From positions 1-64,000 of the forward strand of contig JAPWUU010000003.1 of NCBI GenBank assembly GCA_028275365.1: a DNA stretch of 64,000 bases, read 5' to 3'. This DNA comes from Candidatus Caldatribacterium sp. (GTDB taxonomy: Bacteria; Atribacterota; Atribacteria; Atribacterales; Caldatribacteriaceae). Positions 1-64,000 of the stretch are shown in pieces. The notes below the pieces were generated by a model. It was not told the origin of the DNA. It saw only the letters and a list, made by a program, of their open reading frames with translations, and did not search any database. A program made the position numbers and the translations under genes. Position 1 is the first letter of the stretch, and each line of letters opens with the position of its first letter.

Positions 1-480
1 CACCTTGCTGAGCTTGAGGCGCTCCGGGCCAGGAAGGCCCAGATTTTCCGTCCTGAGGTCCCTGTGGATCGCGCCCTTCTCCCCCGGATGTTCAAGGAGG
101 GTTTTGAGGCAGAGGTATGGGAGGAGATTGGTGGTCGGTGCCTCTCCTGCGCCAACTGCACCAACGTCTGTCCTACCTGCTACTGCTTTGACGTTCGGGA
201 CGTCCCGGATGTGAACCTTGTGACCGGAAGGCGTATCAGGGTCTGGGATTCCTGTCAGAATGAGCCCTTCGCCAAAATTGCCAGTGGAGAGAGTTTCCGG
301 GCAGAGCGTTCAGACCGAAAGCGGCATCGGTTCAACCGAAAGTTTTCGTATCCTGTGAAGCGGTACAACCGGTTCTTCTGCACCGGTTGCGGGCGGTGCA
401 GTCGAGTCTGTATGGCAAAGATTGATCTGAAAGAAACCATTACCCAGCTTGCTCGGGAAACCGGATACCTCAAAGTGTGA
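1..480 (+). CDS. [NiFe] hydrogenase (group 3b / sulfhydrogenase-type) beta subunit, 4Fe-4S protein; 5' end outside window
   Basis: Frame open from base 1 (HLAELEALRARK...); two 4Fe-4S motifs CLSCANCTNVCPTCYC and CTGCGRCSRVC; followed by gamma, delta, alpha subunits in Pyrococcus hydrogenase I order. Confidence 0.85.
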   Translation, partial: HLAELEALRARKAQIFRPEVPVDRALLPRMFKEGFEAEVWEEIGGRCLSCANCTNVCPTCYCFDVRDVPDVNLVTGRRIRVWDSCQNEPFAKIASGESFRAERSDRKRHRFNRKFSYPVKRYNRFFCTGCGRCSRVCMAKIDLKETITQLARETGYLKV

Positions 481-1328
481 GGGGTGGAACCGTGGAGAAA
501 CTCCTTTTGAGTCACACCGGATACGAGGTGAAAGAGGCTCGAATTCTCAGGACTTCTCGCCTCACCGAAAAGGACAAGCTCTTTGAGCTTTCCCTAATCG
601 GTGGAGAGATTCTCGATTTTGAGCCGGGGCAGTTCGTGGAGGTTTCACTCCTTGGCGTGGGTGAGGCTCCGATATCCATTTGCTCTTCGCCCACAAGGCG
701 CCAGAGCTTTGAACTCTGTGTCCGGGCGGTGGGCCGGTTGACCACTGCCTTGCACCGTCTTGAGGCGGGGGATGTGGTGGGCATCCGGGGGCCTTTTGGG
801 GTTGGATTCCCCATCACCAGGCTCATCGGGCACGACCTTTTGCTCATTGCCGGGGGTATAGGCCTTGCTCCGCTTCGCTCTCTCATCAACTACGTCATGG
901 ACAACCGACGCGATTTCGGCAGGGTGCATGTGCTTTTTGGCTGCAAAGACCCTCAGAATCTCCTCTTCCGGGATGAAATCGAACTGTGGCAGCGGCGGAT
1001 GGACGTGGGTTTCCAGTGCACGGTGGACCGTGCGGACCCTGACTGGAAGGGCAACGTGGGCATGGTGACGGCCCTTATCCCTGGGGTGGACATCAACCCA
1101 GAGGAGACCTTTGCGGTCATGGTGGGTCCCCCAGTGATGTACCGTTTCGTGATTGCCGAGCTCCTCAAGAAGGGTATTCCCGAGGACCAGATTGTTCTTT
1201 CCCTTGAGCGCCATATGAAGTGCGGCCTTGGGAAGTGCGGGCACTGTCAGATTCACGACATCTACTGCTGCCAGGATGGCCCGGTGTTCTTTTACGAGAG
1301 AATCAAGGATCTCAAAGGGGCGATATGA
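477..1328 (+). CDS. [NiFe] hydrogenase gamma subunit (FAD/NAD(P)-binding oxidoreductase)
   Basis: Ferredoxin-NADP reductase-like fold motifs (GGIGLAPLRSLINYV) and C-terminal Cys cluster CGLGKCGHCQI...YCCQDGPVF; GTG start overlapping previous stop. Confidence 0.88.
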   Translation: MRGGTVEKLLLSHTGYEVKEARILRTSRLTEKDKLFELSLIGGEILDFEPGQFVEVSLLGVGEAPISICSSPTRRQSFELCVRAVGRLTTALHRLEAGDVVGIRGPFGVGFPITRLIGHDLLLIAGGIGLAPLRSLINYVMDNRRDFGRVHVLFGCKDPQNLLFRDEIELWQRRMDVGFQCTVDRADPDWKGNVGMVTALIPGVDINPEETFAVMVGPPVMYRFVIAELLKKGIPEDQIVLSLERHMKCGLGKCGHCQIHDIYCCQDGPVFFYERIKDLKGAI

Positions 1329-2104
1329 TGAAGGCGCCAAAAGTTGCTTTTTTCGACTTCACCTGCTGCGAAGGATGTCAGCTTCAGGTGGCCAATCTCG
1401 GGGAGGAGCTCCTCGAGCTCCTCAAGTTCCTGGATCTTGTGGAATTCCGGGAAACCATGAGCGAGCGGTGGGATGGGATCTACGATATTGCCATCATCGA
1501 AGGGAGTATCACCACTCCTCATGATGTTGAACGAATCAAACGGATCCGCCAGCGCTCGAAAACACTCATTGCCTACGGGTCCTGTGCCACCATCGGCGGG
1601 GTCAACGGCATGAAGAACGCCTTTGACCTTGAGGAGATCCTCCGGTACGTCTATGGAGAAGGGGCAAGGTTTTTCACCACCCTTCCCACCCGTCCGGTGC
1701 ATGAAGTCGTTCCTGTGGAGTACTTCGTCCATGGATGCCCTGTGTACCAGCCTGAGTTCCTCGAAGTGCTCAAGTGTGCTCTCCTTGGGATTCCCTATCA
1801 CGTACCGGATGTGGCCGTTTGTGTAGAATGCAAGTTCAACGAGAACGTCTGTTTCTACGAGCGAGGTCTCACCTGTCTTGGTCCCATCACCCGGGCGGGG
1901 TGCAACTCCTGGTGCATCAACAATGGCAACATCTGCTACGGGTGCCGGGGGATGGTTTCCAACCCCAATGAGCGGGGATTCCTCGAGGTGCTTGAGCGTT
2001 ACGGTGTCCGTGTAGAGTTTCTGGTCCGACGGATGGACATGTACAACGCCTGTCGAATCCTGAAAGGAGCGGGGAAAGGGCATGGGGAAGAGCATACGCG
2101 TTGA
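1325..2104 (+). CDS. [NiFe] hydrogenase delta (small) subunit
   Basis: N-terminal FFDFTCCEGCQLQ, AYGSCATIGGVNG, C-terminal Cys motifs; start overlaps gamma stop (ATGATG). Confidence 0.9.
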   Translation: MMKAPKVAFFDFTCCEGCQLQVANLGEELLELLKFLDLVEFRETMSERWDGIYDIAIIEGSITTPHDVERIKRIRQRSKTLIAYGSCATIGGVNGMKNAFDLEEILRYVYGEGARFFTTLPTRPVHEVVPVEYFVHGCPVYQPEFLEVLKCALLGIPYHVPDVAVCVECKFNENVCFYERGLTCLGPITRAGCNSWCINNGNICYGCRGMVSNPNERGFLEVLERYGVRVEFLVRRMDMYNACRILKGAGKGHGEEHTR

Positions 2105-3425
2105 CGTTGAATACCTCACCCGGGTTGAGGGGCACGGGAACATCGTGGTGGACGTCCGGGACGGAACGCTCAGGGAATGTCGCCTGGAGATTATAGAATC
2201 GCCGAGATTTTTCGAGGGAATGCTCCGGGGACGGTCCATTTTCGAGGCCCAGCACATCACCTCTCGAATCTGCGGCATCTGTGCCTGTGCCCATTCCCTG
2301 GCCTCCATTCAGGCAGCGGAAGAGGCCATCGGTTTTGTGCCCAGTGAGCAGACGGTGAAGCTGCGGAAATTCCTTCTTGATATTGAAATTCTCGATAGCC
2401 ACGTCCTCCACATCTACTTCCTCGTTGCCCCGGACCTTTTTGGCGCGAAGAGTTTCGTCCCTCTTGTGGAGACCCACAACGCGGTGGTTCGGAGAGCACT
2501 ACGACTCAAGAAAACCTGCAACGATGTCTGTGATATCCTTGTGGGCCGACATGTCCACCCCATAAGCTGCACTGTGGGGGGATTCACGAAGCTTCCTCGT
2601 CCTGGGGACCTCGAGAAGATGCGTAGCCTCCTCCTTGGGATGATTCCCGACCTTGAGGCCACGGTCGACCTCGTTCGAGGATTCCGCTTTCCTGAATTCG
2701 AGCGGGAAACGGAGTACGTGGCCCTGGTGTCTGATGACGATGAGTATCCGCTCCTTATGGGGGATATCGGTTCAACTGATGGGGTCCGCCTCCCGAAGAA
2801 AGACTACAGGAAAATCACCAATGAATTCGTGGTTCCCCACTCGACGGCAAAGCATACCCACTTGAGCCGTGATTCCTACATGGTTGGAGCTCTGGCCCGT
2901 CTGAATCTGAACTACCCCAAACTCCATCCCAGAGCGAAGGAAATAGCGGACCTTTTTGGAATGCATCGAAAGGTCACGAACCCCTATCTGAATACCGTTG
3001 CCCAGCTTGTGGAGTGTTTCCACTGTCTCTACCACGCGGTGGGTATCGTGGAGGAGTTTCTCGAAAGAGGCCTCGACTACAACGAGGAGATTGTGGTAGG
3101 GCTTAACGAGAAACAGCGCATCCCGGTTCGGGCTGGAAGCGGTGTTGGGGCGGTGGAAGCACCCCGGGGAACACTCTACCACCACTACGAGGTTGACGAC
3201 CACGGCCGCATTGTGCATGCTAACTGCGTCATTCCCACTGGACAGAACCTCCGGAACATCGAGTACGATATGCGGAAGCTCGTTCCTGAAATTCTTGACC
3301 GAAGCGAAGAAGAAATCCAGCTTGCCCTTGAGATGCTCGTGCGGGCGTATGACCCCTGTATTTCCTGTTCTACCCATTTCCTCAATGTTACCTTTGTTGG
3401 ACGAGAAAATCCGAAAGGCTCTTGA
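2082..3425 (+). CDS. [NiFe] hydrogenase alpha (large, catalytic) subunit
   Basis: Ni ligand motifs RICGICACAH and DPCISCSTH followed by a short C-terminal peptide for protease processing. Confidence 0.95.
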   Translation: MGKSIRVDVEYLTRVEGHGNIVVDVRDGTLRECRLEIIESPRFFEGMLRGRSIFEAQHITSRICGICACAHSLASIQAAEEAIGFVPSEQTVKLRKFLLDIEILDSHVLHIYFLVAPDLFGAKSFVPLVETHNAVVRRALRLKKTCNDVCDILVGRHVHPISCTVGGFTKLPRPGDLEKMRSLLLGMIPDLEATVDLVRGFRFPEFERETEYVALVSDDDEYPLLMGDIGSTDGVRLPKKDYRKITNEFVVPHSTAKHTHLSRDSYMVGALARLNLNYPKLHPRAKEIADLFGMHRKVTNPYLNTVAQLVECFHCLYHAVGIVEEFLERGLDYNEEIVVGLNEKQRIPVRAGSGVGAVEAPRGTLYHHYEVDDHGRIVHANCVIPTGQNLRNIEYDMRKLVPEILDRSEEEIQLALEMLVRAYDPCISCSTHFLNVTFVGRENPKGS

Positions 3426-3876
3426 GCCAGCTTTCACGGGGAAAACGGTTATTGTCACTGTCGGGAACCCTCTCCGAAAAGACGATGGGGTGGGGGTGTA
3501 TATCGGGGAGAAGCTTGCCCCGGTGCTCCCTCCCTGTTTTCGCCTCATCCAGGCAGGTTTTGCTCCGGAGCGGTTCATCGACGATATTCTCAGCGAACAA
3601 CCGGCAAAGGTGATCTTCATCGACGCTGCCTCTTTTGGCGGTGTTCCGGGGGAAATCCGGGTGCTGACGGAGGAAGAAGTCGTTTCGGTCACCCTCAGTA
3701 CCCATACGTTTCCCCTCCCGGTGATTGCAAGGATTGTGGCTGATGCAACAGGGTGCGAGGTTGTCTTTGTGGGGATTCAGCCTGAGGATGTTTCCTTTGG
3801 GGAAGGATTGAGTGAAGCGGTGGAACGCGCCGCCTCTGCCATTGTGGCGTACCTTGGAGGGTTGCGTTATGCATGA
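3385..3876 (+). CDS. Hydrogenase maturation protease (HycI/HyaD family)
   Basis: VTVGNPLRKDDGVGVYIGEKL motif; ATG at 3385 inside the end of the large subunit gene. Confidence 0.88.
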   Translation: MLPLLDEKIRKALEPAFTGKTVIVTVGNPLRKDDGVGVYIGEKLAPVLPPCFRLIQAGFAPERFIDDILSEQPAKVIFIDAASFGGVPGEIRVLTEEEVVSVTLSTHTFPLPVIARIVADATGCEVVFVGIQPEDVSFGEGLSEAVERAASAIVAYLGGLRYA

Positions 3877-4111
3877 ACTCCGACTGGTCCGAGAGGTTTT
3901 CGAGGATCTCCTCCGCCGGGGGGAAACGGAGGGCCTGCAAAGGATTACCCGGGTGTACCTCCGGATGGGGGAGTTCACCGAGATTGACCCGGAGGTCCTC
4001 AGGTACTTTTTTGCTGAAAAGTCCCGGGGGACCATCCTCGAGGGGGCCGAGATCATTATAGAGCACAGTCCATTGAGGGAGCTGCGTCTCCTCTCCTTTG
4101 AGGGGGAATAG
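3869..4111 (+). CDS. Short HypA-like hydrogenase nickel-incorporation protein lacking the zinc-finger region
   Basis: MHELRLVREVFEDLLRRGE... typical HypA N-terminus; only 80 aa and no cysteines. Confidence 0.75.
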   Translation: MHELRLVREVFEDLLRRGETEGLQRITRVYLRMGEFTEIDPEVLRYFFAEKSRGTILEGAEIIIEHSPLRELRLLSFEGE

Positions 4112-4116
4112 TCGCT

Positions 4117-5415
4117 TTGTGCTACGCCATTCCAGGACAGGTTGTCGCCCTTCATGGGCGGATCGCCACGGTGGAATATTTCGGTGAGCGAAGGAAGGCG
4201 TACAATGAGTTTCCCTCCCTCAGCGTGGGGGATTTTGTTTACGCCCAGGGAGGATTTGTGATCAAGGTCGTTCCACCTGAGGAGGCGCAGGAAATCCTTG
4301 CCGTCTGGAGGGAAACCTTTTTCGAGCTCCAGGAGGTGGATCTTCGTCTTGCCCGGCTTGAGGTGGAGAGGGAGGGAGTGGATCGGCGAATTCTCCGTAT
4401 CCTCGATAAGGCTCTTGAGGAACGTTCGCTCTCGAAAGAAGAACTCCTTACCCTCCTTGGTCTTCAGTCTCCAAAAGAGCAGGAATTGCTCTACAAAGTG
4501 GCCAATTTCCTCCGGAGGAAGTACCACGGCAACGCCACGTGCGTCCATGGGGTTCTCGAAATCTCGAACTTCTGCTTTCGCAATTGCGCCTACTGTGGTC
4601 TTTCGACCCACAATGGCTCTCTTTTGCGGTATCGCATGAGTGACGAAGAGATTCTTGAAGCGGTGCGTGAAGCGGTTGAGGTCTATGGGTTCCAGGCACT
4701 TGTGCTCCAGAGCGGGGAGGATCCGGGGCGTTCGGTGAGAGAACTTGCAGAGCTTGTGCGGGAAATCAAGAGGCGTCATGCCGTCCTTATCTTCATAAGC
4801 TTTGGGGAGATTGGTCTTGAGGGGCTTGAGGTGCTCTACGAAGCCGGGGCGAGGGGGATCTTGCTCCGCTTTGAGACGAGCAACGCCGGGCTTTACGAGC
4901 AACTGCATCCGGGGTACAAACTTTCACACCGCCTTGCCCATCTTGAGAGGGCCCTGGAACTCGGGTACCTTGTAGCTACGGGGGGACTCATCGGGCTTCC
5001 AGGGCAGAAGCTCTCCGACATCCTTGAGGATATTCTCCTTGCGAGGGCGCTTTCGGCAGAAATGTACAGCTTCGGACCGTTCCTGCCTCATCCGGCAACC
5101 CCCCTGGCGTTTTCTCCCCCTCCTTCCCCATCTCTTGTGCTCAACACCCTGGCGGTGGCCCGGCTTGTGGACCCTAAAAACGCCAAAGTCCTCATCACCA
5201 CAGCCTTTGAGACCCTGGATCCTCAGGCTCGCAGGATGGGCCTGCTTTCCGGGGCAAGCTCGCTGATGCTGAACGTCACACCTCTGAAGTTCCGACCATA
5301 CTACACCCTGTATCCCGGAAGGGCTCACGAGGGGGAAACCATACGGGAACAGGTTGAACAGACGATTCGCCTGCTCCGGTCTCTTGGGCGGGCGCCTATG
5401 GACCTTGGGGTTTAG
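4117..5415 (+). CDS. HypC-HydE-like radical SAM fusion protein
   Basis: TTG start gives MCYAIPGQVV...GDFVYAQGGFVIKVV (HypC); then HGVLEISNFCFRNCAYCGLS...LRYRMSDEEI...LQSGEDPG and TAFETLDPQARRMGLLSGASSLMLNVTPLKFRPYYTLYPGR (HydE-type). Confidence 0.88.
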   Translation: MCYAIPGQVVALHGRIATVEYFGERRKAYNEFPSLSVGDFVYAQGGFVIKVVPPEEAQEILAVWRETFFELQEVDLRLARLEVEREGVDRRILRILDKALEERSLSKEELLTLLGLQSPKEQELLYKVANFLRRKYHGNATCVHGVLEISNFCFRNCAYCGLSTHNGSLLRYRMSDEEILEAVREAVEVYGFQALVLQSGEDPGRSVRELAELVREIKRRHAVLIFISFGEIGLEGLEVLYEAGARGILLRFETSNAGLYEQLHPGYKLSHRLAHLERALELGYLVATGGLIGLPGQKLSDILEDILLARALSAEMYSFGPFLPHPATPLAFSPPPSPSLVLNTLAVARLVDPKNAKVLITTAFETLDPQARRMGLLSGASSLMLNVTPLKFRPYYTLYPGRAHEGETIREQVEQTIRLLRSLGRAPMDLGV

Positions 5416-8400
5416 GGATTCTGGTGTCTTTCCTCTTCGAGGATCTCGATGAAGGCTTCGACAATCCGGGGGTCAAACTGCGTGCCGCTACAGCGCCGGA
5501 GTTCCTCAATAGCCTCTTTCTTAGTCCTTGCTTTCCGGTAGGGGCGGCCGGTTACCATCACGTCGTACGCATCGCAGATGGCAATGATGCGCGAGAGGAG
5601 GGGAATGTCCTCTCCTTGAAGCCCCCGGGGATATCCGGTACCGTCAAAGCGTTCGTGGTGGAAGAGGATGTAGTTGGCGATAGAGGAGAGCTCCCAGATG
5701 GACTGGGTGATCCGGAAACCCACCTCCGGATGCTTTTTGACAATGGCCCATTCCTCCTCATCCAGAGGACCAGGTTTTTCCAGAATATTCTGGGGAATGG
5801 CAATTTTCCCGATATCGTGGAATTCGGCAAGGAGGCTCAGTTCGTCGAGTTCCCTCTGGGAGAGTCCGAGGGCCTTTCCAAGACGAAGGGCCAGCTCTCG
5901 AATGCGCTGGGAGTGCTCCTCGGTTTCCTGGGTCACCGCCCGGAGTGATGCCCGAAAGGCCTGGAGAACCTGGTTGTGGAAGCTCAGGCTTTCGGTGAGC
6001 TTGCGCTGGTACATCCAGTTCTCGGCAATACGCAGGACCTCATCAAGGGGCTGGTTCGGGTCGGTCTTGGTGCCGTAACCCAGGGAGATACTCAGCGGGA
6101 TGGACGCCACTGCTGTCTTTTTGAACTCTTCCTGAATGCTTTCCCCAAGCGCCTGGACTTCAGCACTTGAGGTACGGGGAAGGAGTACCACGAATTCGTC
6201 TCCTCCCAGACGAGCCACCACACCCCGGTCCTTGCAGACTCCTTCAAGAATGCGTGCTGCCTGGCGCAGGAACTCGTCCCCCATGGTGTGGCCAAAGGTG
6301 TCGTTCACGAGTTTCAGGCCGTTTAAGTCCCCCATGATGACGCTTAAGGGGAGGTTCTCGGGAGTGTCAAGGCGGTTCATTTCCTGCTCAAAGAACGTCC
6401 GGTTATAAAGACCCGTGAGGGTGTCGTGAAAGGTGAGGTAGCGGATGCGGTCTTCGGCGAGTTTCCGTTCCGTGAGGTCCAAAAGGAGCACAAGGAGCGC
6501 CTCTTCCTCGCGGTACCGTATGGGCGTGAGGCGAGCCAGAACCCATTTGGTTTTCTGGCCCTTTGTCGTCAGGGTGAATTCCGCCTCAAAGGGGAGCATC
6601 GCTATTCTTTCGTGCCACCGTGAAAGTAGCGCAGTACCCTCGGGGGAAATCTCTGACCAGAGTTCGTCGGTGAGCTCTGTTGCCCGGTATCCGGTGAGGG
6701 CCTCGAAGAAGGGGTTGACGTAGACCCATCCGGTGTGCGCGCGGATGAGGGTGGCCACAGGGAGGGACTCGGCAAGGGTCCGGAACTGCTCTTCGCTTTC
6801 CTGCAGCGCTCGCTGAGCCTCTTCGCGGATGGTCTCAAGGTCGATACTGTAGAGGGCAAAGGAGAGGTCCTGGGAAAGCTCGAGGAAGAGCGTTTCTTCT
6901 TCCTCGTCGTTCAGAAAGGGCAGAGGAAGGGCTACAACGATTCCCCCATAGAGGCGTTCCCCCCACCTGAGGGGGGCGACGAAAAGCCCCTCACCCGGAC
7001 GGGGAAGGGAAGAAGGAACGGTGAGATCGGTGGGAGCCATCTTTTTGACCCTGTCCTGTGGATGCCCGGGATCCTTCAGGATGCGCTCTAAGACGGTACC
7101 GAATGTGCTGAGGTGCTCCTCAGAAAATCCCAAAGCGATGACAGAAGGTTGCTCAGTGCCGAAGAGCACTACGCCCGCCCCGGTGTACCCGCACCCCTCG
7201 ACGAGTTCCCGGCATATTCCCTGGACGAGACGTTCCCGGTTTTTTTCCCGGACGATGAGCTGGTTCACGTTCCGGACGGCTTTTAGCACCCGGTTCAGGT
7301 GGAAGAGACGGGCCTCCCGACGCTTTTCTTCCGTGATATCAAGGCACACCGCAAGGCCGGCGAACCGACCCCGGTAGCGGATGGTGGAGCCGCGAACCAG
7401 GATCCAGCGTTCTTCCCCATCTTTACGGAGGATTTTGATCTCGTACTGGGCCTCCCCTTCCTCTCCGCGTTGCCTTCTGGCGACGTTTGCCCGTACCCGT
7501 TCCACAAAGTCAGGATGAACGAGGGCCTCAACAGGAAGCGTCAAAAGCTCTTCCTGGGAGTACCCCGTGATCCTTTCGGCTTCTTCGTTGCACCAGACGT
7601 AGCGGCCATCCTGGTAGATGAGGATGGCCGCCGGAGCAAGGCGGGTGAGGGTCCGGAACTTGCGTTCGCTCTCCCGCAGGGCGTCTTCGGCCTGAATTCT
7701 CTCGGTGACATCCTTCACGTACTCGATAACTCCAAGAATGGTGCCGTCTCTGTCCCGGTAAGGGTGGGCGGTGAGCTCAAGCCACCCTCTGATTGCTCCT
7801 TCTTTCGTGTAGGGGACGACGTGGGTCACCCTCTTCCCGCTCTCCATGGCGGGGATGGTGGGGCAGAAAAAGCAGGGGGAAGTGCGGCCATGGTACGCCT
7901 CGTAGCACTTTTTCCCCACGAGGGGCATTGCGTGTTCATAAAGCCGCTCCATGAAGGAGTTCACCCGGAGGATGGTGAAGTTCCGGTCAAGGACACAAAG
8001 GCCATCCTGGATACTTTCGAAGACGTCGTTCAAAAATTGCCGCTCCCGTTCCAGGGCTTCTTCTTTCAACTTGATTTCGGTAATATCCCTGGAAATCCCC
8101 ACAATGCCGGTGATTTCCCCTTTTTCGTTCCGGAGGGGGATTTTGGTGGTCAGAACCCAGCTTGTCCGGCCATCGGGCCAGGTTTCGAGTTCTACCTTCC
8201 CTACGATGGGTTCGCCAGTTTCCATGATGCGCTGCTCATCGGCGTAGGCTTCCTGGGCGTGGGGTGGAGAGAAAAAGTCAAAATCCGTTTTGCCCAGAAG
8301 GTCCTCTACTCGCTTGAGGCCAAAGTATCTTACCAGGGATTTGCTCCCTCCGATGAAGCGGCTTTGCCGGTCCTTGAAGTAGATGCGGTCCGGGGTGTAC

Positions 8401-8663
8401 TCCATGAGGAACTCAAGGAGGCGTTCCTGGGCCTTTGCCTTCTGGGTGAGGATGCGTTCCTCGAAGAAGAGGGACACGACCCCAAAAAAGAGCACGACGA
8501 TGCCCCCAAGAAGGAGCAAGAGGAAGAGGGATGGGGAAGTTTCCATGAGCCTTGCGTGGAAGAGTGTACCGGCACCAAGGAGGAGGAACCCAAAAGCCAG
8601 CGCCCCGTATCCCCGCCCTTTCCTCCCAAGAAAAGCCCTGAGCATCTCAATCACGGTTCTCAC
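5412..8663 (-). CDS. Membrane multi-PAS/GAF sensor with GGDEF and HD-GYP output domains
   Basis: N-terminal TM helices, several PAS motifs, RLGGDEFVVLLPR, and HDIGK...HHERFDGTGYPRGL. Confidence 0.92.
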   Translation of the reverse strand: MRTVIEMLRAFLGRKGRGYGALAFGFLLLGAGTLFHARLMETSPSLFLLLLLGGIVVLFFGVVSLFFEERILTQKAKAQERLLEFLMEYTPDRIYFKDRQSRFIGGSKSLVRYFGLKRVEDLLGKTDFDFFSPPHAQEAYADEQRIMETGEPIVGKVELETWPDGRTSWVLTTKIPLRNEKGEITGIVGISRDITEIKLKEEALERERQFLNDVFESIQDGLCVLDRNFTILRVNSFMERLYEHAMPLVGKKCYEAYHGRTSPCFFCPTIPAMESGKRVTHVVPYTKEGAIRGWLELTAHPYRDRDGTILGVIEYVKDVTERIQAEDALRESERKFRTLTRLAPAAILIYQDGRYVWCNEEAERITGYSQEELLTLPVEALVHPDFVERVRANVARRQRGEEGEAQYEIKILRKDGEERWILVRGSTIRYRGRFAGLAVCLDITEEKRREARLFHLNRVLKAVRNVNQLIVREKNRERLVQGICRELVEGCGYTGAGVVLFGTEQPSVIALGFSEEHLSTFGTVLERILKDPGHPQDRVKKMAPTDLTVPSSLPRPGEGLFVAPLRWGERLYGGIVVALPLPFLNDEEEETLFLELSQDLSFALYSIDLETIREEAQRALQESEEQFRTLAESLPVATLIRAHTGWVYVNPFFEALTGYRATELTDELWSEISPEGTALLSRWHERIAMLPFEAEFTLTTKGQKTKWVLARLTPIRYREEEALLVLLLDLTERKLAEDRIRYLTFHDTLTGLYNRTFFEQEMNRLDTPENLPLSVIMGDLNGLKLVNDTFGHTMGDEFLRQAARILEGVCKDRGVVARLGGDEFVVLLPRTSSAEVQALGESIQEEFKKTAVASIPLSISLGYGTKTDPNQPLDEVLRIAENWMYQRKLTESLSFHNQVLQAFRASLRAVTQETEEHSQRIRELALRLGKALGLSQRELDELSLLAEFHDIGKIAIPQNILEKPGPLDEEEWAIVKKHPEVGFRITQSIWELSSIANYILFHHERFDGTGYPRGLQGEDIPLLSRIIAICDAYDVMVTGRPYRKARTKKEAIEELRRCSGTQFDPRIVEAFIEILEEERHQNP

Positions 8664-9117
8664 CCTGGGGGATTTTCCCTGGTTGCAGAGGACACTGATT
8701 GCACGTTTCAGGGTGTACGAAGGCGCTCACCCGGTACTCTATCACGAATCGTTCATTGAGCCGGCGAAGGAAGAAGAACGACCCCACCAGACTTCCAAAG
8801 AGCCCAAAAAGCGCAAGGACCTGCCGGGCAAAAAGCACAAGAAAAAGCAGGTACACGCCTAAGGCGAGGAGAATGGGGAAGAGGTACAGGAAGAAGGCAA
8901 CGGAGAGTGCTACGGTGTCCCGCACTTCGACGAAAACCGTATCCCCCGGGCAGGCGTGGACGTCGTTTCGGGCCCGCACCGTGTAGAAGTCGCTTCCAGA
9001 ATCATCGATGAGGGAGGAGCTTAGGGGGCATCTTTCCCCTCCACATCCCAGGCGCTTCTCCACATGGACCAGAGCGTATTCACCTTCAGTGCGCAGAACC
9101 TTCCCCACCTGTCTCAT
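8647..9117 (-). CDS. RseC/MucC-like SoxR-reducing-system family protein
   Basis: N-terminal GKVLRTEGEYALVHVEKRLGCGGERCPL with two following TM helices. Confidence 0.65.
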   Translation of the reverse strand: MRQVGKVLRTEGEYALVHVEKRLGCGGERCPLSSSLIDDSGSDFYTVRARNDVHACPGDTVFVEVRDTVALSVAFFLYLFPILLALGVYLLFLVLFARQVLALFGLFGSLVGSFFFLRRLNERFVIEYRVSAFVHPETCNQCPLQPGKIPQGENRD

Positions 9118-9138
9118 GGGTCTCCCCTTCCATTTATA

Positions 9139-10443
9139 TCAAAACACCTCTTCAGGGACAACCTGCTTCTTGAGGAGGGCTTTCAGGAGCTTGGCAATAT
9201 CCGTGTTGCTTGAGGCGTTCTGGAAAACCTGAGAACTCTCTCCCCAGGCGTACAGCGGCACAGGGCAAGCAGTGTGTCCCGTGGTGGACCAGAAAAGACC
9301 TTCTCGCTCAGCAAGTAGCCGAACCAGCCGTATCCAGAGAGCGTTGCCGTTTCCATGAACGAGGAACTCCGAAGAAGCTCTGGCAAGTTCCTCTTCAAGA
9401 CCCTGCAGGGTTTCCTCACCCCAGGTGGAGACGAAAAGCGCAAAGAGGGCTTCTTCTTTCTTGGGAGTGGTTCTGAGCTTTGCCAGAAATCGCTCGTATG
9501 AGAAGGCCTGTGGGGGAATTCTGGGGAGGGGGTTTCTCCTGAACATGAGGCCACCGGTGTCGTGGTCGGCGGTCACAAGAATCAGGGTTTCGTCTTGGTG
9601 TGCTTTCCCGAAGGAAAGGGCAACGCGGACGGCGGCTTCAAAATCCTCAACCTCAGCAAGAGACGAGGCAATGTCGTTTGCATGGTTGCACCAGTCGATG
9701 CGTCCACCCTCCACCACAAGGAAAAACCCCGAAGAATCCTGCAAGAGCTCTATGGCCTTCCGGACGGAAGAGGCAAGGCTCGGTGCAGGATCCCTCCGGT
9801 CAATGGCGAAGGTGAAGGGGAGAAGGGCAATGACCGGAAGGGAAGCAGGCTTAAGCGAGAAGAAGGCGGCAGGGTCCTGGATAACCCTGTACCCCTTCTT
9901 TCGGGCTAAAGCAAGAATCCTTTCCCGTGATGCTTCACCTGAGCTTGCGATCCCACTTCCCACAAAAAGGTCAAAGCCGGACTCCACGAGTTGCCAGGCA
10001 ATGTCGTCGTAGGATTTTCGAGACGGGACGTGGGCGTAGAAGGCCGCGGGAGTAGCGTCGTTTACGGCGACATTGGTGACGATGCCAACCCGGAGTCCCT
10101 GGTTTTTCGCCACCTGGGCAACGTTCTCAAGGAGACGACCCTGACCATCCACGCCCAGCACGCCCTGGGAAACCTTCACCCCGCAGGCGATGCTTGTGGC
10201 TGCGGAAGCTGAGTCCGGGATGCCACCCTGTGCGGTCCGGTTGTCCAGGAAAACCCGGATGGGGAAATCCGCAAAGGCAGGGATACGTCCCCTGGCTGCG
10301 GCCAAAGCCATATACAGGTCGATTTCCTCCTGGCCCAGTCCGTCAGCAATGAAAAGGAAGACGTACCGTGGCAGCGCGTCCCCCAGAGAAGGTGGAAAAA
10401 GGGCCAGGAGGAACAAGAACAGGAGAATGTACCGCCCCATCAA
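9139..10443 (-). CDS. Alkaline phosphatase, secreted
   Basis: Signal peptide; FIADGLG, IPDSASAATSIACGVK, ADHDTGG, TGHTACPVPLYAWG. Confidence 0.9.
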   Translation of the reverse strand: MMGRYILLFLFLLALFPPSLGDALPRYVFLFIADGLGQEEIDLYMALAAARGRIPAFADFPIRVFLDNRTAQGGIPDSASAATSIACGVKVSQGVLGVDGQGRLLENVAQVAKNQGLRVGIVTNVAVNDATPAAFYAHVPSRKSYDDIAWQLVESGFDLFVGSGIASSGEASRERILALARKKGYRVIQDPAAFFSLKPASLPVIALLPFTFAIDRRDPAPSLASSVRKAIELLQDSSGFFLVVEGGRIDWCNHANDIASSLAEVEDFEAAVRVALSFGKAHQDETLILVTADHDTGGLMFRRNPLPRIPPQAFSYERFLAKLRTTPKKEEALFALFVSTWGEETLQGLEEELARASSEFLVHGNGNALWIRLVRLLAEREGLFWSTTGHTACPVPLYAWGESSQVFQNASSNTDIAKLLKALLKKQVVPEEVF

Positions 10444-11240
10444 AGCCGTGAGGCCACCTTTTCTCCCCGGTCCAGACGGGCGATGGCTTTGTGCTCTTCT
10501 TGGGTGAGGGAGAAATCAAAGATTTCAAGGTTTTCCCGCTGGTGTTTCACGTCTTTCGCCTTGGGAATGGCCGCCACCATATCCTGTTCGATGAGCCAGC
10601 GGAGGACAACCTGGGAAACAGTCTTTCCGTACTTCCTGGCAATGTCCTGGAGAAGAGGATCCCCAAAGAGCCGGCCCCTGGCAAGGGGGGAATATGCGGT
10701 GAGAATGATACGGTGTTTCTGGCAGTATTCAAGGAGGGGTTTCTGGGAGAGGTAGGGGTGGTACTCCACCTGGTCGGTGAGGATGGGAAGGGTAGTCAGT
10801 GTCCTGGCTTTTTCAAGAAGAGCCACGTCGAAGTTGCTCACCCCGATGAAGCGAACCTTCCCCTCTTTGTGCAGCTTCTCCATGGCTCTGAGGCTCTCCT
10901 CAAGGGGGACGGCCTCGCTGGGCCAGTGGATGAGGTAGAGGTCAACGTAGTCGGTGCTGAGCTTTCTCAAGCTCTCCTCGCAGGAGTGGATGAGGTCCTG
11001 GAAACGCAGGTGGGTGTACCAGACTTTGGTGGTGAGGAAAATGTCCTCCCGGGGAACTCCCGAATCCCGGATGGCCCGCCCAACCTCCTTTTCGTTATCG
11101 TAGAATTCGGCGGTGTCGATGTGCCGGTATCCCAAAGAGAGCGCGCTCAAGACCGCCCGATATCCCTCTTCACCCCGCAGGTCCCAGGTGCCAAGGCCAA
11201 TAACCGGGACCTTTGCCCCATGGAGTTCGATGTACCGCAT
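10440..11240 (-). CDS. Aldo/keto reductase
   Basis: GLGTWDLRGEEGYRAVLSALSLGYRHIDTAEFYDNE; DLYLIHWPSE; IPKAKDVKHQRENLEIFDF. Confidence 0.93.
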   Translation of the reverse strand: MRYIELHGAKVPVIGLGTWDLRGEEGYRAVLSALSLGYRHIDTAEFYDNEKEVGRAIRDSGVPREDIFLTTKVWYTHLRFQDLIHSCEESLRKLSTDYVDLYLIHWPSEAVPLEESLRAMEKLHKEGKVRFIGVSNFDVALLEKARTLTTLPILTDQVEYHPYLSQKPLLEYCQKHRIILTAYSPLARGRLFGDPLLQDIARKYGKTVSQVVLRWLIEQDMVAAIPKAKDVKHQRENLEIFDFSLTQEEHKAIARLDRGEKVASRL

Positions 11241-11279
11241 GGTTTCACCTCCAGAGCCGCTTCTCCCTTCCATTGTACC

Positions 11280-11435
11280 TCATTTTTCTCGGCGCAGAGC
11301 AGGCTCTGGGGTATTCTCGGGAGCGTTCTCCGTCTCCCTCTGGGAGAGGGTCGGCTTTTCCTCCACAAGGGTACAGGCGATGATGGCCCGGTATTGATTC
11401 CCGCTGAGGTGGTTTTCCCGGATTCGAATGGCCAT
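11280..11435 (-). CDS. Small ORF, 51 aa, unknown function (below ORF-track cutoff)
   Basis: MAIRIRENHLSGNQYRAIIACTLVEEKPTLSQRETENAPENTPEPALRREK; strong RBS GGAAGGGAGGAAGACC just upstream of ATG. Confidence 0.5.
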   Translation of the reverse strand: MAIRIRENHLSGNQYRAIIACTLVEEKPTLSQRETENAPENTPEPALRREK

Positions 11436-11554
11436 GGTCTTCCTCCCTTCCATCCCTAATGTTCGGCAGAAGCAAAGAAAAGTTTAGGGGTGGGAATAGA
11501 AAAAAGCGGGCCGTGGTTTTTGCCTAAAAAGCCCAAAGAAGGGAGGATGTCCAG

Positions 11555-12070
11555 GTGAGTAAGATTCCCCACAAGATGACCCAGGCCAATATGGAAAATG
11601 CCTACGCCGGGGAGTCCCAGGCCCACATGCGGTACCTTATTTTCTCCGAGGTGGCGGAAAAAGAGGGAAAGCCGAACATCGCTCGCCTCTTCCGGGCCAT
11701 AGCCTATGCGGAGCAGGTCCATGCCACGAACCACTACCGGGCTTTAGGCAACATCAACGACACGGTGGCGAACCTTGACATGGCCATTGCAGGAGAAACC
11801 TTTGAGGTGGAGGAAATGTACCCGGTGTACCATGAGGTAGCGAAATTCCAGGGGGAGAAGGAATCCGAGAAAAGTACGCATTACGCCCTGGAAGCAGAGA
11901 AAATCCACGCCAGGATGTACCAGAAAGCCAAGGAAGCGGCGCTGCAGGGGAAGGATATGGAACTCGGTGTGGTGTCCATCTGTCCTGTCTGCGGCTACAC
12001 GGTGGAAGGGGAGGTCCCAGAGTTCTGCCCCATCTGTGGCACGCCTAAAGCGTCGTTCAAGAGTTTTTGA
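11555..12070 (+). CDS. rbr: Rubrerythrin
   Basis: N-terminal ferritin-like EAYAGESQAHMRY / EQVHATNHYR and C-terminal rubredoxin CPVCGYTVEGEVPEFCPICG. Confidence 0.93.
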   Translation: MSKIPHKMTQANMENAYAGESQAHMRYLIFSEVAEKEGKPNIARLFRAIAYAEQVHATNHYRALGNINDTVANLDMAIAGETFEVEEMYPVYHEVAKFQGEKESEKSTHYALEAEKIHARMYQKAKEAALQGKDMELGVVSICPVCGYTVEGEVPEFCPICGTPKASFKSF

Positions 12071-12083
12071 GGAGGTGGTGTCC

Positions 12084-12476
12084 ATGGCCTTTGAGAACCT
12101 TTTTCAGTCGGCAGACTGGAAGCAAGAAAAGCACGTCCCGGTCCTCGAGGGGCCGGAAGTGGTGAAAAAGGGGGAAGTTGCGGTCTTCCGGGTGACCGTG
12201 GGCAAGGAAATCCCCCATCCCAACACTACCGAGCATCACATCCGGTGGATTGAACTCTACTTCGCCCCTGAGGGGGAGAAATTCCCATACCAGCTGGGGA
12301 GGGTGGAGTTCACCGCTCATGGGGAGAGCGTTGCGGGGGCCAACCAGGGTCCTGCGCACACCGAACCCCAGGCGCTCTTTGCCGTGAAACTCGACCGTTC
12401 TGGGGTCCTCTACGCTACGTCGTACTGTAACATTCACGGCCTCTGGAGGAGTGAAAAAGCGATTACCATCGAGTGA
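12084..12476 (+). CDS. Superoxide reductase (neelaredoxin/desulfoferrodoxin family)
   Basis: EKHVPVLEGP, HPNTTEHHIRWIELYF, CNIHGLW Fe-ligand motifs. Confidence 0.92.
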   Translation: MAFENLFQSADWKQEKHVPVLEGPEVVKKGEVAVFRVTVGKEIPHPNTTEHHIRWIELYFAPEGEKFPYQLGRVEFTAHGESVAGANQGPAHTEPQALFAVKLDRSGVLYATSYCNIHGLWRSEKAITIE

Positions 12477-12478
12477 GG

Positions 12479-12506
12479 CAGAGCCCCGGAGCGCTCCGGG
12501 GCTCTG
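12479..12506. repeat. 28-nt perfect palindrome between superoxide reductase and CDF genes
   Basis: CAGAGCCCCGGAGCGCTCCGGGGCTCTG is self-complementary; no T-run follows. Confidence 0.85.
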
Positions 12507-12514
12507 GGGTTCCC

Positions 12515-13408
12515 ATGAGCCTCAAGGAAAAGAGCTCCCACCGTACCCTGTTGCCGCTTTCTCTTGGCATTGCCCTAAACACCGGAATTTTTGTGGCTGA
12601 GGTTGTGGGAGGACTCCTCTCGGGGAGCCTGGCCCTCCTTTCGGATGCCCTGCACAATCTCGCGGATATTTTTTCCCTTTTCACCGCTTTTTTCGCCTTG
12701 CGTCTTGCCTTGCGGGCTCGAACGCCCGGGAAAACTTATGGTTACCGGAGAGCGGAGATTCTTGCGGCGTTTGTGAACACACTGCTCCTTTTTGGGGTAG
12801 CAGCGTATCTTGTGCGGGAAGCTACGGAACGTTTCTTTCGTCCTTCACCTCTCCGGCTTGAGGTGGCGCTTCTCGTGGCCGTTGTGGGGCTTCTGGGAAA
12901 CTTTGGCTCTGCCGTTCTTCTCTTTTCCTCTTCCCGAGAGAGCCTCAGCATCCGAAGCGCCTTTGTGCACCTTGTGGCTGATACCCTTTCCTCCTGCGCA
13001 GTGGTTTTGGGGGTTGGGATGGCAAGGTCCCTGGGGTGGACATGGCTTGACGCCCTCGTGGGCTTGGGGGTAGTGGTCTTTGTTCTGCGGGAGGCCTTTC
13101 CGCTTTTCTGGAGAACCATCCATATCCTCATGCAGGGGACTCCACCACACATCCAACCGGAGGCTCTCAAAAAACGTCTTGAAGCCATTGCAGGAGTGGA
13201 GAACGTCCACCACCTCCACCTCTGGTCGCTGAACGAAAGAGAACACTACGCAGAATTCCACGTGGTGACGACCTGCGCAACCTTGCAGGAGGTGGATGTG
13301 CTTCGGCGGGAAATCGCTGCAATCCTCTGGAAAGAGTTCGGCATCCACCACAGCACCATCCAGTTTGAGTGCCAATCGTGCGGCGGGGACCTCATTGTTC
13401 AGGAGTGA
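12515..13408 (+). CDS. Cation diffusion facilitator (CDF/CzcD-like) transporter
   Basis: NTGIFVAEVVGGLLSGSLALLSDALHNLADIFSLF and C-terminal cytoplasmic domain VENVHHLHLWSL. Confidence 0.93.
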   Translation: MSLKEKSSHRTLLPLSLGIALNTGIFVAEVVGGLLSGSLALLSDALHNLADIFSLFTAFFALRLALRARTPGKTYGYRRAEILAAFVNTLLLFGVAAYLVREATERFFRPSPLRLEVALLVAVVGLLGNFGSAVLLFSSSRESLSIRSAFVHLVADTLSSCAVVLGVGMARSLGWTWLDALVGLGVVVFVLREAFPLFWRTIHILMQGTPPHIQPEALKKRLEAIAGVENVHHLHLWSLNEREHYAEFHVVTTCATLQEVDVLRREIAAILWKEFGIHHSTIQFECQSCGGDLIVQE

Positions 13409-13610
13409 GGTGCTCGGTTTCCTGCAGAATCTTCTGTACCTCCTCTTCTGTGGTTCGGAGTTTCTGTCGCAAGAACTGACAAAGAAACGAAGCCCGCCTC
13501 ACCTTTTCCACAAGGAGGTCAATATCGACCATGCCGTCCTCGAGCTCCTGAACGATGGCCTGGAGTTCTGCCAGGGCCTCCCGATAGGTAAGGTTCTCAG
13601 AAGGACCCAC
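13392..13610 (-). CDS. xseB: Exodeoxyribonuclease VII small subunit
   Basis: LTYREALAELQAIVQELEDGMVDIDLLVEKV; adjacent to xseA. Confidence 0.88.
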   Translation of the reverse strand: MGPSENLTYREALAELQAIVQELEDGMVDIDLLVEKVRRASFLCQFLRQKLRTTEEEVQKILQETEHLTPEQ

Positions 13611-14907
13611 GGGTTGTCACCTCGCTTTGTATCCATCCATCACAGAACCTCGTCTCTACAACATCTCCAGGGGCGCACTCCTTTGCGCTCTTCATAATTT
13701 TCCCCTGCCGTAAGGTCAGGGTGTACCCTCGTCTGAGGGTATTGTGAGGGTCAAGAAGCGCCACAGCCCGGGTGATTTGCTCTAAAGAAGCGGTGTGGGT
13801 GAGAAACGTCGCCTTCAAAGCGTCACCCAGCTTCTGCCAGATTCCCGAAAACGCGTTGTCGTTTTTCTCTAAGGTACGACGTGCGCACTCTTTAAGCCTC
13901 CATCGAAGCTGCATGGTCGTTTCCTGCACACCCTCAAGAGCATTCCGGCTGCGTCGCTCAAGATGTGCAGAAAGCTCCGTAAGAGTAATTTTCTGGTCCT
14001 GGAGAAGACGCGTCACAGTGCCTTTGAGCGCAAGGTACGCCGTAAGGACGAGTTCGTCAAACGCTCGCATGCGTTCGATGAGGAAATCCGCGACGGCTGT
14101 TGGGGTTTTCAGAGAGTGGTACGCCACGGCATCAAGGATGGTTTCGTCTCTCTGGTGCCCAATGCCCACAAGAACAGGAAGAGGAAAAGTAGCAATGGCC
14201 TTCCCCAGGGTGTAGCTATCAAACCAGTGAAGGTCTGACTGAGCTCCGCCGCCCCGGAGGATGACGAGTACATCGAAGTCTCTGGCCCGCCTGCGGACTT
14301 CCTCAAGGGCCGAAAGGAAGGTGAGTTCGGTTTCTTCTCCCTGAACGAAAACAGGGAAGAGTTCAACCTGGAACCGGAAGCCGTAGGGGTTTTCCTGGAG
14401 GTGGGCAAGGAAGTCCCCGAAGCCTGCGGCATGAGGAGAGGAAAGAACAGCCAGGCGCTGGGGGATAAGGGGAAAGGGGAGGGAACGATTCCTCTCCAGA
14501 TACCCTTCCTGGGCGAGACGAGAGAGCACTTCCTTTTTGTGGCGCATCATTGCTCCCAGGGAATACTGGGGGTCAATGTCCCGGATGTCCAGGGAGAGAC
14601 CGTACACCGGGTGGAAACGAACCCTGACAAGGGCGAGAATTTCCATGCCTTTTGCCAGGGTTCTGCCGGTCACGGCGGAGAACGAGGAGAGCACCGAGGA
14701 GAAAGAGGCCCAAATGGTTCCCCTCACCCGAGCCCGGAGTTCCTGATTGTGCTTTTCCACAAGCTCCAGGTAACAGTGACCAGTCTGATCAAACCGAAGG
14801 TCGGCGATTTCTGCCACAACCCAGAGAGGGGCAGCAAAACACGCTTCCAGGGTTTCGCCAATCATCTCCAGAAGCTCTGAGAGCGAGAAAACCATACCCC
14901 GTTCCAT
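13597..14907 (-). CDS. xseA: Exodeoxyribonuclease VII large subunit
   Basis: OB-fold N-terminus, [43 protein letters not shown]. Confidence 0.93.
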
Positions 14908-14924
14908 GCGTACTCCCCCCTTCC

Positions 14925-14930
14925 ATTGTA
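14925..14930 (-). promoter_or_regulatory. Extended -10 promoter element upstream of xseA
   Basis: TGGTACAAT on the minus strand, 17 nt before the proposed ATG. Confidence 0.55.
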
Positions 14931-15016
14931 CCAGAAGGGGAGGAACATTCCTCTTCTCGATAGGAGAATCCTCCGGTATACTAAAGGAAAAAACCACCAA
15001 AGGAGGTTGCGTGGAC

Positions 15017-15121
15017 ATGGGCAAAGGCGATCACCGGACACGGCGGGGGAAAATCTTCATGGGGACCTATGGGAAGGTACGGCCTCGGAAGAGGAAAAAG
15101 AAAGAGAAGGAGGCCGCCTGA
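15017..15121 (+). CDS. 30S ribosomal protein bTHX (34 aa)
   Basis: [34 protein letters not shown] matches the recalled Thx consensus MGKGDxRTRRGKIxxGTYGxxRPRKK; RBS AAAGGAGG upstream. Confidence 0.88.
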
Positions 15122-15128
15122 AGAGTGG

Positions 15129-15134
15129 TATAAT
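15129..15134 (+). promoter_or_regulatory. Extended -10 element (TGGTATAAT) upstream of lipoprotein gene
   Basis: agTGGTATAATggg, 34 nt before ATG 15169. Confidence 0.55.
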
Positions 15135-15168
15135 GGGGGGGTATCTTGAAAGGAAAGGGGAGCAGGCA

Positions 15169-15939
15169 ATGCGACTTCAAGAGGTTGTGGTGGGGGCTCT
15201 TCTTGTGACTCTGGTTCTGGGGATTTTTGGGTGTGGTCCTTCCGGTGGACCGGCAACTTCCCCCTCTCCAGGACCAGGACAGACCCAGGCGCCGGAAATT
15301 CTCAAGGCGGAGATCGTGGGGGTACGGGTGCTCTCAAGCGGTGATGCTGTGCAACCCAACCAGAACGTCGTTTTTACCGGTCGTGGACCGGCCAACGTCC
15401 AGATTCGGGTGTACCAGGGAGGGAATCTCCTGGACACTACTTCAACCAGTGCTTCAGGAGAGTTCACCTTTACCTGGAATTCGGGATCCACGGAAGGGAC
15501 GTTTCTCCTTGAGTTTGCCGCCAAGGACCCGGTGCTTGTGGAAAGCCCCAGGATTTCCTTCACCCTGGTGGTTGATGGCACCCCACCTGAGCTGTCCAGC
15601 GTCACCGCCCGGGCCAGTACTCCTTCTGGTGGTACCCCACCCAGGGTTACCGTGGTCTTCAGCGAACCCATTGTGGTGAATGACATGGTCCTTTTCACCC
15701 TTCCTCTGGGAGGGTTCTGGACGGTGAGCGTCACCGGGTCGTCGGTGTTCATTCCCACGAGCATCCAGCTTGCCACTGACAGAAAAACCGTGACCATCAC
15801 TGGGAATGCTGTTTCGCAACTTGTTGCCGGGGATAGCGTTATCGTGGGTTTTGCCCCTGCGGGTCCACTTGTGGTGACCGATGAGGCGGGGAACGCCTGC
15901 GTGAGCCCAACAGTAGTTTCGGGTACGGTTGCGCCGTGA
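15169..15939 (+). CDS. Lipoprotein with Ig-like/SbsA-type beta domains
   Basis: Signal with lipobox LGIFGCG, Pro/Ser-rich linker, VDGTPPELSSV...PPRVTVVFSEPI pattern. Confidence 0.75.
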   Translation: MRLQEVVVGALLVTLVLGIFGCGPSGGPATSPSPGPGQTQAPEILKAEIVGVRVLSSGDAVQPNQNVVFTGRGPANVQIRVYQGGNLLDTTSTSASGEFTFTWNSGSTEGTFLLEFAAKDPVLVESPRISFTLVVDGTPPELSSVTARASTPSGGTPPRVTVVFSEPIVVNDMVLFTLPLGGFWTVSVTGSSVFIPTSIQLATDRKTVTITGNAVSQLVAGDSVIVGFAPAGPLVVTDEAGNACVSPTVVSGTVAP

Positions 15940-15945
15940 CTTTCT

Positions 15946-15965
15946 GGGGAGGTGTTGACCTCCCC
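15946..15965. terminator. Possible bidirectional hairpin between convergent genes
   Basis: GGGGAGGT-GTTG-ACCTCCCC, 8-bp perfect stem at the convergent junction; no clear U-tract. Confidence 0.45.
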
Positions 15966-16199
15966 TCAGCGTTGCTGTCTCCATTCTCCACGCACGCAAC
16001 GGCAAAAACCGTGGAAGTTGGCGCACACCCCGCCCATAAGGGAAAAGAGACCCCAGAAAAGCGGGCGGGTGAGAATATGGGAGAGGACGGGGCGAGAAAA
16101 GGGGAGAAGGTACACCCCCCAGGTGATGAGCAAGCACCCCAGAACAATGCAGGCATGGCCAAAAAGAAGGAGAGCTACCCGGTTTTTTGCCGCACCCAC
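15966..16199 (-). CDS. Small two-TM hydrophobic protein, 77 aa, unknown
   Basis: GTG start preceded by AAAGGAGGG; VGAAKNRVALLLFGHACIVLGCLLITWGVYLLPF...PLFWGLFSLMGGVCANF. Confidence 0.5.
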   Translation of the reverse strand: MGAAKNRVALLLFGHACIVLGCLLITWGVYLLPFSRPVLSHILTRPLFWGLFSLMGGVCANFHGFCRCVRGEWRQQR

Positions 16200-16259
16200 A
16201 GGACTTTTCCCTCCTTTTTGCCAGTATTGTAGGGGAAAGGAAGGAGGGAAGGAAGACTG

Positions 16260-17516
16260 GTGAGGGGGAACTTCCGGTGGAACCAGGAAGTGCTTGCAGG
16301 AGTTGCCCTCTTTTTGGGGATTTCCCCGCTTCTCTTTATGATTGCAGGGCTTCTTGAGGGTGCAGGAGTACCCTCCCCTCTTTTTGCGGTGATCCTTGTG
16401 TCTGCTTTTGGAACACTCTGCTTCAGCCTCGTCATGGATCTCCCTTTTGTGGTGATTCCGGGACTCAATCTTGTGGCGTTCTACCTTGTCCTGTGTGGGG
16501 AACTGCGGCTTCCCTGGAGAGTGGCCCTGGGGACATTTTTTCTTGGAAGCCTTGTGGCGTTTCTTTTTGCTTCCATTCCGGGATGGAACCGTTTCTTCCA
16601 CAGGCTCTCACCCAACTTTCGCTTTGCCCTTTCGGGAAGCCTTGGTCTTCTGCTCCTTTTCCGGGGGCTTCTGGAATCGAGGATTCTCGTTCCCCAAGAG
16701 TCCGGGTGGTTCGGGTTTGGGGACCTTGCCCATCCCCGGGTCCTGGCGGTGTTCCTCGGCCTTTTCGTGGTCTCAGCGGGATACGGTATCCGCCTGAAAG
16801 GGGCTACGTGCTTTGGAGTGCTCGCTGCGCTGGGTTTTTCTCTGTGGAGGGGTTTGTGGTCCTTTGGGATGAGGGGAAATCCTCCTGCACTTTCTCCCTC
16901 CCTGCTGTTTGCCCTGGATATTCCCAGAGCACTGCAGTATGGGACTGTCGGCCTTGCCGGTGTGGTTTCCGTGTTCGTCTTTTTTGAGACCTTTGGGTCT
17001 TTGGGTGGGTACCTCATGCGTTTGAGTACCCTCGGAGTGCAGGGGAGTGTTACCAAGTTCTCCCGGGGGCTTTTCCTGGGTACCCTGATGGCCGTTTTCG
17101 GGATCCTCTTTGGGGTTCCCGGGCTTTTTCCGGCGCCAGAGAGCGTCATCGGGATAGCGGAACGGGGACGACGAGGGCTTGCTGGAGTGGTGTGCGGGGT
17201 TTTACTCCTTCTGAGCCTTTTCGCAGTGCCGTATTGTTCCGGTCTTCCCTCCTTCTTTGCCGCTCCCGCCCTTTTTCTTGGGGGAATTTTCGCCCTGGAA
17301 CCCTTAAGTCGCGTGGATTTTGTGGATGCGTCTGAGGGTATTCCTGCCGCTTTGCTCCTTGGAATGACTCTGGGAACTTTGTCTTTTGCAGGAGGAATGG
17401 CCTTTGGGATTCTGGGCCTTGCTCTCCTTGGACTTTCTCTGAAAAGGGGCCGGGGGATACATCCAGCGGTGTACCTCCTCTCGGCAGTGATGCTCTGGTG
17501 GCTTCTTGTCCGGTGA
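16260..17516 (+). CDS. NCS2-family (AzgA-like) permease
   Basis: Multi-TM; VVIPGLNLVAFYLVL and FFETFGSLGGYLMR pattern of NCS2/AzgA purine permeases. Confidence 0.75.
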   Translation: MRGNFRWNQEVLAGVALFLGISPLLFMIAGLLEGAGVPSPLFAVILVSAFGTLCFSLVMDLPFVVIPGLNLVAFYLVLCGELRLPWRVALGTFFLGSLVAFLFASIPGWNRFFHRLSPNFRFALSGSLGLLLLFRGLLESRILVPQESGWFGFGDLAHPRVLAVFLGLFVVSAGYGIRLKGATCFGVLAALGFSLWRGLWSFGMRGNPPALSPSLLFALDIPRALQYGTVGLAGVVSVFVFFETFGSLGGYLMRLSTLGVQGSVTKFSRGLFLGTLMAVFGILFGVPGLFPAPESVIGIAERGRRGLAGVVCGVLLLLSLFAVPYCSGLPSFFAAPALFLGGIFALEPLSRVDFVDASEGIPAALLLGMTLGTLSFAGGMAFGILGLALLGLSLKRGRGIHPAVYLLSAVMLWWLLVR

Positions 17517-17544
17517 GAGCTGGGAAGAAATTCGCAGGAGTGTA

Positions 17545-17573
17545 TTGCAAAGGGGGTGGGAAATGACTATACT
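17545..17573 (+). promoter_or_regulatory. Sigma70-type promoter upstream of decarboxylase gene
   Basis: TTGCAA - 17 nt - TATACT. Confidence 0.55.
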
Positions 17574-17626
17574 TCATGCGGACCTCGCAGAGAGGTACTT
17601 CCTGGGAATCGGGTGACTGTGCATAC

Positions 17627-18781
17627 ATGGGAAAGCGATTGCGGGTTCTCGAAGAGCGGGCATTTCCACTGGGCGAAGAGCGGATTGAAGAGCTGACCAG
17701 CCAGTTTGGTACCCCTCTCCTCATTCTTTTGAGGGAACGCATTGTCAGGAACTACCGGGCATTTCAGCGTTTCCTCCCGGGGGTGGAGGTTTTCTACGCG
17801 GTGAAAGCGAACCCTCACCCTTCGGTGGTTGGCCTTCTGGCCTCTTTGGGTTCTTCTTTCGATGTGGCCTCGCAACAGGAAATTGCCCTGGTAATGAGTT
17901 TTGGTGTTGCTCCGGAGCGGATGATTTTCGCTAACACCGTTAAGCGCCGGGAGGGTATTCTCTACGCCCGGAGGGTTGGGGTTTCTCTCATGACGTACGA
18001 CAACGAAGAGGAGCTGAAAAAGATTCAGCGGTACTACCCCGAGGCGAAACTCGTTCTTCGCCTGAAAACCCCTTCCAATGGGAGTCGCATCGACCTCTCG
18101 TACAAGTTCGGTGCCGAGCCGGAGGAGGCCCTGGAGCTCCTTTTGAGGGCTCAGGACATGGGGCTTGCCCCCGTGGGTCTGAGCTTCCATGTGGGGTCGC
18201 CCTGCCACAATCCTAAAACGTACGCCACGGCACTCCATATTGTGGAGGAAGTCCTTTTGAAGGCCCAGGCACGGGGTCTTTTCCTTACCCTCATCGATAT
18301 CGGTGGAGGATTCCCCCTCTCCACCTATGCGAGTGAAGGAGGACCTGCAAGTCTTGAGATTGTGAGTGAAGTGGTGTATCCACTTCTTGAACCTTTCCTC
18401 TCCCGGGGTTTCCGGGTTATTGCAGAACCAGGCCGGAGCATTGTGGGGAATGCGGGAATACTCGTCACTCGGGTGATCGGGAAAGCGGTGCGTTCAGGGA
18501 GAATCTGGTACTACCTGGATGATGGGCTTTACGGAACCTTTTCGGCCATTCCCTTTGATAAGGCTCGCTTTTCCTTCTATGCTCTGAAGGAGAGTGACCA
18601 GGAAGTCCTCTGCACCCTTGCCGGACCAACCTGTGATTCGCTGGATGTTGTGGCCGAGGACGTTGTGCTTCCTCCTCTTGAGGTTGACGACCTCGTGGTG
18701 GTCCCGGATATCGGAGCGTACTCCTGGGCTTCGGCAACGACGTTCAATGGTTTCGACAAGCCCCAGGTGGTCATGGTGTAG
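17627..18781 (+). CDS. Fold-III PLP decarboxylase (ornithine/diaminopimelate decarboxylase family)
   Basis: VEVFYAVKANPHPSVVGLLASLGSSFDVAS, SFHVGSPCHNP, GPTCDSLDVVAEDVVLP, GAYSWASATTFNGF. Confidence 0.9.
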   Translation: MGKRLRVLEERAFPLGEERIEELTSQFGTPLLILLRERIVRNYRAFQRFLPGVEVFYAVKANPHPSVVGLLASLGSSFDVASQQEIALVMSFGVAPERMIFANTVKRREGILYARRVGVSLMTYDNEEELKKIQRYYPEAKLVLRLKTPSNGSRIDLSYKFGAEPEEALELLLRAQDMGLAPVGLSFHVGSPCHNPKTYATALHIVEEVLLKAQARGLFLTLIDIGGGFPLSTYASEGGPASLEIVSEVVYPLLEPFLSRGFRVIAEPGRSIVGNAGILVTRVIGKAVRSGRIWYYLDDGLYGTFSAIPFDKARFSFYALKESDQEVLCTLAGPTCDSLDVVAEDVVLPPLEVDDLVVVPDIGAYSWASATTFNGFDKPQVVMV

Positions 18782-18786
18782 TGTGC

Positions 18787-18792
18787 TATAAT
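18787..18792 (+). promoter_or_regulatory. Extended -10 element (TGCTATAAT) upstream of sufC
   Basis: tgTGCTATAATgggaagg, 18 nt before ATG 18811. Confidence 0.5.
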
Positions 18793-18810
18793 GGGAAGGG
18801 GGGCAAAGGC

Positions 18811-19542
18811 ATGCTCTACATCGAGCAGCTTAAGGTGGCCGTTGGCGATACTCTGATTCTCGATGGCGTGAACCTCGAGATCCAGGAAGGAGAAGTTCAT
18901 GTCCTCCTTGGTCCCAATGGAGCGGGGAAGACGACGCTCCTCATGGCCATTATGGGGATGCCGGGGTACAGGATTGTTGGAGGACGAATCTTCTTCCAGG
19001 GGAAGGACATCACAAATCTCGATGTAGAAGAGCGAGCCAGAATGGGTATTGGCATGGCCTTTCAGAAAGTACCCACCATAAGCGGCATTACGCTTCGAAC
19101 GCTTGGTCGCCTGGTGCTTGAAAAGCGAGGCTTGACCGATGCCCTCGAAGAGACGGCATCGCGGGTGAACTGCCTCTATCTCCTTGATCGGGAGGTGGGT
19201 AAGGGCTTTTCCGGTGGGGAGATGAAGAGGGCCGAGCTTTTCCAGCTCCTTCTGCAGCGCCCCCTCTTCTCCATGGTGGACGAGCCGGAATCGGGGGTTG
19301 ACCTGGACAGCATTGCCCTCGTGGGTCAGGCTCTCCGAGAACTCTTTGAGCGGGATCAGGTGCGGACGAAAAAACGGTCTGGTCTCATCATCACCCACAC
19401 GGGGTATATTCTTGAGTACCTCAATGCCGATCGGGGGCACGTGCTCATGAACGGCCGAATTGTTTGCAGTGGCAATCCCCGTGACCTTTTCGCCGACATC
19501 AGGGAACGAGGGTACCAGGAATGTGCGAGGTGCGAGCGATGA
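18811..19542 (+). CDS. sufC: Fe-S assembly ATPase SufC
   Basis: GPNGAGKTTLL Walker A, FSGGEMKRAELFQLLLQ signature, ABC ATPase adjacent to SufB/D. Confidence 0.92.
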   Translation: MLYIEQLKVAVGDTLILDGVNLEIQEGEVHVLLGPNGAGKTTLLMAIMGMPGYRIVGGRIFFQGKDITNLDVEERARMGIGMAFQKVPTISGITLRTLGRLVLEKRGLTDALEETASRVNCLYLLDREVGKGFSGGEMKRAELFQLLLQRPLFSMVDEPESGVDLDSIALVGQALRELFERDQVRTKKRSGLIITHTGYILEYLNADRGHVLMNGRIVCSGNPRDLFADIRERGYQECARCER

Positions 19543-20783
19543 AGGTTCAGGAAGAGTACCTGCGAGACCTGAGGGAACGCGCGGAGAAGGCGCTTACGAA
19601 GAAAGCCCCTCTGGGACCGGATATCGATCTCTCTCAGTTCTACCTCTGTTCCCCCCGGGAACGGGTTGAGGATGTCCGGGAGATTGAGGACCAGCTGAAA
19701 GAGGCAGCGCTCTACGCGGGGGTGGAGCTTGAGGGAGAGAAGGCTGCTACGTACCTTCAGGTGGACCGCTCAGCAGTGTACGAGCGGGTGCAACGGGCGT
19801 TTCAGGGCAAGCTTGAGATCATGAGCTCTCAGGAGGCTCTGCAGAAGTACCCGGAACTTTTCGAATACTGGTGGGGTCTTGTTCCCGTTGATGCCGACAA
19901 ATACACGGCCTTTGCCGAGCTCTGCCCGACAGAGGGATACTTCATTAGGGTGTTCGCCCACACAAAAGTGGAGATCCCTCTTCAGGCTTGCCTTTTGATG
20001 TCAGAGAGGGCACGGGTGCAGAGTGTCCACAACATCGTCATCCTTGAAGAAGGAGCTGAGGCGAATCTCATCACTGGGTGTGCCTCGGTACGGGGAAACG
20101 AGAGTGGGGTCCATATCGGGGTGAGCGAGTTCTACCTTGGAGATAATGCCCGTCTCACCTTCACCATGGTGCACAACTGGGGAGAGGCATTCCACGTCCG
20201 TCCCCGAACCGCGGCAAGACTGGGGAAGAATGCTTTTTTCAGCAGTACCTATGTGCTTTTGAAACCTCTGGCTTCCATTCAGGCTTTCCCCCAGGTTTTC
20301 CTCGAGGGCGAGGGAGCGCAGGCAACGTTTCAGAATATCGTCTTTGCCAAGGGGAACTCCTATATTGATCTTGGGTCCACCCTCCTTCTGAAGAACCGGG
20401 GTTGTCGGGGAAGCTCTATTTCCCGGGTGTGTGCAACGGACGAAGCGCAGGTTTTCGCTCGTGGCCGGCTCATTGCGTACCACGATGAGGTTCAGGCTCA
20501 CCTGGAGTGCAAGGGTATGCTCTTTTCTCCCAGAGCCCAGATTGTCTCTGTGCCGGAGCTTGAGGTGCATGGAGCTCCCAGAGCCCGGCTGTCCCACGAG
20601 GCAGCGGTGGGTCCTTTTGAAGAGGAAGCAGTGAATTACCTCAGGGCGAGGGGACTGAAGAGGGAAGAGGCTCTGTCGCTACTTACCCAGGGTTTTCTGA
20701 ACCTTGATCTTCCCGGTCTTCCCGAGGCGCTTCGACGGTACATCGAGGAAATCATCCGGGTGACATCCCGGGATGTCTTATAG
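19539..20783 (+). CDS. sufB: SufB/SufD-family Fe-S scaffold protein
   Basis: Beta-helix SufBD core; ATGA overlap with sufC; LSHEAAVGPFEEEAVNYLRARGLKREEALSLLTQGF. Confidence 0.88.
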   Translation: MKVQEEYLRDLRERAEKALTKKAPLGPDIDLSQFYLCSPRERVEDVREIEDQLKEAALYAGVELEGEKAATYLQVDRSAVYERVQRAFQGKLEIMSSQEALQKYPELFEYWWGLVPVDADKYTAFAELCPTEGYFIRVFAHTKVEIPLQACLLMSERARVQSVHNIVILEEGAEANLITGCASVRGNESGVHIGVSEFYLGDNARLTFTMVHNWGEAFHVRPRTAARLGKNAFFSSTYVLLKPLASIQAFPQVFLEGEGAQATFQNIVFAKGNSYIDLGSTLLLKNRGCRGSSISRVCATDEAQVFARGRLIAYHDEVQAHLECKGMLFSPRAQIVSVPELEVHGAPRARLSHEAAVGPFEEEAVNYLRARGLKREEALSLLTQGFLNLDLPGLPEALRRYIEEIIRVTSRDVL

Positions 20784-20795
20784 GGGTGCAGGTGT

Positions 20796-21029
20796 TTGGC
20801 GGTTCAGGCGTATATCCTTATCCAGGTCCAGGCTGGAAAGGCTCAGGGAATCAAAAAGGAACTGAGTCAGCTTCCGTACTTCCTCCGGGTTGACCGTATC
20901 ATGGGACCTTTCGACCTTATTGCCCTTGTGGAAGTAGAGAGCAACCGGGAAATTGGGGAGGTTGTGCTCAAGGAAATTCAATCTATGAACGGGGTCAAAA
21001 GGACCCTGACGTGCCCGGTTATTCCCTGA
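20796..21029 (+). CDS. Stand-alone Lrp/AsnC ligand-binding (RAM) domain protein
   Basis: AYILIQVQAGKAQGIKKELSQLPYFLRVDRIMGPFDLIALVEV; TTG start. Confidence 0.82.
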   Translation: MAVQAYILIQVQAGKAQGIKKELSQLPYFLRVDRIMGPFDLIALVEVESNREIGEVVLKEIQSMNGVKRTLTCPVIP

Positions 21030-21610
21030 AGGCCATGAAACCGAAAGGTCCTATCTCTCCCCGGGAAGAGGAAATTCTGTCCTTCATCACCCGTTACTGT
21101 CAGGAGCGGGGGTATCCTCCTACGGTTCGGGAGATTGGGAAGGCAGTGGGGTTGCAATCATCGTGCAGCGTCCATTACCACCTCCGGAAGCTCGAGGCCA
21201 AGGGTTTCATCCGTCGAAAACCGGCAAAGCCCCGGGCTATTGAGCTGGTCTCCTCAAGCGAAGAGAGTCTCCCTTCAGAAGAGATTGTCTTTGTGCCTCT
21301 TCTTCGCGGAGTAACCCAGGGTCGGGAGGGAGTGTGTCTTGAATTCACCCGTGCCTTTTTCCCCTTCCCCAGGCATTTCGTCGGCGAGGGGGAGTATTTC
21401 GTCTTTCGGGTACAGAATGGGGCGTTCAGCCGCTGGCATATCCTCGAGGGGGATTATCTTCTTGTGGAGCGGGGAGAGACTTTTGGGGATGGAGCGCTGC
21501 TTTTCCTTGTGAGTCAGGGGAGGGTGTTCCTGGAGCGGGACGACCTTTGGGAGGGAGAAGGTTCGGGGAGCGTCATCGGGAGAGTCGTTGGGGTGTGGCG
21601 AAAGCTCTAA
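21011..21610 (+). CDS. lexA: LexA-like repressor with degenerate self-cleavage residues
   Basis: LexA winged helix (EEEILSFITRYCQERGYPPTVREIGKAVGL...VHYHLRKLEAKGFIRRKPAKPRAIEL) and peptidase-like C-domain lacking the AG site, GDSM Ser and VK Lys. Confidence 0.87.
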   Translation: MPGYSLKAMKPKGPISPREEEILSFITRYCQERGYPPTVREIGKAVGLQSSCSVHYHLRKLEAKGFIRRKPAKPRAIELVSSSEESLPSEEIVFVPLLRGVTQGREGVCLEFTRAFFPFPRHFVGEGEYFVFRVQNGAFSRWHILEGDYLLVERGETFGDGALLFLVSQGRVFLERDDLWEGEGSGSVIGRVVGVWRKL

Positions 21611-21624
21611 GGGGGTGATGGGTT

Positions 21625-22044
21625 CTGGTCGTCACGGAAGAGCTACGGGTAGAGACGAAAGGCCATACCGATATCGTTCCGCTGACGGAAGAGGTGGCGA
21701 AAGTCCTTGAGCGGTCCGGTCTTCGTGTGGGGATTCTCTGCCTTTTCGTTCCCGGAACAACGGCAACTCTCACGACGACCGAGTTCGAGCCAGGACTCGT
21801 CAAGGACATCAGGGATTTCTGGGAGCGGGTTGCGCCGGCTTCCCATTTTTACGAGCATAACGCCCGCTGGCAGGATGGAAACGGGTATGCCCATGTGCGG
21901 GCTCAGTCTTCTGGTCCGTCTCTTGTCTTGCCCTTTGTGAACGGAAAGCTCCTTCTTGGGACATGGCAGGACATCGTCCTTGTGGACTTCGACAACCGTC
22001 CCCGCCTGCGAACCATCATCATCCAGATTGTGGGGGAACCCTGA
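21625..22044 (+). CDS. YjbQ/UPF0047 family protein
   Basis: VETKGHTDIVPLTEEV...GTTATLTTTEFEPGLVKDI...LGTWQDIVLVDFD; frame opens after TGA at 21616, CTG at 21625 lies 6 nt after AGGGGGTGA. Confidence 0.83.
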   Translation: MVVTEELRVETKGHTDIVPLTEEVAKVLERSGLRVGILCLFVPGTTATLTTTEFEPGLVKDIRDFWERVAPASHFYEHNARWQDGNGYAHVRAQSSGPSLVLPFVNGKLLLGTWQDIVLVDFDNRPRLRTIIIQIVGEP

Positions 22045-23192
22045 TGGAGGAGTCCTTTGTTTTTCGCTTGCCCCAGGAGATTTACTTTGGCCCAGGTGAG
22101 GGGAGACGGGTTGGAGAGCATCTTGGGCGTTTTGGGAAACGTCCCCTTGTGGTTGTGGGGCAACGTTTTGCCCGGGAATCAGGAATCCTCGAGGACGTCC
22201 TCGGCTCCCTGGCCAGACACGGTCTTGAGGCGGTAGTCTTCAGCGGAGTCCCTCCCGAGCCCACCCTTGAGGTGGTCGATGAGGGGATAAGGATGGCAAG
22301 AGAAGCCCGCTGTGACAGTGTTGTGGCTCTGGGAGGGGGGAGCGTCCTGGACTGTGGCAAGGCCATTGCGGGAGTTCTGCCGAACGGGGAAAGTGTTGTC
22401 CCTTACTTTGAAGGGGCGCCTCTTGCTCGTCCTGGGCTTCCCTGGATTGCCTTGCCCACCACTGCGGGAACAGGTTCGGAAATGACCAACAACGCCGTTC
22501 TGACCGATGCCACGAGAAAACTCAAAAAGAGTCTGCGAAGCCCTTTTCTGGTTGCCCGGGTGGCCATCATCGACCCTACCTTCACCCATTCCCTTTCCCC
22601 CTATCACACTGCGGCAAGTGGGGTTGATGCGCTGGTTCAGGCTATCGAGGCCTACACGAGCCCCCGGGCAAACGTCGTGACCGATGTGCTTGCTCTTGAA
22701 GCCATGCGTCTTCTCTGGGAGTACCTGCCCCAGGCGGTCCGAGAGGGGGAGAATGCCTTTTTCCGGAAACAGGTGGCCAAGGGCAGCATGCTGAGTGCCA
22801 TGGCTTTTGCCAATGCCTCCTCCGGGGCCTGTCATGGTCTCGCCCACATGGTGGGACCGGAATTTGCCATTCCCCATGGGGAGGCCTGTGGTCTGCTCCT
22901 GCCTCCAGTCATTCGCTTCAACAAGGAAGTGCTTAAGGAAAGGTATCGGGATGTCGCCCTTTGTGTGGGTCTTCAGGGCGGCGAACGCGAGGATTGGGGA
23001 GAGCTTCTTGCACGGGCCTTTGAGGACTTTGTGCGGGGGGTGGGACTTCGGACGAGGCTGCGGGATTTCGGTGTTCCTCGTGAAGCCCTGGGCGGGGTGG
23101 TGCGGGAGGAACGCATTGGACGGAGCATCCTTGAGAATCCCCGTCCGATGGCTCCGGAAGACCTTCGAACGCTCCTTGAGGAGGTATGGTGA
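22044..23192 (+). CDS. Iron-containing alcohol dehydrogenase
   Basis: PQEIYFGPGEGRRVGEHL, GGGSVLDCGKAIA, PTTAGTGSEMTNNAV, GACHGLAHMVGPEFAIPHGEACGLLLP. Confidence 0.93.
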   Translation: MEESFVFRLPQEIYFGPGEGRRVGEHLGRFGKRPLVVVGQRFARESGILEDVLGSLARHGLEAVVFSGVPPEPTLEVVDEGIRMAREARCDSVVALGGGSVLDCGKAIAGVLPNGESVVPYFEGAPLARPGLPWIALPTTAGTGSEMTNNAVLTDATRKLKKSLRSPFLVARVAIIDPTFTHSLSPYHTAASGVDALVQAIEAYTSPRANVVTDVLALEAMRLLWEYLPQAVREGENAFFRKQVAKGSMLSAMAFANASSGACHGLAHMVGPEFAIPHGEACGLLLPPVIRFNKEVLKERYRDVALCVGLQGGEREDWGELLARAFEDFVRGVGLRTRLRDFGVPREALGGVVREERIGRSILENPRPMAPEDLRTLLEEVW

Positions 23193-23536
23193 GGAGGGAG
23201 AGTGTGGAGATCGTCCACGAAAGAGATAGGACTTTTCGCGAAGGTGACTGGGGCATCAAGTACCTTTTTCGGGGACCCCATCTGGACTGTGGCGTGGTGT
23301 ACTTGAAGCCAGGAACCAGCATGGGTGCCCATTACCACCGGGAAGTCGAGGAAACCTTCTTTATCCTTGAGGGTCGGGGCATCCTCAGGGTCAATGGCCA
23401 GGACGTTCCTGTTGCAGCGGGCATGGCCCTTCGAGTGGAACCGGGGGAGCGACATGACCTTCTGGCTCTGGATGTGCCTTTGCGGGGGATTTTCGTGAAG
23501 GTTCCGTATCTTCCGGAGGATAAGGTATCGTGTTAG
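23186..23536 (+). CDS. Cupin-domain protein
   Basis: GTSMGAHYHREVEETFFILEGRGILRVNGQ...VEPGERHDL. Confidence 0.9.
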   Translation: MVRRESVEIVHERDRTFREGDWGIKYLFRGPHLDCGVVYLKPGTSMGAHYHREVEETFFILEGRGILRVNGQDVPVAAGMALRVEPGERHDLLALDVPLRGIFVKVPYLPEDKVSC

Positions 23537-24402
23537 CCCGGGAGATCCTGCAGGAGCTCTCCGAGCGCCTGAAATCCTGTTCCCTCTGCCCCAGGCGGTG
23601 TGGTGTTGACCGCACGAAGGGAGAGCGGGGATTCTGTGGTGGTGGGATGCTTCCCCGGGTGGCGAGTTTTCATCCCCACTTTGGGGAAGAGGAAATCCTC
23701 AGCGGGTACCGGGGTTCGGGAACTATTTTCTTTTCGGGATGCAATATGGCCTGTGTGTACTGCCAGAACTACACGATCAGCCATTTTCGCGAAGGGATTG
23801 AGGTCACTTCCCTTGGCCTTGCCGCTATGATGCGGTCTCTGGAACGGCAGGGATGCCACAACATCAATCTCGTCACGCCAACGCACTTTGTTCCGCAGAT
23901 TTTCGAAGCCGTTGACCGTGCTCGCCAGGAAGGTCTCCGTATCCCTATTGTCTATAACACCAGTGGTTACGAGGACCCCGAGATCCTCCGGCTTCTGCGG
24001 GGCTTTGTGGACATCTATCTTCCCGACATGCGGTACGCAAAAGAAGAGAGTGCAATACGGTATTCCCAGGCACCCCGTTACCCTGAAGTGTGCCGGGAAG
24101 CCATCCGGGAGATGTTCCTGCAGGTGGGCAACGTGGTGCTCGATGCAGAAGGTATCGCGCGTCAGGGGCTTATCGTCCGCATTCTCATCATCCCTTCCCT
24201 TGAGGAAGAGGCTAAAGAAAATCTCCGTTTCCTTGCCACGGAGATCTCCCGGGACGTTTTCGTTACCCTTCTTCGGCAGTACCGCCCTCTCTACCGGGCG
24301 CAGGACTTTCCAGAGATTGCCCACCTTGTGAGTGACCGGACCTACCGGGAAGTTCTGGAGTATGGCAGGTCCCTGGGGCTTCGTAACTTCATTCTCCAGT
24401 AG
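23530..24402 (+). CDS. Radical SAM protein (PflA-like)
   Basis: CSLCPRRCGVDRTKGERGFCGGG and radical SAM FSGCNMACVYCQNY. Confidence 0.9.
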   Translation: MLAREILQELSERLKSCSLCPRRCGVDRTKGERGFCGGGMLPRVASFHPHFGEEEILSGYRGSGTIFFSGCNMACVYCQNYTISHFREGIEVTSLGLAAMMRSLERQGCHNINLVTPTHFVPQIFEAVDRARQEGLRIPIVYNTSGYEDPEILRLLRGFVDIYLPDMRYAKEESAIRYSQAPRYPEVCREAIREMFLQVGNVVLDAEGIARQGLIVRILIIPSLEEEAKENLRFLATEISRDVFVTLLRQYRPLYRAQDFPEIAHLVSDRTYREVLEYGRSLGLRNFILQ

Positions 24403-24418
24403 AAGGGAGGATGGGAAC

Positions 24419-24940
24419 GTGAAGGAAGCCATCCTGGAAGTGGCGCGACTCATGGTGATTGCAGCGAAAACGGCACCGAAGGCAGTGGGAAAGGATTTTG
24501 TGACCGTGACCATTCTTGAGGGAGAAGCAGTGCAGAAGCTCGGAGAGGCCATGATCCGGTACGGGGAGGAAAGTGGAATCCGGGGGTTTATTCGTGACGG
24601 GAAAAACGTCCTTGACTCCCAGGCAGTGGTGCTTGTGGGCTTGAAGGATGCTCAACCTGCAGGGCTCAACTGTGGGGCCTGTGGCTTGGAACGGTGTGTG
24701 GATCTTGTTCCCAAGGAACAGAGGGAATTCAAGGGACCTCAATGCGTTATGCGACTTCTGGACCTGGGGATTGCCCTTGGGTCGGCGGTGAAGGTGGCCT
24801 CCCTTTTGAACGTGGACAACCGTATCATGTACCGTATTGGTGTTGTGGCAAGACGGGAGGGGTTGGTGTCCGATGACGTGGTCATGGGCATTCCCCTTTC
24901 GGCGTGGGGGAAGAACATCTATTTTGACCGGAAAGAATAA
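24419..24940 (+). CDS. DUF2148-type ferredoxin-like domain protein
   Basis: AAKTAPKAVGKD...GLKDAQPAGLNCGACGLERC...DLGIALGSAVKVA; GTG start. Confidence 0.85.
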   Translation: MKEAILEVARLMVIAAKTAPKAVGKDFVTVTILEGEAVQKLGEAMIRYGEESGIRGFIRDGKNVLDSQAVVLVGLKDAQPAGLNCGACGLERCVDLVPKEQREFKGPQCVMRLLDLGIALGSAVKVASLLNVDNRIMYRIGVVARREGLVSDDVVMGIPLSAWGKNIYFDRKE

Positions 24941-24951
24941 GGGGTGGGGAT

Positions 24952-25773
24952 ATGCAGTTTGGATTACGCATCCAGGATATCATTGGCCTTGTCCTTGCTG
25001 TGCTCATTGTGGCCATCCTCATCAGTATTGTGCTCATCCTCCGGGAGAATGCCCGGGAACGGAGGCTCTGGCGGGAAGAGGAGTACGAGGAAGAGGAACC
25101 GGAAAAACCGCGCTTGCGGCGAGCAGTAGCTTCCCGAAAAGAGGAAGAGCCCGAACGCGTTTTGAGGAAGCCACGTTTTGCTGCTCAGCGTGAAGCACAG
25201 AGAGAAGAGGAGGTGGCAGAAAGCGTTGAACCCCTGGAGTCTCAGGAGACGGTTGAGACTGTCCCTTTGGAAGAAATCCGGAGCGAGGAACCAAAGGAAG
25301 AGCCCAGGCAGGTTGTGCTTGAGCGGGCACTGCGAAAGCTCGAGGATCTGGGTCTGGATTTTGGGGCATTGAAGCCGGTCTTTGGTGAGGATGCCATTCA
25401 CTTTTCGCCTCTTTTGTGGGAGGTGAAAGAGGAGGTAAAATCGGGCAGGGAACTCGGCGACATTGTGATCCACACCGTTTTTCGGAGTCTTCCCGGGTAC
25501 TCTGCCGATGAAATCGTCGAGCGGTACCGTTCCGGGGACGTCTCGGTAGTCGAGAAGCTCGAAGCCCGGGTGAAGACCAGGGATGGTCGGAATTACCTCA
25601 TCGCCACAATGAGTCTTGCCCACTTTCAGGTTCCGGAACTCGACCGTCATTTCCGCCAGGGGAATCTCCGGGAGGACGAGTACGAACTCCTGAAGGCGTT
25701 GAAGTTTGTGGACCGGGCGACTAAAAAGGACTTTGCCCGAATGGTCTATGCTCGAATCATGGACGAAGACTGA
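24952..25773 (+). CDS. TM-anchored protein with Glu/Arg-rich linker and unknown C-terminal domain
   Basis: N-terminal TM IIGLVLAVLIVAILISIVLIL, highly charged low-complexity linker, globular C-terminus. Confidence 0.7.
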   Translation: MQFGLRIQDIIGLVLAVLIVAILISIVLILRENARERRLWREEEYEEEEPEKPRLRRAVASRKEEEPERVLRKPRFAAQREAQREEEVAESVEPLESQETVETVPLEEIRSEEPKEEPRQVVLERALRKLEDLGLDFGALKPVFGEDAIHFSPLLWEVKEEVKSGRELGDIVIHTVFRSLPGYSADEIVERYRSGDVSVVEKLEARVKTRDGRNYLIATMSLAHFQVPELDRHFRQGNLREDEYELLKALKFVDRATKKDFARMVYARIMDED

Positions 25774-25776
25774 AAC

Positions 25777-25938
25777 GTGAGGCACCCCGTTCCGTCTCAA
25801 TTCTCTTTCCGGCGTCGGAAAGGACGAAACTGGTGTATTCTGGTCTTCGTCCTTTTGTGTGGTCTTCTCCTCCTCTTCCTCCTCCTTGGTCTCCTTCTTC
25901 CTCCTTCTGACGTGTTTTTCCCCCTGAGTGTGCTATAA
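25777..25938 (+). CDS. Candidate 53-aa single-TM small protein
   Basis: GTG just after the previous stop; MRHPVPSQFSFRRRKGRNWCILVFVLLCGLLLLFLLLGLLLPPSDVFFPLSVL. Confidence 0.4.
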   Translation: MRHPVPSQFSFRRRKGRNWCILVFVLLCGLLLLFLLLGLLLPPSDVFFPLSVL

Positions 25939-25939
25939 T
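25934..25939 (+). promoter_or_regulatory. Extended -10 element (TGCTATAAT) upstream of the coiled-coil gene
   Basis: gTGTGCTATAATTC, same 11-mer as upstream of sufC. Confidence 0.5.
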
Positions 25940-25973
25940 TCAAGGGAAGCCCGAGAACGGAGGGGGTGTCACC

Positions 25974-28472
25974 TTGAAGAACTGGCTTGCCCTTATTATC
26001 GCTTTTCTTGCTCTTGGCGTCTCGCTGGTTGTGATTGTTTCGTTGACCGGTGTTTCTCGAGACGTCCGGAATATCGCTGGGAGAATGGTGGCAGTGGAAA
26101 AAGGTCTGGAAGAAACTCGTGCAGTTCCCCAGAGTATGGCCGAGATGGGGCAGAGGATTGCCGACCTTGAGGGACAGCTCAAAATGGTGAAAGGCCTTGA
26201 AGAGGAAATTCGTGCCCTCTCTGCTACCCTGGCCGAGAAAAGCCAAACTCTTGAGGATCTCTCCCGGGCAAGAAAAGCCATGGAATCCTCTCTGGCTCGT
26301 TTTGAGGAGAATCTGAACGCGTGGACTACAAAAGTCACGACCCTTGAAGAGACGGCGAAAAAACTGGAGGTTCTTCAGGAGTCTCTGAGGAATCTGGAGC
26401 AGAGTATTGCCGCTTTGAGTATTGATGAGCGCTTCTCCGCGCTTCTTCAGTACTTTGAGGGGAAGGTTCGAGAGCTTAAGCAGACGGTAGCGGACCTTTC
26501 GGGGAGGCTGGAAACCTCTGCAGCGCTCTCTCAGGAGGTGGAAGAGCTCAGGAGCACCCTTGTATCCACTCAGGGTGATGTCCAGCGCCTCCAGGGAGAA
26601 ATGCGTGAGCTCCTTGAGGAGAAGACCAGAACGCTTCAGGAGGATGTGGGAAAGGCGATAATCGCTCTTGAAGAGAAAGTTCGTGCTATGGAGCAGAGTA
26701 TTGCCGCTTTGAGTGTTGATGAGCGCTTCTCCGCGCTTCTTCAGTACTTCGAGGGGAAAATTCAGGAAGTGCGGGATGCCCTTTTTACGCTTCAGCAAGA
26801 GGTGACTGCCTGGAAAGAAAAGACGGTTCCCCTTGAGGTTTTTGAAAAGGCGCTGCAGACCCTTGAGGAGAAGTTCCAGTCTCTGGAGCAAGAGTTCACC
26901 GAGTACGAGAAAAAGACCGAGGAGAGCATGGGGAATCTTCGCGAGCTGCTTGGAGAGGTTCAGATCGCCCAGGAGGACTACGGCAGGAGGCTTGAGGAAA
27001 GCCTCCTGACCTTCTCACAGAAAATCACCGCTCTCGAAAAGGAACTCCAGGGTCTCTCGCAGTCGGTGGCGTCTTTTGGGGGAGACTTCGAGAAAGTCCA
27101 GGTGACATTCCAGGAATTCTCCCAGAGACTCAGTAATCTCCAGGAGAAACTCTTGGGTTTTGAGAGTGGTATGGATACCTGGAAAGAAACCACCCTGCAG
27201 TCTCTCCGGAAGGAAGTCGAGGCGTTGGCTGCTGCCTTACCTTCGCCTCAGGATCTCGAGGAAGTCCGTGCCGAAGTCGTCACGCTCCTTGAGGAGCGCG
27301 AGTCTCTCAGGGCACGTTTCCAGGAACTTGCAGCAGAGCAGGCGAATATCGTTCAGGAACTGGAGGGGAAAGGGAAAGATATTCTCGCTTTAAAGGAGAA
27401 AATCGCCACGCTCTCGGAGAAAGAAGAGGTGGCAAATCTGAGAGCTCAGCTTGCAATGCTTTTGGATGTCCAGAGTAATCTCGAGAACGCTCTCAAGAAG
27501 ACCGAAGAAAACATACGAGCTCTTGAGGCATCTTTGCAAGCGAAGGATGAGGAAGTTGCCAGGACTCTTGAGAAGCTCTTTGCTCAAGTTCAGGACCTCT
27601 CCCAGAGCCTGGAGTCTTTTGGACGACGTCTTGAAGAAGTTCACGCGCAGGGACAGGCGCTTTCCCCGGTTCGGGAAGACCTTGTCGAGATTCAGAAGAC
27701 CCTTGAGCTTCTCGATGCTCGTCTTGCGGAAATCGAAAAGTTCAGTAAAGAGATGCTCAGAGAAGACCTGAAAACCAGGGTTAAAGCCATAGAGGGTGAA
27801 ATTGCGACCCTGCAGGGGGAACTGGGGAAGGTTGCCGAAGAGTCACGAGCCTCCATTCCAGAGTTGCAAACCATCCGAAGTCTTCTTGAAAACCTTGAGA
27901 AGAACAAGGCCTCTCTTGAGGAACGTATCGAAGAACTCTACAGTCTCCTTGAGAGTGGCAAAAAGCGCGAGGAAATCGAGAAGGATATTGAATCGTTGCT
28001 CAGGGAAAAGGACACTCTGCAAGAAGAAATCAAACGTCTTGCTCAGGAGCGAATGGACCTTGAAGGAGAGCTTGGTCGCAGAAAAGAGGAGCTTGCCCGT
28101 ATTGACCGGGAACTTGAGGTTTTGCGGGCTCAGGAGGGTTCGGCAGAACGCATCCAGGAGCTTGAGCGAGAGCGAGAGGAGGCAGAAAAAGCAATCGACA
28201 GGCTCCAGCAAGAGCTCAAAGACAAAGAAGACCAGATTGAGGCTCTGCAGCGGAGGAATGAGGAGTTGTCTGCTCAGCTTGAGGAGGCGAAAAAGTTCAC
28301 CTCGTACGTCATCTTGCCCTGGGACAGCCTCTGGAAGATTGCTCGTCGATACTACCGGGATGGTCGAAAGTGGAGAATTATCTGGGAAGCCAACCGGGAG
28401 AAGATTCCCGATCCCGAGAAGCTCCAGCCTTATGTCGAGATCCGCATTCCTCGCGTTCCTGAGAATTCCTAA
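25974..28472 (+). CDS. Long coiled-coil protein with N-terminal TM and C-terminal LysM domain
   Basis: TM LALIIAFLALGVSLVVIVSL, about 720 aa of heptad-type sequence, C-terminal YVILPWDSLWKIARRYYRDGRKWRIIWEANREKIPDPEKLQPYVEIRIP. Confidence 0.85.
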   Translation: MKNWLALIIAFLALGVSLVVIVSLTGVSRDVRNIAGRMVAVEKGLEETRAVPQSMAEMGQRIADLEGQLKMVKGLEEEIRALSATLAEKSQTLEDLSRARKAMESSLARFEENLNAWTTKVTTLEETAKKLEVLQESLRNLEQSIAALSIDERFSALLQYFEGKVRELKQTVADLSGRLETSAALSQEVEELRSTLVSTQGDVQRLQGEMRELLEEKTRTLQEDVGKAIIALEEKVRAMEQSIAALSVDERFSALLQYFEGKIQEVRDALFTLQQEVTAWKEKTVPLEVFEKALQTLEEKFQSLEQEFTEYEKKTEESMGNLRELLGEVQIAQEDYGRRLEESLLTFSQKITALEKELQGLSQSVASFGGDFEKVQVTFQEFSQRLSNLQEKLLGFESGMDTWKETTLQSLRKEVEALAAALPSPQDLEEVRAEVVTLLEERESLRARFQELAAEQANIVQELEGKGKDILALKEKIATLSEKEEVANLRAQLAMLLDVQSNLENALKKTEENIRALEASLQAKDEEVARTLEKLFAQVQDLSQSLESFGRRLEEVHAQGQALSPVREDLVEIQKTLELLDARLAEIEKFSKEMLREDLKTRVKAIEGEIATLQGELGKVAEESRASIPELQTIRSLLENLEKNKASLEERIEELYSLLESGKKREEIEKDIESLLREKDTLQEEIKRLAQERMDLEGELGRRKEELARIDRELEVLRAQEGSAERIQELEREREEAEKAIDRLQQELKDKEDQIEALQRRNEELSAQLEEAKKFTSYVILPWDSLWKIARRYYRDGRKWRIIWEANREKIPDPEKLQPYVEIRIPRVPENS
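26395..26464 (+). repeat. Direct repeat copy 1 (70 nt, in frame)
   Basis: Encodes EQSIAALSIDERFSALLQYFEGK; near-identical to 26689-26758. Confidence 0.9.
26689..26758 (+). repeat. Direct repeat copy 2 (70 nt, in frame, offset 294 nt)
   Basis: Encodes EQSIAALSVDERFSALLQYFEGK; two nucleotide differences from copy 1. Confidence 0.9.
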
Positions 28473-28502
28473 GGAAAGGGGCGAACCAAAGGGGGAGTGT
28501 CT

Positions 28503-29018
28503 ATGGACCTTTCTGAAGTCATTGCCACGCGCAGGAGCATTCGAAAGTTTCGAGCAGAAGATGTTGCCGACGAAGATGTGAAGGAAGTTCTCGAGGCGGC
28601 TCGTCTTGCGCCCTCGGCTAACAATCTGCAACCGTGGAAATTCATCGTGGTGCGGAACGAGAAAAAACGCCGCCTCATCGCGCAGGCCTGCTTTGGACAG
28701 GAATTCATTGGAGAAGCCCCAGTGGTGATTGTGGCCTGTGCCACGGGAAGAGGCGGGTGCATTGGGGGGTATATGGAGAGCTGGCCCGTTGACGTGGCCA
28801 TCGCGATGACGCATCTTGTGCTTGCGGCCTGGGCAAAAGGGCTGGGTACCTGCTGGATTGGGGCCTTTGACGAGGATCGCATCAAGGAAATCTGTCAGAT
28901 TCCTCCTGAGGTTCGGGTCGTTGCCGTGACTCCTCTGGGGTATCCGGTGAAAATCCCCCAGGCGACGACTCGCCGGCCTCTCGAGAAGATTTACTGTGAA
29001 GACGTCTTTGTCGAGTGA
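28503..29018 (+). CDS. Nitroreductase-family protein
   Basis: DLSEVIATRRSIRKF, LAPSANNLQPWKFIVV, TCWIGAFDEDRIKEICQIP. Confidence 0.92.
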   Translation: MDLSEVIATRRSIRKFRAEDVADEDVKEVLEAARLAPSANNLQPWKFIVVRNEKKRRLIAQACFGQEFIGEAPVVIVACATGRGGCIGGYMESWPVDVAIAMTHLVLAAWAKGLGTCWIGAFDEDRIKEICQIPPEVRVVAVTPLGYPVKIPQATTRRPLEKIYCEDVFVE

Positions 29019-29030
29019 TGGTGATGGATT

Positions 29031-29258
29031 TTGGGTGTGCTGCACCTTGAGATTGATGATATCGTGACCCTGAAGAAGACCCATCCCTGTGGAAGCCAGA
29101 AGTGGCGCATTGTGCGCCTTGGGGTGGATATTGGCATAAAGTGTCTGGGTTGCGGGCGCTTTGTGATGATTCCCCGGAGAAAGCTCGAGGGGAAGATCAG
29201 GGAGATTTACCGCCAGGGCCGCTGTCTCAAGCCGAAAGAGTGCATCATCGAGGTGTGA
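29031..29258 (+). CDS. DUF951 family protein
   Basis: DIVTLKKTHPCGSQKWRIVRLGVDIGIKCLGCGRFVMIPRRKLE; TTG start. Confidence 0.85.
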   Translation: MGVLHLEIDDIVTLKKTHPCGSQKWRIVRLGVDIGIKCLGCGRFVMIPRRKLEGKIREIYRQGRCLKPKECIIEV

Positions 29259-29259
29259 G

Positions 29260-30357
29260 ATGGGGCTTCAGGTTGGGATTGTTGGGCTCCCGAATTCGGG
29301 GAAAACGACGCTCTTCAACCTCCTCACGGGGGGTCATGCAGAGGTTGCGGGACACCCTTTTTCCACCGTTTCCCCCAACCGGGGTGTGGTGGCGGTTCCT
29401 GACAGGCGGCTCGAAGTGCTGACCCGTCTTCTCCATCCGCCCCAGGTCATTCCAGCGACCATAGAGTTCGTTGACGTGGCGGGGCTTGTGGAGGGAGCAA
29501 GCAAAGGAGAAGGACTGGGGAACCAATTCCTCAGCCATATACGGGCAGTGGATGCCGTAGTCGAGGTGCTCCGTTTCTTTCAAGACAGAAGCGTTCCCCA
29601 CGTCGCGGGGGATATCGACCCGCTTCGAGACCGGGATATCGTGGATACGGAACTCCTTCTCGCGGATCTCGAGGTTGTGGAACGACGCCTTGAAAAGCTC
29701 CGGGAACTTTCGCGGAAAACGAAGGATGAGCGCCTGAGAGAAGAGAAAGAGGTCCTGGAACAGTGCTTTACGGCGCTTTCTCAGGGTATTCCCGTGCGGG
29801 CAGTGGATTTCCCGCCTGGTGCGCGGGAAATCTTAAAGCCCTATCAGCTGATCACGGCCAAGCCCCTGCTTTATGTGGCCAATCTCGATGAAGAGGAGTC
29901 CTCCCGTCGCCTTTTCGAAGAGGTGCGAAAGCGTTTCGAAGAGGAAGGGCTTCCGCTCCTCCCGGTCTGGGCCAAACTCGAGGCAGAGCTTTCCGAGCTT
30001 GAAGAAGAAGAGCGAGAAGCCTTTCTTTTAGCATTTGGCATTCCTGGTCCGGGGTTTGTCCGTCTTGTAGAGGAAGCGTACCGGCTGCTCGGTCTCATCA
30101 CCTTTTACACGTATGGTGAGAAAGAACTCCGGGCACGGGAGCTCCCTCGGGGTACCAGGGCTCCCCAGGCTGCCGGGAAGGTCCACACGGACATGGAGCG
30201 GGGATTCATCAGGGCCGAGGTTGTTCATTTTGAGGACCTCGTGGCCTGTGGGTCTTTCGAGCGGGCCCGTCAGGAAGGACGTATCCGCCTGGAAGGGAGA
30301 GAATACGAGATTCAGGATGGGGATATCGTGTATTTCCGGTTCACTTCCCCTCGCTGA
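29260..30357 (+). CDS. ychF: YchF-type ribosome-associated GTPase/ATPase
   Basis: GLPNSGKTTLFN, DVAGLVEGASKGEGLGNQFL, C-terminal TGS-like domain. Confidence 0.92.
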   Translation: MGLQVGIVGLPNSGKTTLFNLLTGGHAEVAGHPFSTVSPNRGVVAVPDRRLEVLTRLLHPPQVIPATIEFVDVAGLVEGASKGEGLGNQFLSHIRAVDAVVEVLRFFQDRSVPHVAGDIDPLRDRDIVDTELLLADLEVVERRLEKLRELSRKTKDERLREEKEVLEQCFTALSQGIPVRAVDFPPGAREILKPYQLITAKPLLYVANLDEEESSRRLFEEVRKRFEEEGLPLLPVWAKLEAELSELEEEEREAFLLAFGIPGPGFVRLVEEAYRLLGLITFYTYGEKELRARELPRGTRAPQAAGKVHTDMERGFIRAEVVHFEDLVACGSFERARQEGRIRLEGREYEIQDGDIVYFRFTSPR

Positions 30358-31555
30358 GGTGGAATTCCCGGGCCATCCGTTCCTGGGTTTGCCACTGTCC
30401 TCTGAGCTTCCCCTCCTGGGCGAGTTTCCCCAGGAATTGCCTCATCCATCGAGGAATAGGGGTACCGGTTTTCTCTCCCCAGGGAGTTCCGGGAAGGGGC
30501 AAAAACGTGTGAGCGTGAACAATGGCCCCAAGACGAACGAGCTTCTCAATGAACTCTGCAGTGATGCGGAGGTCTTCCTCGGTCTCTTCGGGGCATCCGA
30601 AAATGAAGTCCACGTAAACCTGAAATCCCAAGCGGATGCTCGTCTCGCACGCTGAGAGAACGTCTTCAGGGGTATGCCCCCGCCCCATGAGGTTCAGAAG
30701 TCTCTGACTTCCTGACTGTGCTCCGATGACAATGCTCCGGTTGTCTGCGTACTGACGGACAAGGTGCAGGATTTCTTCCGAGACGAACTCCGGGCGAACT
30801 TCGGATGGGAAGGAACCGAAGAATATTCTCCCCTTTCGGCCGAGGAGTTCGCGAAGGCCTCTGAGAAGGTTTTCCAGGGCTTTGATATTTGGCCTTCGCC
30901 CATCCGGGGACCCATAGGCAAAGGCATTGGGGGTCACGAAGCGAAGGTCGATTCTCTCGCGTTGGCGCATCATACCGCGGACATGCTCAAGAATGGACTC
31001 AAGGCTTCGGTGCCGCATGGTTCGCCCAAAAATACGGGGGGTCTGGCAGAAGGCACACCCGAACGGGCATCCCCGACTGATTTCGATTGGCCCCAGGAAT
31101 CCCAGGTAGTACGGGAAAGAGGGAAAGCGTTCAAGGTGCGCCCTCTCACCCCTTATAGTCTGGGGCAGGGAAGGGAGGATACCCTCAAGGAACGCCTGAA
31201 CAATGGTGAGAAAGGCTATTTCTCCTTCTCCCTGAACGAGGAAGGTACTCCAGGGGGCAAAGTCCTGGGGGAGGGCTGTCGCGTGGGGACCACCACAGCA
31301 GGTGAAGACGTTAGGATAGCGCAGGAAATCCTGTAGAAGACGCTGGCGACGGTCTTTTTCGGGTGTCATGCTGGAGAGAACAAAAAGGGACACCCCGGAC
31401 TGGCGCAGAGCAAAAGCGAGTATTTCTTCCTCGGTAGTGCACAGTACCACACGTACTCTGGACCACAAGGGAGAAGAGGACAACGCTCCCAGAAGGGCGT
31501 TGATGCTCAGCCTGTTTTTGGGGCTGTAGAGAAACACCAGCGTTTTCTCCATCAC
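30341..31555 (-). CDS. B12-binding-domain radical SAM protein
   Basis: CCGGPHATALP and ISRGCPFGCAFCQTP. Confidence 0.85.
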   Translation of the reverse strand: MMEKTLVFLYSPKNRLSINALLGALSSSPLWSRVRVVLCTTEEEILAFALRQSGVSLFVLSSMTPEKDRRQRLLQDFLRYPNVFTCCGGPHATALPQDFAPWSTFLVQGEGEIAFLTIVQAFLEGILPSLPQTIRGERAHLERFPSFPYYLGFLGPIEISRGCPFGCAFCQTPRIFGRTMRHRSLESILEHVRGMMRQRERIDLRFVTPNAFAYGSPDGRRPNIKALENLLRGLRELLGRKGRIFFGSFPSEVRPEFVSEEILHLVRQYADNRSIVIGAQSGSQRLLNLMGRGHTPEDVLSACETSIRLGFQVYVDFIFGCPEETEEDLRITAEFIEKLVRLGAIVHAHTFLPLPGTPWGEKTGTPIPRWMRQFLGKLAQEGKLRGQWQTQERMAREFHLSEGK

Positions 31556-31608
31556 ACCCTTATTGTAAATCCCAGGAAGGGGAAAGCAAAGGCTTTTCGA
31601 AGTTATGG

Positions 31609-31614
31609 TACAAT
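31609..31614 (+). promoter_or_regulatory. Extended -10 element (TGGTACAAT) upstream of malic enzyme
   Basis: tTATGGTACAATGGGG. Confidence 0.5.
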
Positions 31615-31652
31615 GGGGCAGAATCGGGAGAGCAAAGGAGGACGGAGCATTC

Positions 31653-32993
31653 GTGGAAAGGAAGAGCGAGAGGGAGCTCCGGCGACCTTTTGAGGAATCT
31701 CTTCGTCTCCATGCCTTTTATCGGGGGAAAATCGAAACGCACCTGAAGTGTCCGGTGAGGAGCTACGAGGACTTCGCCCTCTGGTACACCCCGGGGGTAG
31801 CCGAGGTCTGCCGCCACATTGAGCGGAACCCCGGTCTCTCCTTTACTTATACGAGCCGCTGGAATACCGTGGCCGTGGTTTCCGACGGTTCACGGGTGCT
31901 CGGTCTTGGGAACATTGGTCCTGAAGCTGCTCTACCCGTTATGGAAGGTAAGGCGCTGCTTTTCCGTTACCTCGGAGGCGTAGATGCCGTTCCTCTGTGT
32001 CTGCGAGTTCCGAACCCTGATGCGCTGGTAGAAGCAGTGAAGATGCTCGAGCCAAGTTTTGGCGGGGTGAACCTTGAGGACATTGCTCAGCCTGCGTGCT
32101 TTTCCATTCTTGAGAGACTTCAGGAAGAACTGGAGATCCCGGTGTGGCACGATGACCAGCAGGGCACGGCTCTGGTAGTGCTTGCAGGGCTTTTGGGAGC
32201 TCTCGATGTCGTGGGGAAGAAAAGGGAGGATATCCGGGTTGCTCTTATTGGAGCAGGAGCATCCAATCTCCGCATTGCTTCACTCCTGATGAAAGCAGGG
32301 ATACGGGGGGAGAATATCGTCCTCTGTGACACAAAGGGTATCCTCCATCGAGATCGGGAGGATCTTGCAAAAACCAATCCCTGGAAGTGGCAGTTTTGTC
32401 TTGTGACCAACGGGGAGAACCTCAAAGGAGGGAAAAAAGAGGCCATCGAGGGTCGAGATGTGCTTATTGCGCTTTCGAGCCCTGGTCCTGGGGTCATCGA
32501 ACCCGAGTGGATTTCCCGGATGAACAGGGACCCAGTGGTTTTTGCCTGTGCGAATCCTGTGCCAGAGATCTGGCCCTGGGAGGCTAAGGAACACGGGGCG
32601 AGAATTGTGGCTACCGGACGGTCGGATTTCCCGAACCAGATCAACAACTCTCTTGGTTTTCCAGGTCTTTTCCGGGGTGTTCTGAGCGTCCAGGCCCGAA
32701 AGATTACCGACGAGATGTGTCTTGCTGCCGCTTTTGCACTGTACCATTTTGCGAAGAGGCGAGGTCTCCACGAGGAGTACATTATTCCGACCATGGACGA
32801 TTGGGAGGTTTACGTGGAAGAGGCTAAAGCTGTGGCCTCTGTTGCGGTGGAGCAGGGTCTTGCCCGCAGACCACGCTGTCCTGAAGAAGTGGAAGAAGAA
32901 GCCCGGAATCTCATTCTCCGGGCCCGGAAGATGGTGACTGAGGGGGTTCAAAACGGGACCATTCCTCTCCCCCCTGAAGGTGAGGGTGCGTGA
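31653..32993 (+). CDS. Malic enzyme (NAD(P)-dependent malate dehydrogenase, decarboxylating)
   Basis: WYTPGVAEVCRHI, WHDDQQGTALVVLAGLLGAL, ACANPVPEIWP; GTG start after AAAGGAGG. Confidence 0.92.
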   Translation: MERKSERELRRPFEESLRLHAFYRGKIETHLKCPVRSYEDFALWYTPGVAEVCRHIERNPGLSFTYTSRWNTVAVVSDGSRVLGLGNIGPEAALPVMEGKALLFRYLGGVDAVPLCLRVPNPDALVEAVKMLEPSFGGVNLEDIAQPACFSILERLQEELEIPVWHDDQQGTALVVLAGLLGALDVVGKKREDIRVALIGAGASNLRIASLLMKAGIRGENIVLCDTKGILHRDREDLAKTNPWKWQFCLVTNGENLKGGKKEAIEGRDVLIALSSPGPGVIEPEWISRMNRDPVVFACANPVPEIWPWEAKEHGARIVATGRSDFPNQINNSLGFPGLFRGVLSVQARKITDEMCLAAAFALYHFAKRRGLHEEYIIPTMDDWEVYVEEAKAVASVAVEQGLARRPRCPEEVEEEARNLILRARKMVTEGVQNGTIPLPPEGEGA

Positions 32994-33832
32994 AGGAAAT
33001 CTGGGTTTTCGACATCGTTGAAAAAGTGAAAAACGCCCTTTTGGAGATCAATATACGAAGCGATGCTGCACTTCGCCAGAAGATGCTCGATGCCCTGGTG
33101 GCAGAGGAGAGCGAAGCAGGGAGGGAGATGCTGACGCAGATTCTCGAGAACTACGTGGTGGCCGAGGAACGGAGGCTCCCGCTCTGCCAGGATACGGGAA
33201 TGGTCATGGCCGAAGTCCGGGTGGGAAGCGAAGTCTCCATTCGTGGGGGAAACTTGCGGCAGGCCCTTGATGAAGCCATCCGATTGGCTTACCGGGAAGG
33301 GTATTTCCGGAAATCCATTATTGCTGATCCCTTCTTTGGGAAAAACACCCAGGACAATACTCCGGGAGTGTATTTCTTCGAGTGGGTGGAGGGGAATTGC
33401 CTTGAAATCGACCTCCTGGTAAAGGGAGGGGGATGCGACAACATCACCACTTTGGGGATGCTTGAACCGGGGAGCACTCCTGATGACGTGGAACGGTTCA
33501 TCCTGCGGGAACTCGACAGAAAAGCCGCCCTGGCCTGCCCACCGCTTGTGGTGGGTGTGGGTATTGGTGGGAACGGGGCTTATGCCCTCTTTTTGGCCTC
33601 CCGGGCTCTGAGCCGTCCTCTGGGGTCTTTGCATCCAGACCCCCGGTATCGGGAGTTAGAAAAGAAGTGGTGTGAGGATATTAATCGCCTGGGCATCGGT
33701 CCTCAGGGGGTAGGAGGAAGAGTAACCTGTCTTGAAGTTCGCATCGAGACCTATCCCTGCCATATTGCCAGTTTTCCCGTGGGACTGGTGTGCAGCTGTC
33801 ATGTTTTCCGCAGGAAAACCCTGAGATGGTGA
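32990..33832 (+). CDS. Class I fumarate hydratase alpha subunit
   Basis: LPLCQDTGMVMAEV, FEWVEGNCLEIDLLVKGGGCDN, VGVGIGGNGAYALFLASRAL. Confidence 0.9.
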   Translation: MKEIWVFDIVEKVKNALLEINIRSDAALRQKMLDALVAEESEAGREMLTQILENYVVAEERRLPLCQDTGMVMAEVRVGSEVSIRGGNLRQALDEAIRLAYREGYFRKSIIADPFFGKNTQDNTPGVYFFEWVEGNCLEIDLLVKGGGCDNITTLGMLEPGSTPDDVERFILRELDRKAALACPPLVVGVGIGGNGAYALFLASRALSRPLGSLHPDPRYRELEKKWCEDINRLGIGPQGVGGRVTCLEVRIETYPCHIASFPVGLVCSCHVFRRKTLRW

Positions 33833-33837
33833 GGAAC

Positions 33838-34434
33838 ATGACGGGGCGAGAATTCATCCTGAAAACTCCCCTGGGTGTTGAGGACATTCTGGCACTTCGT
33901 GTTGGCGATCGGGTTTTCTTAAGCGGAGAACTCTACGTTGCCCGGGATGCAACCCACCGAAGGATGCTCAGCGAGGTTGCTCAGGGCAAAGAGCTTCCCT
34001 TTCCCATTCATGGAGCTGTTCTCTACTATGCTGGACCCACACCACCGCCACCCCATGAGCCCGTGGGGTCCATCGGACCAACAACAAGCCGACGGATGGA
34101 TCCCTATCTTGCGTTCTTCCTCGAGCGGGGTTTGCGGGCTACTATCGGGAAGGGTGAACGGGGAGAAGAGGTGAAGCAGCTCCTCGAGAAATACAAGGCA
34201 GTGTACTTCATCGCCTGTGGTGGTGCCGGGGCCTATCTCTCGACCTTTGTGGTGTCCCAGGAAGTTCTGGCCTACGAGGACCTGGGTGCTCAGGCACTGT
34301 TTCGCCTTCTGGTGAAGGACTTCCCCCTCATGGTGGCCTATGATGCCTTTGGTGGTGACCTCTTTGAGGAGGGGAAGATCCGGTACCGGCGGATTCTCCT
34401 GTACCACCGGGAAAATTCGAATAGGGGGGAATGA
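33838..34434 (+). CDS. Class I fumarate hydratase beta subunit
   Basis: GDRVFLSGELYVARDATHRR, GSIGPTTSRRMDPY, FIACGGAGAYLS. Confidence 0.92.
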   Translation: MTGREFILKTPLGVEDILALRVGDRVFLSGELYVARDATHRRMLSEVAQGKELPFPIHGAVLYYAGPTPPPPHEPVGSIGPTTSRRMDPYLAFFLERGLRATIGKGERGEEVKQLLEKYKAVYFIACGGAGAYLSTFVVSQEVLAYEDLGAQALFRLLVKDFPLMVAYDAFGGDLFEEGKIRYRRILLYHRENSNRGE

Positions 34435-35279
34435 GTATGTTCTGGGAAATCCTTTTTCTCATCCTCTTTCTCAGCGTGTACTTTCCAGCGCTTCAGCAGA
34501 GAATTCTCGAACAGCGAAGGATCATAATGCTACGGGAATTCGAGAGAAAACGTCGCTCACGGGTCATCGTGCTCATCCACCGTCAGGAATCGGTGAGTTT
34601 CTTAGGCCTTCCCATTGCCCGCTATATCAGCATTGAGGACTCAGAACGAGTGCTTCGGGCTATCCGCATGACACCTCCCGACATGCCTATCGACCTCATC
34701 CTCCACACCCCTGGAGGACTGGTGCTCGCTGCTGAACAGATTGCCTGGGCCATCAAACGGCATCCTGCGAAGGTCACGGTTTTTGTTCCCCACTATGCCA
34801 TGTCTGGAGGAACGCTTATTGCCCTTGCGGCAGACGAAATCGTTATGGATCCCAACGCCGTTCTGGGCCCTGTGGACCCCCAGATCACCACGGCCCGTGG
34901 ACAGTATCCCGCGGCGTCAATCCTTCGGGCGCTTGAGGAACCCAACCCGAATCGGGATGACGAGACGCTCATTCTCGGTGATATTGCCCGAAAAGCTATC
35001 CGTCAGGTGTACCAGGTGGTCTTTGACCTTGTACGGGACAAAATGTCCGAAGAGCGGGCCAGGGAACTTGCCCAGGTGCTTTCTGAGGGGCGGTGGACTC
35101 ATGATTTCCCCATCACTCCTGAGATAGCGAAGAGTCTGGGTCTTCCGGTGCAGGAGGGCCTTCCAGAGGAAATCTACGAACTCATGGAGCTCTACCCGCA
35201 GCCACCCCAGCAACGCCCCACGGTTGAATACGTTCCTCTACCCTACCGGCCGTACCGCCGACCGACAGCTAAGGAGTGA
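34431..35279 (+). CDS. SDH-type Clp-fold membrane serine protease
   Basis: IDLILHTPGGLVLAAEQIAWAI, VPHYAMSGGTLIALAADEIVMDPNAVLGPVDPQ. Confidence 0.88.
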   Translation: MSMFWEILFLILFLSVYFPALQQRILEQRRIIMLREFERKRRSRVIVLIHRQESVSFLGLPIARYISIEDSERVLRAIRMTPPDMPIDLILHTPGGLVLAAEQIAWAIKRHPAKVTVFVPHYAMSGGTLIALAADEIVMDPNAVLGPVDPQITTARGQYPAASILRALEEPNPNRDDETLILGDIARKAIRQVYQVVFDLVRDKMSEERARELAQVLSEGRWTHDFPITPEIAKSLGLPVQEGLPEEIYELMELYPQPPQQRPTVEYVPLPYRPYRRPTAKE

Positions 35280-35292
35280 AAGGAGTGCATCT

Positions 35293-37437
35293 ATGGGGAA
35301 GAAGCTCATCATTACGGAAAAACCCAGCGTGGCACGGGATATCGCCAGGGCGCTGGGGAAATTCACGGACCACAAGGAGTACCTTGAAAATGCAGAGTAC
35401 ATCATTACCTGGGCGGTGGGACACCTCGTTGGTCTTGCCGAGCCCGAAGACTACGACGACCGTTTCAGGAAATGGGATCTCGAGCTTTTGCCCATTATCC
35501 CGGAGGTTTTTAAGCTGAAGCCTCTGGAGAAGACGGAAAAGCGCCTTGAGGTTATCAGGATGCTCTCCGAAAGAGAAGACACTGATGCGCTGGTGAATGC
35601 CTGTGATGCGGGACGGGAAGGGGAACTGATTTTCCGCTATATTTATGAGTTCCTCGGCCTGAAAAAGCCGGTGTTTCGTCTCTGGCTCTCTTCGATGACG
35701 AAAGAGGCGATTCAGGAGGCCTTTGCGCGGCTTAAGCCGGCTTCAGAATATGAGCTCCTTGCTCAGGCGGCCAAGTGTCGTTCTGAAGGAGACTGGCTCG
35801 TGGGCATCAACGGAAGCCGGGCTTTCACAAGTCGTTACAAGATCCTGCTTTCCGTTGGAAGGGTCCAGACGCCAACCCTGGCCATCCTGGTCCATCGGGA
35901 GCAGGAGATTCAGAACTTCCGTCCCACCCCCTACTTTGAAGTCTTTGCCCGTTTCCAGTATGGGGACCTCACGTATGTGGGGAAGTGGCGGGGAGGTGAG
36001 GATGACCGTCTTTTCGACAAAGGCGAGGCAGAAAAAGTTGTGGCTGGGGTTTTGGGGAAGCGGGGGAGAGTTGAGGAGTTCTCTGAGCACAGAACCCAGG
36101 AAGCCCATCCCTTGCTGTACGACCTCACCGAACTCCAGCGGGATGCTAACAAGCTCTTCGGGTATCCGGCGCAAAGAACCCTTGATATTGCCCAGAGGCT
36201 CTATGAACATTACAAGCTCATCACGTATCCCCGGACGGATTCCCGTTACCTCTCCGAAGACCTTCTGGGTCAGGTGGAAAGAAGCGTTGCCATGCTTGCC
36301 CGGTGCGGGTTCGCCGAGTTTGCGAGAGATCTTCCGCTCCGGGAGGCCCTCAAAGACCGGCGTGTTTTTGACCGGAGCAAGGTCACGGATCACCACGCCA
36401 TCATTCCTACGGGAGAGGAAATCCGCTGGGAAGTGCTGAAGGAGGGGGAGCGGAAGGTTCTGGACCTCATCGTGCGCCGCTTCCTGGCGGTTTTCTATCC
36501 TTCGGCGATCTGGGTGCACCGGACAATCAGGACCAGAGTGGAGGGGGAAATCTTCCTGAGCAAGGCCAGGGTTCTCGCCGAACCGGGGTGGCGTGTGCTT
36601 TATCCCAGGGAAGAGGAAGAGTTTCTCCCCGTTGTCCCCCGGGGGGAAGAGGTGGATGTTGTGGAGGTCTGGATCGAAGACAAGGAGACCAAGGCACCTC
36701 CAAGGTACACCGAGGCTTCGCTTCTTGCGGCCATGGAAGGGGCTGGGCGTTTTGTTGAGGACGAGGAACTTCGGGAAATACTGAAGGAGAGTGGCATTGG
36801 AACGCCGGCAACCCGGGCGGCCATTATCGAACGTCTCATCGAGGTCGGGTACGTGGAGCGGGAGGGGAAAACCCTCATTCCCACTCCCAAGGGCATGGAG
36901 CTTGTGAGTCTTGTGGAGAGCATCCCTATTCCGGAACTTGCTTCGCCTCAGCTCACGGGTGAGTGGGAGAAGAAGCTCAATCTCATCCAGAAAGGGCAGT
37001 TCACCCGAGAGCTCTTCATGGAGGGTATTAAGCATTTGACCCGGGAAATTGTTGCTAAGGTCAAGGCCCAGAACCTGGAAGATGTTCGGGAAGCAAAGAG
37101 CCGCATGGTGGCCTCAAGGTATCCTCTGGGTTCCTGTCCGCTCTGCGGTGCTCCGGTGTACGAGGGTAAAGTTGCTTTCAACTGTTCCCGGTGGAAAGAG
37201 GGCTGTCCTTTCACGGTGTGGAAGACCATTTCGGGGAAGAAAATCTCCCGCCAGCAGGTCCAGAAACTCTTGGCAAGCGGTCGAACGGACAGGCTTTCGG
37301 GCTTCCGTTCCCGAAAAGGGAAAAAGTTCTCCGCAGTACTTGTTCTTTCCGAAGACGGCAAGGTAGAATTTGCGTTTCCTCATGTGCCCTCTAAAGTACG
37401 GACCGAAAGAGACGATGGCGAGGATAAGGGAGATTGA
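35293..37437 (+). CDS. topB: DNA topoisomerase III-like type IA topoisomerase
   Basis: IITEKPSVARDIARALG, ACDAGREGELIFRYIY, ITYPRTDSRYL, C-terminal CPLC...C...C zinc motif. Confidence 0.93.
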   Translation: MGKKLIITEKPSVARDIARALGKFTDHKEYLENAEYIITWAVGHLVGLAEPEDYDDRFRKWDLELLPIIPEVFKLKPLEKTEKRLEVIRMLSEREDTDALVNACDAGREGELIFRYIYEFLGLKKPVFRLWLSSMTKEAIQEAFARLKPASEYELLAQAAKCRSEGDWLVGINGSRAFTSRYKILLSVGRVQTPTLAILVHREQEIQNFRPTPYFEVFARFQYGDLTYVGKWRGGEDDRLFDKGEAEKVVAGVLGKRGRVEEFSEHRTQEAHPLLYDLTELQRDANKLFGYPAQRTLDIAQRLYEHYKLITYPRTDSRYLSEDLLGQVERSVAMLARCGFAEFARDLPLREALKDRRVFDRSKVTDHHAIIPTGEEIRWEVLKEGERKVLDLIVRRFLAVFYPSAIWVHRTIRTRVEGEIFLSKARVLAEPGWRVLYPREEEEFLPVVPRGEEVDVVEVWIEDKETKAPPRYTEASLLAAMEGAGRFVEDEELREILKESGIGTPATRAAIIERLIEVGYVEREGKTLIPTPKGMELVSLVESIPIPELASPQLTGEWEKKLNLIQKGQFTRELFMEGIKHLTREIVAKVKAQNLEDVREAKSRMVASRYPLGSCPLCGAPVYEGKVAFNCSRWKEGCPFTVWKTISGKKISRQQVQKLLASGRTDRLSGFRSRKGKKFSAVLVLSEDGKVEFAFPHVPSKVRTERDDGEDKGD

Positions 37438-37454
37438 GTATAATTAGCGTGGAT

Positions 37455-38744
37455 ATGGACGAGCAAAAAGACCAGACCGAAGTGAGAGAGTACTTTCGTA
37501 TTTGTGGTCTTCAGCCTCTTAGGGGGAGCGTAACCGTTGGGGGTTCGAAGAACGCGGCATTGCCTATCCTTGCTGCAACGCTTTTGAGCAGCACTCCCTC
37601 TGTTATTCACAACGTCCCGGATCTCCTTGATGTTCGCACCATGGTGATGGTTCTCGAGAGTCTTGGGGCCGGTATTGAGCGCATCGGAAAACATTCCTAC
37701 CGCATTTTCCCAGCCACCATTTCTCGCTTCGAGCCTCCTTATGAGCTCATCCGGAAAATGCGGGCATCGTTTCTCGTCACCGGACCCCTGATTTCCCGAC
37801 TGGGCAGGGCGCAGGTTCCGCTCCCTGGGGGATGCGCCATTGGGTCTCGTCCCATTGACCTGCACCTTAAGGGATTTGCCCACCTTGGAGTGGACGTTTC
37901 CATGCGTTCCGGGTACATCGAGGCATGGGCTCAGAAGCTCCATGGGGGTGAGGTGTACTTTGATTTTCCAAGCGTCGGAGCCACAGAGAACGTGATGATG
38001 CTTGCGGCAACCATTGAGGACGAGACAGTTATCACCAATGCTGCCCGGGAACCTGAGGTGGTGGACCTTGCCCGCTTTCTTACGTTGATGGGAGCTTCCA
38101 TCGAGGGAGCGGGAACGGACACCATCGTTATCCGGGGGAAAAAGGACCTTTGGGGGTGCGAGTACACCATTATGAACGACCGTATCGAGGCCGGAACGTT
38201 CTGCGTCGCTGCTGCTATTACCCGGGGGGACGTTACGGTGCATGGCGTGGAAACCTCTCTTCTCCGGTCTGTTCTCACAAAGCTTGAGGAAGTCGGTGCG
38301 CAGGTTGAGAAGGTCGGCGAAGACGCTGTTCGGGTAGCGATGCGTGAACGTCCCAGACCCACGAATATTAAGACCATGCCCTATCCGGGTTTTCCGACGG
38401 ACATGCAGGCGCAGTTCATGTCGCTTTTGTGCCTTGCCGATGGGGTGAGCGTCATCACCGAAACGGTTTTTGAGAGCCGCTTTGCCCATGTTGGGGAACT
38501 GGAACGCATGGGAGCGAAGGTTCAGGTAGAAGGGCGGAGTGCGGTAGTGGTGGGAGTGGAGAAGCTCACCGGTGCCCGGGTAACGGCCACAGACCTTCGG
38601 GCAGGGGCAGCTCTTGTTCTTGCAGGTCTTGCTGCGGAAGGCGTGACTGAAGTCAATGGGATTCACCATATTGACCGGGGCTATGAGGACCTCGAGGTGA
38701 AGCTCCAATCCCTGGGGGCGTTTATCGAACGAGTGCGAGGGTGA
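37455..38744 (+). CDS. murA: UDP-N-acetylglucosamine 1-carboxyvinyltransferase
   Basis: [40 protein letters not shown] (catalytic Cys present), [10 protein letters not shown]. Confidence 0.95.
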
Positions 38745-38760
38745 ACGGGAGGAATCCTGT

Positions 38761-39777
38761 ATGTGGAATAAACGATTGGGGATTGACCTCGGCACAGCAA
38801 CGACGCTCATTTACCTCCATGGACGGGGGATTGTGCTCAACGAGCCTTCGGTTGTGGCCATTGCCAAGGACTCCAATCAGATTCTTGCGGTGGGGAAAGA
38901 AGCCTGGGAGATGATTGGGAAGACCCCGGAACATATCGTGGCCCACCGTCCCCTGCGCGATGGGGTGATCAGCGATTACGAGATCACCCGGAAGATGTTA
39001 GCCTATTTCATCCAGCGGGTGTGTGGGCGAAGCCTTTTCAAGCCCGATGTCGTGATCTGCGTTCCCTCAGGAGGCACCGAGGTTGAAAAGCGAGCAGTGC
39101 TCGACGCAGCGTACCACGCAGGAGCCCGTAAGGCGTACCTCATTGAGGAGCCCATGGCAGCGGCTCTGGGGGCCGGCCTCGATATCACGGGCCCTTCAGG
39201 GAATATGGTGATTGATATTGGAGGAGGGACCACGGACGTCGCTGTGCTCTCCCTGGGGGGGGTTGTGGTCAGCCAGTCCGTGCGGGTGGCAGGGGATAAA
39301 ATGGATGAGGCCATTGCCCGTCACCTCAGGAAAAAGTTCAATCTCCTCATCGGTGAGAAGACTGCAGAGATGATTAAGATTGAGATCGGGTGGGCTGTGC
39401 CTCCTCCGGAAGATAAAGCGGTCCGTGTCAAGGGACGGGACCTTGTCTCGGGGCTTCCCAAGGAGATTCTCCTCAGTGCTTCGGAGGTCTACAAATGCCT
39501 CACTGAACCTCTCTCGTACATTGTCGAGGCGGCACGGATGGTGCTCGAGCATACACCTCCTGAGCTTGCTGCCGATATCGGGGAGAAGGGTATCTGTCTC
39601 ACCGGGGGGGGATCGCTCCTCCGGGGCATTGATGAGATGCTCGCTAAGGCTCTGGGGACCCCTGTGTACGTTGCCGAGGATCCGGTGTCCTGTGTTGCTC
39701 TCGGGGCGGGGAAGGTCCTCGATTACCTGAAGTTTCTCCGAAACGGCTTTCTCTACACCAAGGGGAGGAATACATAG
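38761..39777 (+). CDS. mreB: Rod shape-determining protein MreB
   Basis: GIDLGTATTLIYLHGRGIVLNEPSVVAI, DIGGGTTDVAVLSLGG. Confidence 0.96.
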   Translation: MWNKRLGIDLGTATTLIYLHGRGIVLNEPSVVAIAKDSNQILAVGKEAWEMIGKTPEHIVAHRPLRDGVISDYEITRKMLAYFIQRVCGRSLFKPDVVICVPSGGTEVEKRAVLDAAYHAGARKAYLIEEPMAAALGAGLDITGPSGNMVIDIGGGTTDVAVLSLGGVVVSQSVRVAGDKMDEAIARHLRKKFNLLIGEKTAEMIKIEIGWAVPPPEDKAVRVKGRDLVSGLPKEILLSASEVYKCLTEPLSYIVEAARMVLEHTPPELAADIGEKGICLTGGGSLLRGIDEMLAKALGTPVYVAEDPVSCVALGAGKVLDYLKFLRNGFLYTKGRNT

Positions 39778-39780
39778 CTT

Positions 39781-41364
39781 TTGTGGCGGCGTAAAGTCCT
39801 TCTCATTTTCTGGGTTCTGAGCCTGGTCCTGTGCGCTTTTCCGGTCTGGGGTGGGGAGATTGCTATCTTCCCTTTTTCGGCAATCCGTAAGGGCATGAAG
39901 GCCACCGGAAAGACGGTTCTTCTCGGAACAGAGGTGCAAGAATTTTCTCTCGAGGTCATCGATGTTGTGCAGGCGAAGGACATCACAGACAGCTACTTTG
40001 TTGTCCTTGTCACCGATGAGAAAATTCGCAGCCTGGGGGGTATCCTTGCCGGGATGAGTGGAAGCCCGGTGTACATCCGGGGGAAAATTGCAGGGGCGCT
40101 CTCTCACAGCTTCGAGACGCAGGATCACCTCGTGGGTGTTGTTACCCCCATTGAGGCCATGCTCAAAATATGGAAAGAGGAGGAAGTGCTTGCTCCCCTT
40201 GGAAAAGAGACATCAGTAGTGTTCTGTTTTGGGGTGGGCAATCGGGCGTGGTCTCGTCTGAGGGAGCGCCTTGGAGAAACGTACGCTTTGAGGAAGGTGC
40301 TTGCTTTTCCGCGTCTTTTTCCGGAGAAGTCTGAGAAGCAGGCGGCTTCTCTTGAGCCTGGGAGTGCCATAGGAGTGCAACTTGTGACCGGAGACGCGGA
40401 AATTGTGAGTGTTGGGACTCTGACCCTGCGGGATGGGGACCGATTCCTGGCGCTCGGGCATCCCTTTCTCCACCGGGGGAAAGCGCAGTATTTTCTCTCT
40501 TCGGTATACGTGAATTTCAGTCTGAAGGGAGATGAGTTCCCTTTCAAGGTGGGAACGCCCATCGAAATTGTGGGTGTGGTGGAAGAGGATCGCAGCGTCG
40601 GTATAGCAGGACGGTTTGGAGTTTTCCCGAAAACAACGGAGGTCACCATAGGGGTGAAGGAGGGGACAAGAAGGCGAGATTTCCACTTCTCGGTGGTCCA
40701 GGAAGAGGACATTCTCGTGGATTTCCTCCCTGAGCTTCTCCTTGACGCCATTGATCGGACCATCGACCGCCAATCTCCAGGGAGCGTTGATCTGAAGTTC
40801 CGAATAACGGGAGAAAATCTCAACCTCGAGGATGAGTTTTTCTGGGTCAGCGAACCGGATATCGCAACTTTTACCTCGAACACGTTTCGCCGGATACTCG
40901 AGGCATTCCTGAAAAATCCCTACCAGCCGGTAAACGTGGAGAACATTGCTCTTGAGGTTGAGGTATTTCCTGAAATCCAGCGGGGATGGATTCTCTCCTG
41001 CGATTTCCCCCGAATCGTGAAGCGGGGCGAAATTGCCGCAGGGAAGGCCACGGTGTTCCTGTATCGCCAGGGCATACGGGATGTTTCCCTCCAGGTGGCT
41101 GTGCCTTCTGACTTTGCCCCGGGTGAGGCGGAGATCGTGGTTCGGGGGAGAGGGGGGAATAGCGGGGAGTCACGGGAGGAGACATTTACCGCAGATTTTC
41201 AGGAGTACCTCAATCAGAAGCTTGACGAGCTTCGGAATGACGGTGTGGACCTTGAGATCCTCGCCAAGGGTAGTGTTCCCCAAAAGACCACCTATACCAG
41301 GACCCATGTGTTCCTTCCATTCGTGCTTGAGGGAGATGCTTCGAGCAAGGTATGGGTAAACTGA
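39781..41364 (+). CDS. SpoIVB/S55-type peptidase-domain protein
   Basis: Signal peptide; GILAGMSGSPVYIRGKIAGALSHSF matches the S55 active-site region; TTG start. Confidence 0.8.
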   Translation: MWRRKVLLIFWVLSLVLCAFPVWGGEIAIFPFSAIRKGMKATGKTVLLGTEVQEFSLEVIDVVQAKDITDSYFVVLVTDEKIRSLGGILAGMSGSPVYIRGKIAGALSHSFETQDHLVGVVTPIEAMLKIWKEEEVLAPLGKETSVVFCFGVGNRAWSRLRERLGETYALRKVLAFPRLFPEKSEKQAASLEPGSAIGVQLVTGDAEIVSVGTLTLRDGDRFLALGHPFLHRGKAQYFLSSVYVNFSLKGDEFPFKVGTPIEIVGVVEEDRSVGIAGRFGVFPKTTEVTIGVKEGTRRRDFHFSVVQEEDILVDFLPELLLDAIDRTIDRQSPGSVDLKFRITGENLNLEDEFFWVSEPDIATFTSNTFRRILEAFLKNPYQPVNVENIALEVEVFPEIQRGWILSCDFPRIVKRGEIAAGKATVFLYRQGIRDVSLQVAVPSDFAPGEAEIVVRGRGGNSGESREETFTADFQEYLNQKLDELRNDGVDLEILAKGSVPQKTTYTRTHVFLPFVLEGDASSKVWVN

Positions 41365-44300
41365 GGAGAAAAATTTTCTGGGGGAGTATGGCGTTTTTTT
41401 TCGCTTTTCTCCTGTGGGAAGGGGGAAGGCATGGTCTTCGGCAGGTCCTTCGGGAACTCGAAGAAACCCATCGCATCGTTGTTCGCGTTGAGCGCACTGT
41501 TCCGCTCTTTCTGGGGTTTGCCCTTCGGGGGGTTCGGGTCTCGGGTGAAGGGTTCGCTTTCCAGGCTCCGGAAGTTTCGGTCCGTTTGAGCTGGAACCGG
41601 GGGATTTCTGTCGTTATTGAGGACGGTGAGTTCACTTTCTCCTCGGGTTTGCCGTGGTCTGCTCTGGAGTCCCTTCCTCCTCTCTTTGTTGAGGTTCGCA
41701 GGGCTCGCCTTAGCGGGCAGAATCTTCCTCCCTGGGATGGATGGGTGGAGAAAAGTGGTACCGTGCTCCGTTTTGGGATTGCCGCAGGCGACCTTGAGGT
41801 GAGGGGGACCGTGGAGGGAGGAAAAGCGGTTCTTGAGGGGAAGTACCGTACCCTGCCCTTTCGGGGGTCTTTTGTTCCTGCAGAGGGTCGTTTCGAAGGA
41901 GAACTTGGCGAAGGTTCCCGGAGGGTTCACCTTGAAGGTATACTCTCTCGAAAAACTCAGGGGTGGGAACTGTCTCCTCTCCAGGTAGACCAGGGAGGGC
42001 TCTTCTTTTCCGGCCGACTTTTCCGGGGAGATGACGGTCGTTTCGTGCTCTCGGGGAGAGCGCGTGTTCTGGAGGAGGATATCGACGTTTCCCTTCGAGG
42101 GAGAAATGTCCAGACCTCTTTTGAGGGGAACTTCGAGGGGAGGAGTACAACCTCCACTATTTCGGGCCGTTTCCGCGCCGATCTCTGGAATTCTTCTTTC
42201 GTTCTGGAGTTTACCCCCCAGTCGGTATGGCGGGGTGTTCGTCTTTCAGGTCGCCTCGAAGGTTCGGTGGATGATGGTCTCCGTCTCAATTTCCGCGACT
42301 TCTTTGTGTCCCCTGAAGAGGAATGCGCCCTCTTTCCTGTGCGAGGGAGTGGCAGAATCCAGGGACAGGTGGAAAGGAAGGGGGAACTGTGGCAGGGAGA
42401 GATTGCGTTTTCGAGCCCTGAGATCCTCGTCGATCGTCTGAGGCTTAAGGGGGTATCTGCACGGGTTGCCTTGGATGGGGGACGGGTAACGTTTTCAGGA
42501 TCCGGGCACATGTTTGGGGGAAATCTTGAGCTCTCCGGAAGTTATGAGTCGGGCGTGGTTCAGGCCTCAGGAAGGGTCCAAGGGGTCACCCTTGAGGGCA
42601 TTCTGGAGCAGAGTGGTGTGCCACTTTCTGGGACTTTCTCGGGGGACCTCTCCTGCACGGGGAGAGTGGGAGATTTTCGTCTTGTTCTCCGGCTCACCAA
42701 TGGGTCCTTATCCTGGCAAGGTGTGGACCTTGGCAGCATTGCGGGGGGTGAGGTTCTGCTTGAGGGGGAACGCGTGGAGGTCCGGAACCTTCTTGTAACC
42801 CGGGGTAGTGGGAAGCTCTCTGGCAATGTGACGAGGGACGCTTCAGGTATTCGGGGGAAGGGAGAATTTGCGGGGTATCCCCTTGAGGTTTCCTGGAAGG
42901 GGAAGACAGCTGGGTTCATCCTCTGGGGTTCTGTAGCCCTGGAGTGGGGGAAGGAACATTGTCTTGGGCTTTCTCTTTCGTCGCCCTCGTGGTTTTTCGA
43001 GAACCTTCAGGGTCGAGATCTCTCCATCTCTGGCGCCGTCAGGGGGAAAGAAATCACCCTGGACTGCCTGGCTCTGCAGTGGGATGGAGGGTATTTCAAC
43101 GCCCGGGGGAGGGTGGTGCTTGACCGGGAAGTGGACCTTTCTGGAGAAATCGAAAACCTCCGTCTTCCGGACAACGATTTTCGGCTCAGCGGGATGATTC
43201 ACAGGGCCCGTTTCGCCGTTTCCGGACCGTGGGAGAGGGTTTCTTGGAAGTTTGAAGGCGAAGGGTCATCCCTTCGAATCCTGAATGAGCCCCTGGGGGA
43301 GCGTGTTGTGCTGAAGTTTTCCGGAGTCCTTCCCCTTTCTTCGTTTCTTGGAGGAGAAGTTGCTCTTGCCGACATCCTGAACCCGAAAACCCTCAGCGAA
43401 GGGACCATTCTGGTGGAGAGGGCAAATCTCGCCCTTCTTGGAGGAAGCTTCCTCGCGAAGGCTGTGAAACCCGTGGATTTTTCTTTTGTGCTTGACCCTG
43501 GGGATCGCCTGTGGCGTTTCCATTCCGGCGAGGTTGTGCTCTCCTTCCCTCCTTACGGGGATTTTCAGGGAAAGGTGGAAGGGGTGTACGATGGCAGGTG
43601 TTTTGTGGTTGAGAGGCTTGAGCTTTCCGGTTCCCAGGGTGTGCACCTTTCCGGAAAGGGAATCGTGGATACCCTGGCAAGGACTCTGGACCTCCAGTGT
43701 GCCTTTGGAGGGGAACTCTCTTTCCCCTTTGAGGAATTTGTGGTTGAGCTTGGAGGATCAGGAACGCTGCACCTTTTTGGGGATTACGTATCGCCTGTTG
43801 CGGAGGGCTCGGTGACACTCCAGCGGTTTCGGGTTCTTGCTGGTGGGAGAGAATACCTTTCCCTGCAGGGTCTTCAGGGGGATCTCGCAGGGAGGAGGTG
43901 GCGGTTTTCCGGGGGGAAGGGAACGTTCCTTGGGGGAGAGCTTGTGGTGAGGGGTGAGGTTTCCCGAGAGGGCCTCATCCTTCATGGAACGGTTCAGGGG
44001 GATGGGGGCTTTCCTGGGCTTGAGGGGATATTCCAAGGACGGTGGAGTGGTGAACTCGTGGTGACAGGGAAGGAAGGGCAGTACACCCTTGAAGGGGATC
44101 TCGTGGTGCAGGAAGCTGTCCTGGATACGCGGGGAGGAAGAACCGGAGGATCTTTGCGTCTTGATTCCCTGTCTCAAGTGGTGGCAAAAATTCCTTTTCC
44201 TTTGAAACTCCGCCTTTCCTTTCAGGATACTCTCACGGTGAAGACGGATTTCTTGCAGCTTACACTCTCCGGGAACGTGCTGGTTCATCGGGAAGGTGAA

Positions 44301-44882
44301 GACCTGGTGCTCTCTGGTCGCCTGGATGTCCTTCAGGGGACGTATGACCTTATTGCCTGCAGCATCCCCCTTGAAGGATACATCGTGTTCACGGAGCTTG
44401 ACGGATTCACTCCAAGGCTTTGCCTTGAAGGCCGAAAAAGCCTCAGAGGGTATGATCTCAGCGTGCATATCGCCGGACCACTTGATGCCTACACAGTGGC
44501 CTTCTCTTCCGAGCCTCCCCTCTCGCAGGAGGAAATCCTGTCCCTGCTATTTCTGGGTGACAAGGATGCCTATGTTGCGCTCAACCGGGTGAACCTTGCG
44601 CCGGTTTTCCTGAAGATTGCTCGATTCTTGCTTGAGAAGGACTTCTCGCTGAGCCTCAAACCGCTTTTTGACGGGATCACCTTTGATCTGGGGGATTTTT
44701 CCCGGATTACTTTTGAGAAAAAGCTTGGTAGGAACGTGGCTTTCGGGTATACTCAGAACTTGAGCGATGGAGGATCAGCGGTTGAGATGAACATCGACTT
44801 TGGGAAAGAATGGTCCCTGAGGCTTGAGCGGACCGAGAGCGGTGAAACGGAGTGGATGCTCCAGTTTTCCACGAAGTTCTGA
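41352..44882 (+). CDS. tamB: TamB-like translocation/assembly module protein
   Basis: 1176 aa, N-terminal TM, beta-repeat body, C-terminal SGRLDVLQGTYDL...PPLSQEEILSLLFLG; immediately upstream of bamA. Confidence 0.85.
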   Translation: MGKLRRKIFWGSMAFFFAFLLWEGGRHGLRQVLRELEETHRIVVRVERTVPLFLGFALRGVRVSGEGFAFQAPEVSVRLSWNRGISVVIEDGEFTFSSGLPWSALESLPPLFVEVRRARLSGQNLPPWDGWVEKSGTVLRFGIAAGDLEVRGTVEGGKAVLEGKYRTLPFRGSFVPAEGRFEGELGEGSRRVHLEGILSRKTQGWELSPLQVDQGGLFFSGRLFRGDDGRFVLSGRARVLEEDIDVSLRGRNVQTSFEGNFEGRSTTSTISGRFRADLWNSSFVLEFTPQSVWRGVRLSGRLEGSVDDGLRLNFRDFFVSPEEECALFPVRGSGRIQGQVERKGELWQGEIAFSSPEILVDRLRLKGVSARVALDGGRVTFSGSGHMFGGNLELSGSYESGVVQASGRVQGVTLEGILEQSGVPLSGTFSGDLSCTGRVGDFRLVLRLTNGSLSWQGVDLGSIAGGEVLLEGERVEVRNLLVTRGSGKLSGNVTRDASGIRGKGEFAGYPLEVSWKGKTAGFILWGSVALEWGKEHCLGLSLSSPSWFFENLQGRDLSISGAVRGKEITLDCLALQWDGGYFNARGRVVLDREVDLSGEIENLRLPDNDFRLSGMIHRARFAVSGPWERVSWKFEGEGSSLRILNEPLGERVVLKFSGVLPLSSFLGGEVALADILNPKTLSEGTILVERANLALLGGSFLAKAVKPVDFSFVLDPGDRLWRFHSGEVVLSFPPYGDFQGKVEGVYDGRCFVVERLELSGSQGVHLSGKGIVDTLARTLDLQCAFGGELSFPFEEFVVELGGSGTLHLFGDYVSPVAEGSVTLQRFRVLAGGREYLSLQGLQGDLAGRRWRFSGGKGTFLGGELVVRGEVSREGLILHGTVQGDGGFPGLEGIFQGRWSGELVVTGKEGQYTLEGDLVVQEAVLDTRGGRTGGSLRLDSLSQVVAKIPFPLKLRLSFQDTLTVKTDFLQLTLSGNVLVHREGEDLVLSGRLDVLQGTYDLIACSIPLEGYIVFTELDGFTPRLCLEGRKSLRGYDLSVHIAGPLDAYTVAFSSEPPLSQEEILSLLFLGDKDAYVALNRVNLAPVFLKIARFLLEKDFSLSLKPLFDGITFDLGDFSRITFEKKLGRNVAFGYTQNLSDGGSAVEMNIDFGKEWSLRLERTESGETEWMLQFSTKF

Positions 44883-44899
44883 AAGGGGGAGAGGAGCTG

Positions 44900-46576
44900 G
44901 TGGCCGAACGGTCTTCTTGGTGGCTTGTCGTGATCGCCGTAGCAGTGGTGATCGCCTGTGGCTTTCAGGCTTTTGCCCAGGAAGTTGCACTTCCTGTCGT
45001 TGCCGTGCGAGTGGAAGGAAATGAACACGTGCATACCCAGCTCATCCTTTCGGCCATTTCCCTGGGTCTCAAAGAGCCCTTCAATCCCCAGAAGGTTGAG
45101 CAGGACGTCAAAAGCATTTACGACCTCGGGTACTTTGCAAAGGTCTGGGTGGAAACAAAGCGTTACCCTGACGGCATTGAGGTCATTTACAAGGTCCAGG
45201 AGTTGCCAGTCATCCAGGCCATAGACATTCAGGGAAATACTGTGCTCTCCACGGAGGAGATCCGTCAGGCCATGATTGTTGCCCCCGGGCAGGTCATGAA
45301 CTGGAAGATTTTTCAGCGGGATCTTGAGCGCATCAAGGCGCTGTACAGCAACAGGGGTTTCCTCATGACTGCGGCCGAGGACATCCGTTTCGATGCATCG
45401 GGTGTCCTCCACTTCACCATCCGGGAGGGTATTGTGGAGCGGGTGGATTTTGAAGGTCTGCAGAAGACAAAGGAATACGTCCTACGGCGGGAGCTGAAGT
45501 TCACCCCTCCCGTTGTTTTTGACTTCGCTAAAATCAAAGAGAGCATGCGGGCCATCTATAACCTGGGGTTTTTTGAGGATATCAGCATGAAGCTTGAGCC
45601 GGGGAGTGACCGGGATCATGTGGTGGTCAAGGTGAAGGTTGTGGAAAAGCCCACGGGGGAAGCCGGAATCGGGGTGGGCTACAACAGCGAGAAGGGGTGG
45701 CTGGGGTTTGTCCGGTACCAGGAGTCCAACTTTGGTGGAAATGCCCAGAAACTCGAACTCCGTTACGAATTTGGAGCTCGAACCCTCTACCGTATCTCGT
45801 TTGAAGAGCCCTGGCTTTTTGGCGAACCCATTTTCTTCGGGGTTGCCCTCTATGACAGGGTGGAGAAAAAGGAACACTGGGTGGAGCAGGAGGTCGTCGG
45901 AGAGTACGAAGAGGAGCGCCTCGGGGGCCAGGTTGCCCTTGGTGGTCGTTTCGGTGACGCATGGCGCTGGCGTGTTCAGTACAAGTCGGAGGATATCACC
46001 ATCACGCCTCTCTCTGGAGAAGTGCCTAAGGCGGATGGGAAGACGAATTCCCTTACACCAACCATCGTCTATGACACTCGGGATGATGTTTTCAATCCCC
46101 ACGAGGGGTGGTACTGCACGCTTCAGGTTGAATTTGCGGGAGGATTCCTGGGAGGTGATTACGACTACACGAAGTATGTCCTCGATGCCCGGAACTACAT
46201 TAACACTGGAGAGAATTCGGTGCTGGCCCTGAGGGTCCTTGGGGGCATTGCCGATCGAGAGCTCCCGAGTTTCGAGAAGTTCTCGGTGGGTGGGGTGAAT
46301 ACCCTCCGAGGGTATGACCTTTATGAGTTCCAGGGAGACAAAATGCTTGTGGCGAACCTCGAGTATCGCTTTGAAGTGGCCAAGAATACGCAGCTTGTGG
46401 TTTTTGGAGACGCTGGCTATGCTTGGGACCTTCAAGAGCCCATCGACCTCGGGGATGTGAAGATAGGCTACGGGGTTGGGCTCCGTTTTGATACGCCCAT
46501 CGGGCCGATTCGCCTTGATTACGGTATTGGTGAAACGGGAAGCCAAACCTATGTGAGCATCGGGCAAACGTTCTGA
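44900..46576 (+). CDS. bamA: Outer membrane assembly factor BamA (Omp85)
   Basis: Signal peptide, POTRA repeats, barrel with SVGGVNTLRGYDLYEF and terminal Phe. Confidence 0.93.
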   Translation: MAERSSWWLVVIAVAVVIACGFQAFAQEVALPVVAVRVEGNEHVHTQLILSAISLGLKEPFNPQKVEQDVKSIYDLGYFAKVWVETKRYPDGIEVIYKVQELPVIQAIDIQGNTVLSTEEIRQAMIVAPGQVMNWKIFQRDLERIKALYSNRGFLMTAAEDIRFDASGVLHFTIREGIVERVDFEGLQKTKEYVLRRELKFTPPVVFDFAKIKESMRAIYNLGFFEDISMKLEPGSDRDHVVVKVKVVEKPTGEAGIGVGYNSEKGWLGFVRYQESNFGGNAQKLELRYEFGARTLYRISFEEPWLFGEPIFFGVALYDRVEKKEHWVEQEVVGEYEEERLGGQVALGGRFGDAWRWRVQYKSEDITITPLSGEVPKADGKTNSLTPTIVYDTRDDVFNPHEGWYCTLQVEFAGGFLGGDYDYTKYVLDARNYINTGENSVLALRVLGGIADRELPSFEKFSVGGVNTLRGYDLYEFQGDKMLVANLEYRFEVAKNTQLVVFGDAGYAWDLQEPIDLGDVKIGYGVGLRFDTPIGPIRLDYGIGETGSQTYVSIGQTF

Positions 46577-46600
46577 ATGTTTCAGGGAAGGAGAGTGTCC

Positions 46601-47170
46601 ATGAGGAAGTTTGCGATTTCCACAATGGTCGGAATTCTTGTGGTCCTTCTGGGGAGCACGCTGGTTGTAGCGCAGGCGCAGACCAAAAAGCCTGCTCAGG
46701 GACAAACGGGTTCTGCGCCATCCTCAGGAGTAGTGGCCATTGGGGTGGTGGATATCAACAAGATCTTCGACGCCCATCCCAATACGGCGAAGATTGCCGA
46801 ACTTGAGAAAAAGATTGCCGAGGAGTTTCAGAAGCGGCAACAGGAGCTGAACGAAAAAGGGAAAGGGAAGACTCGTGAAGAAGTCCAGAAGCTCGAAGAG
46901 GAAATGAACGCTGCCTGGGCACCGGTGCGCGATGAAATGCTGAAAGAGCGTCAGGCGCTCATCGAAGAGCGTTACAGTGACGTGATCAGCGCCATCCGGA
47001 AAGTGGCTGAATCCATGAAACTCGCCCTGGTTGTCCGCAGTACTCTGCGCATTCCGGTCAACCAGAAAGAAGTTCTGGAAATGCCCCTTGTGCTCTACGG
47101 CGGTGTGGACATTACCGATCAGGTTATTCAGGAGCTCCAGAACATTGTGGCTGCCAAGGAGAAGAAGTGA
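46601..47170 (+). CDS. skp: Skp/OmpH periplasmic chaperone
   Basis: Signal peptide; IGVVDINKIFDAHPNTAKIAELEKKIAEEFQKRQQEL; between bamA and lpxD. Confidence 0.88.
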   Translation: MRKFAISTMVGILVVLLGSTLVVAQAQTKKPAQGQTGSAPSSGVVAIGVVDINKIFDAHPNTAKIAELEKKIAEEFQKRQQELNEKGKGKTREEVQKLEEEMNAAWAPVRDEMLKERQALIEERYSDVISAIRKVAESMKLALVVRSTLRIPVNQKEVLEMPLVLYGGVDITDQVIQELQNIVAAKEKK

Positions 47171-48198
47171 GCTTTTTCCGTCTCGGTGAACTGGCAGAAA
47201 TCATTGGGGGTCACCTTTTTGGTGACCCTGATTTTGTCGTCAGGGGTGTTCAGGAGCCTCAGAGAGCCGAAGAGGAGGACCTGATTTTCCTCTTCGACGC
47301 CCGTGCTCTTTTTGAGGTGCTCTCGTCTCGGGCAAAGGCGGTCGTTGCGGGAAGGGGATGCAAAGAGTATCTACCCGAAAAACACGTGATTGAGGTTGAC
47401 CATCCCCGGATTGCCTTTGCCCGGGTTCTTGCCCGTTTCTCTTCCCCTTTCCGCCCTCCCTCTGGTATCCATCCCCTGGCCTTTGTCCACCCCAGAGCAA
47501 GACTTGGTGTTGGGGTGTCGGTGGGGGCTTTCTCGGTTATTGAGGAAGACGCCTCCATAGGGGACAGGACGTGCATTTTCCCCCAGGTGTACATCGGGAA
47601 AGGCGTTCAAATTGGCGCTGACTGTCTCATCTATCCCCAGGTGGTTGTGCGGGAGTACTGTACCGTGGGGAACAGGGTCATCCTGCACAGCGGTGTTGTG
47701 GTGGGAGCAGACGGCTTCGGGTATGAATGGACCGGGGAGAGGTACGAGAAAATTCCCCATATCGGGACGGTGGTCATTGAGGACGACGTGGAGATTGGAG
47801 CGAACACTACTGTGGATCGGGGAACCCTTGGATGTACTCGAATTGGCCGGGGGACGAAAATCGACAACCTGGTCATGGTGGCTCACAACGTCCGTATTGG
47901 AGATCACGTCATCATCGTCGCCCAGTCGGGAATTGCTGGAAGTAGCATTCTTGAGGATGGCGTGGTAATGGGTGGGCAGGCAGGGGTAACGGACCATTGC
48001 TGGGTTGGGAAGGGAGCAAGGATTGCTGCCCGGGCAGGAGTCACGGCGAGGGTGCCACCGGGAGAGGTGGTTTCTGGATTCCCCGCTCAGGAGCACCACA
48101 AGGAACTGAGGGAACGAGCCCTGGTTCGAAAGCTTCCAAAGATGTGGCAGAAAATCGAAGAACTTGAGGAGCGTGTTCGAAAGCTCCTCAAAGAGTGA
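47167..48198 (+). CDS. lpxD: UDP-3-O-(3-hydroxyacyl)glucosamine N-acyltransferase
   Basis: Hexapeptide repeats; GVVVGADGFGYEW...KIPHIGTVVIEDDVEIGANTTVDRGTLG. Confidence 0.95.
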   Translation: MSFFRLGELAEIIGGHLFGDPDFVVRGVQEPQRAEEEDLIFLFDARALFEVLSSRAKAVVAGRGCKEYLPEKHVIEVDHPRIAFARVLARFSSPFRPPSGIHPLAFVHPRARLGVGVSVGAFSVIEEDASIGDRTCIFPQVYIGKGVQIGADCLIYPQVVVREYCTVGNRVILHSGVVVGADGFGYEWTGERYEKIPHIGTVVIEDDVEIGANTTVDRGTLGCTRIGRGTKIDNLVMVAHNVRIGDHVIIVAQSGIAGSSILEDGVVMGGQAGVTDHCWVGKGARIAARAGVTARVPPGEVVSGFPAQEHHKELRERALVRKLPKMWQKIEELEERVRKLLKE

Positions 48199-49034
48199 GG
48201 GTGTTTCCGTTGCAGTGCACCATCGGTTGCTCTGTGGTGGTCGAAGGACAGGGTCTCCACAGCGGAAAGGAGGTCCGGGTTACCCTTTTCCCCGGGAAGG
48301 TGAACCAGGGGATAGTCTTTCGGGTCCTTTGCGGGGAAAGAGAAGGCGTTGTCCCGGCTCTTTTCCCGTATGCAGTTTTGGGGTACCGCTCAACACTCCT
48401 CAAAAACGGAGAGATCGTCGTGGCCACGGTGGAACACCTTCTTGGAGCGTGCTGGAGTATAGGGGTGGATAACCTCGAGGTGGTGGTGGAAGGCGAAGAA
48501 CTCCCTGGAGGAGACGGCAGCGCTCTTCTCTGGCTTCAGGCCTTTGAGAGAGCCGGGATAAAGGAGCAAGAAGTTCCCCGAAAGACGTTAGTGATTGATC
48601 GGGTGTTCCACGTGCAGCAGGGTGCAGGGCATCTCTTTGCCTTTCCGGCACAGCGTTTTGTGGCCACGTATATCCTTGACTGTACGGAGAAAGGAGAGTT
48701 TCTCCAGGGTCTAACGTTCCAGGAGGGAGAGGAACCAACAGGTATCCTGAGAGCCCGGACGTTTGCCTTTCTCTGGGAAGAAGAGAAACTCAGGAAACTG
48801 GGTCTTGGGAAGGGAGTGCAGGACGAGGCAGTACTTTTAGATGTTCTGGGTGTGGGCAATAAGCCCTTCCGGTTGCCCTCTGAGGCTTGTGCTCACAAGA
48901 TCCTCGACCTCCTTGGTGATTTGATGCTCCTTGGGAAGAGAATTCAGGGGGGATTCCTGGGGTTGCGGTCGGGACACGCCCTGAATCAGGCCATGGTGAA
49001 GTTGCTTTGGGAGGCCGTGAAGGATGGGGATTGA
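48195..49034 (+). CDS. lpxC: UDP-3-O-acyl-N-acetylglucosamine deacetylase
   Basis: ATVEHLLGA, AHKILDLLGDL, SGHALN zinc/catalytic motifs. Confidence 0.93.
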   Translation: MRVFPLQCTIGCSVVVEGQGLHSGKEVRVTLFPGKVNQGIVFRVLCGEREGVVPALFPYAVLGYRSTLLKNGEIVVATVEHLLGACWSIGVDNLEVVVEGEELPGGDGSALLWLQAFERAGIKEQEVPRKTLVIDRVFHVQQGAGHLFAFPAQRFVATYILDCTEKGEFLQGLTFQEGEEPTGILRARTFAFLWEEEKLRKLGLGKGVQDEAVLLDVLGVGNKPFRLPSEACAHKILDLLGDLMLLGKRIQGGFLGLRSGHALNQAMVKLLWEAVKDGD

Positions 49035-49842
49035 CAGGACGGCACGGATAGACCCGGAAGCGCAAATCGGAGCAGACGTTGAAATTGGTCCCTACGTCAT
49101 TATCCGGGGGAAGGTCCGGGTGGGGGATGGGACCAGGATTGAACCCTTTGCGGTTCTTGAGGGCAAGGTGGAGATCGGTCCTTCCTGTGTGATTGGGCAT
49201 CATGCCGTCATCGGTGCACCCCCTCAGGATGTGGCTTTCCGGGGGGAGGAGAGCGGGATCGTCATCGGTGAAGGAACCGTGCTCCGGGAGTTTGTAACGG
49301 TGCACCGGGCAACCGGCGAGGGGAAGGTCACGCACATCGGAAAGTCCTGCTTCATCATGGCGTACTGTCACATTGCCCACAACTGCTTCGTGGGTAACGG
49401 AGTAACGATGGCCAATGGAGCAAGCCTTGCCGGGTACGTCACCGTTGAGGACTGGGCGACGCTCAGCGGTTTTGTGGGAGTTCATCAGTTCGTGCGGATT
49501 GGCAAACTCGCCATGATTGGAGGGCTTTCCAAAGTCGTTATGGACATTCCTCCCTATGTGCTCGCTGACGGTCATCCGGCGAGGATTTTCGGGCTCAACA
49601 GGGTTGGCATGCGACGAAGAGGAATTCCTCAGAAGAAGCGAGAGAGTATCGCTCAGGTGTATCGTTTCCTTTTTCGCAGTGGCTTGCCCCTTCGAAGGGC
49701 TATGGAGGAGATTCGGGAAAAAGGTTTTGACCAGGAGGTGGTGGAGGAGATTCTCACTTTCCTGCTGCAAACCAGACGGGGCATCACTCGCTGGGTGAGG
49801 GAGGAGGCCTGCGACTTTGAGGATACTCCTTCTGGCTGGTGA
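49024..49842 (+). CDS. lpxA: Acyl-[ACP]-UDP-N-acetylglucosamine O-acyltransferase
   Basis: Hexapeptide repeats; APPQDVAFRGEESGIVIGEGTVLREFVTVHRAT, AHNCFVGNGVTMANGASLAGYV. Confidence 0.95.
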   Translation: MGIDRTARIDPEAQIGADVEIGPYVIIRGKVRVGDGTRIEPFAVLEGKVEIGPSCVIGHHAVIGAPPQDVAFRGEESGIVIGEGTVLREFVTVHRATGEGKVTHIGKSCFIMAYCHIAHNCFVGNGVTMANGASLAGYVTVEDWATLSGFVGVHQFVRIGKLAMIGGLSKVVMDIPPYVLADGHPARIFGLNRVGMRRRGIPQKKRESIAQVYRFLFRSGLPLRRAMEEIREKGFDQEVVEEILTFLLQTRRGITRWVREEACDFEDTPSGW

Positions 49843-50605
49843 AGGAATTCTGCCGGTTCTGGTGAAGGAGGAGGCATCTCGTGCCTTTCAGGTCATCACC
49901 GTATCCTGCCGTCTTTTGCGGTTGCATCCCCGGCTTTTTCCGGAATACCTTCTGGAGCATTTCTCCCTGAGAAAGCTAGCGGAGATCCTTACGAAGGAGC
50001 AACCTTATGCAGTCTGCTGTGCAGGGAAGGTTCCCAAGGCTCACGTTTTTGCTTTTGGGGCTACGGATGCCTCCGGAGCAGAATTTTTCTCCGCGTGTCA
50101 GAGCCTTCGGGACCGGGATATTCTCGGGAAATTCCTGGAGTTTTTCCAAAAGCAACACGTGCAGGTGCTTTCCCCCGTGAATTTTCTCAGGAAGTGGATC
50201 ACCCGGGAAGGGGTATTCTGCGGGCCCCTGCCTACTGAAGAAGAATGGCATGACATCCGTTATGGTTTGAGGATTGCCCGGTTCCTGGCTGATGAGGAAA
50301 TTGGCCAGACGGTGGTGGTGAAGCGGGGAACGATTGTAGCCCTTGAAGGAGCAGAGGGTACCGATGAGACTATCCGGAGGGGATTAGCACTGGCTCGAGG
50401 AGGGGTGGTGGTGAAGGTGGCGCGAAGCAACCAGGACTTTTTCATTGACATTCCCACGGTTGGCGCTGAAACCGTTCGCCTTCTCGTTGAAGGTGGAGGA
50501 AGGGTTCTTGCCCTGGAAAGTGGCCGGACGCTTCTTGTGGACCAGGAAGAGGTTCAGGAGCTCTCGAAGCGGTCCGGGGTGACCGTCTTGGGGATTACCC
50601 TGTGA
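49817..50605 (+). CDS. lpxI: UDP-2,3-diacylglucosamine pyrophosphatase LpxI
   Basis: GEGILPVLVKEEA, GLRIARFLADEEIGQTVVVKRGTIVALEGAEGTDETIRRG, DIPTVGAETV. Confidence 0.93.
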   Translation: MRILLLAGEGILPVLVKEEASRAFQVITVSCRLLRLHPRLFPEYLLEHFSLRKLAEILTKEQPYAVCCAGKVPKAHVFAFGATDASGAEFFSACQSLRDRDILGKFLEFFQKQHVQVLSPVNFLRKWITREGVFCGPLPTEEEWHDIRYGLRIARFLADEEIGQTVVVKRGTIVALEGAEGTDETIRRGLALARGGVVVKVARSNQDFFIDIPTVGAETVRLLVEGGGRVLALESGRTLLVDQEEVQELSKRSGVTVLGITL

Positions 50606-51705
50606 GGAAGAGCCTTTTGCTTTCCTGTGGCGATATATCTGGGGATCTCTGGGCATCGCAGGTTATCCTTCTTCTTCGAGAACGCAGGCCAGGGGTAGAG
50701 GTTGTGGCCCTGGGAGGAGAAGAGAGCAGAAAGGCGGGTGCCCATCTCCTTGTCGATACGGTTTCCCAGTCAACGGTGGGGCTTGCAGAGGCCCTTCGGG
50801 CATTCTCTTTCTGGAAGAAAACCTGGCGTGAGGTCTCTGCGTTTTTGAGGAAAGAGAAGCCTTCGGTGCTTTTAGCCATCGATAATCCGGGTTTTAACCT
50901 CCGCCTGGTGCGCCTCTGTGCCAGGGAAAGCATACCGGTTGTGTACTTTGCCCCTCCGCAAGTATGGGCCTGGGGGAGATGGCGGGGGAAATTCCTCGCA
51001 CGGTACGCCGACCATATTCTGCATCTTTTCCCTTGGGAGGGAAAGTACTTTGCAGGAGGCAGGGCCCGTGTCAGCTGGGTGGGGCATCCTCTTGGGGCGT
51101 GGTGGGGGAAAATCCCTCAGAGAGGTCCAAATCCTCAAACCATTCTCTTTCTTCCCGGAAGCCGGCGGAACGAGGTTTTATCGTTCCTCCCCGTTTTGCG
51201 GGGGCTTCTCTCCGAATACGGCGGACGTTTCTTAAGGTACCGTCTGGTGCTTGTTGCCGCCTCTCCTTCGCTTCGTCCGCTTCTTGAGACAGGACGGACC
51301 CCTTTTCCCGTTCAGGTTGTGGACCGAAAGGATTTGTACCCGCTTTTTGAGGACACGGTGCTTGCGGTGTCGTCATCTGGAACTGTGACGCTTGAGGTTG
51401 CTTTAGGAGGTATCCCCCAGATTATTGTGTACCGGACTTCGTGGGGAACGTTTCTTCTGGGATGCCTTCTGTTTCGGGCTCCCTTCATTGGCCTTCCAAA
51501 CATCCTGCTCGGGCGGGAAATTGCCCCAGAACTCGTCCAGAGGAGGTTTACCCCCACGGAGCTTTTCAAAACCATGGAGAGGTTGCTTGCCGATTCCTCC
51601 CTGCCCGGGAAGGCGAAAGGGTGGGCCGAAGAGATCGCCGTTCAACTCGGGGACGGGCGGACTTTTGATCACGTTGCCGAAGTGGTGTCGCGGTACCTTG
51701 AATAG
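50602..51705 (+). CDS. lpxB: Lipid-A-disaccharide synthase
   Basis: CGDISGDLWASQVI, LAIDNPGFNLRL, YFAPPQVWAWG, VGHPL, LPGSRRNEV, SSSGTVTLEVAL. Confidence 0.94.
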   Translation: MRKSLLLSCGDISGDLWASQVILLLRERRPGVEVVALGGEESRKAGAHLLVDTVSQSTVGLAEALRAFSFWKKTWREVSAFLRKEKPSVLLAIDNPGFNLRLVRLCARESIPVVYFAPPQVWAWGRWRGKFLARYADHILHLFPWEGKYFAGGRARVSWVGHPLGAWWGKIPQRGPNPQTILFLPGSRRNEVLSFLPVLRGLLSEYGGRFLRYRLVLVAASPSLRPLLETGRTPFPVQVVDRKDLYPLFEDTVLAVSSSGTVTLEVALGGIPQIIVYRTSWGTFLLGCLLFRAPFIGLPNILLGREIAPELVQRRFTPTELFKTMERLLADSSLPGKAKGWAEEIAVQLGDGRTFDHVAEVVSRYLE

Positions 51706-52807
51706 GCCACTCCTCCTTGTCACTGTGAATAGCCCTGGAGAGGTTGCCTTCTGGCTTTCCCCTTTCCTTGAGGAACTGGAGAAAATCGTTGTCCCTCCTC
51801 GTGTCTGGGTTTTCACCCCTCCATGTCAGTTCCGCTCTGGGAAAGAAGAAGTGGTGATTCAGGATCTTCCTCTGGTTGAGAGGGTTTTCAACCCCCAAGA
51901 GACAGTGTGGTTCTGCTTTGGAGGGGATCGGGTTGCCTTTCCACCCCGGGGTCTTGTGCTTTTCCTTGGAGGGGACCTCTTCTACGCGCGCCTTCTCAAA
52001 TTCCGGAGTCGTTACCCTCTCTGGGTGTACGATGGGTATCCTCGTCGGTCCCCTGGTGTTGACGTCTACCTTGCTCGTTTCCAGGAGGATTTCCACCGGG
52101 CGTCCTTCGTGAAGAAGTTTTTTGTTGGGGATCTCCTGCGGTCCTTTGTAGAACGTTCTGTGGGGACTCTGACTCTGCCTCCAGGATTCCCACGTTTCCT
52201 CTTCCTTCCGGGGAGTCGCTCCTTCGCTTACCAGTATCTTGTGCCCTTCTTCCTCCGTTGCGCAGAGGCTCTCTCCCTCTTCTTCCCGCAAGGCCTCTTC
52301 CTTGTGGCCTTTCCCTCCTACTATACTCCTGGGGATGTCCCCTTCTTTCAGGAGCTCTCAGAACGTTTCCTCCCCTTTTTTGGCGAAACCTCAAGCCTCA
52401 TTGCCGCCTCGGACCTGGTCTTTATGGTTCCTGGATCGAGTAACCTCGAAGTGCTATACCGGAAGAGACGGGGTCTTGTCCTTGTACCCTTCTTTCAGGA
52501 AGCGGCAAGCAGGGTTCCGGTGATGGGTGCTGGAGAGTTCTTGGGGAGAATGCCCCTTTGGGGTAAAATAGTAAAGCGGTGGATTCTGAGGAGAATGATT
52601 CGTTCTTCAAGATTCCTGAGCTTGCCGAACCAAATCCTGAGGAAAGCGGTGTTTCCGGAGCTTCGGGGAGAGATTACCATAGAGAGAGTTCTCCAGGAAA
52701 CCCTTCGGCTCCTTGGGCAGGAGGCACCGGATTTTCCGGAAGAGCTCTTTCCATCCCAAGCGGTGGAGAAACTCGTGGGACTCGTTGTGGAGGAGCTCTA
52801 TGGCTGA
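51698..52807 (+). CDS. LpxB-related paralogous glycosyltransferase
   Basis: TTG start overlapping the lpxB stop; VNSPGEVAFWL, FLPGSRSFAYQYLVPFF, MVPGSSNLEVLYRKRRGLVLVPF. Confidence 0.75.
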   Translation: MNRPLLLVTVNSPGEVAFWLSPFLEELEKIVVPPRVWVFTPPCQFRSGKEEVVIQDLPLVERVFNPQETVWFCFGGDRVAFPPRGLVLFLGGDLFYARLLKFRSRYPLWVYDGYPRRSPGVDVYLARFQEDFHRASFVKKFFVGDLLRSFVERSVGTLTLPPGFPRFLFLPGSRSFAYQYLVPFFLRCAEALSLFFPQGLFLVAFPSYYTPGDVPFFQELSERFLPFFGETSSLIAASDLVFMVPGSSNLEVLYRKRRGLVLVPFFQEAASRVPVMGAGEFLGRMPLWGKIVKRWILRRMIRSSRFLSLPNQILRKAVFPELRGEITIERVLQETLRLLGQEAPDFPEELFPSQAVEKLVGLVVEELYG

Positions 52808-54545
52808 ACGTCAAAGGCATCTTGTGAGGCTTTTTCATTACCTTGTGCCGTACTGGAGGTACATCCTTGGTGCTCTGCTTTTGGCGTTTCTTGGTGCCTT
52901 GCTGAACCTTGCCCTACCCTGGCTTGTGGAGAAAACCATCGACCGGGCCCTCCTTGAGAAGGATCTGCGACTTTTAGTGTTCATCGCCCTGGGGATTGTG
53001 GGGATTTTCTTCGTCAAAGGTGTAGCATCCTATGTCCAGAGCTTCTGGGTTTCCCTTGCCGGCTTTCGAGTTATCACCCGGCTCCGCTCCGAGCTCTACC
53101 AACACCTGCACCATCTCTCCGTGGCCTTTTTTCAGGAGAACCCACCGGGGGAGATCATCTCCCGGATGACCAGTGATATTGCCGTTTTGCAGAATTTTTT
53201 CTCCAGCGCCCTTGTGACGATGCTCATGGACCTTTTGCTCTTTTTGGGTTCTGTAGTGTTCCTCTTTTTCATCCACTGGAAACTGGCACTGCTCTCGGTT
53301 GTCGTTTTCCCTCTGGTCGGTCTTTGCGTGGATATTCTGGGGAAGCGCATCCGGGGGTTTTCCCACCTTCTCCAAAGTAGGGTGGCTGCTCTGACCTCCC
53401 TTGTGGAGCGGACGGTGACGGGCATCAAGGTCATTCAGTCCTACGTCAGCGGTCACTACGAGGTGGAGAAGTTCGAGCGGGAAAATGAAATGAACTTCTA
53501 CCTTGCCATGAAGCAGGCAAAAGCCAGAGCACTCTTCAATCCCCTCGTTGAACTTGTGGCTTCCTGTGGTGTTACAGCGGTCATCTGGTACGGAGGACGT
53601 GAGGTTATCAGGGGCTTCCTCACCCCCGGGCAGCTCATCGCCTTTTTGGGATATCTCGTTATCGCTTCTTCTCCCCTCTCTCGCTTCTCTTCAGGTTTCC
53701 AGCTTTTCCAGCAGGGTCTCGCTTCGCTAGAGCGGATTTTTGAATTCCTTGACACCGCACCTTTTGTTGCCGAGGATGACGAGGGCGTGGAACTCCGGGA
53801 GTTCAGAGAGCGCATTTCTTTCCGCAACGTTTCTTTCTCCTACAAAGGCGAGAAGATTCTCAAGAACTTTTCTCTGGACATCTGCAAGGGGGAAAGAGTG
53901 GGCATTGTCGGCCCAAGTGGCGCCGGGAAAACCACCATCATCAACCTCCTTCTGCGTTTCTACGACCCTGATGAGGGTTGCATTGAGATCGACGGGATAG
54001 ATATACGGAAAATTAAGCTCTCATCACTCCGGAGCCTCATCGGTGTGGTGCTTCAGGATGCGCTGGTTCTCGGGGGGACGGTTCGGGAGAATATCCTTTA
54101 CGGGAATCTCAATGCTTCTGAGGAGGATATCCAGAAGGCTTCCCGAAAAGCCCGAGCCCATGAGTTCATCATGCAGCTTGAGCACGGATACGATACCGAC
54201 GTGGGGGAAGGAGGATGCCGCTTATCGGGGGGTCAGAGGCAGCGAATCGCTATTGCCCGGGCCTTCCTCAAAAATTCCCCCATCCTGGTTTTCGATGAAG
54301 CAACGTCGAATCTCGATCCTGAGTCGGAGCGGTACATTCTTGAGACCATCGCTCAGATTGAGGAGGACAAAACCGTCATCATTGTTGCGCACTCCCTGCG
54401 GATGGTGAAAGACCTGGACCGCATTGTCCTTATCGCCGATGGGGAGGTCCAGGGGGAGGGGACTCACGAAGCACTTCTCCAGTCTCATCCGCTCTATCAG
54501 GCGCTCTTTGGATTCGAAGACAGAGCGTTGAGGGAAGCCCGATAG
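52800..54545 (+). CDS. ABC exporter, MsbA-like
   Basis: Six-TM domain + GPSGAGKTTIINLLLRFYDPDEG, LSGGQRQRIAIARAFLK; terminal gene of the lpx block. Confidence 0.92.
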   Translation: MAERQRHLVRLFHYLVPYWRYILGALLLAFLGALLNLALPWLVEKTIDRALLEKDLRLLVFIALGIVGIFFVKGVASYVQSFWVSLAGFRVITRLRSELYQHLHHLSVAFFQENPPGEIISRMTSDIAVLQNFFSSALVTMLMDLLLFLGSVVFLFFIHWKLALLSVVVFPLVGLCVDILGKRIRGFSHLLQSRVAALTSLVERTVTGIKVIQSYVSGHYEVEKFERENEMNFYLAMKQAKARALFNPLVELVASCGVTAVIWYGGREVIRGFLTPGQLIAFLGYLVIASSPLSRFSSGFQLFQQGLASLERIFEFLDTAPFVAEDDEGVELREFRERISFRNVSFSYKGEKILKNFSLDICKGERVGIVGPSGAGKTTIINLLLRFYDPDEGCIEIDGIDIRKIKLSSLRSLIGVVLQDALVLGGTVRENILYGNLNASEEDIQKASRKARAHEFIMQLEHGYDTDVGEGGCRLSGGQRQRIAIARAFLKNSPILVFDEATSNLDPESERYILETIAQIEEDKTVIIVAHSLRMVKDLDRIVLIADGEVQGEGTHEALLQSHPLYQALFGFEDRALREAR

Positions 54546-55051
54546 AGCTCGCGGATCTTCCGCAAGACTGGTCGGTAAGCTTCGCTCTGGTAGTCGGGGT
54601 ACGTGTAGGGGAAAGGACGGAAGTCACCCTTCTCCCATTTGATGGTGGCCTCAGCGTAAATACCTCGCCCAATGTACACCCGGTGGGAGAAGTTTTTGGT
54701 CGTGGCGAGGACAATCTTCCCCCCGTCGAAGTACCCGGGGTCGAGGTTGATACGACGGGGGTGCGTAGCATCTGCTGTGGATTTTTCAAGCTCGTTGGTG
54801 AAAAGCTTGACTTCAGGGAGAATTCCAGGATCCACAAGTTCCCGGAAAACAAGGAAAACCCGAAGGAGCCGTTCCCCAATGTCGCGATAGTAGTCAGTGT
54901 ACGTAAAGGGAATGGGATCGCTCTGCCATTCAATGTCCCCAAGGCGTTCGGTCAAGCGAGGGAGAAGGTGCACGAGCACCTTGGGGTCTTCGTAGAGCGT
55001 GGCGATGAAAAGCTTTACCGGTTGAGGAGGTCGTACTTCGCCCACAGCCAT
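54497..55051 (-). CDS. DUF4416 family protein
   Basis: PPQPVKLFIATLYEDP...RRINLDPGYFDGGKIVLATTKNFSHRVYIGRGIYAEATI. Confidence 0.83.
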   Translation of the reverse strand: MAVGEVRPPQPVKLFIATLYEDPKVLVHLLPRLTERLGDIEWQSDPIPFTYTDYYRDIGERLLRVFLVFRELVDPGILPEVKLFTNELEKSTADATHPRRINLDPGYFDGGKIVLATTKNFSHRVYIGRGIYAEATIKWEKGDFRPFPYTYPDYQSEAYRPVLRKIRELYRASLNALSSNPKSA

Positions 55052-55061
55052 CACCACTTCC

Positions 55062-55067
55062 ATTATA
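55062..55067 (-). promoter_or_regulatory. -10 element (GGTATAAT) for DUF4416 gene
   Basis: CAGGTATAATGGAAGTGGTGATGG on minus strand; 10 nt from -10 to ATG. Confidence 0.55.
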
Positions 55068-55084
55068 CCTGAGAGAGAATCTGG

Positions 55085-55090
55085 TACAAT
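55085..55090 (+). promoter_or_regulatory. Extended -10 element (TGGTACAAT) for ferritin-like gene
   Basis: ctggtacaataggaaac, 28 nt before GTG 55119. Confidence 0.5.
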
Positions 55091-55118
55091 AGGAAACACA
55101 CGAGAGGAGGTGGTACCG

Positions 55119-55601
55119 GTGGCATTTCGGTTTGCCCCTTCGGAGGTTCTCAGCATGGCTGTAGAGCTTGAGCGAAAAGGCATAGCCTTCTACGAGCACC
55201 TGAAATCCAGAGCAACCCGGGAGGATGGGAAAAGGATGTTCCAGTTCCTCGCCGATGAGGAACGACAGCACCTTGAGACCTTCACCAGGCTCCTTGAGGA
55301 GACGGGAGAGACCGTTGTCGATGTGAATGGCGAGGTCTCCCAGTACCTGGGGTCCATTGTGGAGACTGGAGTGCTTTCCAGGGTTCTCAAGGAGGAAGTT
55401 TCGGTGGAAAAGATGGGTTTTTCCGAGGCCCTTGGCCTTGGCATTCAGGTGGAAAAAGAGAGCATTCTTTTCTACCAGGGGTTTTTGCCCTTTGTCCCCC
55501 GGGAGAAACAAGGCTGGGTTGAGGAGGTCATTGCCGAGGAGAAACGGCACTTCCTTCGTCTGGTAAAACTTAAGGAGGAACTTACCGGGGAGGCAGTATA
55601 G
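55119..55601 (+). CDS. Ferritin-like/rubrerythrin-domain protein
   Basis: AVELERKGIAFYEHL...FLADEERQHLETF...VEKESILFYQGFL...VIAEEKRHFLRL. Confidence 0.85.
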   Translation: MAFRFAPSEVLSMAVELERKGIAFYEHLKSRATREDGKRMFQFLADEERQHLETFTRLLEETGETVVDVNGEVSQYLGSIVETGVLSRVLKEEVSVEKMGFSEALGLGIQVEKESILFYQGFLPFVPREKQGWVEEVIAEEKRHFLRLVKLKEELTGEAV

Positions 55602-55603
55602 CC

Positions 55604-56572
55604 ATGGTCCATCGACGCATCGTTATCCTTGTGGAGAATCAGTACCAGGAACTGGAGCTCTGGTATCCCCTCTTGCGGCTTCGGGAAGAAGGGGTGGAAG
55701 CAAAGCTTGTGGGGCCTGGAATTGAGGAAACCTTCCTTGGGCGTCATGGTTTTCCCGCCAAGGCCGAGATGGTCACTTCTTCCGTGTCCCCGAAGGACTT
55801 CGACGGCATCATCATTCCTGGAGGGTTTGCTCCTGATTACCTTCGTCGGCTTCCGGTGGTCACGAACCTGGTGCGGGAGATGTACCAACAGGGAAAACTG
55901 ATTGGAGCGCTTTCCCGAGGGCCCTGGGTCCTCATCTCGGCGGACATCGTCCGGGGAAAAAGGATTGCCGGGCTCATCTCGCTTCGGGACGACATCAATA
56001 ATGCCGGCGGGGAATTTGTTGACGCACCAGTGGTGGTGGACGGGAACATTATCACCGCTCGTGGGCCGAATGAACTTCCTCTCTTTATGCGTGAGGTCCT
56101 GGCTTTTCTCTGGCGGAGCCGGCCCCGCCTGAACGAGCCCCATCCCGATGGGTGGCTTATCGATGGGACAGGAAACATGCTCTCCCTCGCCCAGCTCCTT
56201 CGGGGGAAACCGGCTTTAGTGCTCTTTTTTGATTCCGGTTTTAGCCCCCGGGGGATGACTTTCCTCCCCCGGTACAACGGGTTGGCGGAAAGGGTGGAGA
56301 GGAAAGGAGGGCTCTTTATAGGTATCAGCACCGAGAGCATCTTTACCCACCAGGAGCTCCAGCGCCGTCTCCAGCTTGCTTTTCCTCTTTATAGCGACGT
56401 CTTTCTCGAGGTCACCAAGGCCTTTGGGGTTCTTGGGGCCAGTGGCCTTGCGGAGTGGGCGGTGATGCTCATCGATGCGCATGGTGTGCTCCGCTTTGCG
56501 GAGCGTTGTCCCGGAGGAGATGTTGAAAGCCTCCCCGGTTTTCAGCGGAAATTTGAAAGCCTTTTTGGATAG
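55604..56572 (+). CDS. DJ-1/PfpI domain fused to peroxiredoxin (AhpC/TSA)-like domain; both catalytic cysteines replaced
   Basis: IIIPGGFAPDYLRRLP...GALSRGPWVLISADIVRGK; then GNMLSLAQLLRGKPALVLFFDSGFSPRGMTFLPRYN...IGISTES. Confidence 0.82.
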   Translation: MVHRRIVILVENQYQELELWYPLLRLREEGVEAKLVGPGIEETFLGRHGFPAKAEMVTSSVSPKDFDGIIIPGGFAPDYLRRLPVVTNLVREMYQQGKLIGALSRGPWVLISADIVRGKRIAGLISLRDDINNAGGEFVDAPVVVDGNIITARGPNELPLFMREVLAFLWRSRPRLNEPHPDGWLIDGTGNMLSLAQLLRGKPALVLFFDSGFSPRGMTFLPRYNGLAERVERKGGLFIGISTESIFTHQELQRRLQLAFPLYSDVFLEVTKAFGVLGASGLAEWAVMLIDAHGVLRFAERCPGGDVESLPGFQRKFESLFG

Positions 56573-56584
56573 GAGGGAGAGCAC

Positions 56585-57229
56585 ATGGCATTGCTTGAGG
56601 ACAAGGATCGCAGGACGCTTGAGACGTACCTTGCGGAGCACCTTCTTCACCCGGTCACGCTCCGCTTCTTCACGCAGGAGCTTGAGTGCGAGACATGCCG
56701 CGAGGTGCGGATGCTCCTTGAGGAAGTTGTTCGTCTCTCACCGCTTCTGCGCCTTGAAGTGCACAACTTTGTTCTGGATCGGGAAGTTGCAGCCGCTTTC
56801 CGTATTGACAAGATCCCGGCATTCACCGTTGAAGGGGAGAGGGATTACGGTATTCGGTTCTTCGGTATTCCTTCGGGTTACGAGTTTTCAGGGTTTATCG
56901 AAACCCTGGTCTTTGTCTCACAGAGAACTACAGACCTCTCGGAAGACACCAAGGCCTTCCTGAAGGCACTGACGAAGGACGTCACCCTTCAGGTGTTTGT
57001 GACGCCAACCTGTCCTTTCTGCCCTCAGGCAGTTGTCCTGGCTCACAAAATGGCCTTCGAGAGCGATCGGGTTTCCTCCAGCATGGTGGAAATTCTCGAG
57101 TTTCCTCACCTGGCATACCGCTACGGCGTACGAGCGGTTCCGAAAATCATCCTGAACGAAACCGTTGCCTTAGAGGGGGCCGTCCCGGAGGCTTTTCTGG
57201 TGCAGAAAATCATAGAAGTTGCATCGTAA
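56585..57229 (+). CDS. Protein disulfide oxidoreductase (PDO, two thioredoxin-fold units)
   Basis: CETC in N-terminal half and FVTPTCPFCPQAV in C-terminal half; GVRAVPKIILNE. Confidence 0.9.
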   Translation: MALLEDKDRRTLETYLAEHLLHPVTLRFFTQELECETCREVRMLLEEVVRLSPLLRLEVHNFVLDREVAAAFRIDKIPAFTVEGERDYGIRFFGIPSGYEFSGFIETLVFVSQRTTDLSEDTKAFLKALTKDVTLQVFVTPTCPFCPQAVVLAHKMAFESDRVSSSMVEILEFPHLAYRYGVRAVPKIILNETVALEGAVPEAFLVQKIIEVAS

Positions 57230-57242
57230 AGGGGGTTTCTCT

Positions 57243-58292
57243 ATGGGACAAACGATGAAAGCCGCGGTGATGAAGGGTATACGGCATATCGAGATCGAAG
57301 AGCTTCCCATTCCTATTCCGAAGGAAGGGGAGGTTCTCGTTCGCATCCGGAGTGTCGGGGTGTGCGGTTCGGATGTTCACTACTTTGTGGAGGGTCGTAT
57401 CGGCGATTTCGTGGTCCAGCCCCCGTTCATCCTGGGTCATGAGTGTTCGGGAGAGGTTGTGGAAGTGGGGAAAGGAGTAACGCATCTTAAGCCTGGGGAC
57501 CGGGTGACCATGGAGCCGGGTATTCCCTGTGGTAAGTGCGATTTTTGCCGCCAGGGGAGGTATAACCTCTGTCCCGAGGTGGTTTTTTGGGCCACACCAC
57601 CGGTGAACGGGACTTTCTGTGAGTACGTCGTGCACTCCGCGAACTTCACCTATCCTGTAGACTCCTCGGTGGGTTTCGAGGAGGCGGCGCTTGTGGAGCC
57701 CCTGGCGGTGGGTATGTATGCCGTGCATCGGGCACAGGCAAAGCCTGGGGATGTGGCACTTGTTCTCGGAAGTGGCCCGATTGGTCTTGTGACTTTACAG
57801 GCGTTGCTCTCAAGAGGCGTTACCGAGATTATCGCGGTGGACGTTGTGGAGAAACGGCTTGAGAAGGCCCGGGAACTCGGAGCGCGACTCGTCCTGAATG
57901 CCGCAAAAGAAAATGTGGAAGAGGAGGTTCGTGCCTTTACCCGGGGAAGGGGAGCTGATCTTGTTTTTGAAACTGCTGGGAGCGTTCAGACGGCACAGCT
58001 TTCCGTGGAAGTGGCCAGACGGGGTGGCAAAGTTGTCCTTGTGGGTTTGCCCTCAAAAACGCATTTCGATTTTGGCGTCATCAGGATTCTCGATAAAGAG
58101 CTCGATATCCTGGGGGTTTTCCGGTACGCCAACATGTACAAAGGCTGTGTGGACCTTCTCAACGCCCGTCGGGTGAATCTCGCAACGCTCATCACCCATC
58201 GCTTTCCTCTGGAGAAGACTCAGGAGGCTCTGCTTTTCGCCCATGAGCACAAGGCCGAATCCATCAAGGTTGTGGTGAACGTTGGGGGTTGA
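57243..58292 (+). CDS. Zinc-dependent medium-chain alcohol/polyol (sorbitol-like) dehydrogenase
   Basis: GVCGSDVHYFVEGRIGDFVV, GHECSGEVVEVG, CGKCDFCRQGRYNLC, VLGSGPIGLVTL. Confidence 0.93.
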   Translation: MGQTMKAAVMKGIRHIEIEELPIPIPKEGEVLVRIRSVGVCGSDVHYFVEGRIGDFVVQPPFILGHECSGEVVEVGKGVTHLKPGDRVTMEPGIPCGKCDFCRQGRYNLCPEVVFWATPPVNGTFCEYVVHSANFTYPVDSSVGFEEAALVEPLAVGMYAVHRAQAKPGDVALVLGSGPIGLVTLQALLSRGVTEIIAVDVVEKRLEKARELGARLVLNAAKENVEEEVRAFTRGRGADLVFETAGSVQTAQLSVEVARRGGKVVLVGLPSKTHFDFGVIRILDKELDILGVFRYANMYKGCVDLLNARRVNLATLITHRFPLEKTQEALLFAHEHKAESIKVVVNVGG

Positions 58293-58301
58293 CAGGTAGG
58301 G

Positions 58302-58307
58302 TATAAT
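58302..58307 (+). promoter_or_regulatory. -10 element (GGTATAAT) upstream of TPP riboswitch
   Basis: gtaGGGTATAATaggg. Confidence 0.55.
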
Positions 58308-58331
58308 AGGGAAAAAGTGAAGAACAAAAAC

Positions 58332-58420
58332 CGGGGGAGCTCCATAACGCGGGGCTGAGAGGAGAGCGCAAGCTCTCGACCCTTTGAACCTGATCTGGGT
58401 AATGCCAGCGGAGGGAGTTG
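58332..58420 (+). ncRNA. TPP (THI-box) riboswitch
   Basis: CGGGGGAGCTCC...GGGGCTGAGAGGAGAGCGCAAGCTCTCGACCCTTTGAACCTGATCTGGGTAATGCCAGCGGAGGGAG; upstream of thiW/cytX/thiM/thiE. Confidence 0.95.
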
Positions 58421-58430
58421 GTGAATTTTG

Positions 58431-58464
58431 AGCCACTTGCCGACCTGGCAAGTGGCTTTTTTTT
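58431..58464 (+). terminator. Rho-independent terminator (riboswitch expression platform)
   Basis: AGCCACTTGCC-GACCT-GGCAAGTGGCT followed by a T-run, between aptamer and thiW ATG. Confidence 0.93.
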
Positions 58465-58477
58465 GGAGGTGGGGAAC

Positions 58478-58990
58478 ATGCAGGGAGGACATTTGCGAAA
58501 ACTCCTGTATGCGGGACTTTTTGCCGCTTTGGCTGTTGTGGCGTCAGGTTTCCATGTTCCTGTTGGTCCTGCGAAGGTCTTCCCTTTCCAGCACGCCATT
58601 AACGTCCTGGCAGGCATCACCATCGGGCCCTGGTACGGGGCACTGGCAGCGGGAATAGCCGGGATCATTCGCATACTCCTTGGAACGGGGACGGTTTTCG
58701 CCCTCCCGGGAGGTATTCCCGGAGCCCTTGTGGTTGGTCTCGTATATCGCCTCTGGCGCAGAGATATTGCAGGGTTTTTCGAGCCCATAGGAACGGGAAT
58801 TGTTGGTGCTTTTCTCAGCGCGTACCTGGTGGCTCCGCTTGTGGGGAAGACGGGGACGCTTCTCTTTTTCCAGGCCGCTTTCTTTGCGAGCAGTATTCCG
58901 GGAAGCATTCTGGGCGTTGTAGTTCTCCGGGTTCTGCGAAGAACTGTCCACGACGCACTCTTTTGTGAGGAGGTTTCAAAGCGATGCTAA
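58478..58990 (+). CDS. thiW: ThiW, thiazole-related ECF transporter S component
   Basis: Hydrophobic; FHVPVGPAKVFPFQHAINVLAGITIGPWYGALAAG...RILLGTGTVFALPGGIPGALVVGLVYR; directly under TPP riboswitch. Confidence 0.9.
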   Translation: MQGGHLRKLLYAGLFAALAVVASGFHVPVGPAKVFPFQHAINVLAGITIGPWYGALAAGIAGIIRILLGTGTVFALPGGIPGALVVGLVYRLWRRDIAGFFEPIGTGIVGAFLSAYLVAPLVGKTGTLLFFQAAFFASSIPGSILGVVVLRVLRRTVHDALFCEEVSKRC

Positions 58991-60231
58991 ACGATGTGCA
59001 ACCCATCCCCAGGGAACAACGGCACCTCTTGGGGTTTGACCTCTTCCTCCTCTGGGCCGGAGCAGCCGTGGCGATATCGGAAGTCTGGGCGGGAGGCATT
59101 CTCGCCCCCTTGGGTTTTGTGGGTGGAATGCTGGCTATCCTTCTGGGGCATGTGGTGGGGAATACACCTTTCGCCCTTGGAGGAATCCTGGGGAGTGAAC
59201 TTGGGGTTCCTGCCATGGTCTCGGTGCGGCTTGCCTTCGGGAAGTGGGGATCGTATCTGGCGTCTTTCCTCAACATTCTTCAGCTCATCGGCTGGACTGC
59301 CATTATGGTGATGATCTGTGCCCGGGCGGGAGACGAGATTCTCCGAGCGCTCTTTGGGTTTTCCTCCCCCCGGCTTTTGCTCTTCGTTGCTGGTCTCGTG
59401 AGCACGTTCTGGGCCTTTCTTGAAACCCCCTGGTGGAAGTGGATGGAACGTGTAGCCGTGATTGCCCTGGCCGGGCTTTCCGGAGTTATGACGTTCGTGG
59501 CATTGCGGCAGGTTTCCCTTGGTGAACTCTTGCGACTCCAGGGGGAAGGGTCTTTACCCTGGGGAGCAGGGTTTGACCTGGTAGTGGCTATGCCGATTTC
59601 CTGGCTCCCCCTTGTGGCCGACTACACCCGCTTTGCCCGCAACACCCGGGGGGCTTTCTGGGGTACCTGGTGGGGGTATTTTGTGGCGAGTTCCTGGATG
59701 TACGCTGTGGGACTTGTGAGTGCTCTGACCACGGGACGGACCGACCCTCTCCCGGCTATGGTGGTGCTTGGTCTTGGTTCTGTAGCATTTGCGATTGTGC
59801 TCTTTTCCACCTTCACCACAACGTTTCTCGACATTTACTCGGCTGCGGTGTCTCTGCTCAACGTACTCCCTCGCCTTCGGCAGAAAGTAACGGTAGTCCT
59901 TTTCGGGGTGCTGGGGACACTTCTCGCCCTTGTCTTCCCCATGGAACGGTATGAGAGTTTCCTCTTTCTCATTGGTGCGGTATTCATCCCCCTTTTTGGC
60001 GTTGTCCTTGTGGATTACTTCGTGATCCGCAGACAGAAGGTACAACCCGAAGAACTCTACGACAGGTGTCCACCGATTGTCTGGGAGGCTCTGGTCTCCT
60101 GGATTCTGGGCGTGGGGGTTTATGCCCTTTTCCTGAAGGTTTTCCCCGGTTTCGGTGCCTCTGTTCCGAGCTTTCTTGCTGCAGGAGGGCTCTACTGGGC
60201 CTGGCGGAGGAGGAAAGGTACATGGAGTTAG
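58984..60231 (+). CDS. cytX: CytX-type NCS1 permease (putative hydroxymethylpyrimidine transporter)
   Basis: LWAGAAVAISEVWAGGIL, SWLPLVADYTRFAR, NCS1 topology in thiamine operon. Confidence 0.88.
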   Translation: MLNDVQPIPREQRHLLGFDLFLLWAGAAVAISEVWAGGILAPLGFVGGMLAILLGHVVGNTPFALGGILGSELGVPAMVSVRLAFGKWGSYLASFLNILQLIGWTAIMVMICARAGDEILRALFGFSSPRLLLFVAGLVSTFWAFLETPWWKWMERVAVIALAGLSGVMTFVALRQVSLGELLRLQGEGSLPWGAGFDLVVAMPISWLPLVADYTRFARNTRGAFWGTWWGYFVASSWMYAVGLVSALTTGRTDPLPAMVVLGLGSVAFAIVLFSTFTTTFLDIYSAAVSLLNVLPRLRQKVTVVLFGVLGTLLALVFPMERYESFLFLIGAVFIPLFGVVLVDYFVIRRQKVQPEELYDRCPPIVWEALVSWILGVGVYALFLKVFPGFGASVPSFLAAGGLYWAWRRRKGTWS

Positions 60232-61028
60232 GAGGAAGATGTGCGGAGATCCTGGCACGGATTCGCCAGAGGCGGCCTCTGGTGCACCATATCACCAATA
60301 TCGTTGTGGCCAATGACAACGCGAACACGATGCTCGCTTTGGGAGCTTTACCGGTCATGGCTTACGCCCGGGAAGAAGTCGAGGAGATGGTTACAAGCGC
60401 AGAGGCACTGGTACTGAACCTCGGGACTCCTACAGAAAGCGTCATCGAGAGCGCACTCCTTGCGGGGAAGAGGGCTAATGCCCTGGGTATCCCTGTTATC
60501 CTCGACCCGGTAGGGGCGGGAGCCACACGCTTCCGAAAGGAGGCCTCGCTTCTTCTCCTTGACCGCGTTCGTGTGACCATTGTGCGGGCAAACGCCGCTG
60601 AGGCATGCGCTCTCCTTGGTTGTCCCTCCCACGAGCGGGGAGTGGAGTCCGAAGGAGAGGCGGAGAACCGAGCATTTCTGGCCCGGGAAATAGCCTTGAG
60701 ATTTGGGGTCACCGCAGCGATTACTGGTGCAGTGGATTACGTGAGCGATGGAGAAAGGGTTGTTGCCGTCCACAACGGCCATCCCCTGTTGACCCGGGTG
60801 ACTGGGACCGGGTGTATGGCGACCTCTCTGTGTGGGGCATTTGCGGCGGTGGAAAACGATGCGCTTTTAGCTTCACTTGGGGCTTTAGGGTTTTTGGGGG
60901 TCTGTGCAGAAAGGGCAGCTCGTGATTCCCAGGGTCCCGGGAGTTTCTGTATGCGGCTTTTCGATGTGATGTACTCACTCTCAGAAGACGATTTTGCCAG
61001 GAATCTCTCTTTTGAGGTGCTCCAGTGA
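60222..61028 (+). CDS. thiM: Hydroxyethylthiazole kinase
   Basis: PLVHHITNIVVANDNANTMLALGALPVMAYAREEVEEM, VILDPVGAGAT, VTGTGCMATSLCGAF. Confidence 0.95.
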   Translation: MELGGRCAEILARIRQRRPLVHHITNIVVANDNANTMLALGALPVMAYAREEVEEMVTSAEALVLNLGTPTESVIESALLAGKRANALGIPVILDPVGAGATRFRKEASLLLLDRVRVTIVRANAAEACALLGCPSHERGVESEGEAENRAFLAREIALRFGVTAAITGAVDYVSDGERVVAVHNGHPLLTRVTGTGCMATSLCGAFAAVENDALLASLGALGFLGVCAERAARDSQGPGSFCMRLFDVMYSLSEDDFARNLSFEVLQ

Positions 61029-61666
61029 AGGATTTCTCGCTGTACGTCATTACGGACCGAAGGATTCAAAAGCGCAAGAATCTCGAGGTGGTTGAGGAGG
61101 CCATTGCGGGAGGGGCTTCCGTCATACAGCTTCGGGAGAAAGAGGTTTCCACAAGAGAATTCCTCGAGGAAGCCCTGCTTCTTCGGGACTGCACACGACG
61201 CCACGGGGTCCTCTTCATCGTGAACGACCGGCTGGACATCGCCTTGGCTAGTGACGCCGACGGAGTGCATCTTGGGCCGGACGACATGCCTCTTGAATAC
61301 GCCCGGCGTATTGCTCCTCATCTCATCTTGGGGTACTCCTGTGACACTGTGGAAGAAGCGCAGCGGGCAGAGCACCTTGGAGCCCATTATCTGGGAGTGG
61401 GAACGGTCTTTCCCACAACGACAAAAAGGGACGCAGGAGCACCTATCGGTCTTGAACGTCTTCGGGAAATCAAAAAAGCCGTAAGCATTCCCGTGGTGGC
61501 CATTGGGGGCATTACTCTGGAGAACCTTGAAGCGGTCCTGGCTACAGGTGTTGATGGGGTGGCGGTGGTGTCGGCTGTGGTTGGGGCGCCCTCGGTGCGG
61601 GATGCCGCCTGTGCCTTTCGGAAGAAAATCGATGCCTTTCGGAGGCAGTACCATGGAGCTCCGTGA
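61025..61666 (+). CDS. thiE: Thiamine-phosphate synthase
   Basis: LYVITDRR, IQLREKEVSTREFLEEA, VNDRLDIALASDADGVHLG, GVGTVFPTTTK. Confidence 0.95.
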   Translation: MKDFSLYVITDRRIQKRKNLEVVEEAIAGGASVIQLREKEVSTREFLEEALLLRDCTRRHGVLFIVNDRLDIALASDADGVHLGPDDMPLEYARRIAPHLILGYSCDTVEEAQRAEHLGAHYLGVGTVFPTTTKRDAGAPIGLERLREIKKAVSIPVVAIGGITLENLEAVLATGVDGVAVVSAVVGAPSVRDAACAFRKKIDAFRRQYHGAP

Positions 61667-62651
61667 CCTTGGAGAATTCGGCCTGATTGCCCGTATCCGT
61701 AATGTTTTCCCCTCCACTGCTCCCTTGGGTATCGGCGATGACTGCGCCGTCCTCCCGGGGAGGGAAGGGTTCTGGCTCCTTGCAACCGTGGATAGCCAGG
61801 TTGAGGGTGTGCACTTCCGGGTGACCCTTATTCCTCCATTTTTTGTCGGCCGGCGCCTCCTTGTGGCGAACCTCAGCGATATTGCAGCCATGGGTGGCAT
61901 TCCCCGGCATGCCCTGCTCTCCTTTGCCCTTCGAGAGGATACCCCCTTTGCCTGGCTCAACGAAGTCCTTCAGGGTGTTCGGGAGGAAGCCTCCCGGCAT
62001 GGGGTCGAGGTGGTCGGAGGAAATCTTGCCCGGACTGATGGGCCAGCAGTGCTTGACCTTGTGCTCCTTGGGGAAGTGGAGCGGGATCGACCGCTCCTCT
62101 TGCGGGGCAACGCCCGCCCGGGAGACTGGATTTTTGTCACCGGGTACCCTGGAGAGGCGAAAGCAGGGCTTATCCTTGCAGAGAGAAAGATGCTCAAGGA
62201 GCAATACCGCGGTCTCTGGCAACGGTTCTTTGCCGCTTCACCCCGCCTTGACGTTGGGAGGTTTCTTGGGGCGCTCGGAGAGCGGATTGCCCTCATTGAC
62301 GTCTCTGATGGTGTACTCCAGGATCTTGGGCATATTCTTGAAGAGAGCCACGTAGGGGCCATTCTCTACGAGGACGCGCTTCCTATATCGCCCCTTCTTG
62401 CTCAGTTCTGTGAAGAGGAGGGTTGTGATCCCCGGGAATTTGTCCTCCGGGGAGGCGAGGATTTCGAGCTCCTTTTCACCGTTCCTCCCCACCGGGGAGA
62501 GGAAATTCAGGAGGAAATTCCCCAGAGGTTTGGTCTTCCAGTCCACCGGGTGGGAGAAATCGTTCAGGGGACGGGCGTGTATTTGAGGAGGGAGGACGCC
62601 CTCATTCCCCTTGTTCTCCGGGGTTTCAATCATTTCAGCAGGAAGGAGTAA
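61653..62651 (+). CDS. thiL: Thiamine-monophosphate kinase
   Basis: LGIGDDCAVLPG, VDSQVEGVHFR, LVANLSDIAAMGG, LIDVSDGVLQDLGHI, LRGGEDFELLFTVP. Confidence 0.95.
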   Translation: MELRDLGEFGLIARIRNVFPSTAPLGIGDDCAVLPGREGFWLLATVDSQVEGVHFRVTLIPPFFVGRRLLVANLSDIAAMGGIPRHALLSFALREDTPFAWLNEVLQGVREEASRHGVEVVGGNLARTDGPAVLDLVLLGEVERDRPLLLRGNARPGDWIFVTGYPGEAKAGLILAERKMLKEQYRGLWQRFFAASPRLDVGRFLGALGERIALIDVSDGVLQDLGHILEESHVGAILYEDALPISPLLAQFCEEEGCDPREFVLRGGEDFELLFTVPPHRGEEIQEEIPQRFGLPVHRVGEIVQGTGVYLRREDALIPLVLRGFNHFSRKE

Positions 62652-62657
62652 GGGAAC

Positions 62658-63485
62658 ATGCGACGAGTGCTGACCATTGCTGGGTCCGATTCGGGTGGAG
62701 GGGCGGGCATTCAGGCCGATTTGAAAACCTTCTGTGCCTTTGGCGTCTATGGAATGACCGCTATTACCGCTGTGACGGCTCAAAACACAAAAGGAGTGGA
62801 CGCCATTTTTCCCCTGCCTCCATCGATGGTCGCGCGACAAATCGCAAGCGTTATGGAGGACATCGGAGTCGATGCAGCGAAAACCGGCATGCTCTTTAGT
62901 GAGGACATCATCAGAGCCGTGGTGCAGGCGCTCTGTAAGTGGCCTGTTGAGTACCTCGTGGTGGACCCCGTCATGGTGGCCAAAAGTAAAGTGATGCTCC
63001 TTGAAGAGAGAGCCGTCCAGGCACTGGTTCAGGAGCTCCTTCCTCTTGCTCATGTGGTTACGCCGAATCTCGAAGAGGCCTCAGTGCTTGCTGGATTCCC
63101 GGTGCAGAGCCTCAGGGATATGGAAGATGCCGCCCGGCGTATCAGGGAAAAAGGCCCGCGGTACGTCCTCGTTAAGGGAGGGCATCTTCCGGGGAACGAG
63201 GTTACCGATGTGCTCTTTGACGGGAAGGATTTCACGTACTTTTCGGGCCCTCGCATTGAGACTCCCAATACCCACGGCACAGGATGCACGTACTCGGCTG
63301 CTATCTGTGCACTCCTTGCTCTTGGGTACACGATGAAAGAGGCTGTTGCCGAGGCCAGGCGGTATATGGAACTCGTGATTGCCCATGCCCTGCCCCTTGG
63401 GGGAGGATTTGGTCCCACGAATCACCTCGCTCCGCTTTTTCTTCGGGCCGGTCTCGACCCTCAGGAAGGTGGGCGGTACTGGTGA
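62658..63485 (+). CDS. thiD: Hydroxymethylpyrimidine/phosphomethylpyrimidine kinase
   Basis: TIAGSDSGGGAGIQADLKTF, VVDPVMVAKS, HGTGCTYSAAICALLALG. Confidence 0.95.
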   Translation: MRRVLTIAGSDSGGGAGIQADLKTFCAFGVYGMTAITAVTAQNTKGVDAIFPLPPSMVARQIASVMEDIGVDAAKTGMLFSEDIIRAVVQALCKWPVEYLVVDPVMVAKSKVMLLEERAVQALVQELLPLAHVVTPNLEEASVLAGFPVQSLRDMEDAARRIREKGPRYVLVKGGHLPGNEVTDVLFDGKDFTYFSGPRIETPNTHGTGCTYSAAICALLALGYTMKEAVAEARRYMELVIAHALPLGGGFGPTNHLAPLFLRAGLDPQEGGRYW

Positions 63486-64000
63486 CCGTTCGCATCGGGA
63501 CCTCAGGGTGGATATACGATCACTGGAAAGGTGTGGTGTATCCCGAGAATCTCCCCAAAAGGGCATGGCTCGCTTTCTACGCCACCCTTTTTGATACCGT
63601 GGAAATCAATGCTTCCTTCTACCACCTCCCTAAGGAAACAGCCTTCACAAGGTGGTATACGGAGACTCCACCCTCGTTCCTCTTTGCAGTGAAGGCCAGC
63701 CGGTACATCACCCACGTGAAGAAGCTCAGGGACGTCGAGGAGCCCCTTGTACAGTTCTTCCGGCGGGTTGAGCTTCTTAGGGAAAAGTGTGGACCTCTCC
63801 TTTTCCAGTTTCCCCCTCGCTTCACCTTCCACAGGGAAGTTTTTGCGGCTTTTGTGGCTCACCTTGCTCCTCATTTCCGGTATGTTTTTGAATTCCGTCA
63901 CCCGAGCTTCTTCTGCGAGGAGGTGTATGACCTCCTCCACAGGCACAACATTGCCCTCTGCTTCGCCGATACTCCCTTTTTCCCCTATGCCGAGGTGGTT
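63482..64000 (+). CDS. DUF72 family protein, truncated by window end (absent from ORF track)
   Basis: GTG overlapping thiD stop: MTVRIGTSGWIYDHWKGVVYPENLPKRAWLAFYATLFDTVEINASFYHLP... Confidence 0.9.
   Translation, partial: MTVRIGTSGWIYDHWKGVVYPENLPKRAWLAFYATLFDTVEINASFYHLPKETAFTRWYTETPPSFLFAVKASRYITHVKKLRDVEEPLVQFFRRVELLREKCGPLLFQFPPRFTFHREVFAAFVAHLAPHFRYVFEFRHPSFFCEEVYDLLHRHNIALCFADTPFFPYAEVV

Follow-up and report, generated by a model that had tools for sequence, protein, structure and literature searches.

HypC–HydE fusion proteins and a probable [NiFe] hydrogenase maturation route without HypD, HypE and HypF

A [NiFe] hydrogenase operon of Candidatus Caldatribacterium sp., carried on the 64,000-nucleotide stretch of DNA analysed here (the window), includes a gene encoding a fusion of the chaperone HypC to a HydE-type radical SAM enzyme. 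From this gene and from the genomes in which the fusion recurs, we propose an undescribed [NiFe] maturation route in which radical SAM enzymes replace HypD, HypE, HypF and usually HypB. We consider such a route probable; the genomic support for an alternative [NiFe] route is strong, and the chemistry is inferred without experiment. The genes hypD, hypE and hypF are standard and thought to be essential for nickel-iron hydrogenases, HypE and HypF making cyanide from carbamoyl phosphate, and HydE, to our knowledge, has no described role outside the assembly of iron-iron hydrogenases.

The fusion gene begins with TTG five bases past the stop of the preceding gene, and ATG is the start in 33 of 35 fusion loci checked. 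The preliminary description, made from the sequence alone, had claimed HypC and a HydE-like radical SAM domain in a single ORF, which was confirmed by profile and structure matches (Table 1). The PF01455 HypC match covers residues 2–64 (48.9 bits, gathering cut-off 28.5), and the score with TIGR00074 is 37.7, under the cut-off of 48. Radical_SAM PF04055 matches residues 148–307, and TIGR03956 (HydE) matches residues 96–422 with 222 bits against an equivalog cut-off of 254.6, a value exceeded by other fusions (332 for L034, 305 for L086 and 266 for L087). The HydE score far exceeds those of PylB (138), BioB (89), HydG (70) and HmdB (70) for the same protein, and the equivalog cut-offs of PylB and BioB were not met (137.6 against 348.2 and 89 against 225, respectively), which speaks against membership of either of these two families. 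HmdB, by family name a HydE/BioB-like radical SAM protein of [Fe]-hydrogenase (Hmd) maturation in NCBIfam, is likewise tied to a hydrogenase, but its model gives only 69.6 bits against a cut-off of 320.9. The closest PDB match is HydE of Thermotoga maritima (5fep, E 2.5e-65, residues 95–427). The AF2 model of the fusion (pLDDT 93.4, pTM 0.93) superimposes on T. maritima HydE with 1.5 Å over 336 columns, the complex-B-bound entries 8qmk and 7o1o being among the matches; its high pTM suggests that HypC would be fixed in position relative to the HydE domain, although no interdomain distance is available for this prediction.

Table 1. Features of the fusion gene and the hydrogenase operon (positions in the window)
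Feature	Position	Strand	Evidence or remark
Hydrogenase beta (FeS) subunit, C-terminal part, 5′ end cut by contig start	64..480	+	Fer4_22 PF17179 104 bits; sulfhydrogenase beta 98 bits
Hydrogenase gamma (FAD/NAD) subunit	477..1328	+	NF006220 cytochrome-c3 hydrogenase gamma 296 bits
[NiFe] hydrogenase small (delta) subunit	1325..2104	+	PF01058 86 bits; sulfhydrogenase delta 177 bits
Group-3b-like [NiFe] hydrogenase large subunit	2082..3425	+	PF00374 118 bits; P. furiosus sulfhydrogenase 1 alpha 9nez E 2.8e-81
Hydrogenase maturation protease, HycI family, exact start uncertain	3385..3876	+	TIGR00072 111 bits, cut-off 47.45
Mini-HypA, 80-aa N-terminal (MHE) nickel-site domain only, without Zn-finger CxxC	3869..4111	+	PF01155 positions 1–69 of 112, 50.7 bits
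HypC–HydE fusion protein, 432 aa, TTG start	4117..5415	+	One uninterrupted ORF
HypC domain, residues 1–67, Cys2 at 4120–4122	4117..4317	+	PF01455 48.9 bits; HypC structures 2z1c/3vyr
Gln44 codon; HypD-contacting His in canonical HypC	4246..4248	+	Q in all 34 rows; H in 2z1c, 3d3r, 2ot2
HydE-type radical SAM domain, residues 95–427	4399..5397	+	5fep E 2.5e-65; Foldseek 3iiz rmsd 1.5 Å over 336 columns
Cys142 and His144; H52/R54 in T. maritima HydE	4540..4548	+	36/36 fusions, 0/4 free HydE; candidate extra ligands
Radical SAM cluster motif C153-X3-C157-X2-C160	4573..4596	+	Invariant in fusions

The HydE domain shares 38% identity, an rmsd of 1.5 Å over 336 columns and the CX3CX2C motif with free-standing HydE (T. 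maritima 3iiz and 8qmk), and differs from it by the N-terminal HypC and by the absence of the accessory-cluster cysteines. The fusion contains exactly five cysteines (C2, C142, C153, C157 and C160), all invariant across 34 aligned homologues and none of them at the C-terminus, bearing out the earlier statement that the accessory cysteines are lacking. The positions of T. maritima Q107, R159, E161, R180, M224, T268, Y303 and Y306, which we take to be HydE pocket residues, are retained. Changes relative to T. maritima include the loss of T134 and R155 and the replacement of D154 by R246, and ten residues are fixed in the fusions and occur in none of four free HydE; two of these, Cys142 (T. maritima H52) and His144 (R54), lie on the first barrel strand. 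Loss of HydE residues for SAM or substrate binding, which would have refuted the original reading, is therefore mostly excluded, with cluster and most substrate-pocket positions kept alongside these specific changes. The HypC part retains Cys2, the iron-carrying residue that holds Fe(CN)2CO in HypC-type chaperones (PMC8692609). A histidine of HypC, His44 in T. kodakarensis and His51 in E. coli, is required for contact with HypD (PMC9002611), and at this site every aligned fusion (34 rows) has glutamine, a replacement that fits loss of HypD.

The large subunit encoded upstream of the fusion has the P. furiosus sulfhydrogenase 1 alpha subunit as its nearest relative, carries the motifs RICGICACAH, EAPRG, PTGQN and DPCISCSTH, and ends in a C-terminal tail of 15 aa. 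The beta subunit, truncated in the window, is found as a complete copy of ~348 aa at another locus (L003). No CxxC occurs in the nine mini-HypA copies of 80–81 aa that were listed, so the zinc domain is gone; mini-HypA without the zinc finger recurs in several fusion genomes and HypB is mostly absent, which together amount to a reduced nickel-insertion set. On the opposite strand, a convergent gene at 5412–8663 (−) encodes a 1083-aa PAS, GGDEF and HD-GYP signalling-like protein and abuts the fusion gene.

A scan of GTDB species genomes revealed the fusion, with 44–96% identity, at 36 loci spread over several phyla and 34 genomes besides the window's own, and at more loci in Omnitrophota. Recurrence of the full fusion at these 36 loci excludes the possibility that a sequencing error had joined two genes. 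As labelled in the records, the hosts are Caldatribacterium, Omnitrophota, Brevinematales/Spirochaetes, WOR-3, Elusimicrobia, Saganbacteria, UBP13, Nitrospirae and one "Gammaproteobacteria" MAG. The gene order beta–gamma–small–large–protease–(mini-HypA)–fusion recurs across groups, and at other loci the neighbours are genes of membrane-bound group-4 type hydrogenases and Mrp/NuoN-like antiporter subunits; the fusion is thus linked to hydrogenase operons in other genomes as well, and the objection that such linkage might be confined to the window can be dismissed. In a tree, the HydE domains of the fusions fall on one side of a branch that separates them from four free HydE (97/85).

Gene content was counted in 35 fusion genomes, the window's own included. 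Profile searches of these genomes gave no match at all to HypD (0/35), and neither HypE nor HypF scored over its cut-off in any of the 35; HypB was over cut-off in six and absent in 29. The NiFe large subunit (PF00374) was found in 34 of the 35. Group-3b large subunits in the fusion loci keep RICGIC, DPCISC (four Cys) and PRG, with PT-x-QN in nearly all, and their NiFe site looks normal as far as these sequence motifs can tell. The preliminary description had paired the fusion with HypD in a proposed assay; since HypD, HypE and HypF are absent, this pairing is not apt, and the fusion would replace HypD rather than partner it.

Some weaker matches were inspected individually. HypE-like proteins scoring below the TIGR02124 cut-off (L095, L096, L098, L079 and L080) occur in genomes without HypF; the terminal PRxC was missing from those opened and present in a control from a HypD-bearing genome. 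Weak HypF matches proved to be partial only, the top one (128 bits, in G003) spanning the C-terminal half alone. Also in G003, a 526-aa protein (L097, G003:C29:113500-116000) resembles the C-terminal carbamoyltransferase half of HypF and has no match to the N-terminal half.

Because these absences were drawn from MAGs and single-cell assemblies, the Hyp genes might be present but missed, through incompleteness or divergence; most of the genomes are MAGs, and the window genome is 89.65% complete. A contrast within a single phylum bears on this reading. Among 384 Omnitrophota genomes, with fusion matches defined by E of at most 1e-80 and HypD by its cut-off, the fusion was found in 59 and HypD in 139, with an overlap of 0 where 21.4 would be expected (hypergeometric P 1.7e-13, shared ancestry ignored). 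The complete separation of fusion and HypD is a stronger point than the P values, which assume independent genomes. About 16 of the 59 matches align only beyond residue ~120, raising the question of free HydE, and the four that were opened (L084, L085, L087 and L088) turned out to be full fusions with a shorter linker. Chance loss from incomplete assemblies is unlikely given 35 genomes and this within-phylum contrast. The wider notion of overlooked Hyp genes is hardly tenable to us, as HypD was recovered in 0/35 and 0/59 fusion genomes while the same search gave 139 genomes over cut-off in the same phylum, and HypE and HypF are absent too.

In place of the Hyp proteins, the fusion is accompanied by HydG, which scored over cut-off in 32 of the 35 fusion genomes and was not seen in G001 and G026. 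The HydG of the window genome lies outside the 64,000-nt window, and is a C-terminal fragment of 294 residues, cut short where a 3581-bp contig ends. Within Omnitrophota, HydG is present in 57/59 fusion genomes (it was not seen in G026 and G308), against 22/139 HypD genomes and 77/186 with neither (Fisher P 2.6e-23 for fusion versus the rest, shared ancestry ignored), and of the 57 genomes having both, 30 carry the two genes no more than 4 kb apart. HydG adjoins the fusion in many loci, and in L034 (943 aa) and L086 (915 aa) a single polypeptide comprises HypC, HydE and HydG. This triple fusion, more than the double one, links the HydG/HydE half that concerns the synthon with the HypC half that concerns delivery. 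The proposal of a hybrid NiFe/FeFe maturation route, already raised in the preliminary description, is thereby strongly backed by co-occurrence, adjacency, the two triple fusions and the hydrogenase operon linkage, with its chemistry still inferred.

In many loci a further gene lies between the fusion and HydG; it was first taken for HypB and is a Rex redox repressor. At L008, L010 and L013, Rex lies between fusion and HydG downstream of the fusion, and NfnAB-like genes follow HydG, an arrangement which suggests that expression of the HypC–HydE/HydG module is NAD(H)-controlled.

HydG might alternatively serve, together with the HydE domain, an [FeFe] hydrogenase, leaving the HypC part to serve the [NiFe] enzyme with ligands of unknown source, so that one chain would have two jobs. 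HydF, used as proxy for an [FeFe] client, scored over cut-off in 17 of the 35 fusion genomes, which is compatible with this idea, as is the window genome, where HydF is present and no HydE other than the fusion was found (a second HydE-like match, L002, is BioB), so that its fusion may serve both. Moreover, NiFe-linked HydG proteins share a group in the tree with the HydG encoded in a HydEFG operon (L052), and a HydG clade specific to the fusion system was sought there and not found. However, of the 18 genomes with no HydF over cut-off, 17 possess HydG, a presence that standard [FeFe] maturation cannot account for; HydG is frequently a neighbour of the fusion and of NiFe genes; several fusion genomes retain a separate HydE near HydG/HydF; and the loss of HypD, HypE and HypF is left unexplained. 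We therefore regard a division of labour within one chain as improbable. The HydG proteins themselves keep CX3CX2C in all 35 sequences examined and carry their C-terminal cluster cysteines as CX2CX22C or, among those inspected, as a shifted CX5CX19C; the latter, with the overall span kept, characterises a subgroup (L011, L051 and L066) that is NiFe-linked and FeFe-linked alike.

A second alternative makes the HydE domain a mere substitute for the HypD scaffold, with CO and CN coming from other, unrecognised enzymes and HydG being incidental. Free HydE is not itself a source of CO or CN, and no HydG was seen in G001 and G026, both of which would suit this view; the Omnitrophota counts for HydG (57/59 fusion genomes against 22/139 HypD genomes), its adjacency and the two triple fusions run so directly counter to it that we give it little credence, less than the preceding one.

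We thus return to the radical SAM route. HydG converts two tyrosines to Fe(II)(Cys)(CN)(CO)2, which is passed directly to HydE for adenosylation and reduction (PMC12752695), and HypC-type chaperones bind Fe(CN)2CO at Cys2 and deliver it to the large subunit in its apo form (PMC8692609; PMC11565642). In the proposed route, HydG would split tyrosine to yield an Fe–CO–CN synthon and hand it on to the HydE domain, which by SAM chemistry may strip the cysteine ligand off the iron unit and, rather than forming a dimer for HydF, deliver that unit to the HypC Cys2 in the same chain. Cys142 and His144 could act as transient ligands at this stage, and one CO may be exchanged for a second HydG-derived CN. 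HypC would then dock on the apo large subunit and insert the iron unit, after which mini-HypA might aid nickel insertion and the HycI-type protease would cleave any C-terminal tail that is present. An origin of the ligands in HydG, like the final ligand set, is inferred. The radical SAM domain had earlier been suggested to take part in CO or CN synthesis or in Fe-synthon processing; synthesis is most likely the task of HydG, and processing is the more likely one for HydE.

The HydG product is Fe(CO)2CN, whereas all characterised [NiFe] enzymes that we know of hold Fe(CN)2CO, a discrepancy that calls for either a ligand exchange or an active site of another kind. Under the second option the HydG iron unit would be inserted intact, with two CO and one CN, giving a ligand set unlike Fe(CN)2CO that is built wholly from tyrosine, in two lineages by one HypC–HydE–HydG polypeptide; we mention this as a speculative and rather unlikely possibility.

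The route shares with the Hyp pathway (HypABCDEF) the four-Cys large subunit as target, HypC with its Cys2, the HypA N-domain and the maturation protease, but it lacks HypD, HypE, HypF and mostly HypB, has HydE and HydG in their place, and uses a HypA without zinc domain and a HypC without the HypD-contact His. With the [FeFe] HydEFG pathway it shares the radical SAM motif and C-terminal cluster cysteines of HydG and the fold and most substrate-pocket residues of HydE, but it is linked to [NiFe] operons, half of its genomes have no HydF, and its HydE domain is joined to HypC and bears 10 clade-specific residues. The route thus fails a defining test of each of the two pathways while its parts belong to known families, and its chemistry remains unproven. 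A 2025 review treats six Hyp proteins as necessary and the anaerobic CO source as unresolved, with mention of neither HydG nor radical SAM enzymes (PMC12134894), and no description of the fusion or of HypD-free [NiFe] maturation was found in the literature (open PMC text only). If the route is real, HypD, HypE and HypF are not universally needed, tyrosine is the source of CO (and CN) in fusion-bearing bacteria, and the maturation systems of two unrelated hydrogenases use a common synthon; it would also provide heterologous hydrogenase production with a compact builder of the iron cofactor, perhaps consisting of one polypeptide.
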